Virus record (IMG/VR): IMGVR_UViG_3300006737_000140
Location: 1-27,941 of that record
DNA length: 27,941 nt
Reading direction: 5' to 3' (one strand)
From: a virus
How positions within the stretch are numbered: the stretch's first letter is position 1; the number at the start of each line of letters is the position of its first letter. The notes under the pieces were generated by a model, which saw nothing but the letters and a program-made list of their open reading frames with translations, made no database searches and was not told the origin of the DNA. Both the position numbers and the translations under genes were made by a program. Below are positions 1-27,941 of the stretch, piece after piece.

Positions 1-160
1 ACTCTAAAGTATCGCAAAACCTTTCTCCATTAACAAACAGCTCACCGATAGTAGACTTATTAGTAAAGGTATCACGAATGATTAAAAGGTTTATGTTGTT
101 AGGCTTAGAGATAGTAGGTTTTATAGATTTTGCAGCCTTTAACTTCTTTAACAAATTCAT
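1..160 (-). CDS. DUF5675-like protein, N-terminal part (runs off window)
   Basis: Only the first 53 codons are present and the gene continues beyond base 1. It starts at the ATG at 160-158. A basic leader of about 28 residues (MNLLKKLKAAKSIKP...) is followed by NINLLIIRDTFTNKSTIGEL and then FVNGERFCDTLE. The pattern of an R-x-T-F strand, the T-I-G-E-L segment and a C-D/Y-T-L-E end matches the DUF5675 family. That family is common in phage lysis regions of Bacteroidota and its biochemical role is not established. The position next to a holin-like membrane peptide fits a lysis function, but that is inference. Its first 56 bases overlap the end of the preceding small gene in another frame. Confidence 0.6.
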   Translation of the reverse strand, partial: MNLLKKLKAAKSIKPTISKPNNINLLIIRDTFTNKSTIGELFVNGERFCDTLE

Positions 161-233
161 GACGCATTTTAACCACATTATCTTTGTTTTTGTTATACTT
201 TGGGTTAGTGCTATTTAACTTAGTCTTTTTCAT
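105..233 (-). CDS. Basic 42-residue hypothetical protein
   Basis: An ATG at 233-231 opens a 42-codon frame ending at TAA (107-105). The product is lysine-rich (MKKTKLNSTNPKYNKNKDN...) and ends GCKIYKTYYL, with no membrane segment. Its start overlaps the TGA of the preceding gene (ATGA), which is the coupling seen throughout this cluster. It overlaps the DUF5675-like gene by 56 bases, which is long for this genome, so one of the two starts may be wrong. I do not recognise the family. Confidence 0.45.
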   Translation of the reverse strand: MKKTKLNSTNPKYNKNKDNVVKMRHEFVKEVKGCKIYKTYYL

Positions 234-325
234 TTGCACCCTTTAAATTCACAATTACCACACCACTTTAGGCAATATGTTTGCCCTGTTAATTTATATA
301 TAAGATTGCATATTAGTTTTTTCAT
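230..325 (-). CDS. Cys-rich 31-residue microprotein
   Basis: The frame runs from the ATG at 325-323 to the TGA at 232-230 and encodes 31 residues. The last 15 residues are YCLKWCGNCEFKGCK, with C-x3-C-x2-C-x4-C spacing that could bind one metal ion or form disulfides. The start overlaps the upstream stop and the stop overlaps the downstream start (ATGA at both ends), which argues for a real translated gene. It lies in the probable lysis cluster. Function unknown. Confidence 0.5.
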   Translation of the reverse strand: MKKLICNLIYKLTGQTYCLKWCGNCEFKGCK

Positions 326-474
326 TTCTTAAATTTTACGAATTTATAAATAGTGAAACTTATCGCTAAAACAAGCGAAATAAGGGTAAGATATTCATTG
401 CAATCAGTAATACTGAAACCAATTGCTGAGCCATTAGCTAGTCCTACTTGTACTGTGTCTTTTAGGTCTGTCAT
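322..474 (-). CDS. Small single-pass membrane protein, holin-like
   Basis: This 50-codon frame runs from the ATG at 474-472 to the TGA at 324-322. Residues about 28-45 (YLTLISLVLAISFTIYKF) form one hydrophobic segment, followed by a short basic tail KFKK. The N-terminal half (MTDLKDTVQVGLANGSAIGF) is polar, so an outside-N, inside-C topology is likely. Small one-segment proteins beside a lysis gene are often holins or spanin-like helpers. The adjacent DUF5675-like gene supports that reading, but no catalytic or diagnostic motif is present. Its start overlaps the end of the previous small gene. Confidence 0.55.
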   Translation of the reverse strand: MTDLKDTVQVGLANGSAIGFSITDCNEYLTLISLVLAISFTIYKFVKFKK

Positions 475-556
475 TGTTTTTTGTATTTGGCTTTTTATCC
501 AAGTAGGATTTTAGCTTTGTTATATTAATTGTTTTTGGTTTGTAGTGTTTCTTCAT
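434..556 (-). CDS. Basic 40-residue hypothetical protein
   Basis: The frame starts at the ATG at 556-554, sharing one base with the TAA of the connector gene (TAATG), and ends at the TAA at 436-434. It encodes 40 residues rich in K, R, T and N (MKKHYKPKTINITKLKSYL...), with no membrane segment or known motif. The stop-start overlap suggests translational coupling to the connector gene. It may be a small structural or regulatory peptide. I do not recognise it. Confidence 0.4.
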   Translation of the reverse strand: MKKHYKPKTINITKLKSYLDKKPNTKNNDRPKRHSTSRTS

Positions 557-1131
557 TATGTTAAGTCAGGAGTTAAAAAATTTCTTAATGTAATTTCAGT
601 TCCTTGCTTACTTGGTCTTTCAAGGTTCATTCCATTGTAAAAGGCATTACGGTCTGGCGTAACGTCAGCGCCACTATTTGTTGAATACTCAGGAAAGTCA
701 GATAAGTTATTTGTTACATACTCAATCATTCGTTCTGTATAGTATTCAGAAGTGTTTCTTATTTCTTCTCTAAGGTGCTGTGCTTCTTCAGTAGAAAGGG
801 AAGTTCCAGTTTCAGACGTTTTAGAAAAAATATTGCCATTTTCTATCTTAAAACGCAAGAACGGAACAGCATGATAAAACGCCCAATTAGGCAGCATATC
901 GCCAATGTAGTCTTCTAGTAAAGTCTTGTATGCTGCATTAGCAACATCATTAATAGTTCCACCTGTAATTAAATCTTTTATTTTTTGAGTTAATTTTGTT
1001 CCTAGCTTAGGTTCAACATATAGTTTTTGTGCCTGTCTTACATAAGGTAATAGTAATTCCGTATCGACATTTAGGTTTATTGCTGTTGATTCAGCGAGTT
1101 TCTGTTGAGATATAAAGAGTACGTATGACAT
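556..1131 (-). CDS. Head-tail connector/adaptor-like protein (DUF6712-like)
   Basis: This 191-residue protein directly follows the portal gene with a 2-base gap. The N-terminal half is helical: residues 20-45 (LNVDTELLLPYVRQAQKLYV, then EPKLGTKL) and the following LLEDYIGDMLPNWAFYHAVPFL helix pair resemble the DUF6712-type connector proteins of Bacteroidota phages. Those probably sit under the portal as the first head-tail adaptor. The C-terminus is polar with asparagine- and threonine-rich stretches. The position after the portal agrees with the role. There is no catalytic motif, and the function is inferred from family resemblance and context. Confidence 0.6.
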   Translation of the reverse strand: MSYVLFISQQKLAESTAINLNVDTELLLPYVRQAQKLYVEPKLGTKLTQKIKDLITGGTINDVANAAYKTLLEDYIGDMLPNWAFYHAVPFLRFKIENGNIFSKTSETGTSLSTEEAQHLREEIRNTSEYYTERMIEYVTNNLSDFPEYSTNSGADVTPDRNAFYNGMNLERPSKQGTEITLRNFLTPDLT

Positions 1132-1133
1132 AG

Positions 1134-3179
1134 TTAATTATAATATCCGTTATTTTCCATTCGTTGTGGTGCTATTGCTACTAGCTTATCATTTCTTTCA
1201 GCTGTAAATCCTTCTGATTTTGCTTTTGTATAGCCTATAAGTTGACTATCTTCAATTGGTTGCTTTGCATTTCTTAATGAAGTTTTGAAAATCCTTCTGA
1301 GGAAAAAATGTCTGCATTGCGGTCCGCCTTTATAGAGAAAAATATTGTATGCTTCACCATCGTGACCAAAACCTTTGTTAAGTATTTGACTATCTGCATT
1401 TACCAAATCCTCTTTAGTGTATAGCTTGTTTGCAGCGACCATGTCTTTGCAAAAGTCCCTGCTAGTTCCTGACTTGTTTACTAAGAAATTATCAGTAGCA
1501 TAAACATATCTTACTTTATAATAAAAACTTCTTGACCTGTTAGCACCATCTTGAGAACTTCTTTTATTGGGTGTAGCAGTTACAGCTTCTGCTAGTTCAA
1601 TTTTTTCTTCTGCTAATCTATTAAGCTCATCTTCAAAGTCAAAGTCTGTATGCTCTCCATCAACAACCTCTTCATCTACTAATTCCCAATCACTTGGCAT
1701 ATCTTCACCAAACTCTTCTATCCATTTTTGCAATTCTGTTTTATTTGAACTGCAATTACATTTAGTTAAGTTTTCTTTAATTTGCTTATGTGATTCACAT
1801 GGCATATAATATTCTTTTCCATCCTGTGTGTGCGTGTGATAACCAGAACAGCCTATTTTTTTAGCCTCTGCCTCTGCTTCTTCAATAGTATCAAATAAAG
1901 GTAGTTCAACACCATCTGTAACCATGCTACCTACTTTAGCTAGTTTTACATCATCTTCAACAGTATCTTCATTGCCTAAAGGCTCTAAGCCAAGCTCATC
2001 ACGTATTTCATCAGTTGTCATCACTTCCCTAATAGTCTTAGAGTCAAACTGAACTGTAATAGGTTTAAGCTGTACAAAATTAACAGGCATATCCATGTTG
2101 TTAATTTGAAATATTTTTCTTAACTGTTTTACTATGTGGTCTTGGAAGGGCTTTATCACCGTGTTAAGATAGAAATTTGCGGCATTTATAATTTCGTCTG
2201 TATTGCTTGAAAACCCATTTGCCGAGTCAATACCCATAAGCGTTTTAGAAGTGACACGGTGGCCGCTTAAAATGTTCGAAGTGAGTAGTTCTTGTAGTGC
2301 TAAATATTGCTTATCCAAATCACTTGTGCTTATTGGTGTAACTTCTGGTGTTCTTGTTTTATCGTCGCTAAACGTTAGCACAAATTTGCCTGCGTTTTTC
2401 TGACCAACAAACTTCTCAGTTAGACTTCTTTCAATTTGCATTCTTTCTTCCTGTGAAGGTATCCCATTCGCGAAAGAAATCATAAAGCTGCCAGAAAAGC
2501 CACTAGATATAGCGTTGAGATGATATTCAGATACACGAGCATCAATCAACGCCCAATTATTGCAAGAGACGTAATCAGGTGTGTAATACGAGTTCATATC
2601 AGGACTATAAAGACCTGAATACATTATTTGATTTGGTGATGTTCTGTCATTAGGATTAAATGCAGGAACATAATAGGGTTTGTTCATTCTAGTGTTAGAC
2701 CAGTCAGCTGAGATATAATAACCTGTAGTCCTTCCCATTTCATCAGGTCTAGCACATCGTAGTTTGGTTACATCCAGATGGTAAATCTCCGCTATTTGAG
2801 TCCTATCTTTCGACCAAACAATATTTAGAGCGAACCCTCCTTGTAGCTTAAAGTCAAATGCTAGTTTTTTTATAATTTCATGTAGACTTTCATTGCTATT
2901 AGCCCTATTCATAAAGTTTTGCAATTTAACTGTAGCCTCTAATTCTCTTTCTTCTTCATCTTCAATAACTAATGCTTCTCCTGCTATCATCTCAGACGTA
3001 GAATTAATAATGGCAGCTGATATTGAACTTGAATAATATAAATCAACTAGAAACTGAGGATAAAGATTAGCCCACTCCCCATTTGCATCACCGTAAGAAA
3101 TCCAATCTCTGCCTCTTGTTTCTTTAATAACTGGTGCTGTACTTGTTTCTAAATTAATATTAATGATATTGTCTTTCAT
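1134..3179 (-). CDS. Portal protein with long C-terminal extension
   Basis: This 681-residue protein has a portal core at about 1-405: an N-terminal part with WISYGDANGEWANLYPQFL, a SISAAIINSTSEMIAGEAL wing helix near 52-70, and a TTDEIRDELGLEPLG end near 388-402. Portals form the dodecameric DNA channel at one capsid vertex. About 275 extra residues follow. Positions 444-476 carry a Cys/His-rich patch (C444, H448, H450, C461, H464, C474, C476) that could bind zinc, then comes an acidic stretch (about 485-535). A C-terminal domain at 548-635 contains SRDFCKDMVAANKLYTKEDL and PQCRHFFLRRIF, resembling C-terminal parts of minor head proteins. The extension may therefore stand in for a separate minor head protein. 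The A-rich leader fits Bacteroidota initiation. Confidence 0.88.
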   Translation of the reverse strand: MKDNIININLETSTAPVIKETRGRDWISYGDANGEWANLYPQFLVDLYYSSSISAAIINSTSEMIAGEALVIEDEEERELEATVKLQNFMNRANSNESLHEIIKKLAFDFKLQGGFALNIVWSKDRTQIAEIYHLDVTKLRCARPDEMGRTTGYYISADWSNTRMNKPYYVPAFNPNDRTSPNQIMYSGLYSPDMNSYYTPDYVSCNNWALIDARVSEYHLNAISSGFSGSFMISFANGIPSQEERMQIERSLTEKFVGQKNAGKFVLTFSDDKTRTPEVTPISTSDLDKQYLALQELLTSNILSGHRVTSKTLMGIDSANGFSSNTDEIINAANFYLNTVIKPFQDHIVKQLRKIFQINNMDMPVNFVQLKPITVQFDSKTIREVMTTDEIRDELGLEPLGNEDTVEDDVKLAKVGSMVTDGVELPLFDTIEEAEAEAKKIGCSGYHTHTQDGKEYYMPCESHKQIKENLTKCNCSSNKTELQKWIEEFGEDMPSDWELVDEEVVDGEHTDFDFEDELNRLAEEKIELAEAVTATPNKRSSQDGANRSRSFYYKVRYVYATDNFLVNKSGTSRDFCKDMVAANKLYTKEDLVNADSQILNKGFGHDGEAYNIFLYKGGPQCRHFFLRRIFKTSLRNAKQPIEDSQLIGYTKAKSEGFTAERNDKLVAIAPQRMENNGYYN

Positions 3180-3193
3180 GTTTTTTTATTTAA

Positions 3194-3883
3194 TTATGGC
3201 ATAAGGTTTAATAACCATGCATTAACATTTGCAGTCAATGTAGCACTACTTGAACTGTAAATTTGTATTTCTGACATTTCACCATCAAAAGGGTTGTTTT
3301 GTGGTTTTCTAGCACCTATTGCATCAATGTCAGCTGTTCCTGACAACGACCTTGTTGTTGATTGTGCAACACCCTTCCAATATAATGTCAGCGTTCCACT
3401 TGACCTAGTCAATACCATATAGGCTTCTTCTAAATAATCACCACTATCTTTTGGTATATCAGTATTTGCACCATTATCAACTTTTATTCTTAAATTGCTA
3501 GATGTATTAAATCTAAGAAATTCGCCAGTTGCTGTTATATCCGCCACAATAACACCAACATTAGTGTCAGGTTTTAATTTAGCGCCAACAGTAAAATCCC
3601 CACTTAAACTAATTTGACCACCAGAACTTAAAAAAGTACTAGCTGCGTTGTCAAAAGTTAAAACACCACTACTAAAAGATGGTCTATTGCCAGCGGTTGT
3701 CTGCCTCATTGATATACCATTACCTGAGCTATCTCCCCATTCCGAAACCTTTCCATCAATAGTAGAAACTAAAGTGTCTTTTTTCCACCAACCTTCTAAA
3801 GTTGTTTCATCACTAGGTGACCATGCACTACCTGATGGATAGTTAGATGAATTTAAACTTAAACCTTGTTTTAATGATAACAT
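3194..3883 (-). CDS. LamG/concanavalin-A-like lectin-fold virion protein
   Basis: This 229-residue protein is predicted to be almost all beta strand. Residues about 29-50 (LEGWWKKDTLVSTIDGKVSEW), the DNAASTFLSSGG and DFTVGAKLKPD segments, YMVLTRSSGTLTLYWKGV and the closing PFDGEMSEIQIYSSS are the usual landmarks of a LamG-type jelly-roll domain, here filling the whole protein. Such modules in phages are normally on fibres or capsid decorations and bind surface glycans. It sits between two small structural genes and the portal, with only 1 base to the upstream gene. The binding target cannot be read from the sequence. Confidence 0.7.
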   Translation of the reverse strand: MLSLKQGLSLNSSNYPSGSAWSPSDETTLEGWWKKDTLVSTIDGKVSEWGDSSGNGISMRQTTAGNRPSFSSGVLTFDNAASTFLSSGGQISLSGDFTVGAKLKPDTNVGVIVADITATGEFLRFNTSSNLRIKVDNGANTDIPKDSGDYLEEAYMVLTRSSGTLTLYWKGVAQSTTRSLSGTADIDAIGARKPQNNPFDGEMSEIQIYSSSSATLTANVNAWLLNLMP

Positions 3884-3884
3884 A

Positions 3885-4145
3885 TTATTCTTTATATCCT
3901 ACGCCTATTCCACCCGTAAGTGTCATAGCGGTAATATTCATAAAAAGTGTTGTTCCTGCTGGAACAGTTGTTTGTAATGCAGTTACATTTGTTACACTAG
4001 CAGCAGTTATTGCTGATATTGCACTTTCAACGGGAAAGTAAACACAGTAAAAGTCTTTGCCTGACACTTCACCTGTGAAAACTTCTGTTCCAGGATTTTT
4101 ACCTAGTTGCTCACCTAATAATTGTTGTACGTTTTCTATTGCCAT
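3885..4145 (-). CDS. Small structural protein, hypothetical
   Basis: This 86-residue protein has a polar N-terminus (MAIENVQQLLGEQLGKNPGT) followed by alanine-, threonine- and valine-rich beta-type segments (SAISAITAASVTNVTALQTT, then MNITAMTLTGGIGVGY). Length and composition suit a minor capsid decoration or fibre accessory protein. The start is preceded by a strongly A-rich leader (ATAAAATAAAAAAA). It lies between the repeat-bearing protein and the LamG-like protein and is probably co-transcribed with them. I recognise no family. Confidence 0.45.
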   Translation of the reverse strand: MAIENVQQLLGEQLGKNPGTEVFTGEVSGKDFYCVYFPVESAISAITAASVTNVTALQTTVPAGTTLFMNITAMTLTGGIGVGYKE

Positions 4146-4156
4146 TTTTTTTTATT

Positions 4157-4861
4157 TTATTGTCCGTAATATATATAATTTGTTTCTTCTATACTTGCTG
4201 TTATACTTGCGTTTATTGCTGCACCCCCTCCTGATACTGTTACAGTAGGGTTCTCTGTATAGCCATTTCCAGCATTTGTTATTGTTACTGCATTTACCAC
4301 ACCTCCTGCTACTGTTGCTGTTGCAGTTGCTTGTGTTATATTGTCACCTACTATTGTTAAAGTTGGTGCTGATGTATAACCTGCACCCCCATATTTTATT
4401 GTTAATGTTTGCACACTCTTTGCACTTTGTATATATGACACTTCTTCTGTTCCTGCTTTTTCATCTATATACATTTTACCCTTTGTAACTAACCCTTGTA
4501 CAACACCTCTTGTACTTGCTGCTGGTGTAATTACTTCTAATTCTGTTTGTGGCGTTCTTCCTTTTGCAAAAGAAGGCGTTCCAATCCAACTTACTTCATA
4601 TACTTCATATTTATAATAACCTGCTTTTAAATTTGTTTGTCCTGTAAACATATTAGGAGTAGCATTGTAATTAAACAAAAAATAAGTATATCTGTCATAT
4701 ATTATTTCAGTCCTGGCATAAGCATAATGCACACTACCATCCATATCATTAGTAAACTTAAACAAGTGCTTAATATTAGAAGAACCAACTGAAGTGTCTA
4801 TTCTATTATCTTCTGTTTGTAAATAAGCTTCAAAATTGCTTTGTGTAAATCCTTGTATCAT
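4157..4861 (-). CDS. Virion surface protein with two beta repeats
   Basis: This 234-residue protein has an N-terminal structural domain (about 1-130, with FKFTNDMDGSVHYAYARTEI and YYKYEVYEVSWIGTP) and a C-terminal pair of tandem repeats at about 152-185 and 190-223. Each repeat is built on the pattern TLTI-x-Y-G-G-x-GY-T-x-x-P-T-L/V-T-I/V-x-G, alternating with alanine/threonine-rich strands. Such GYTxxPTVTV repeats are common in phage fibre and adhesin-like proteins. The gene starts just after a terminator-like hairpin and the TCTATTATAT box, so it probably opens its own transcription unit with the LamG-like protein and portal downstream. A receptor-binding or decoration role is inferred. Confidence 0.55.
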   Translation of the reverse strand: MIQGFTQSNFEAYLQTEDNRIDTSVGSSNIKHLFKFTNDMDGSVHYAYARTEIIYDRYTYFLFNYNATPNMFTGQTNLKAGYYKYEVYEVSWIGTPSFAKGRTPQTELEVITPAASTRGVVQGLVTKGKMYIDEKAGTEEVSYIQSAKSVQTLTIKYGGAGYTSAPTLTIVGDNITQATATATVAGGVVNAVTITNAGNGYTENPTVTVSGGGAAINASITASIEETNYIYYGQ

Positions 4862-4877
4862 ATACTATATAATAGAA
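4862..4877 (-). promoter_or_regulatory. TCTATTATAT box, copy 1
   Basis: The minus strand reads TTCTATTATATAGTAT and ends directly at the ATG of the repeat protein, 5 bases after the 10-base core. It lies just downstream of a terminator-like hairpin, where a new promoter would be expected. If the TATTATAT part is a -10-like element, the transcript would be almost leaderless. Confidence 0.45.
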
Positions 4878-4899
4878 AAAGACTGATTTTATTTGCCTT

Positions 4900-4936
4900 A
4901 TAAAAGAAAAGAGCGACATATTAGCCACTCTTCTCT
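4900..4936 (-). terminator. Terminator-like hairpin after tail-tube-like gene
   Basis: On the minus strand, bases 4936-4924 pair with 4917-4905 to form a 13-bp stem (10 Watson-Crick pairs and 3 G-U) around a 6-base loop. The 3' arm ends in CTCTTTTCT and is followed by TTTTAT. It lies 27 bases past the stop of the tail-tube-like gene. This is a plausible intrinsic terminator for the highly expressed capsid/tail-tube genes. Confidence 0.6.
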
Positions 4937-4963
4937 AGAAATATATAAAAACTACAAATTAGT

Positions 4964-5551
4964 TTAAGATGAAACTACAAATGGTGTTGCTTTATTTGTA
5001 AATCCTGCGTTATCAAATATAGCTGAACCATAGTCTTCTAAGAAAGCCATTGGTCTTGACTCCATGCCCGTGAAGGTCAACGTGTAACCATTACGGTCAC
5101 CAAATGCCGCCCCGCTATCCATTGAACCAGTGTTTAAGTCTAAGCCATTTTCAAAGCCTACACATAAAATTGCATCATGACCACTTGCTAACTTTGCATT
5201 TAGTTCAACTAACATTCTTACTTTAGTTTGACCTAAAAGTTTTATTTGGTTTTGGTCTTCTTTAGTTAATTTGTTTAACATGATATTTACAGTTGGAGTA
5301 TAGAAAATTGTTCCGTTCTCCGTTGAACCTGTTATTGCGTCAGATACACTTGCTACACCTAATGGCATAACGTATTTGTAAATACTATGTGTGTTCCAAT
5401 CTATTGTGTCTATTTCTTGTGGGTTTGTTGAATCGTAAGCCCAGTCTGTGTTGCCAAAGTCATCATATACTGAAAAGTACACATTCTTTACGCCCCCAGC
5501 TACTCGGTTACAGTCTAAACCTCGTCCTTTTGTTAATGCCGTACATGCCAT
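4964..5551 (-). CDS. Probable major tail-tube protein
   Basis: This 195-residue protein begins ACTALTKGRGLDCNRVAGG and has alternating beta segments. The C-terminal part NGYTLTFTGMESRPMAFLED resembles the antigen-like strand-turn-strand end of siphovirus tail-tube subunits, which form stacked hexameric rings around the tape measure. It is flanked by hairpins on both sides, as expected for an abundant structural protein with its own transcript ends. It sits directly after the major capsid gene. An alternative is a capsid decoration protein. The assignment rests on size, fold pattern and context, not on a diagnostic motif. Confidence 0.5.
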   Translation of the reverse strand: MACTALTKGRGLDCNRVAGGVKNVYFSVYDDFGNTDWAYDSTNPQEIDTIDWNTHSIYKYVMPLGVASVSDAITGSTENGTIFYTPTVNIMLNKLTKEDQNQIKLLGQTKVRMLVELNAKLASGHDAILCVGFENGLDLNTGSMDSGAAFGDRNGYTLTFTGMESRPMAFLEDYGSAIFDNAGFTNKATPFVVSS

Positions 5552-5580
5552 AAGTTGTTAATTTTTAAAGGGTTAAAGAT

Positions 5581-5602
5581 GCAGAGGTTTTTACACCCCT
5601 GC
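5581..5602 (-). terminator. Hairpin after the capsid gene (weak terminator or processing site)
   Basis: The minus-strand GCAGGGG (5602-5596) pairs with CCTCTGC (5587-5581) across an 8-base loop, giving 7 pairs including one G-U. It begins 18 bases after the capsid stop. The downstream tract (ATCTTTAACCC) is only weakly T-rich, so partial termination or mRNA 3'-end protection is more likely than full termination. Confidence 0.4.
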
Positions 5603-5620
5603 TTCTCTTAATTAGGTTTA

Positions 5621-6538
5621 TTATGATAAAAGAACAACGTCAGCCCCAACACCTACTTGTGTACCAGCTGAGTATCTTGCCACTACCCTCATGTTATCGC
5701 TTCCATCGAGCTGTGACATGTCCATTAAAGCGATTCTTGTAGCGTCACTTAGAAGGTCAGTACCAAAGAACATGTTTGACTTTTCTGCTGCAACTAATAC
5801 ATCGTCTTTCATTCCGTTGCAAACAGCCAATTTAATTCCTTCAAATACTGCATCATAATCTCCGTTCATAGAGTATGCATTAACATAACCTAAAGCAGAG
5901 ATTGCTGAAATGTATAATCTATAAGATTTTGGTGACATATATATGTATAAGTCATCTTTAGTATATACAGTTGTTGGAATAGCAGCTGTAAGTGCTTGTA
6001 ACTCTGTTATAATGTTACCAGCACCTGCGGCAGCTGTAAAAGTACCTGTCTTTGCTACATCAGTTACTGTTCCATCTAATACTAAGTGACCAACACCCCC
6101 ACCTACAAAACCAGTAAATTCACCTTGTGTTGCATCGTTTCCAGTCCATATAGAAACTTCTGTAGCATTTGCGATAATCTCACCTAAGTAAGAGATTACA
6201 TAGTCATCAAAAGATGCTGGAGGTGGAGCACCTGCACCTGCTCTCATTTCAGCCGCCTCCCAAGACTCTAAAAGATTTTGCTTACAAATGTCTGTATTTA
6301 TTTGTAGGTTCTTTGGCGTTAAAACTGCCTCTGTTAAAGTTAAAGTTCCATTTGCAGTAAAATCACATGATGCGTTTCTTACTATTCCAGTATTTGCCAT
6401 TTTCTGGATGTTACTCTTGTATTTGATATTTTCTATCATTGTCAAAAACTCCATTGAGTTTGCTTGACGTAATGCAGCGTTGATATAAAATCCTGCCGCT
6501 TTCCCTGCATAATTACTTGCTGTTGCGTCTATTGCCAT
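5621..6538 (-). CDS. Major capsid protein (HK97-fold type)
   Basis: This 305-residue protein follows protease and scaffold genes in the classic head order. The N-terminus (AGKAAGFYINAALRQANSME, then FLTMIENIKYKSNIQKM) forms helix and strand segments. The middle has VISYLGEIIANATEVSIWTG and a GAGAGAPPPASFDD linker. The C-terminal half has KDDLYIYMSPKSYRLYISAI, GIKLAVCNGM and SNMFFGTDLLSDATRIALMD. Strand-plus-long-helix segments ending in a beta-rich P-domain-like region fit HK97-fold capsid proteins of Bacteroidota phages. Length is in the usual range. The A-rich leader and the following hairpin suggest strong, separately regulated expression. No cleavage site can be read with confidence. Confidence 0.85.
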   Translation of the reverse strand: MAIDATASNYAGKAAGFYINAALRQANSMEFLTMIENIKYKSNIQKMANTGIVRNASCDFTANGTLTLTEAVLTPKNLQINTDICKQNLLESWEAAEMRAGAGAPPPASFDDYVISYLGEIIANATEVSIWTGNDATQGEFTGFVGGGVGHLVLDGTVTDVAKTGTFTAAAGAGNIITELQALTAAIPTTVYTKDDLYIYMSPKSYRLYISAISALGYVNAYSMNGDYDAVFEGIKLAVCNGMKDDVLVAAEKSNMFFGTDLLSDATRIALMDMSQLDGSDNMRVVARYSAGTQVGVGADVVLLS

Positions 6539-6564
6539 TTTTTAATTGTTTTAATGTTAATATT

Positions 6565-7293
6565 TTATTTATATAATTCGTAGAAATATTTTTCTCTTTT
6601 AGTTAGTTTGGATAATTCTTTTTTAGATAAAGAAACTTTATTATCTGAACTAAATTTATTTGTGTTAATTGGTGCATCAGCAGGACTAGCTGCTAATTCA
6701 GTTTTAAGTTTTTCGTTTTCTTCTTTTAATTTTTTAATTTCATCATCAGAAGATAACTCAACCATAGTGTCATCACTAATTTCTTCTTTTTTAGTAAGCT
6801 CTTTAGTTTCTTCAGACATTTCTTCTACTTTGTCATCACCACCTACTTTTTCTCTTTTAAGGTCAGCTACTGCGTCTTCTAAGTTCTTGATACGCTTTTC
6901 CATACCCTTCCAATCAGCAACATCAGCTTCCTCATCATATTCATCTTTGTCATCCTCTTCTTTTAATTCAGTTTCTTCTGACATTTCTTCTTTTTCTTCT
7001 TTATCATCTTCTGCTTCAACTTCCTCTTCAGTTTCAGACTCGATAACTTCAGCAACCACACCTTCCTCTTCTACACGAAAAGAAACACCGTCTTCAGTTT
7101 TGTACGTTCCGACTGGCAAAAGTATCGTTGTGCCGTCTTCGGTTAGTACTGAGATGTCCACCCCAGCTTCTAACTCCTCGGCAGTAGATACATAAATTGT
7201 ACCGTCCTCTCCTTTTGACTGCCAAGCTAATTTAATTTCTTCCTCAGCTTTGTTTAAGCCAAGTGCTACTAGTATTTTTTCTTTAATGTCCAT
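6565..7293 (-). CDS. Capsid scaffold-like acidic protein
   Basis: This 242-residue, extremely Glu/Asp-rich protein lies between the protease and capsid genes. Residues about 40-80 (VDISVLTEDGTTILLPVGTY, KTEDGVSFRVEEEGVV) form a small beta domain seen in scaffold proteins of Bacteroidota phages. Residues about 85-200 are acidic coiled coil, and the basic end (SLSKKELSKLTKREKYFYEL) resembles the capsid-binding tail of scaffolds. An internal duplication is visible: EEMSEETELKEED near residue 102 and EEMSEETKELTKKEE near 158. A TCTATTATAT box and an AAAAAAGAA leader precede the start. Scaffolds guide shell assembly and are usually removed by the protease. Confidence 0.72.
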   Translation of the reverse strand: MDIKEKILVALGLNKAEEEIKLAWQSKGEDGTIYVSTAEELEAGVDISVLTEDGTTILLPVGTYKTEDGVSFRVEEEGVVAEVIESETEEEVEAEDDKEEKEEMSEETELKEEDDKDEYDEEADVADWKGMEKRIKNLEDAVADLKREKVGGDDKVEEMSEETKELTKKEEISDDTMVELSSDDEIKKLKEENEKLKTELAASPADAPINTNKFSSDNKVSLSKKELSKLTKREKYFYELYK

Positions 7294-7305
7294 AGGTTCT
7301 TTTTT

Positions 7306-7317
7306 AATATAATAGAA
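7306..7317 (-). promoter_or_regulatory. TCTATTATAT box, copy 2
   Basis: The minus strand reads TTCTATTATATT, 13 bases before the scaffold ATG with an A-rich leader (AAAAAAGAA) in between. Because the distance to the start differs from the other copies, it behaves more like a promoter element than a ribosome-binding site. Confidence 0.45.
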
Positions 7318-7324
7318 TTGTTAT

Positions 7325-8041
7325 TTACTTTGTTTGATTTTCGTTTATTATCTCGTTTAAAGCTGATAGTATTTCTTCATCTGTTGGTGTTCTTTCTGAC
7401 ATCTTTTCCATGCGGTCGGTGAAGTATCCTTCGATGCTCAAGCCGCGTAATGAACCATCTTTAACCTTACTCCAAAGCTCGTCATTATTTATTTTCATAG
7501 AAACCATCCAAGTGCCTTTAGGAAGGTCGTAACCGAAAAGTCTTGACTTATCCATTTTAGGGTCTTCTATAATCCAACTTTCAGTAGTTAAAACACCAGA
7601 AACCCTATCTTGATGCTCATAAGTTGCTTTATGATGATTGTTATGTTTTAAATATAGCTCTGACGATTTACGTACTGTTTCAGGACTAAAATACACGTAA
7701 TACTCAGAGTCCGTATTGGGATTATATCTAAATATTTGCTTATTTGGTATCAAAGCAGGACTAACTAGCATTCTCTTATCCTCATCAACCTTAGCAAATG
7801 TTAGGTTGTTTTTTTCTTTGCCAAAATAAACAAAGTCTTGTTCGATAGCTGGTGCTGATACTAAGCTAATAGCGTCAATGGCTAGTTCCTCACTATCATC
7901 ATCAATAACTAGTTCTACAATAGAAGTAGTCTTATCGTAATAATCTTTGTTGTCAGCTTCACAAGCTGCTTTAGTTTCATACTTACACTCACCTGTTTCT
8001 CCAAATTTATATTTTCCGTCTTTACATTTTTTACAAGGCAT
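7325..8041 (-). CDS. Prohead protease, XkdF-like (S78-type)
   Basis: This 238-residue protein directly precedes the scaffold. An unusual Cys-rich N-terminus (C3, C6, C19, C27 in MPCKKCKDGKYKFGETGECK and following) may bind zinc. The protease-like domain starts near residue 57 with AISLVSAPAIEQDF, the usual opening of XkdF-type phage serine proteases. Candidate catalytic residues are H143 in KATYEHQDR and S202 in LRGLSIEG, with the conserved ESW at 154-156. The enzyme would cleave scaffold and possibly capsid protein during head maturation. The stop lies only 31 bases from the scaffold start, and a TCTATTATAT box stands before its own start. Confidence 0.8.
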   Translation of the reverse strand: MPCKKCKDGKYKFGETGECKYETKAACEADNKDYYDKTTSIVELVIDDDSEELAIDAISLVSAPAIEQDFVYFGKEKNNLTFAKVDEDKRMLVSPALIPNKQIFRYNPNTDSEYYVYFSPETVRKSSELYLKHNNHHKATYEHQDRVSGVLTTESWIIEDPKMDKSRLFGYDLPKGTWMVSMKINNDELWSKVKDGSLRGLSIEGYFTDRMEKMSERTPTDEEILSALNEIINENQTK

Positions 8042-8054
8042 ATTATATAATAGA
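8042..8054 (-). promoter_or_regulatory. TCTATTATAT box, copy 3
   Basis: The minus strand reads TCTATTATATAAT, ending right at the protease ATG (3 bases after the core). It contains the 12-base palindrome TATTATATAATA, and ATTAATTAAA lies upstream as in copy 5. Confidence 0.45.
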
Positions 8055-8077
8055 TTTAATTAATATTCGTTTGATTT

Positions 8078-10090
8078 TTAAATTGTTGCTCTACGTCTTA
8101 TATTTGCAAGCTGGTTCTGTGACGAGGTCATTTCATCAGTTACAACGAAGGCTTTGACTGGTTCTGGTTCTGAAACACCACTTAACTCAAAAGCACCTGA
8201 CATCATTTGTGGGGCTGGGGCTGCTGCTGCGGCTGCTGCACCTCCTCCACCACCTCCTCCTGATGCACCACCACCTCCGCCACTAACAATTTTTGCTAAT
8301 TGTACAGCTGAGAATGCACCTGCAAGGCCTGCCTGTACAAACGGGTATGCTGGGAACCCAACAGTAATTGGTGATTTTTGTGCTGTTGTAAATGCATTTT
8401 GAACACTTTCTACACCTGACATAGTTGCTGATGCTATTGCAGCTGCCTTACCTACAGCTGAACCCTCACCTGCTAATGTTTCAACTAACTTAAGGCCTTG
8501 TTTACCTAAACCTTTTTTAGCATCTAATACTTGTTTTTCTAATTTAATTTCATCATCAGCTTGTTTTTGTTCTATTACACCACGTTGTCTAGCAAACTTC
8601 TTTCTTATTTCATCTTTAACCAATTCTGAGTTTTCTAATAGTTCAGCACTAGCCAATTCTTTGTCTTCTTGTATTTTTAACTCTGCTAATGCCCTTGTGT
8701 GCATATCTTCTATTAATGCAAGTGTATTTTCTTGTTGTAATGCAAGTAAAATTTCAGCTTCTTTTTTTGCCCTGTCTTCAGCTTCTTTAATATCAGCATC
8801 TTTTTGTTTCTTGTCCTCTTCCTTTTGTGCTTTTTCTTCATTAACAGCTGTGGTTATTTGTGTTTGTAATAACCTTTGGCTTCTTAGTTTTTTAGTATCT
8901 AATTGAATTAATTCAGCTTGTAATTGCGCTAATTTGTCTTTGTCCTCAATAGTGTTTTTACCCTGAGCCATTTCTAATTTTTGGGCTTCTATCAATATTT
9001 TTTTAGATTGTATTTCTTTATTTGTAATACCCTCTTCTATTTCCTGCGCTCTTCTAAGCAATGCTATTCTTTCTGTTGCACTTTTGTTTTCTCTATCTTC
9101 AGCTTGTAACCTAATGTCATTAATTTCTCTATCTGCCTTAGCCCTTTCTACTTTTAATTTTCTGTCAATATGGTGTGCTTGTTGTCTTTTTTTAGTTACC
9201 CTGTCTATTGCTTCTACTTCTTTAACAGTTTCTTTTACAAATTCTGAAACTGATTTTGTAGCCTTGCCAAACAAATCATCAACACCTGTAAGAACTTGGG
9301 TATAACTTTCACCAATCTCAGCAGCCCCTTTTTTTACAGCATCTAAATCTAAGTCTAAAGCACCTTTTATAACAGTACCTAAGCCTACAAATAAATCTAC
9401 TATTCCAGTAATTCTATTTACAATATTTGTTTTTAATGCGTTCCATAAGCCCAATACAGCTTCTTTAGGGTTTTCAAAAGCATTTACTATGACCCCACCT
9501 AAGTCTGCAAACAAATCCATAACTTGATTTACAACAGCACCAATACCAGCCATAATTCTTTGGAACTTTTCTTGACCTTTTTCTGACCTTTTAAAAGCTG
9601 CCATTAATGATGTTACAGCTATAATTAAAGCACCAATACCTGTAGACATTATACCTGCCTTAATAGTGCCAAACATAGCCCTTGCAGTAGGTATTATTTG
9701 GCTAAAACCTTTCTTTATACCATTAAGGGAAACACCCATAAACTGAAGATTTGCAATACTTTCTTTTGCCTCTTTGTTGTTTTCTTTTTCAGCTTTAGTT
9801 GCTTCTTTCTGTTGGTCTGTTAAACCTTTAACTGCATGTGTTTGGTCTTTTATAGAAAGGCTAATGTGTTCTATTTTTTTATCAATACCTGTAAGGCTTC
9901 TTTCATAATCATTCATTCCAGCCCTAGCCTGCTTGAGTTTAATTTCCTCCCCCTTTAATTCATGAAGTATTTGCTTTTGTTCTTTTACTTTTGCATTAAT
10001 CTCATCAAGGGTCATTACATACTCTTTTACATCTTTTGTAGCACTTTTAGTGTTACCTTTAATTTCTACTTCTATTGTTTCTTTTGCCAT
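8078..10090 (-). CDS. Tail tape-measure protein
   Basis: This 670-residue protein is the longest helical protein in the window. It has an N-terminal coiled coil (about 20-115), a hydrophobic stretch near 130-170 (AGIMSTGIGALIIAVTSLMA), a second moderately hydrophobic part, then a long charged coiled coil (about 285-530). Near residues 600-630 is a Gly/Ala low-complexity tract (runs of G followed by seven A). These are standard tape-measure traits; the protein sets tail length and helps DNA entry. A usual value of about 0.15 nm per residue would give a tail near 100 nm, a rough inference. No peptidase or lysozyme domain is visible. It precedes the head protease, which is unusual. Confidence 0.82.
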   Translation of the reverse strand: MAKETIEVEIKGNTKSATKDVKEYVMTLDEINAKVKEQKQILHELKGEEIKLKQARAGMNDYERSLTGIDKKIEHISLSIKDQTHAVKGLTDQQKEATKAEKENNKEAKESIANLQFMGVSLNGIKKGFSQIIPTARAMFGTIKAGIMSTGIGALIIAVTSLMAAFKRSEKGQEKFQRIMAGIGAVVNQVMDLFADLGGVIVNAFENPKEAVLGLWNALKTNIVNRITGIVDLFVGLGTVIKGALDLDLDAVKKGAAEIGESYTQVLTGVDDLFGKATKSVSEFVKETVKEVEAIDRVTKKRQQAHHIDRKLKVERAKADREINDIRLQAEDRENKSATERIALLRRAQEIEEGITNKEIQSKKILIEAQKLEMAQGKNTIEDKDKLAQLQAELIQLDTKKLRSQRLLQTQITTAVNEEKAQKEEDKKQKDADIKEAEDRAKKEAEILLALQQENTLALIEDMHTRALAELKIQEDKELASAELLENSELVKDEIRKKFARQRGVIEQKQADDEIKLEKQVLDAKKGLGKQGLKLVETLAGEGSAVGKAAAIASATMSGVESVQNAFTTAQKSPITVGFPAYPFVQAGLAGAFSAVQLAKIVSGGGGGASGGGGGGGAAAAAAAPAPQMMSGAFELSGVSEPEPVKAFVVTDEMTSSQNQLANIRRRATI

Positions 10091-10101
10091 TTGTTTTTAT
10101 T

Positions 10102-10959
10102 TTATACTTTCATTTCATAAAGGTTAAGGGTACAACTCCAAGCTATTTCCATAAACCTACTGCCTGTAACCTGTAAATGCATATCATTAGTGCCACTAAA
10201 TGCAACTGCGGCTGTCCAGCCCGCAACCGTTCCAAAACTACCTAATGTCGTAACTGATTGGTTGTCTGCCTTTAAATATGCTATTCCCGTTGCTCTTAAT
10301 AATATTCTATCATATACATTTCCTGCAGCTGTTCCACCCGTTCTAACACCCATTACATTAGCTTCAAATCCTGTAAAAGATGTAGATGATGTATCAGAAT
10401 CTCTAGCAATTGTTGTTAAGCTAGTAATACCATTTACAAGTAAGTTTGTTGGTGCTTCATTTTCAGTAACCCCTGACAAATGTATTGTAGAATTTTGCCC
10501 TTTGCCTATAGTATTACCACCCCCACCAATAACAAACTCACCCGGTCTTTGTGCAACTCCATAATTACCTAATACAGTTGTGTTTTTTATATTTACACCA
10601 ACTTCATTGTTACTCCCAACAATTAAATTGTCACTTGATTGGCTTTTAACGTTATTATTATGCCCAACTACATAATTTCTTGTTGCACCAGCTTCAGCAT
10701 TATTTCTAGCACCCTGTAACTTATTATCCATGTTATTAAATGCTTTTCTTAGGTTCGGGTTTGACCTATAAGCAAAACAAGTGCTTGTAGCATGGTCATA
10801 AGTATACCCATACGCTTCACATTGTTTTTGTGTAGGTGATATTTGGGTTGTGCCATCAGTAAAGCTAACATTACCAAAATTATCTATTAATGATGGTTTT
10901 ACAGAATAACCTGTTATGTAATCTGCGGATGGTGGTAATGGTCCTGTTATTTCACTCAT
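10102..10959 (-). CDS. Fibre-like protein with YadA-type repeats
   Basis: This 285-residue protein contains short repeats with spacing of about 14-16 residues: YVVGHNN (96-102), LIVGSNN (112-118), TVLGNYG (128-134) and FVIGGGG (142-148). This is the pattern of a trimeric left-handed beta-roll like the head of YadA-family adhesins. The N-terminus (1-75) may attach to the tail, and the C-terminal half (TGFEANVMGVRTGG... to LNLYEMKV) is beta-rich and may be the tip. It lies between the large tail protein and the tape measure. A tail fibre or receptor-binding role is inferred from the repeat type. No intramolecular chaperone (S74) motif is evident. Confidence 0.55.
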   Translation of the reverse strand: MSEITGPLPPSADYITGYSVKPSLIDNFGNVSFTDGTTQISPTQKQCEAYGYTYDHATSTCFAYRSNPNLRKAFNNMDNKLQGARNNAEAGATRNYVVGHNNNVKSQSSDNLIVGSNNEVGVNIKNTTVLGNYGVAQRPGEFVIGGGGNTIGKGQNSTIHLSGVTENEAPTNLLVNGITSLTTIARDSDTSSTSFTGFEANVMGVRTGGTAAGNVYDRILLRATGIAYLKADNQSVTTLGSFGTVAGWTAAVAFSGTNDMHLQVTGSRFMEIAWSCTLNLYEMKV

Positions 10960-10963
10960 TATT

Positions 10964-13900
10964 TTATGGTATTAATATAAATTCAACAGTTGACAAATCT
11001 CCCGGTTTGTAATCTATTTTATTAACTCTAAATTCTCTGTTTTTAATAAATACTTTGTCATACATATTAAAAGTGTTAATGTCACTAGCATTTAAACTTA
11101 CTTTAATTGTCATTGACCTTGTATCAGGGTTATAAAGTTCACCAAAATAAGGCTGCCAATATGTTGCAAATAAATTATTGTTTGGTGATACGTTTCCTAA
11201 TGGAATTAATTCTAAAGGTCCGAAGTTAAAATCCCTAGTATCACCAGCTGACGGTGGTATAGAAACTTGCGTTGGTATTGATGATAAATGACTAAATTGT
11301 AAATATTCTGTCAGTTCAGTTGCAATAACTGCATTTTGTGCTGGTATGTGTATTTTTAACCCTTGTAATTGGGCAATACCATTGTCATACAAAATTCTAG
11401 GTAAATTCTCAAAACTTTCAGATACATTATCACTTTCATTGTAAGCATAGATATTTGGTACAACAAGTGGTGCGTATTGTGACATTAAAGGTTTTATTAC
11501 TGTTGCAGCAAATGGTTCGGCAACTATTTCTTCTGTATCATTTTCTAATATTGTAAACCCAGAAGCATCAAAAAACCTACTTCCATACAAAAAATTTGTT
11601 CCTGATGATTTTTTATAAACATTAAAAGCATAGTCATCTTCATCTTCTTCATACTTAAATATAGTCTTTTGTTTTAAGTCTGTCAGTGGTGTTAATTTCT
11701 TTTCAAAGCCATCAACTTTGTCTGTCCAGTCATGCGTTTGTATGTCATCATTGTCAACAAAAATATCTTTATATGGTTCAATAAGTATATTATTAGGGTT
11801 AGATTTGTCAGGTACAGTAACTAAATTAAACATGTTAAAAATACCTTTTAAGAAAGCCCACTGTTCCAATTCACCCCTAATTGTATTTAACCTGTTATTA
11901 CCAACAGTACCTATATAATTTATTGTTGCACTAAGTGTGGAAGGTAGGTCTTTCATTTCATTATCTACATTATGGAAATAACCCATATCTCTTTGCCTGA
12001 CAGCATTACTTTCAGTTGCCTTCCATCTTAAACCTACCTTGTCACCAGAGGTTAGCTGTATAGTCCCTGTGCTTGTACTGTATGTACTATGTGCTGATGA
12101 ATAAAAAGAAGCACCCGGTCCTTTAAATACCAACTCATGGGTGTTGTCATAGGGGTTATAACCATGATTACTACTTACAACCGTTACTGTATTAACAGCA
12201 TTTGATGAAAAACTTGTAACATTTAAACTTGACAAGTTACCGTCTGGGTTTGTTTTTACTAGCGGTGTATTAGAGTAAAAACCACCTTCAAAAACAACAG
12301 CATCAACAGTTTGGTATGCAATAGTAAACCCCCCAAAAGCAAGTGGGATTTGTACAGGTCCTAAAACTGGAAAGCCAGCGGCAGCACCTGTAACACTTAA
12401 TGTTTGTGTGTTAATAGTATAAGTTTGCCCCCCAGAACCTATTGGGTGAACAAACCATTCAAATGTAATATCACAATCTTTTTTACACGCAAACCTAACT
12501 GTGGCACTTAAATCCATGCTAACACCTGTCAACCCTGATGGTATTTCAAATTGATGGTTAGTTGTATCCCAACCCATCTCAGGGGTAAAAGAATCATTAT
12601 AAAACTTTATATTTGTAAAAGCTGTTGTTGCATAGTTAACAGGGTCACCAGTTACAAAAGCACCTATTTCACCAGTTGATGTACTGTAAGTAGCTTCACC
12701 CGTGTCAGTTGCAGTACTAGGTGATGAGTCATCACCCCAATTAAAGTCCATGTATAGTTTATTAAAATCTATACTATCAAAGAAATTACTTGTAATTTGA
12801 AATGGTGTAGCTGAAATAATTTTATCTATTAGGTATTTAACTTTTATAAAAGGTCTAAATGCTGATTGTAGGTTTAACAATTCAGGTTGGCCTTCATCTG
12901 CACCACCATTATCATCATGTGGTATAAACTGATGGTTCCAGTCACAAAATGGGTATTTTAAAACATCAGTAGTTGTATCATTCTCATCACCAGCAAAACT
13001 GTCCGCTTCTAATGGTAAAACAAGTTCTAGTTCACCAATCCAGCTATCTGTAATATTAGTAATGTTGTAAATATGGTCAAGTTCACTAAAGTCAATATTG
13101 TCAAATGTTCTATCAGCTAAAACATCTGCAAGGGCAACAGCTTCTGAATATAAATTTATATTGTAACTTATTTCACCGCCTTTTTCTTGTATATCTATTA
13201 GCCTTAGGTAACCTTCAAATAAAACAAAACCATCTTCTTTTAACCTGCACCTAGTTTTAACATAAGGGTTAAATGAATAGCCATCTTGTGCAGTCCTTGT
13301 AACCTCAAAGATATTGTCAAATATTTTGCTATTTCGTTTTGTTGCTGGTAGTTTAAATGCTTTAGAATAAGATTGTACTTTTTCAGTTACCTTTTTAAAA
13401 TCATCAATTGATAAACTTAGGGGTATGTTTTCTTCTTCATATAAGTCACATACAACAGAACCATCACCAGAACTAAATTCATTTAAATCAGTTCCAATTA
13501 TACCTTTTACAGAAGCACTCCTTATACGAACAGACTTAGCATCTAAAGCTGCATCATTTTGGAAGTATATCCACAAAATGTCATATTGTGTTGTTGCCAC
13601 AAAAGTCATTGTGTGTTGGGTGTAAGTATTTACAGTGTCTAAAGGTTCGAAAATACCTTGCAGGCCATTTGGACTGTTTCCTGCATCTAAAAAACCAATT
13701 TGTGTTGAAGGCGAAGATATAAACAAACCTAAAGAAGGTGTTGTTTTAGTCCCTACACCCTGAGCCCGTTCAACTAATATTTTAACTTCATAGCTATTAC
13801 CAATAGTCAACCCACCCATCTTGTAACCAGCACAATATTTTGCAGGCACAACATTTGAAGTTTGCGAATCTGTTCGACCTGCCAATGCTACTAGGTTTTG

Positions 13901-14290
13901 GCCTGCAAGACCACTACCAAAACTTTGTGACTGCCTATTTGGTCCTAAGTTTTGTGAACCAGCCACATCTGCACGGCCACGAAACCATTTTCCCGGAAGC
14001 CAAAGGTTTAACGTACTCCCTGATGCAGCTAAAGCGTTACCAATATCATTAGTAAATTGTTGTACAAAAGATACAGAGTTTGGGTTGTTAGGGTAACCTA
14101 ATGCTGTAGCATTTACAGTAACTTGGTTGGTATTGTTATTTAAAGCAAAAGGGTCAAAGATGATACTGCCTTGGTTTGGATTATCACTATACCAAACTTG
14201 TGCATCAGCAAGCTGCTCAGTTGGCAAAGGACTCATGTCATTTAAAAACCCTAAATATTCTTGCGGTAATATTTCTAATTGTACACTCAT
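10964..14290 (-). CDS. Large tail protein, probable tail-tip/baseplate component
   Basis: This 1108-residue protein is the largest in the window. After a polar N-terminus (1-150), residues about 150-270 form a beta-sandwich resembling a carbohydrate-binding module (GLTIGNSYEVKILVERAQGV ... TMTFVATTQYDILWIYFQND). The core begins near 285 (PLSLSIDDFKKVTEKVQSYS) and includes FKLPATKRNSKIFDNIFEVT and FEGYLRLIDIQEKGGEISYN, segments I associate with large tail proteins of Bacteroidota phages. The C-terminal region is beta-rich (MTIKVSLNASDINTFNMYDK). It probably belongs to the distal tail or adhesion apparatus. The start overlaps the stop of the preceding gene (TAATG). The exact baseplate position is uncertain. 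Confidence 0.6.
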   Translation of the reverse strand: MSVQLEILPQEYLGFLNDMSPLPTEQLADAQVWYSDNPNQGSIIFDPFALNNNTNQVTVNATALGYPNNPNSVSFVQQFTNDIGNALAASGSTLNLWLPGKWFRGRADVAGSQNLGPNRQSQSFGSGLAGQNLVALAGRTDSQTSNVVPAKYCAGYKMGGLTIGNSYEVKILVERAQGVGTKTTPSLGLFISSPSTQIGFLDAGNSPNGLQGIFEPLDTVNTYTQHTMTFVATTQYDILWIYFQNDAALDAKSVRIRSASVKGIIGTDLNEFSSGDGSVVCDLYEEENIPLSLSIDDFKKVTEKVQSYSKAFKLPATKRNSKIFDNIFEVTRTAQDGYSFNPYVKTRCRLKEDGFVLFEGYLRLIDIQEKGGEISYNINLYSEAVALADVLADRTFDNIDFSELDHIYNITNITDSWIGELELVLPLEADSFAGDENDTTTDVLKYPFCDWNHQFIPHDDNGGADEGQPELLNLQSAFRPFIKVKYLIDKIISATPFQITSNFFDSIDFNKLYMDFNWGDDSSPSTATDTGEATYSTSTGEIGAFVTGDPVNYATTAFTNIKFYNDSFTPEMGWDTTNHQFEIPSGLTGVSMDLSATVRFACKKDCDITFEWFVHPIGSGGQTYTINTQTLSVTGAAAGFPVLGPVQIPLAFGGFTIAYQTVDAVVFEGGFYSNTPLVKTNPDGNLSSLNVTSFSSNAVNTVTVVSSNHGYNPYDNTHELVFKGPGASFYSSAHSTYSTSTGTIQLTSGDKVGLRWKATESNAVRQRDMGYFHNVDNEMKDLPSTLSATINYIGTVGNNRLNTIRGELEQWAFLKGIFNMFNLVTVPDKSNPNNILIEPYKDIFVDNDDIQTHDWTDKVDGFEKKLTPLTDLKQKTIFKYEEDEDDYAFNVYKKSSGTNFLYGSRFFDASGFTILENDTEEIVAEPFAATVIKPLMSQYAPLVVPNIYAYNESDNVSESFENLPRILYDNGIAQLQGLKIHIPAQNAVIATELTEYLQFSHLSSIPTQVSIPPSAGDTRDFNFGPLELIPLGNVSPNNNLFATYWQPYFGELYNPDTRSMTIKVSLNASDINTFNMYDKVFIKNREFRVNKIDYKPGDLSTVEFILIP

Positions 14291-14993
14291 TATATTGATT
14301 GTGTTCTTAATGTTTCACTTTTTTCAACCTCAAAAGTATATTGAATTAACTTATCATTTGCAACTGTTTTTTTAGTAAAGCTAGTAGACTTTAACCTAAC
14401 TGGTGTAACATAATCATTTAGCATAGAATATAAATCAGTATCATCTCTATACGGTTGAAGTATATAAACCTCAGGGCTATTAGTAAGCTCTTCAAACATC
14501 ACATTTTCATCTTCTGTTACAAAGTCTGTACTCATAGATATTGTTTCGGTAGCATTAACCCTAAAAGATTTTTTACCACCTTTAAAGCCATAAGGTTTGT
14601 AGGTTGTTTCATTCCATGTTCCAGCTAGTTGGTTATAAGTAGTGCCTTTGTAGTTGTTTTTCTAACTGACTTTTGTGTAAACGTGTAATAATCCCAAGCA
14701 CCCCATTGGTTTAACCAACAAAGCCTTATACTTTCATACCCTTTTGTATTAGGGCAATTTATGTATATTGTATAAGTTTCCATTGTTTTAGCATTAGAAT
14801 TATTTTGTGTTTCAATTGTATAATATGAAATTTCTTTAGTAGGGTCATCATAAGCGTTTTTAAAGTTACTTGCCCAGTTTCTAAGGTTTCCAGGAAAACA
14901 ACCAAAATAGCCAATTAGCCTATCAGCAACAGGTGTGAAATCATTATATGTATAACTCCCTGCACTTGAAGTCCTACCAATAGTGTCTAATGA
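14290..14993 (-). pseudogene. C-terminal remainder of a broken tail gene
   Basis: After the TAA at 14996-14994, the same frame stays open for over 110 codons with protein-like content (SLDTIGRTSSAGSYTYNDF, GYFGCFPGNLRNWASNFKNA, TIYINCPNTKGYESIRLCWL, NQWGAWDYYTFTQKS). Near the A5 run at 14661-14657 it loses sense, and the -1 frame continues (YKGTTYNQLAGTWNETTY, FRVNATETISMSTDFVTEDE) to the stop at 14290. Restoring one A would read SVRKNNYKGTTYNQ across the joint. Without repair, the first ATG in the last segment is at 14535, giving an 81-residue piece. The whole protein would have about 485 residues. The cause may be two real mutations, recoding, or sequencing or assembly error. Confidence 0.7.
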
Positions 14994-15746
14994 TTATTGT
15001 ACACCTGAACTGTTAAATGTTGTAACTATAATTTTTCTAACAGCTTTTGACGTGGTGGTGTTAATAGTTAAAAAAGACAAAGTACCATAATCACCATCAT
15101 TAGCATATTGCACTTTAGGGGCATTAGTTAGGAATAATCCGGGGGTTGTTGTTTCAGGGTTAAACTTTGACAGGTCAAAACCAAAATAAGAAAATGGGAG
15201 GGTAAAACCTGAACTTGTAACACCACCCCTAACTAAAGGGTCTGTTCTTTTTATATAACCGTTAAAAATTCTATACACGTCTGTATTTAGCCATGTGCTT
15301 GTATCTTCAGTTACTAAATTAGTAGTTGTATCTAAATATTCAAGTGTAAACCTTAATGCTAAGTATTTTATTGTATTTTTATTTTTTGAATACCTATCAA
15401 TAAAATGTATTGGGTTTGCGTAATCATCATCTGTATTTTTTTGCTTAACAGCACTACCATTAGTAGCTAAATTATCAGAGTTTACATAATTTTCAACTAC
15501 ATTGCTAATATCAATCATGCCAACCCCTGCATTGTTTGGTGACACCTTAAATGTTCCTATCAAATTAGTATTTGTTCCTAGTGATGACATACCAGCTTCT
15601 TCATCTTGTATAAACACCCTTACAATATATTTAACCCTAGTTTCATTTAAAACAACAATATTGTTAGCAACTGAAAATATTATTTCCTGCCCTACTGCTA
15701 AAGTTGAATATCGTGGTTTTTGTAAAAATTCTGTATTTGATGACAT
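14994..15746 (-). CDS. Structural tail protein, N-terminal 250 residues (interrupted gene)
   Basis: This 250-residue frame is the start of a beta-rich tail protein (SVANNIVVLNETRVKYIVRV, FKVSPNNAGVGMIDISNVVE, LPFSYFGFDLSKFNPETTT). It ends at a TAA within a sequence whose reading frame continues without other signs of an end, so it is probably truncated. It sits between the gp10-like tail protein and the large tail protein and has an A-rich leader (AAAATAAAATAAA). If the stop is genuine, this would still make a stable-looking beta domain, but the C-terminal half with the WLNQWGAWDYYTF segment would be lost. I recognise the general type from Bacteroidota phages but not its exact role. Confidence 0.65.
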   Translation of the reverse strand: MSSNTEFLQKPRYSTLAVGQEIIFSVANNIVVLNETRVKYIVRVFIQDEEAGMSSLGTNTNLIGTFKVSPNNAGVGMIDISNVVENYVNSDNLATNGSAVKQKNTDDDYANPIHFIDRYSKNKNTIKYLALRFTLEYLDTTTNLVTEDTSTWLNTDVYRIFNGYIKRTDPLVRGGVTSSGFTLPFSYFGFDLSKFNPETTTPGLFLTNAPKVQYANDGDYGTLSFLTINTTTSKAVRKIIVTTFNSSGVQ

Positions 15747-15752
15747 TTTATT

Positions 15753-16313
15753 TTATTTTGTAAATGTTGTTATATATGTTTGTATGTCTAAAGCAATGTT
15801 TTTCAATAAGTCTTCTTTTAGTGTTTTATAACCTATGCCTAATGGCTTTTGAAAAAAACTAATGCTTTTAATACCTTCCCTTTTTATTTTTTTACTTATT
15901 AAATAAGCAAAGCCAGATATAAATTGGCCAGTATCTCTTGACCTTCCCCTTCCTAAACCTTTAGGCTCTATGCCTTTCTTTTTTATCCATTTAGATATTA
16001 TATCAACAGGCGGCCCTTTGGTTGTATAACTGTATGGGCTTGACTCATTGTTTAATAAATAATTTGTAAAAGTCCTTTTTGTTTTAGTTCCTGAAACACC
16101 TTTGTCTAAAAAAGTACCATAATCAAACATGTAAAACTTTACACTAAAGCCCCTGTCTGTAACCTCAACTGTAGACCTTATTGATTCACCTAAAGCTGTA
16201 TTACCCCTGCTTTTTCCCATCGCATCTTTTGAATTGCTTAAGTCTAATTTAGCATCATTTACAACCTGTTTAGCAAAGCTGTCTAAGTACCTTTTTATAT
16301 TAGTGGTTTTCAT
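15753..16313 (-). CDS. HK97 gp10-like tail/neck protein
   Basis: This 186-residue basic protein has helix-rich ends and a central strand region (VEVTDRGFSVKFYMFDYGTF at 49-68, then LDKGVSGT). The D-Y-G-x-x-L-D-K-G motif near 64-72 matches HK97 gp10-like head-tail joining or tail-completion proteins (Y/E-x-G-T). The middle (KGPPVDIISKWIKKKGIEPK) and GRGRSRDTGQFISGFAYLIS fit versions from Bacteroidota phages. It starts one base before the stop of the preceding gene ends and lies 6 bases upstream of the next gene. The role would be closing the head-tail interface. Confidence 0.65.
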   Translation of the reverse strand: MKTTNIKRYLDSFAKQVVNDAKLDLSNSKDAMGKSRGNTALGESIRSTVEVTDRGFSVKFYMFDYGTFLDKGVSGTKTKRTFTNYLLNNESSPYSYTTKGPPVDIISKWIKKKGIEPKGLGRGRSRDTGQFISGFAYLISKKIKREGIKSISFFQKPLGIGYKTLKEDLLKNIALDIQTYITTFTK

Positions 16314-16763
16314 TTAAACTACACCAACAAATATTTCTACATTTGCATCATCAGTACTCCTTGGCTTTACTGTCAATTTTTCGATGTCTTCTAATGTTGT
16401 AAATGTTGCAGTTGCTGAATTATAACCTTTTGCAGTTGTATCAGCTTGACATAATATATGCGAAGCCCCTGGTGTTAAAACAACAGTATAACTTGTACCT
16501 GTAGTTGAAACAGCTAAGTCTAAGACAGCCGTTGCACTTATATTTGTTACCCTAATATACTTAGTGTTTTCTAAGTCTATTGCACCTGCACTGCCATAAA
16601 CATTGCTATTAAAAGTTGCTATAATTGTTTCATTTGAATGCGGGCATGTTACTGTCCTTTCAAAAGTGTTTAAAATATCTGTAACTGTATATGTGTTAGA
16701 AGAACCCCTCAATGCCCCATTGATTGTTACAGTTTCAGAAATCGTTGCTACTAAATTTGCCAT
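16314..16763 (-). CDS. Beta-rich virion protein, hypothetical
   Basis: This 149-residue protein is rich in T, A, V and S with alternating beta segments (LVATISETVTINGALRGSSN, YIRVTNISATAVLDLAVSTT, VEIFVGVV at the end) and few charges. It resembles a single beta-sandwich domain, as in small tail or decoration proteins. It lies between the HTH-like 124-residue protein and the gp10-like protein and is tightly packed with both. The A-rich leader (GATAAAAAATAAAATT) fits normal initiation. No family recognised. Confidence 0.5.
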   Translation of the reverse strand: MANLVATISETVTINGALRGSSNTYTVTDILNTFERTVTCPHSNETIIATFNSNVYGSAGAIDLENTKYIRVTNISATAVLDLAVSTTGTSYTVVLTPGASHILCQADTTAKGYNSATATFTTLEDIEKLTVKPRSTDDANVEIFVGVV

Positions 16764-16767
16764 AATT

Positions 16768-17142
16768 TTATTTTTTATCTATTTGTTTTAATTTGTTAAT
16801 TGCCCAGTTGATACCACTTGTACCACCCCACCCTAGCCATGCAACATAACCGTTGTCTTTCCAAGGGGTTGATTTATACTCAGGGTTTATCTCTGCATTT
16901 TTTTCATGCCTTTTAAAAGAAGCCATACGTGCAATTGTATCTCTTGAAATGTTGGCTTTCCTTGCTAATTGTGCTGCTCTTGTCCACCCAGTTCTTGTCA
17001 TTCCCTTAACCTCATCACCATGTTCTTTTTTCCATCTAATAACTTTTTTTGCGTTATTTGTTGCACTTTGTGGGTAGTCATTGTAAGTTTCAAACTTAAT
17101 GCTTATTGCTTCTAATTTTTCTAGTAAATCGTCGTAACTCAT
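16768..17142 (-). CDS. Small protein with HTH-like and WGG motif
   Basis: This 124-residue protein has an N-terminal helix (1-40), a segment at 59-80 (LARKANISRDTIARMASFKR) and a C-terminal KSTPWKDNGYVAWLGWGG (90-107) followed by TSGINWAINKLKQID. The combination of R-x-x-I-S-R-x-T-I-x-R-M-x-S-F-x-R-H with the later G-Y-x-A-W-x-x-W-G-G recurs as a module inside head-maturation and other morphogenesis proteins of Bacteroidota phages. Here it stands alone. Its function is unknown. The start overlaps the stop of a 29-residue gene (ATGA), which suggests coupling. Confidence 0.5.
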   Translation of the reverse strand: MSYDDLLEKLEAISIKFETYNDYPQSATNNAKKVIRWKKEHGDEVKGMTRTGWTRAAQLARKANISRDTIARMASFKRHEKNAEINPEYKSTPWKDNGYVAWLGWGGTSGINWAINKLKQIDKK

Positions 17143-17228
17143 AACCTTATTTTTCTTGTTGGTGGTATTATCTTTATTTCTACTTTGCCTATTTTTATTG
17201 TATTTAATCGTTTTAAGTATTCAATCAT
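17139..17228 (-). CDS. 29-residue basic microprotein
   Basis: The frame starts at the ATG at 17228-17226 (TAATG with the upstream stop) and ends at a TGA overlapping the next start (ATGA). The product MIEYLKRLNTIKIGKVEIKI then IPPTRKIRL is basic and beta-prone. Perfect coupling at both ends between two real genes argues that it is translated. Function unknown. Confidence 0.5.
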   Translation of the reverse strand: MIEYLKRLNTIKIGKVEIKIIPPTRKIRL

Positions 17229-17773
17229 TAGTATCCCGCTCCTCTTAGGTTAACTGGTATGTCACATGTGCTAAAGTCATTAACTACTTTTACACCTATT
17301 GTAAATGTCCAGCCACATAGTAAATTATCGAACCTTTCTTGGAAAGGCTCAAGAGTAAACTGGTCTTCTGTAAAATACAATGGAAAGTTAATATCATTTA
17401 CTCCTTCTATTGATTGAGCTACACTATGTCGCAACATACCTATAAAATCAGTACATATTCCTAATGTTTGGTTCCATACTTGCTGCTCATTATTTTTTGT
17501 ATTTACTAATTTAGTTAGTTCTTTATTTTGCTTTACTTGCCAATCATCTTTTTCACTTACTAGGTCAGCAATAAACAACTGAAAGTTAAACACCAGTTCC
17601 GAATCACCTGTTGTTACATTAGTAGGGTTTATATGTAACAAAGGCATTTTAGTTTGGTTCATATCTATGTCAAATATATCACCTACTGAAACAGTAGATA
17701 TTTGATGATGATACTCACCTAACCGACACATTGTATTTATTACATTGTTATACGTTTTATTGTTTACTGGCAT
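17228..17773 (-). CDS. Tail-terminator/completion-like protein
   Basis: This 181-residue protein follows the chaperone-like gene. The N-terminus (NNVINTMCRLGEYHHQISTV, SVGDIFDIDMNQTKMPLLHI) and the NFQLFIADLVSEKDD segment are characteristic of a family I know from Bacteroidota siphoviruses. In its size and alternating strand-helix layout it resembles tail-terminator proteins, which cap the tail tube. It ends with a beta-strand region (CGWTFTIGVKVVNDFSTCDI). The -1 frame extension of the upstream gene overlaps its first 17 bases. Assignment is by family resemblance and context only. Confidence 0.45.
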   Translation of the reverse strand: MPVNNKTYNNVINTMCRLGEYHHQISTVSVGDIFDIDMNQTKMPLLHINPTNVTTGDSELVFNFQLFIADLVSEKDDWQVKQNKELTKLVNTKNNEQQVWNQTLGICTDFIGMLRHSVAQSIEGVNDINFPLYFTEDQFTLEPFQERFDNLLCGWTFTIGVKVVNDFSTCDIPVNLRGAGY

Positions 17774-18014
17774 ATTTTACTTTATTTTGTATATTTAAAT
17801 CAGTTTCATAACTTAACCATGTTAGTGCTTCTAAAAGATTGAGTTTTGTTATTGCATCTAGCTTTGAAATATCTGCATTTGTCAACCTATACATCACACC
17901 AAACCAACTCCATTTTTCTGCAAATGACTCTGACGCTATTGCTTCGTCATTTCCATCTGCTTGCGAATCAAAAATGATTGCAAAATCATTAATAATACCT
18001 GTGCGAAATGATAA
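17757..18014 (-). CDS. -1 frame extension of the tail-chaperone-like gene
   Basis: From the T9 run at 18021-18013 the -1 frame is open for 85 codons to the TAA at 17759-17757. It reads LSFRTGIINDFAIIFDSQAD, then SESFAEKWSWFGVMYRLTNA, then DISKLDAITKLNLLEALTWL. This is clearly protein-like, and the W-S-W-F-x-x-M-x-x-L-x-x-x-D...K...L-x-x-L pattern is one I associate with C-terminal domains of tail-chaperone-like proteins. Joined to residues 1-175 of the upstream frame it gives about 260 residues. This is the geometry of the lambda G/GT -1 frameshift, but a single-base error in the homopolymer would look the same. Confidence 0.65.
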   Translation of the reverse strand, partial: LSFRTGIINDFAIIFDSQADGNDEAIASESFAEKWSWFGVMYRLTNADISKLDAITKLNLLEALTWLSYETDLNIQNKVKYASKQ

Positions 18015-18538
18015 AAAAAAACCAGTGCGCTTTGCACTTGCTCTATTGGCATCTTTTTCATTTTCTCTGTCCTTATAGTTATATCACCATCATAGGCTTC
18101 AATAGTATAAACCCCACTACTTGTTTCTTCTACTATCGGTCTATAAAGAACCGCCATCAACTCAGGTAGATTCTTTTCAATATCATTCTTTATAAAGTTT
18201 TCAATATCAGCATACTCACCTAACGTTATACTATTAAGGTCAGGGTGAAAACCATATCGCTTCCCATCTATTTCAATCACTCTTTTTAAAGAACTATCCT
18301 CATCTTTTTGAAGGTCAGCAACTTTTTCCATAATCAATGCCACATCTTTTAACTCCAATTGGTCAATGACATTTTTCGGAATATCAGAAAGAGCTGCTAT
18401 TGTTTCTCTTGCTTCCTTAGTCTTTGTTCCTGTTTTAAAACTAACTAGCTTTAACCATTTTTCTAGTGTAACCTCTGTCCAACTGCTAATTAATTTATAC
18501 TCCTTCTTCTTGCCCTTCTTCTTTATGTTAACCTTCAT
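17936..18538 (-). CDS. Tail assembly chaperone-like protein (short frame)
   Basis: The zero frame encodes 200 residues. It opens with a lysine-rich segment and EYKLISSWTEVTLEKWLKLV, continues with helical VIDQLELKDVALIMEKVADL and KRYGFHPDLNSITLGEYADI, and has LPELMAVLYRPI and MPIEQVQSALVFF before the T9 run. After that the last 25 residues (YHFAQVLLMILQSF...) are hydrophobic then polar and look like an out-of-frame tail. Size, position after terminase and before tail genes, and the possible -1 shift fit siphovirus tail assembly chaperones, which coat the tape measure during tail assembly. A TCTATTATAT box touches the start. Confidence 0.55.
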   Translation of the reverse strand: MKVNIKKKGKKKEYKLISSWTEVTLEKWLKLVSFKTGTKTKEARETIAALSDIPKNVIDQLELKDVALIMEKVADLQKDEDSSLKRVIEIDGKRYGFHPDLNSITLGEYADIENFIKNDIEKNLPELMAVLYRPIVEETSSGVYTIEAYDGDITIRTEKMKKMPIEQVQSALVFFYHFAQVLLMILQSFLIRKQMEMTKQ

Positions 18539-18605
18539 ATATTATATAATAGAAATTGTTGTTATTTAGTTTAAAAGTGTATATTTGCGCCAAGTTTGTA
18601 TTCAT
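18528..18605 (-). CDS. Possible 25-residue leader ORF
   Basis: An ATG at 18605-18603 with an A-rich leader (AAAAGTAAA) opens 25 codons (MNTNLAQIYTFKLNNNNFYY, IIYEG) ending 11 bases inside the chaperone-like gene. It covers the TCTATTATAT box. If the box is a promoter this peptide would be bypassed, so it may be chance. Low confidence. Confidence 0.2.
   Translation of the reverse strand: MNTNLAQIYTFKLNNNNFYYIIYEG
18539..18554 (-). promoter_or_regulatory. TCTATTATAT box, copy 4
   Basis: The minus strand reads TTCTATTATATAATAT directly before the ATG of the chaperone-like gene, with AAATAACAACAATT upstream (similar to copy 2, AAATAACAATT). It contains the TATTATATAATA palindrome. Confidence 0.45.
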
Positions 18606-18615
18606 TTTACTTTTG

Positions 18616-18676
18616 AAGGGGAGTAGAACATTCTATTTTTTTTAGTTATTATATCTTCTTTCTGACTACTCCCCTT
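18616..18676. repeat. 11-bp perfect inverted repeat after terL
   Basis: AAGGGGAGTAG at 18616-18626 is exactly complementary to CTACTCCCCTT at 18666-18676, with a 39-base AT-rich spacer between. It begins 2 bases after the terminase stop. These are the most GC-rich bases in the gap. On the plus strand the right arm runs into T6, but no plus-strand gene exists to terminate. It could be an RNA stem insulating terL from tail genes, or a protein-binding or packaging-related site. Confidence 0.5.
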
Positions 18677-18678
18677 TT

Positions 18679-19989
18679 TTACTGCACATAATATTTTCCA
18701 AAATTACTATCTATCTCATAATACATTCTCATAGCTAATGCATCAGAGTAATCTGGTGACCTGCCTAGTATAGCTTTAACATTGTCTTTTGGTATTATCT
18801 GTAATTTATTGTCTTTGTCAGCATCTTTAGTTCTAACTTGCTCACACTCTTCTATCAATTGGTTCTTTATATTAACATCTGAACAACTTATACCTATCTG
18901 TGCTTTATTAATTAAGTCAGCTAACTTGTAATAACATTGTGTTTTTAAATTTTGATAGTTTTCATTTTTTAAAGGTCTTGCATTATTGACAAAACCTTGA
19001 CATCTTAAATAATCTTTAACACCACCACCAACACCATCCTCATCTACTATTACATTTCTTAAATTCACTTGATACTCTTGTTGCAATGTCTTAACAGCCT
19101 CCACAACCTCATTTACAGACGATTTAAGCAACGTTTGTATCTTTCTAAGGTGTAGCCCTTCCCAAACCATTATAACTGTTCTATCAGCACCAAAACGTGC
19201 TACATCACAACTTATGTATTTATCACCTTCAACACCTTGTTGACTAAACATGTTTAATATTGCATCATATTGTATTAGACTATCATTGGTTGCATCATAC
19301 TCCCAATTTCCAAATAAAAGTCTTTGTTTGCTTAACTCATCAAGTTCAAATAATTGTTTCTCATAATGCTTTGATATATAGGTGTTGTCACCAACTAAAC
19401 TTTGTATAAACTTTCTATAAGGTTTTATAGTGCCATCTTTGGCAGGTCTGTAATATTCAGTGTAGACCCAGTTCTTTGCAGGGTTACAAGTCATTAGCAT
19501 TTTAGGTATTAAATTGTTTTCATCTAGCTTGTATCTTAATCTTGATGCAACAACATTCTTTGCCTTTTCTGTTATTTGATTTGCCTCATCAATAAAAGCA
19601 CCTGTTATTTCTAAAGACCCTAAGCTATCAAAGTTTCTATCTGATGGGTATAAGAATAAGTCTTTTAGTATTATCTCTGAGCCATTAAAAAAGGTTATAA
19701 CATTACTTGAACCATTAAAGGTGTAATCCTCAATAGCTTTTAGATTCCAGGCTGTACAAACTTCAAAGAAAGTATTTAGTGTTGTCTTTTTTAAAGCATC
19801 TAACTTTGACCTTCCCATCAAGTATCTAGTACGTGGGTACTCAATACACATTAAGATTAAATAACTTACACCAACCCAAGACTTCCCACCACCTGCTGCA
19901 CCTCCAAACAATACTTCTGTTGTCTTATTGTCTAGCAAGTATTTTAAACACTCTTTTTGAGTCTTAGTAAATTCAGGATTAATCTCCAA
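18679..19989 (-). CDS. terL: Terminase large subunit
   Basis: This 436-residue packaging motor has all landmarks. Walker A is GGAAGGGKS at 29-37, Walker B AFIDEA at 131-136, and the coupling motif TCNP at 167-170. The RNase H-like nuclease domain has acidic residues at D262 (ISCDVARFGADRT), D316/D318 (IVDEDGVGGG) and D413/D416 (SPDYSDALAM). The ATPase pumps DNA into the prohead through the portal and the nuclease cuts the genome. Length is normal for compact siphovirus terminases. It overlaps the small subunit gene by 11 bases. An inverted repeat follows its stop. Confidence 0.97.
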   Translation of the reverse strand: MEINPEFTKTQKECLKYLLDNKTTEVLFGGAAGGGKSWVGVSYLILMCIEYPRTRYLMGRSKLDALKKTTLNTFFEVCTAWNLKAIEDYTFNGSSNVITFFNGSEIILKDLFLYPSDRNFDSLGSLEITGAFIDEANQITEKAKNVVASRLRYKLDENNLIPKMLMTCNPAKNWVYTEYYRPAKDGTIKPYRKFIQSLVGDNTYISKHYEKQLFELDELSKQRLLFGNWEYDATNDSLIQYDAILNMFSQQGVEGDKYISCDVARFGADRTVIMVWEGLHLRKIQTLLKSSVNEVVEAVKTLQQEYQVNLRNVIVDEDGVGGGVKDYLRCQGFVNNARPLKNENYQNLKTQCYYKLADLINKAQIGISCSDVNIKNQLIEECEQVRTKDADKDNKLQIIPKDNVKAILGRSPDYSDALAMRMYYEIDSNFGKYYVQ

Positions 19990-20317
19990 GATTTATATTT
20001 ATTTTTATCTTATCATCTTTTGATGTCAGGTCTACTTTGTTTGTTTCATTCCAACCTAATTGAGTTTTAGCAGCATGTATAACAACTGAAGGCACTTTGT
20101 CCTTTACACATTCATAATACTTAGACTTTATAAAATCTTTCTGAATGTTTTCAATCTGTTCTACTTTAGCTGCAAATTCCTCATCTTCTTTAAGCCATTT
20201 ATAAAAGTTAGTCCTTGACAGGTCAGTTGCTTTTAGTGCTGTAGTAATCACCCCTAGACTTGACTCTAATGCTTTGAGCAATCTCTCTTTGTTAATCTTT
20301 GTTCTATTTTGTTCCAT
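19979..20317 (-). CDS. terS: Terminase small subunit
   Basis: This 112-residue protein directly precedes terL and overlaps it. An HTH lies at about 27-48 (ALKATDLSRTNFYKWLKEDE), followed by a helical oligomerisation segment (FAAKVEQIENIQKDFIKSKY) and PSVVIHAAKTQLGWNETNKV, a typical small-terminase ending. It would recognise the packaging site and feed DNA to the large subunit. The start has an A-rich leader (AAAATATAAAAA) just after the tRNA-like element. Confidence 0.85.
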   Translation of the reverse strand: MEQNRTKINKERLLKALESSLGVITTALKATDLSRTNFYKWLKEDEEFAAKVEQIENIQKDFIKSKYYECVKDKVPSVVIHAAKTQLGWNETNKVDLTSKDDKIKININLGD

Positions 20318-20330
20318 TTTTTATATTTTG

Positions 20331-20402
20331 AGCGAGTAGGTGGAATTGCACCCCTTCTTTGACTTGGAATAGCCAACGCATTACTCTTTATGCTTTACTC
20401 GC
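20331..20402 (-). tRNA. Degenerate tRNA-Gly(TCC)-like element
   Basis: On the minus strand a perfect 7-bp acceptor stem (GCGAGTA/TACTCGC) encloses a 4-bp D stem (GCAT/ATGC), an anticodon stem TTGGC/GTCAA (one G-U) and a T-arm-like GGGG-TGCAATT-CCACC. The anticodon loop is TATTCCAA, 8 bases instead of 7; aligned from its 3' side it gives T33-TCC-AA, a glycine anticodon. The D loop lacks the GG pair, T55 is replaced by G, the T stem has mismatches, and there is no encoded CCA. The first 15 bases overlap the end of the mom-like gene. It may be a decaying tRNA, an unusual functional one, or a tRNA-shaped processing site. Confidence 0.55.
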
Positions 20403-21002
20403 ATTTTTAGGATAAGGTTTTTTTAATTCTAAACACCTATCTTTTAATTCTTTTGTTAATGGATATATATATTTTCTTTTGCCTTTAGTTATATATATTT
20501 CTGCATTTGAATCAATATATTTTCTTACACTTTTTAAATTTTGTTTGACACCTTTGCCATATATCGTTTTATTATGCACTTTTTTCCCTTTTATTAAATA
20601 TCCTGAAACTGTGCCTTTGTTAAATTCTCCTTCATATATCCAATTTGTAGCTTGATATATTATTCCTGTATGATTTTGGTCTATATCTGCATAACTAATT
20701 ATAATTTTACATAATGGTAATTTTTTTTTTATTAATTTTAAACTTAATGATAAAGCTTTACTAGTACTATCTTGTTTTCCATTTAAAGCCATTCTTACTA
20801 ATTCTATTGCTTGCCCTTGCTTTAAACCATAAGGCTTAGCTAAATTAGAATTTGCACCTGTACCATATAAAATAACACCACACCATTCATTTAACTTATT
20901 AAATACAGAAAAACCAAATACATTAACAGGAATGCTTTTAGCATAATGAAATTTAAGACAAGCATATTTAATAGCTTTATATGAAGCATTTTTTAATATC
21001 AT
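20388..21002 (-). CDS. Mom-like DNA adenine modification protein
   Basis: This 204-residue protein has the hallmarks of the phage Mu Mom family, GNAT-fold enzymes that convert adenines in phage DNA to a methylcarbamoyl/acetamido-type adenine that blocks restriction. Visible elements are the HY pair at 19-20 (LKFHYAKSIP), WCGVILYGTG (40-49), AIELVRMAL (65-73), SYADIDQNHTGIIYQATN (103-120) and WIYEG (121-125). The His-Tyr pair and SYAD segment correspond to the conserved active-site regions of Mom. The C-terminus is basic (KGKRKYIYPLTKEL), suited to DNA binding. It overlaps the ParB-like gene by 4 bases, so the two are probably co-translated. Mu also needs Com; no Com is seen here. The end overlaps the tRNA-like element. 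Confidence 0.72.
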   Translation of the reverse strand: MILKNASYKAIKYACLKFHYAKSIPVNVFGFSVFNKLNEWCGVILYGTGANSNLAKPYGLKQGQAIELVRMALNGKQDSTSKALSLSLKLIKKKLPLCKIIISYADIDQNHTGIIYQATNWIYEGEFNKGTVSGYLIKGKKVHNKTIYGKGVKQNLKSVRKYIDSNAEIYITKGKRKYIYPLTKELKDRCLELKKPYPKNASKA

Positions 21003-21541
21003 AATTCTCCAGCACTTACAGAATATGTTGCTTTATTATATTTATTTACTATTGTTGCTATTTCTTTTTCTGCATTTTGCAAATCATTTATATTATTAAA
21101 AGTTATTTTAATTGTTGGTGGTTTATTTTTATTATCATCTGTAAGTTCATTAAAATCAGGTTCTTCTAAATCATCTTGATTTTGCCAAACATCTAAACCC
21201 CATTCAGCAAGTTGAACACTATCCCATTCATTTGCTAACATATTCCATTCCCATTCACCATAAGGAGTATTGTCTTTAATTATAAATTCTCTTTTTTCAA
21301 GTTCTGTCCAATCTTCAGTATCATCAATCCATACTTCTTTTAATCCTGCTTCTTTTGCTGCCTTTAGTCTCATATTACCACCAAGCACCATCATATTCTC
21401 ATCAACAATAATTGGTCTTTTTTCAAACATTTTTGGAAAACTTTTAATACTTGCTACTAGTTCTTTAAATTTAGAATCTTTTATAATTCTAGGATTGTGT
21501 TTGTTTGGTAATACCTTACTTATCTTAACTTGTTGTTTCAT
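20999..21541 (-). CDS. ParB/sulfiredoxin-fold protein
   Basis: This 180-residue protein carries a ParB N-terminal-type nucleotide-binding domain: HNPR at 15-18, the helix KFKELVASIKSFPKMFEKRP, PIIVDENMMVLGGNMRLKAA (43-62), and FIIKDNTPYGEWEWNMLANE (86-105). No HTH domain follows, so it is not a partition ParB. Stand-alone versions in phages often lie beside DNA methyltransferases or other modification enzymes. Here it overlaps the mom-like gene by 4 bases. It could bind or prime the modification cofactor, guide site choice, or nick DNA; none of these can be read from the sequence. A TCTATTATAT box precedes the start. Confidence 0.75.
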   Translation of the reverse strand: MKQQVKISKVLPNKHNPRIIKDSKFKELVASIKSFPKMFEKRPIIVDENMMVLGGNMRLKAAKEAGLKEVWIDDTEDWTELEKREFIIKDNTPYGEWEWNMLANEWDSVQLAEWGLDVWQNQDDLEEPDFNELTDDNKNKPPTIKITFNNINDLQNAEKEIATIVNKYNKATYSVSAGEL

Positions 21542-21555
21542 AATATATAATAGAA
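21542..21555 (-). promoter_or_regulatory. TCTATTATAT box, copy 5
   Basis: The minus strand reads TTCTATTATATATT, ending at the ATG of the ParB-like gene (3 bases after the core). ATTAATTAAA lies just upstream as in copy 3. It stands at the border between early genes and the modification/packaging module. Confidence 0.45.
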
Positions 21556-21566
21556 TTTAATTAATT

Positions 21567-21824
21567 TTATTTAAATGGTTCATTAATACCTCTTTCACCA
21601 ATTAACTTTTCTTTTGCACCATCCCACAGTTTGTCATGCCTTTTCTTTTTACTAAGTGATGCTTCTGTTCTTTTAAGGCTAGGCATACCTTCAACAGGTT
21701 TTGAGGTCATGTATTTACCACAACTACACATAACATCTGCTACCCACTTTTTATCTCTATAAACTATCTTAGCTTTAGATACTTCTTTGGTTTCTTTTTT
21801 ACATTCACAAGTGTATAGTGTCAT
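21567..21824 (-). CDS. Small protein with zinc-ribbon-like cysteines
   Basis: This 85-residue protein has cysteines in two knuckle-like groups: CECKK (6-10) and CSCGK (33-37) separated by a strand region (VYRDKKWVADVM), as in a zinc ribbon. The rest is basic (SLKRTEASLSKKKRHDKLWD) and may contact nucleic acid. It overlaps the DUF3310 gene by 4 bases. Similar small proteins occur in the early regions of Bacteroidota phages. Function unknown. Confidence 0.5.
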   Translation of the reverse strand: MTLYTCECKKETKEVSKAKIVYRDKKWVADVMCSCGKYMTSKPVEGMPSLKRTEASLSKKKRHDKLWDGAKEKLIGERGINEPFK

Positions 21825-22078
21825 TGTGCTAATCCTCCTGTTAATGTTTTACTTTCTTCATGTATCTTTTCTAATTCAAAGTGCAATACGTTTATTGCCT
21901 TTTGTATGTCTTGCTCAGCTGGATTCCCTTCTTTGTTTCCTGCTCGTAATATATACTGTAAAGCTTGGGCTTTCCAAGCACTTAAATCAAAGTCATCAAC
22001 TATGTCTTTAGCTGAATACCCATAAAGGTTTCCTGTATAGTAGTGAGGTTGTGGTGTTTTTTTATAATCTTTAGTCAT
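21821..22078 (-). CDS. DUF3310 protein
   Basis: I choose the ATG at 22078-22076, which overlaps the stop of the previous gene and gives 85 residues. Longer frames would read back into the upstream gene. The sequence QPHYYTGNLYGYSAKDIVDD, FDLSAWKAQALQYILRAGNK and DIQKAINVLHFELEKIH matches DUF3310: an H-Y-x-G start, an F-x-x-G/A-N-x-x-K-Y-I/L-x-R-A-G/x-x-K helix and a K-A-x-x-Y/L-L-x-x-E end. The family is common in tailed phages. It has been called nucleotide-kinase-like, but its role is not settled. Confidence 0.72.
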   Translation of the reverse strand: MTKDYKKTPQPHYYTGNLYGYSAKDIVDDFDLSAWKAQALQYILRAGNKEGNPAEQDIQKAINVLHFELEKIHEESKTLTGGLAQ

Positions 22079-22475
22079 TTTTATATTTTTCATAAAGTTT
22101 TTTAATTCCATCAAAGCAAGTGGAAATGCATGAGCCACAATTAGTCCTAGTAGAATAATTTGTGTTATATATTGTGTTATAAGTTTCAATCATACGTTTT
22201 TTTGCTTCTACATTTTTTGCTCTTCCTGTTTTTAAATCTTCCCACATTTCAAGTATTTCATCTATTATTTCTTGTGGTAAATCATCAGGTGTTTCTATCT
22301 TTGTTGTTTTTTGCCATTTCTTTTGACTGCATTCCATAGGTGCTAAACGTGCCTTAATTTTCATAAAACAACCGCAGTCCTTACATGTTCCTGTTGGTTT
22401 AAAATAAAATACACAACTTCTACATATTGCTATTCTATCTTCATAAACATTATTAGGAACAAAAAATTTATTCAT
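22071..22475 (-). CDS. Cys-rich zinc-binding-like phage protein
   Basis: I choose the ATG at 22475 (134 residues). The longer frame upstream is explained by a separate small gene. The N-terminal domain has C18, C21, C31, C34, C36 and C49 in RIAICRSCVFYFKPTGTCKD and CGCFMKIKARLAPMEC, a double-knuckle zinc-binding pattern frequent in Bacteroidota phages. The C-terminus has a second cluster, NCGSCISTCFDGIKKLYEKY. The middle is an acidic helix (LPQEIIDEILEMWEDLKTGR). It could be a small regulator or DNA-binding protein; no catalytic motif is seen. Confidence 0.6.
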   Translation of the reverse strand: MNKFFVPNNVYEDRIAICRSCVFYFKPTGTCKDCGCFMKIKARLAPMECSQKKWQKTTKIETPDDLPQEIIDEILEMWEDLKTGRAKNVEAKKRMIETYNTIYNTNYSTRTNCGSCISTCFDGIKKLYEKYKND

Positions 22476-22563
22476 TATTAACTGAATAATATGGTTCTCT
22501 CCAGTCAGGGTGCTTAAAGCCAAACTGCATAAAAAATAAGTCGTGTGTTTTTGGGTTATACAT
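22468..22563 (-). CDS. 31-residue microprotein
   Basis: The ATG at 22563-22561 lies inside the last codons of the sigma-like gene, and the TAA at 22470-22468 lies 8 bases inside the next gene. The peptide MYNPKTHDLFFMQFGFKHPD then WREPYYSVNNE has a strongly protein-like aromatic composition. It fills a gap between two real genes, so I think it is translated. Function unknown. Confidence 0.45.
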   Translation of the reverse strand: MYNPKTHDLFFMQFGFKHPDWREPYYSVNNE

Positions 22564-23137
22564 CTTCATTTAATTCTTTTTTTAATATTGTTCTTACTTT
22601 GTCTATTGTTGTAAATAAGCTGTTCCTACTTATTTTTGTTTTTGCTGCTAGTGAATCGAGTGTGTTACCATCATAATAATATAATTTAAAAAGCTCACGG
22701 TCATACCATGTTAACTTATCAAGCTCAGCATCAATTAATTCTAGTTTATACAAAGATTCATTATGACTTACATCCTCTTCCTCATTTGGTAAATTATACA
22801 AATGTTTATTAGGCACAACCTCACCAGTTTCAATTACATCATAAGTTATTGTGCTTGTATATTCATCTATGTGAGTATAATACTTGCCATACTTATAGTA
22901 AAAATTGCTACGCTTACTTGTTAAAGACCTTCTTAAAGCTACTGCACCATACCTTGTAATTCCTTTAATACCGTCATTTATATATATTTTTTTAATTACT
23001 TCTGGGTTTGCCTGTAAGAAATAAAGCATTAGTTCTTGAACAGCCTCATTAACTTTGTTTTCATCATTTGTAATACCATAAGCCATAGTTCTAAATTTAT
23101 CTGTCAGCTTTGATATTTCAAGATAAATATCAGTCAT
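22556..23137 (-). CDS. Phage sigma-70-like factor
   Basis: This 193-residue protein has a region 2-like N-terminus (TDKFRTMAYGITNDENKVNE at 12-31, AVQELMLYFLQAN, recalling the core-binding helices of sigma-70) and a region 4-like C-terminus at 138-190 (ELDKLTWYDRELFKLYYYDG, NTLDSLAAKTKISRNSLFTT, IDKVRTILKKEL) with the HTH that would read a -35-like element. Between them is GAVALRRSLTSKRSNFYYKY, possibly region 2.3-2.4-like. It could direct host RNA polymerase to late phage promoters; the recurrent TCTATTATAT box is a candidate target. An alternative is a terminase-small-like HTH protein, but the region 2 segment argues against it. Confidence 0.65.
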   Translation of the reverse strand: MTDIYLEISKLTDKFRTMAYGITNDENKVNEAVQELMLYFLQANPEVIKKIYINDGIKGITRYGAVALRRSLTSKRSNFYYKYGKYYTHIDEYTSTITYDVIETGEVVPNKHLYNLPNEEEDVSHNESLYKLELIDAELDKLTWYDRELFKLYYYDGNTLDSLAAKTKISRNSLFTTIDKVRTILKKELNEDV

Positions 23138-23486
23138 TGTCTGGCTCTAAAGAATCTAGTCTATTTACAGTTTCAGTAAGCATTTGTTCTAATACTACCT
23201 TGTATGCACGTATGACAGCTGAGTTTGTTTTTGTTTCTATTCCTGCATAGAATCCACTTGTTGCAACTGAAATATTAATTGGTAATATTACTATCCAATC
23301 ATAGAAGTTGTTTTCTCTAACACCTTCACCATATCCGTTAGAATATTCAACTATTAAATCTAAAACCTCTAAATAATTCTTGTACCTTGCTTGGGATGCT
23401 ACCTCTTCAGTAAATTGTTTGCACATTGTAATGTATGACTCAACTATCAACTTATGTTCTTCGCTTGAATAAATTGGTGTGTGCAT
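23130..23486 (-). CDS. Hypothetical protein in the sigma-like operon
   Basis: This 118-residue protein is mostly helical: YSSEEHKLIVESYITMCKQF, ARYKNYLEVLDLIVEYSNGY, a short hydrophobic VILPINISVATSGFYAG segment, then AVIRAYKVVLEQMLTETVNR. It overlaps the sigma-like gene by 8 bases and lies after the NinG-like gene. It could be a partner of the sigma-like factor, but nothing in the sequence shows this. No family recognised. Confidence 0.5.
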   Translation of the reverse strand: MHTPIYSSEEHKLIVESYITMCKQFTEEVASQARYKNYLEVLDLIVEYSNGYGEGVRENNFYDWIVILPINISVATSGFYAGIETKTNSAVIRAYKVVLEQMLTETVNRLDSLEPDND

Positions 23487-23508
23487 ACGGCTAAAATAAA
23501 ATAAATGT

Positions 23509-23919
23509 TTACTCTAATCCCTTTTCTTTTTTTAAGTTTTTAACAGCCTCTTTGTAATAACTTATTTTATCCTCATAGTCAGCCCTAGAAATCTTATGAA
23601 TTTGTTTTGCTTTAAATTGTAACTCCTGGGCTGTTCCTTCACCATATTTAGCATCTAAAGCTAAAGCAAACTTATACTGTTCGCCCTGTCTAAACATATT
23701 ACAAGCAACGCACTGTGGCTGACAGTTTTGCTCATCAAACCTAGTAGATAAAAAACTTCTTGACTGAAAGTGACCGTTTTGCATTCCTGATTTATAATAT
23801 TTAACACAACCACAAGTTACGCATTGTACCATGCCTTCATCTGTTGCATCTCTTAATCGTATAAAAAGACTAAAGTATTTATCAAGCTCTTTTTTTAATC
23901 TACTTATTGATTTTGCCAT
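23509..23919 (-). CDS. NinG-like recombination nuclease
   Basis: This 136-residue protein matches the NinG (lambda Rap) family. It has an N-terminal helix (SRLKKELDKYFSLFIRLRDA), the zinc-binding C33-V-T-C36-G-C38, a NGHFQSR motif at 48-54 with H50, and C66-x3-C70-V-A-C73-N, then FRQGEQYKFALALDAKYGEG. NinG-like proteins are structure-specific endonucleases that resolve branched recombination intermediates. The neighbourhood of ERF-like and DUF3127 proteins supports a recombination role. It overlaps the HTH gene by 16 bases. Confidence 0.8.
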   Translation of the reverse strand: MAKSISRLKKELDKYFSLFIRLRDATDEGMVQCVTCGCVKYYKSGMQNGHFQSRSFLSTRFDEQNCQPQCVACNMFRQGEQYKFALALDAKYGEGTAQELQFKAKQIHKISRADYEDKISYYKEAVKNLKKEKGLE

Positions 23920-24188
23920 AACTCACTTTGTGTATGTGTAGCTAATGGTTTATTATAATTATATTTAGCAATTGTGGTTGTTCTTCCAAATCTTGTTTTC
24001 TTTTTTAATGGAACACTAAAAATATTATAACCATCTTTTCTATGATTATATATAATAGCTGAAAGCCTTGTTGCACCATACTCTTTTATAGCCTCATAAC
24101 TTGTTATACTTCCATAAGTTTTTAAGTGCCAAAGTATTGCATCTGATTGACTTTTAACCTCTTCTGATTTAATTGTGATTGTTTTCAT
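23904..24188 (-). CDS. Helix-turn-helix protein (HTH_39-like)
   Basis: This 94-residue protein has SDAILWHLKTYGSITSYEAI (15-34), KEYGATRLSAIIYNHRKDGY and then NIFSVPL, the usual layout of the HTH_39 family: first helix, I-T-x-x-E-A turn, G-A-x-R-L-x-A-x-I recognition helix, R-x-x-G-Y-x-I wing. It would bind DNA, possibly as a phage regulator or replication accessory. It is coupled to a 20-residue membrane peptide (ATGA) and overlaps the NinG-like gene. Confidence 0.68.
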   Translation of the reverse strand: MKTITIKSEEVKSQSDAILWHLKTYGSITSYEAIKEYGATRLSAIIYNHRKDGYNIFSVPLKKKTRFGRTTTIAKYNYNKPLATHTQSELWQNQ

Positions 24189-24247
24189 TTTCTTAATTTA
24201 TAGTTTATATGCAGCAAAATTGCTGCGATTAATACCCAGCCTATCAT
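24185..24247 (-). CDS. 20-residue membrane peptide
   Basis: The frame from the ATG at 24247-24245 to the TGA at 24187-24185 encodes MIGWVLIAAILLHINYKLRK, one hydrophobic segment followed by a basic tail. Both ends overlap neighbouring genes by ATGA, which is strong evidence of translational coupling for such a short frame. It would insert in the inner membrane with the C-terminus inside. It might modify a host membrane process; function unknown. Confidence 0.5.
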   Translation of the reverse strand: MIGWVLIAAILLHINYKLRK

Positions 24248-24612
24248 TTGAGTAGTTTTGGTTCTGGTCTGTAGTGTAACACATGTTTAGGGTCTTCTCC
24301 TTGGTCAACTAAAGAAGTTGCATACCATATTAATTCTTGATGTTTTTTTAACCATTTTATATAAACAGGAACAGTTAAATGAATAAAATCACCTTTAATT
24401 GGGCTTCTTACACCTAACCTAAAAGCATTTACAGCATCTTCAAAATAAAAGTTTTTATACATTCTAAATAAATCATATGCTAAACTTTCTGCCATATTTT
24501 CAATTGACTCTTCTTCTATATTATTTTGGCCTATTTCAACATAAGTTCTAGTTAATAAATCAACACAAGACAATAATAAGTCTTCTTTTGACATTGTTTT
24601 AATTAGTCTCAT
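24244..24612 (-). CDS. Hypothetical protein in the replication operon
   Basis: This 122-residue protein (or 116 from the ATG at 24594, which has a closer AATTAAAAC leader) is helical and acidic early on (YVEIGQNNIEEESIENMAES). It has a conserved-looking core FEDAVNAFRLGVRSPIKGDF (57-76), IHLTVPVYIKWLKKHQELIW. It follows the winged-helix initiator-like gene with an overlap of 14 bases. The core pattern recurs in replication regions of flavobacterial phages. It might be a helicase-loader-like partner, but it has no ATPase motif. Function unknown. Confidence 0.5.
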   Translation of the reverse strand: MRLIKTMSKEDLLLSCVDLLTRTYVEIGQNNIEEESIENMAESLAYDLFRMYKNFYFEDAVNAFRLGVRSPIKGDFIHLTVPVYIKWLKKHQELIWYATSLVDQGEDPKHVLHYRPEPKLLK

Positions 24613-25231
24613 TTTTAAATCTTTTTTTTATTTTTTCTTTTACATTCATATTTTTTTGCAAGTGCTGATGTATTTTGCTCATTGTAGGTTTTTTTGTTTC
24701 TCTACGTTCCCAAGTCCGAACACAAGCCTTCCAGTCTTTCATTTTGTTTTTTCCAATTTTCCAATCTTTACTTTCATAAAAGTCATAAAAGGCTTCTGCA
24801 TCTATATTATTGTTTCGGAAGTTACAATAATTTTTTACATCATTAATAGTTGGTTTTTTAAAGAGAGCCTTTTTATTACTATCTGTAAGATTATTATTAG
24901 TATATGCTTTAGCATTAATATTATCTGTTAACTTTTCTTTACAAGGTATGTTAACCAAAGTTATCACCCTTGTTTCTATTTCTTTACTACCTTGTTTATA
25001 TATATTAACACGCTTTATATATTTATTGTCTTCTAATATTTTCAACCACTTTTGTATTGAAACCCTACTAACCTCATAAAGATTACAAAAATATTCAGTT
25101 GATGCTGTACATTTTCCATTCATATTACATAAAGCTGTTATTTCAGCATAAAGAAGTTTAGAGTTTGGTGTAAGTTTTTTATTATATCTTACTTCTGCAG
25201 GAATAATAGCGTAGTAATTTGGTTTGTTCAT
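24599..25231 (-). CDS. Winged-helix replication-initiator/DnaD-like protein
   Basis: This 210-residue protein has an N-terminal domain (7-95) with YAIIPAEVRYNKKLTPNSKL, LYAEITALCNMNGKCTAS and EVSRVSIQKWLKILEDNKYI, the classic phage replisome-organiser winged helix. The C-terminal part has EAFYDFYESKDWKIGKNKMK then DWKACVRTWERR, a motif seen at the end of Bacteroidota replication proteins. It would bind an origin or help load the helicase. The lysine-rich tail (KEKIKKRFKNETN) may contact DNA. It follows the DnaA-IV-like gene after 4 bases. Confidence 0.68.
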   Translation of the reverse strand: MNKPNYYAIIPAEVRYNKKLTPNSKLLYAEITALCNMNGKCTASTEYFCNLYEVSRVSIQKWLKILEDNKYIKRVNIYKQGSKEIETRVITLVNIPCKEKLTDNINAKAYTNNNLTDSNKKALFKKPTINDVKNYCNFRNNNIDAEAFYDFYESKDWKIGKNKMKDWKACVRTWERRETKKPTMSKIHQHLQKNMNVKEKIKKRFKNETN

Positions 25232-25235
25232 TATA

Positions 25236-25754
25236 TTATTTTAATTGTAAAATGTTAATAGTAAAATGATAATTTTTGAGTGCTAAATTAATATTTTCAA
25301 TTTGATTAGAAAAATCAAAATAAGTTGTATGTATAATACATATAGCTTCTCCACTTTTAACTTGTAGTTTTACATCTGATTTTCTTGATTCATTAACCTT
25401 ATTTTGTAATAAGTAATTTTTCATGTGCCGACCAGATACAAATATTTCTTTTTTATCATCAATATCTTTATACTTTTTATAAACCTTTGTAAATGCATTT
25501 CTATAAATTTTACATTTTTTAAAATTTTTTTTATGTGCTTTTACATAATGATATGTTAAAGACCTATCCCTATCTAAAACTTCTGCTATAACATATCTAC
25601 TTATTTTTTCTTCTGTCAACCCAATATATGCAGCAATTGACCTAGATGACTGCAATTGTCTTTTTCTACTTTTATCTGACAAAGAGCCAGTAGGCAACCC
25701 CATTACCTCTGTAGTGAGGTTGCAAATAGCTTTAAAATTTAATTCCTCTGTCAT
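25236..25754 (-). CDS. DnaA domain IV-like DNA-binding protein
   Basis: I choose the ATG at 25754 just after the DUF3127 stop, giving 172 residues. Residues about 12-78 (TTEVMGLPTGSLSDKSRKRQ, LQSSRSIAAYIGLTEEKISR, YVIAEVLDRDRSLTYHYVKA) match the DnaA C-terminal domain: a basic loop, an S/A-R-x-I-A-x-Y helix, then a D-R-D-x-S/T-x-x-x-H-like signature (here DRDRSLTYHY). No AAA+ domain is present, so it is not a DnaA initiator. It may bind an origin-like site or regulate transcription. The C-terminal half (about 85-172) is basic then beta-prone and unassigned. Confidence 0.68.
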   Translation of the reverse strand: MTEELNFKAICNLTTEVMGLPTGSLSDKSRKRQLQSSRSIAAYIGLTEEKISRYVIAEVLDRDRSLTYHYVKAHKKNFKKCKIYRNAFTKVYKKYKDIDDKKEIFVSGRHMKNYLLQNKVNESRKSDVKLQVKSGEAICIIHTTYFDFSNQIENINLALKNYHFTINILQLK

Positions 25755-25755
25755 C

Positions 25756-26082
25756 TTAGAATGGCATATCATTATTATCAGAAGTAATATATTCCTCATT
25801 ACTTTCTGAATTTTTATTATTCCATTGCCAAGCATTTACACTAGTATAATACTTGCCATTAAATTCATTACTTTTAATATTAACAGCTGCACTTACTGTA
25901 TCTCCAACATTAAAGCCATCTAGCTTTCTTAATGACTCACCACCAAAGGCTGTTACACATACATCAGTTTCAAATTTATCAAACTGCTTTAAAATAACAT
26001 CTTGCTTTTTCCATTCTTTTCCTGCTTTAGATATACCAGTTTCTACTGGTAACATTTTAATTATTTTTCCTTTAATTTCCAT
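25756..26082 (-). CDS. DUF3127 ssDNA-binding-like protein
   Basis: I start at the ATG at 26082 with an AAAAAGAAATAAA leader (108 residues); the longer frame runs into the upstream gene. The N-terminus MEIKGKIIKMLPVETGISKA, GKEWKKQDVILKQFDKFETD and NVGDTVSAAVNIKSNEFNGK, then YYTSVNAWQW, matches DUF3127, an OB-fold family mainly of Bacteroidota. The C-terminus is polar, acidic and ends DNNDMPF, like the acidic tip of SSB proteins that binds partners. The likely role is covering single-stranded DNA in replication or recombination, next to the ERF-like gene. Confidence 0.75.
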   Translation of the reverse strand: MEIKGKIIKMLPVETGISKAGKEWKKQDVILKQFDKFETDVCVTAFGGESLRKLDGFNVGDTVSAAVNIKSNEFNGKYYTSVNAWQWNNKNSESNEEYITSDNNDMPF

Positions 26083-26083
26083 T

Positions 26084-26272
26084 TTATTTCTTTTTGTTTT
26101 TATTAGACTTTGTTTTAATTTCTTCAATATTCTTTAATTCACATACATATTCCCAACCTTCTTCATTGACAATCTTGCATTTTTCTATTCCATTTTTAAA
26201 CCATTTTTCTACTAAAGTAAATGCACCACCATAATTTACTTTTTTTAAATTTTTTACCCTGTACTTTTTCAT
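26084..26272 (-). CDS. Small basic hypothetical protein
   Basis: This 62-residue protein (MKKYRVKNLKKVNYGGAFTL, VEKWFKNGIEKCKIVNEEGW) has beta-type segments in the first half and a lysine-rich end (IKTKSNKNKKK). It lies 1 base from the DUF3127 start and 2 bases after the previous small gene. No known motif. The pattern fits a small nucleic-acid-associated phage protein, but the function is unknown. Confidence 0.45.
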   Translation of the reverse strand: MKKYRVKNLKKVNYGGAFTLVEKWFKNGIEKCKIVNEEGWEYVCELKNIEEIKTKSNKNKKK

Positions 26273-26274
26273 GT

Positions 26275-26451
26275 TTATTTTGTTTTAATTATTTTTTTGA
26301 TTTTATTTAGCTTTTCATTTGTTTTAATGAGTTCAAGTTTAAGTCTTAAATTATATTCTTTTACTCTTTCATTTTCCTTTTTAAAAAAATCTATTTTTTC
26401 ATTTTTTTCTAAAGGTGTGTTAATGCTATTTTTTGGCATATTTGTTTTCAT
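26275..26451 (-). CDS. 58-residue coiled-coil microprotein
   Basis: The frame from the ATG at 26451-26449 to the TAA at 26277-26275 encodes 58 residues. After a short N-terminus (MKTNMPKNSINTPLEKNEK) a single charged helix follows (KKENERVKEYNLRLKLELIK, then TNEKLNKIKKIIKTK), probably a coiled coil. The TAAAATAAT leader and the 2-base gap to the next gene support it. Function unknown. Confidence 0.45.
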   Translation of the reverse strand: MKTNMPKNSINTPLEKNEKIDFFKKENERVKEYNLRLKLELIKTNEKLNKIKKIIKTK

Positions 26452-26559
26452 ATTATTTTATTTAGTTATTAAAAAAAGGAAGTGAAAAGGAGTTGGTAAG
26501 CCACAAAGTATAACAGCTAATTATTAAATGTTTGATACCTAACCCTTTCACAACCTATG
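26452..26559 (-). other. 108-base intergenic gap, possible promoter
   Basis: This is the largest gap in the early region. The minus strand has TTATACTTTGTGG, which resembles a Bacteroidota -7 box (TAnnTTTG) with one base too many, and no clear TTTG at -33. It may carry a promoter for the DUF3127/DnaA-IV-like operon. No hairpin is evident. Confidence 0.25.
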
Positions 26560-26958
26560 TTATTTCTTTTTAAATTCTTCTGATTCATCTTCACCAAATA
26601 CACCTAACTCATAAAAGCCAGTAAGTTTTAAAACAGCCCTACTCATAGCCCTTTTTTCTGCCATTTCCATTACATACCAAGTATTACAATTCCCATCTTT
26701 AAAGCCACCTTTTAAAGCTGAACCAAAAGTTTGTATTGTTGGTTGACTTGACCCTTGTGCCATCATAGTTGCATTGGCTTTGACTACACAAAAATCTCTT
26801 TCACAATTTATAACCTCATAGTCAATAATTATGTTTTCAATTGCTTGTATCTTGTCAATACCAGAACGTGTTATGATAACGTAATGCTGGTGCTTGAACA
26901 CGTCATCAGGTGTTAAACCATAATGATTGTATTTTTCTTTGATTTTTTCTGTTTTCAT
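26560..26958 (-). CDS. ERF/Rad52-like recombination protein (putative)
   Basis: I choose the ATG at 26958 (132 residues) with an AAAAAAAGTAAA leader; a TTG start would add 13 residues. The order of segments matches a Rad52/ERF-like phage pattern: IDKIQAIENIIIDYEVINCE, then a strand with VVKANATMMAQGSSQPTIQT, a SALKGG turn, and the helix EMAEKRAMSRAVLKLTGFYE. The closing E-M-A-E/T-K/T-R-A-x-x-R-A helix is typical. Such proteins anneal single strands during phage recombination. It is shorter than most, so it may be only the core or a distant relative. Confidence 0.5.
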   Translation of the reverse strand: MKTEKIKEKYNHYGLTPDDVFKHQHYVIITRSGIDKIQAIENIIIDYEVINCERDFCVVKANATMMAQGSSQPTIQTFGSALKGGFKDGNCNTWYVMEMAEKRAMSRAVLKLTGFYELGVFGEDESEEFKKK

Positions 26959-27004
26959 TTTACTTTTTTTAGTTAATAATTTTGTTAAAAATAACAAATT
27001 TTAT

Positions 27005-27304
27005 TTAAATATTTCGTATTATAAAAGAACTATTGCCAAAAGCCCAATAAAATGTAGCATCCATAATTGACTGTTCATCAGGATATTCTTGTCTGTCATA
27101 GTCAAGCCAAAATTCTTCCATATCCTCATATTCTGTATATTCACAACAGAATGCAATAGGGTCAAACTCTATTTCTTCACCTGTATCTTCCTCATAATTA
27201 TTTAGCATTTCAAATAATGCTATTCTGCCATGTGGAGTAAAGTTATTTGGTCTGTATTCTGCAAAATAACTTTCAAACTCATATTTATTAATTTCTTTTT
27301 TCAT
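27005..27304 (-). CDS. Conserved phage protein with EEDTGEEIEFDPIAFCCEYTEY motif
   Basis: This 99-residue acidic protein contains the segment NNYEEDTGEEIEFDPIAFCC followed by EYTEYEDMEEFWLDYD. This E-D-T-G-E-x-I-E-x-D-x-I-A-x-C-C-E-Y-T-E-Y pattern is widespread in tailed phages and plasmids and has no known role. The start overlaps the stop of the upstream gene (ATGA). The tail (FYWAFGNSSFIIRNI) is hydrophobic. Confidence 0.55.
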   Translation of the reverse strand: MKKEINKYEFESYFAEYRPNNFTPHGRIALFEMLNNYEEDTGEEIEFDPIAFCCEYTEYEDMEEFWLDYDRQEYPDEQSIMDATFYWAFGNSSFIIRNI

Positions 27305-27576
27305 TTTGTTTTTATGTGTTTAATCAATTGTTCTTTTATATATTCTATTTGTTCTGTGTCTATCCAATTAAGAAAATCATAAGCATCAAAACAGACTTGA
27401 AAGTCTTTTCCATATTCATCTATTCCTGCTAAATACAATTTACCTTCACAACATTGGAAAGTATTTATATTTGCCATTGCTTTACTTATTCTATCAACAT
27501 CAAGGTTGTCTTGATACATTTGAATTTCTTTTCTTTGTTTTTCTATTATTTTTAGTAATCTAGTTTCTTCTTTCAT
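27301..27576 (-). CDS. Hypothetical protein
   Basis: This 91-residue protein starts with a charged helix (LLKIIEKQRKEIQMYQDNLD) and continues with a beta/turn part (INTFQCCEGKLYLAGIDEYG, KDFQVCFDAYDFLNWID) and a final helix (IEYIKEQLIKHIKTK). It overlaps both neighbours by 4 bases. No family recognised. Confidence 0.45.
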   Translation of the reverse strand: MKEETRLLKIIEKQRKEIQMYQDNLDVDRISKAMANINTFQCCEGKLYLAGIDEYGKDFQVCFDAYDFLNWIDTEQIEYIKEQLIKHIKTK

Positions 27577-27857
27577 ATTGTTGTTATTAATGCTTTGTTA
27601 TTATTCATTTTATCATACTTTTCTTTATAGACTTTTAACATTTCTTCATCTTCATAATCATATACTTCATCTAAATTAAGTCCTGTTAATTTAATATAAT
27701 CATCTAATGCTTTGTCTATTTGCTCTCTAGTACCAAATATTTTAATACTAGGCTCTACTCTTTTAAGGTCTGTAAACCATCCTTCAGGTGAGTAGTTTTC
27801 AATTGTTTTGTATACTCCGTTATTATAGAAGTAAAAAGATTCACATATTAGTCCCAT
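27573..27857 (-). CDS. Hypothetical protein
   Basis: This 94-residue protein has a beta-rich first half (ICESFYFYNNGVYKTIENYS, WFTDLKRVEPSIKIFG) and a helical, acidic second half (REQIDKALDDYIKLTGLNLD, EVYDYEDEEMLKVYKEKYDK). Its start lies 8 bases inside the previous gene. No known motif. Confidence 0.45.
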   Translation of the reverse strand: MGLICESFYFYNNGVYKTIENYSPEGWFTDLKRVEPSIKIFGTREQIDKALDDYIKLTGLNLDEVYDYEDEEMLKVYKEKYDKMNNNKALITTI

Positions 27858-27941
27858 TTTGCATTATCTTTAAAGTTATAGTATTCCTTTTTAAGTTTTA
27901 CAAATAAATCAATTACTTGCTCATCTATTGATTTGTTTAAT
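27848..27941 (-). CDS. C-terminal 30 residues of a gene entering from the right
   Basis: A frame open from the window edge ends at the TAA at 27850-27848. The visible part is LNKSIDEQVIDLFVKLKKEY then YNFKDNAKWD, a helical, charged tail. The stop overlaps the next start by 10 bases, consistent with the operon style here. Nothing can be said about function. Confidence 0.4.
   Translation of the reverse strand, partial: LNKSIDEQVIDLFVKLKKEYYNFKDNAKWD

Follow-up and report, generated by a model that had tools for sequence, protein, structure and literature searches.

What does a ParB-like protein do directly in front of a Mom DNA modification enzyme, and from where does Mom take the group that it places on adenine? 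To our knowledge phage Mu, whose mom gene lies behind com at the genome end, has neither a ParB partner nor a linked tRNA gene, and we know of no proof, since the product was solved in 1983, of the source of the glycine-like group in Mu Mom DNA. That product is named as purine-6-yl glycinamide in the part of PMC3874153 which cites Swinton 1983. Both questions are raised by the stretch of 27,941 nucleotides analysed here (the window), one linear virus record in which the genes concerned lie on the minus strand (Table 1). The ParB-like and Mom-like genes of the initial annotation were found where it had placed them, the mom start codon and the ParB stop codon sharing four bases (ATGA), and all of the motifs that it had read, NPR and GGNMR in the first protein and HY, SYAD and IYQATNWIYEG in the second, are present in the sequences. 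Comparison of aligned mom 3' ends identified a third gene, absent from that annotation, which resembles tRNA-Gly and shares its first 15 bases with the end of mom, stop codon included. We consider it likely that the three constitute a phage DNA-hypermodification module composed of a ParB-like protein, Mom, and a dedicated tRNA-Gly-like RNA that acts as the glycine donor. With slightly less confidence we extend this to Mom enzymes in general, that of Mu included, which would then be glycyl-tRNA-dependent DNA modifiers served by a purpose-made phage tRNA-Gly (in some cases a mini-tRNA without a D arm) and by a shared ParB-like loader.

Table 1. Features of the ParB-Mom-tRNA locus in the window.
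Feature	Positions	Strand	Remarks
ParB/Srx-fold protein, 180 aa	20999..21541	-	NPR, GGNMR and DN motifs; ParB fold in N-terminal residues 1-95; C-terminal part unmatched
Mom-family DNA adenine modification enzyme, 204 aa	20388..21002	-	GNAT-like fold
tRNA-Gly-like gene, 72 nt including discriminator T	20331..20402	-	R1 covariance model, covariation, cloverleaf fold
Anticodon loop TATTCCAA of the tRNA-Gly-like gene, 8 bases	20364..20371	-	CC at 20366-20367 = C35 C36, glycine identity bases
Bulged extra A in the T stem 3' strand of the tRNA-Gly-like gene	20341..20341	-	missing in ordinary tRNA-Gly

The second protein of the locus is a member of the Mom family in sequence, in fold and in its active site. 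It scores 127 bits against Pfam PF25680 (E 7e-37; cut-off 27.1) over profile positions 5-202 of 202, matches the "Mom-like" PHROG 1384 at 4e-46 and, in a profile comparison, the solved Mu Mom (PDB 8bv8) at 2.8e-32, and its predicted model (pLDDT 92.8) superposes on 8bv8 with a Z of 19.4 and an rmsd of 3.1 over 178 aligned residues. Comparison with Mu Mom and relatives showed that HY, ELxR, Ser81, SxAD and YQA are kept in the window protein. Among the relatives HY is invariant, the A and D of SYAD are invariant or near-invariant, and Ser81 is near-invariant; by a manual count along the profile alignment this residue would correspond to Mu S124, the serine mutated in the inactive S124A structure. 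The best neighbours after Mu Mom among the structural matches listed are CoA-using GNATs, and neither the Fem nor the L/F transferase fold is among those matches. A published proposal has an acyl-CoA such as glycyl-CoA as the donor for Mom (PMC7824862), which leaves the linked tRNA unexplained; the linkage of the genes suggests that the acyl group may be taken from an aminoacyl-tRNA. It should be added that a tandem pair of Mom genes behind a single ParB, with one tRNA-like element after the second Mom, is present in L083:3549-4987 and in L085, L195, L196 and L197, and that in Salinibacter phage B2_17 (L068:3914-4575) Mom is split across two frames (two tblastn pieces, two ORFs), due either to a frameshift or to a sequencing error, with the tRNA-Gly intact.

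A recurring association of the two protein families, on which the initial annotation had staked its reading, was borne out by the neighbourhood survey. ParB lies directly upstream of mom in 64 of the 65 viral contigs with a Mom relative, and the one contig without it begins at mom; annotated pairs are carried by Enterococcus phage phiEf11, Microbacterium phage Phonegingi and, with one small gene between the two, Arthrobacter phage Shade. The pairing in the viral contigs is far beyond chance. In bacterial genomes a profile detects a neighbouring ParB at 34 of 48 Mom loci (manual count of the table), and the pair is also found in prophages of several phyla. In Acidobacteriota loci outside these 48 the ORF upstream of mom is divergent (NPK..HD, GNGR, DHNN) and was missed by the profiles; reading of its motifs suggests that it too may be a ParB. 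Such proteins, with NPK, GNGR and DHNN, are encoded at L302:1335-1958, L303:95-685, L176:2366-2983 and L178:2333-2983, where Pfam recognises no ParB, and those of L302 and L303 give weak zinc-ribbon matches at the C-terminus. Neither ParB nor a linked tRNA was found at the Mom loci of Listeria, RaK2-type, Vibrio F100, Staphylococcus PMBT8 and Geobacillus, which in this respect differ from the window as Mu does.

The tRNA-Gly-like gene of the window has an acceptor stem formed by GCGAGTA and TACTCGC followed by the discriminator T, scores 79.7 bits with the R1 covariance model, and folds to a cloverleaf with a z of -3.0. Scans of the window by ARAGORN and by Rfam at the gathering threshold reported no tRNA; in several relatives ARAGORN reports a tRNA-Gly at exactly the same place. 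Conservation of the fold is evident from the alignments, since in 27 distinct sequences 98.5% of the paired cells can pair, against 71% when shuffled and 34-48% when slid, with 155 double changes against 43, and in 91 sequences the corresponding values are 98.2% of cells and 576 double changes against 144 when shuffled. Some of the relatives are without a D arm. Given that tRNA genes are frequent integrase targets, a tRNA-like sequence in a phage could also be an integration site (att) or the remnant of a host tRNA gene. The compensatory changes, however, fall in all stems of the 91 sequences, the 5' half included, and the element keeps its place by mom and, in the window, lies by the small terminase gene and not by an integrase. 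On covariation and position we reject this reading, which has hardly any probability left.

Scans with R1 link the RNA to mom. R1 matches in all 62 close loci in which the contig covers the end of mom. Among the ParB survey loci, which were kept out of R1, it matches in seven of the seven divergent ones with Mom downstream on the contig and in none of the 70 with another or no visible partner; in 58 of these 70 ARAGORN likewise found no tRNA. In bacterial genomes R1 matches 21 of the 48 Mom loci, including those of Bacteroidota, Acidobacteriota, Chloroflexota, Calditrichota, Clostridia and Gallibacterium, and another viral scan gave matches at 51 of 63 loci, counts which vary with the sampling of each scan and in which metagenome loci are non-independent samples. 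The RNA is present at mom in phages or prophages of Bacteroidota, Acidobacteriota, Chloroflexota, Calditrichota, Clostridia, Actinobacteria and Proteobacteria. When 100 dereplicated Moms were considered, 77 had the RNA beside them and the tree required nine changes of presence; the roughly one quarter without adjacent RNA comprises Moms of Yersinia, Serratia, Paenibacillus, phiEf11, some Actinobacteria, and jumbo-type and Listeria phages. As a blind test R1 was run across 13 whole genomes, where it matched mostly ordinary tRNA genes, as expected. Of the 20 matches that were extracted ARAGORN accepts 18 as ordinary tRNAs and rejects two, and each of these two lies across the end of a mom gene that had escaped the protein scan (E 2.7e-75 and 1.7e-74).

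The linkage holds while the gene order varies: about 22 loci have the RNA on the opposite strand, and in Chloroflexota it lies upstream of mom and ParB downstream. This variation bears on the possibility that the RNA is a regulatory tRNA mimic, on which RNase P or tRNA-processing enzymes would act to control the mom transcript in its stability or timing, and which would donate no glycine. A need for such control could be seen in the toxicity of artificially expressed Mu Mom (PMC12707154), and in many loci the RNA does overlap the mom 3' end on the same strand. Neither the opposite-strand nor the Chloroflexota arrangement fits a processing signal in the mom transcript, however, and processing alone would need no strict C35/C36, G1-C72, C2-G71 and U73, nor an encoded CCA. 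We regard the regulatory mimic as distinctly improbable, and favour an RNA that is charged.

Bacterial glycyl-tRNA synthetase (GlyRS) recognises G1-C72, C2-G71, C35, C36 and U73 as identity bases. Over 91 distinct matches, which include one unrelated tRNA-like match (L257:650-737), these bases are kept almost throughout (C35 in 88, C36 in 90, U73 in 91, G1-C72 in 90 and C2-G71 in 90), and the window element carries the set as GCG...CGC-T with CC in the anticodon loop. In the same matches the features used in decoding are eroded: U33 is kept in 50 of the 91, position 34 is variable (64 U, 23 A), the anticodon loop has eight bases in 40, and about 86 have an extra A in the T stem, on its 3' strand. 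The controls were 18 ordinary tRNA-Gly genes from the same genomes and from E. coli, and all 18 have U33 together with a 7-base loop and a T stem without a break. Translation calls for a 7-base anticodon loop with U33 and an unbulged T stem of 5 bp; the window element has an 8-base loop and a bulged T stem. Versions that lack the D arm and measure about 65 nt (L200, L202, L232-L236, L238, L250, L180, L263 and L265), the last three of which were obtained by a stem scan, a small alignment having shifted the anticodon stem out of register, retain the same identity bases, and CCA is encoded in many of the non-Bacteroidota copies. EF-Tu is known to read the T stem, in keeping with PMC4052509. These base patterns suggest an RNA that is unfit for protein synthesis and kept for charging; in some elements the anticodon loop is normal, and these could decode.

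An ordinary phage tRNA-Gly(UCC), which tops up the translation of GGA and GGG codons and lies beside mom by chance, would account for the tRNA-Gly calls that ARAGORN makes here in several relatives, for two deposited phage records which annotate the element likewise, and for the 53 bits that E. coli glyT reaches with the same model R1. It would not account for an RNA tied to Mom and not to the other partners of the same ParB, nor for the loss of U33, the 8-base loops, the T-stem bulge and the loss of the D arm, when all 18 host genes are intact. Nor does codon use support it, GGT being the commonest glycine codon of the window (245 against 106 GGA) whereas the window RNA is expected to read GGA and GGG and not GGT. 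A role in topping up translation is therefore very unlikely, and we have rejected it on decoding features, controls and codon use.

The first protein of the locus belongs to the ParB/Srx superfamily by its N-terminal fold and its NPR, GxxR and N motifs, and departs from partition ParBs in motif and in the extent matched. It falls 0.8 bits below the Pfam cut-off for PF02195 (E 1.4e-5), matches phrog_498 at 5e-25 and solved ParB chains at 3e-14 in a profile comparison, and its model fits CTP-bound ParBs to within 1.6-1.7 A across 95 columns (residues 1-95). Invariant among relatives are NPR, the N, and in GGNMR the R and the second G; GGNMR replaces the canonical GERR of CTP-switching ParBs, and essentially the N-domain alone was matched in the 180 residues, with no match to the parts of partition ParBs beyond that domain. 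In a survey of viral contigs the nearest relatives of this ParB were sorted by their downstream partner. Counted by ParB ORFs, the non-Mom partners are a fused methyltransferase (33), a TET-associated glycosyltransferase (20), an ABC-ATPase/GNAT (11) and an unknown 314-aa protein (4), the remainder being Mom, and the methyltransferase fused to the closest relatives is of the N6/N4 type. In the ParB tree, which has few columns and modest support, the ParBs with partners other than Mom fall among those Mom-paired ParBs that are closest to the window. Since the partners differ under a near-constant ParB, the downstream enzyme has been exchanged, and this exchange, together with the fold, leads us to favour a ParB-like protein that loads or aims modifying enzymes on DNA. 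DpdB and DndB may serve as precedents (PMC12839542).

That the ParB-like protein takes part in the modification, as the initial annotation had suggested with cofactor activation or site choice as examples, gains support from the nature of its other partners. Only one of the two examples fares well: because the partner enzymes have unrelated cofactors, cofactor activation by ParB is unlikely, and site choice or DNA loading is favoured. It is more likely that the cofactor side of the modification lies in the tRNA-Gly-like gene. A related idea is that the ParB-like protein is itself an enzyme of the modification chemistry, for example one that activates the donor in a nucleotide-dependent manner like sulfiredoxin or free serine kinase. 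The ParB/Srx fold and the retained NPR, G..R and N residues would allow this, and DpdB, a ParB-like ATPase, drives dPreQ0 insertion into DNA (PMC12839542). Against it, a methyltransferase, a sugar transferase, an ABC-GNAT and Mom all have almost one and the same ParB as partner; a single chemistry common to these enzymes is unlikely and a common loading role is simpler, and DpdB may itself be a loader; we consider an enzymatic role unlikely, while giving it some weight, and prefer the loader.

Two of the alternative partners deserve separate mention. The 314-aa protein, which overlaps and follows the same ParB in L088:1122-2063 (also in L090, L099 and L104), is unmatched in Pfam, PHROGs, NCBIfam and PADLOC, and its position makes it a candidate for an undescribed DNA-modifying enzyme. 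In L091:3486-4574 and L131:1624-2706 an ABC-ATPase and GNAT protein (phrog_11143) is paired with the same ParB, and no adjacent tRNA was found there.

The analysis establishes three genes with their homologies and predicted folds, shows that they recur together, and documents the base patterns of the RNA; from these results we infer the following course of events. Host GlyRS would charge the phage RNA with glycine, as its acceptor end and C35/C36 are kept, and the host CCA enzyme would add CCA where it is unencoded. The RNA would evade EF-Tu and the ribosome because its T stem is bulged and its anticodon arm or D arm altered. Mom, an enzyme with an acyltransferase fold, would then move the glycine from the RNA to the N6 of adenine in phage DNA, onto which it would be loaded or aimed by the ParB-like protein, exchangeable among chemically unrelated modifying enzymes. 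As a matter of chemical inference, the glycyl amine could attack C6 via a five-membered intermediate, an intramolecular rearrangement which would turn N6-glycyl-adenine into the isomeric glycinamide, and DNA modified in this way would be protected from restriction. Moms without a linked RNA would draw on host glycyl-tRNA. Counting against this model are the existence of such Moms, the CoA-using GNATs as structural neighbours, the published acyl-CoA proposal, the elements with a normal anticodon loop, and a window ParB without the full GERR.

Parts of the arrangement have parallels in known systems. In S. aureus an EF-Tu-weak tRNA-Gly serves the glycyl transfer of FemXAB to peptidoglycan, which is similar in its EF-Tu-weakening features and in a non-ribosomal transfer of glycine (PMC4052509); there the acceptor is a cell-wall precursor, whereas the proposed phage acceptor is DNA, the phage RNA is encoded beside its enzyme, and its lesions (bulged T stem, 8-base anticodon loop, loss of the D arm) are different ones. 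DpdA-DpdB, which likewise combines a base-modifying enzyme with a ParB-like protein to give a 7-deazaguanine modification, differs in its base exchange chemistry, in being a bacterial defence system and in having no reported tRNA gene (PMC12839542). The phage ParB-methyltransferase fusions (phrog_498) are nearest to the window ParB domain and place it in the same way relative to the catalytic part, but the methyltransferase is fused where the Mom of the window is separate, and the fusions are without a tRNA-like gene. The 5-carboxymethylcytosine-glycine amide made by CmoA/CmoX/CmoY is also a phage base with a glycine-derived amide for which tRNA biology is borrowed, and differs in using cytosine, Cx-SAM, an ATP-dependent ligase and other enzymes (PMC12783734).

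No description of a linkage between Mom and a tRNA, ParB or glycyl-tRNA was found in open-licence PubMed Central papers, preprints and subscription papers being outside the search. The individual families are already known; the novelty lies in the combination of the three parts and in the mechanism which this implies. If true, this would be the first aminoacyl-tRNA-dependent DNA modification and thus a new class of tRNA-dependent DNA chemistry, it would give a non-translational job to a set of phage tRNA genes, and it would explain ParB-like orphans of phage genomes as loaders of DNA-modifying enzymes. The tRNA-Gly beside Mom offers a concrete and cheap way to test another donor, and virion DNA is accessible from isolated phages with the module, namely Arthrobacter phage Shade, Microbacterium phage Phonegingi and Salinibacter phage B2_17.

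The initial annotation had further placed the module directly before packaging genes. This is the case in the lineage of the window, where the small terminase comes next in many loci, and not in the Arthrobacter, Microbacterium and Enterococcus phages, so that the position is not essential. Upstream of ParB, window positions 22071-22523, 21821-22189 and 22556-23137 hold a set common to several relatives, consisting of a cysteine-rich DUF6171-like protein, a protein matching "nucleotide kinase" PHROGs over their C-terminal part, and a third, uncharacterised protein which by eye was taken to be sigma-like. The window also encodes a DUF3127 protein (25756-26127), and as we take DUF3127 to be associated with Bacteroidota, the host of this phage is probably a member of that phylum.
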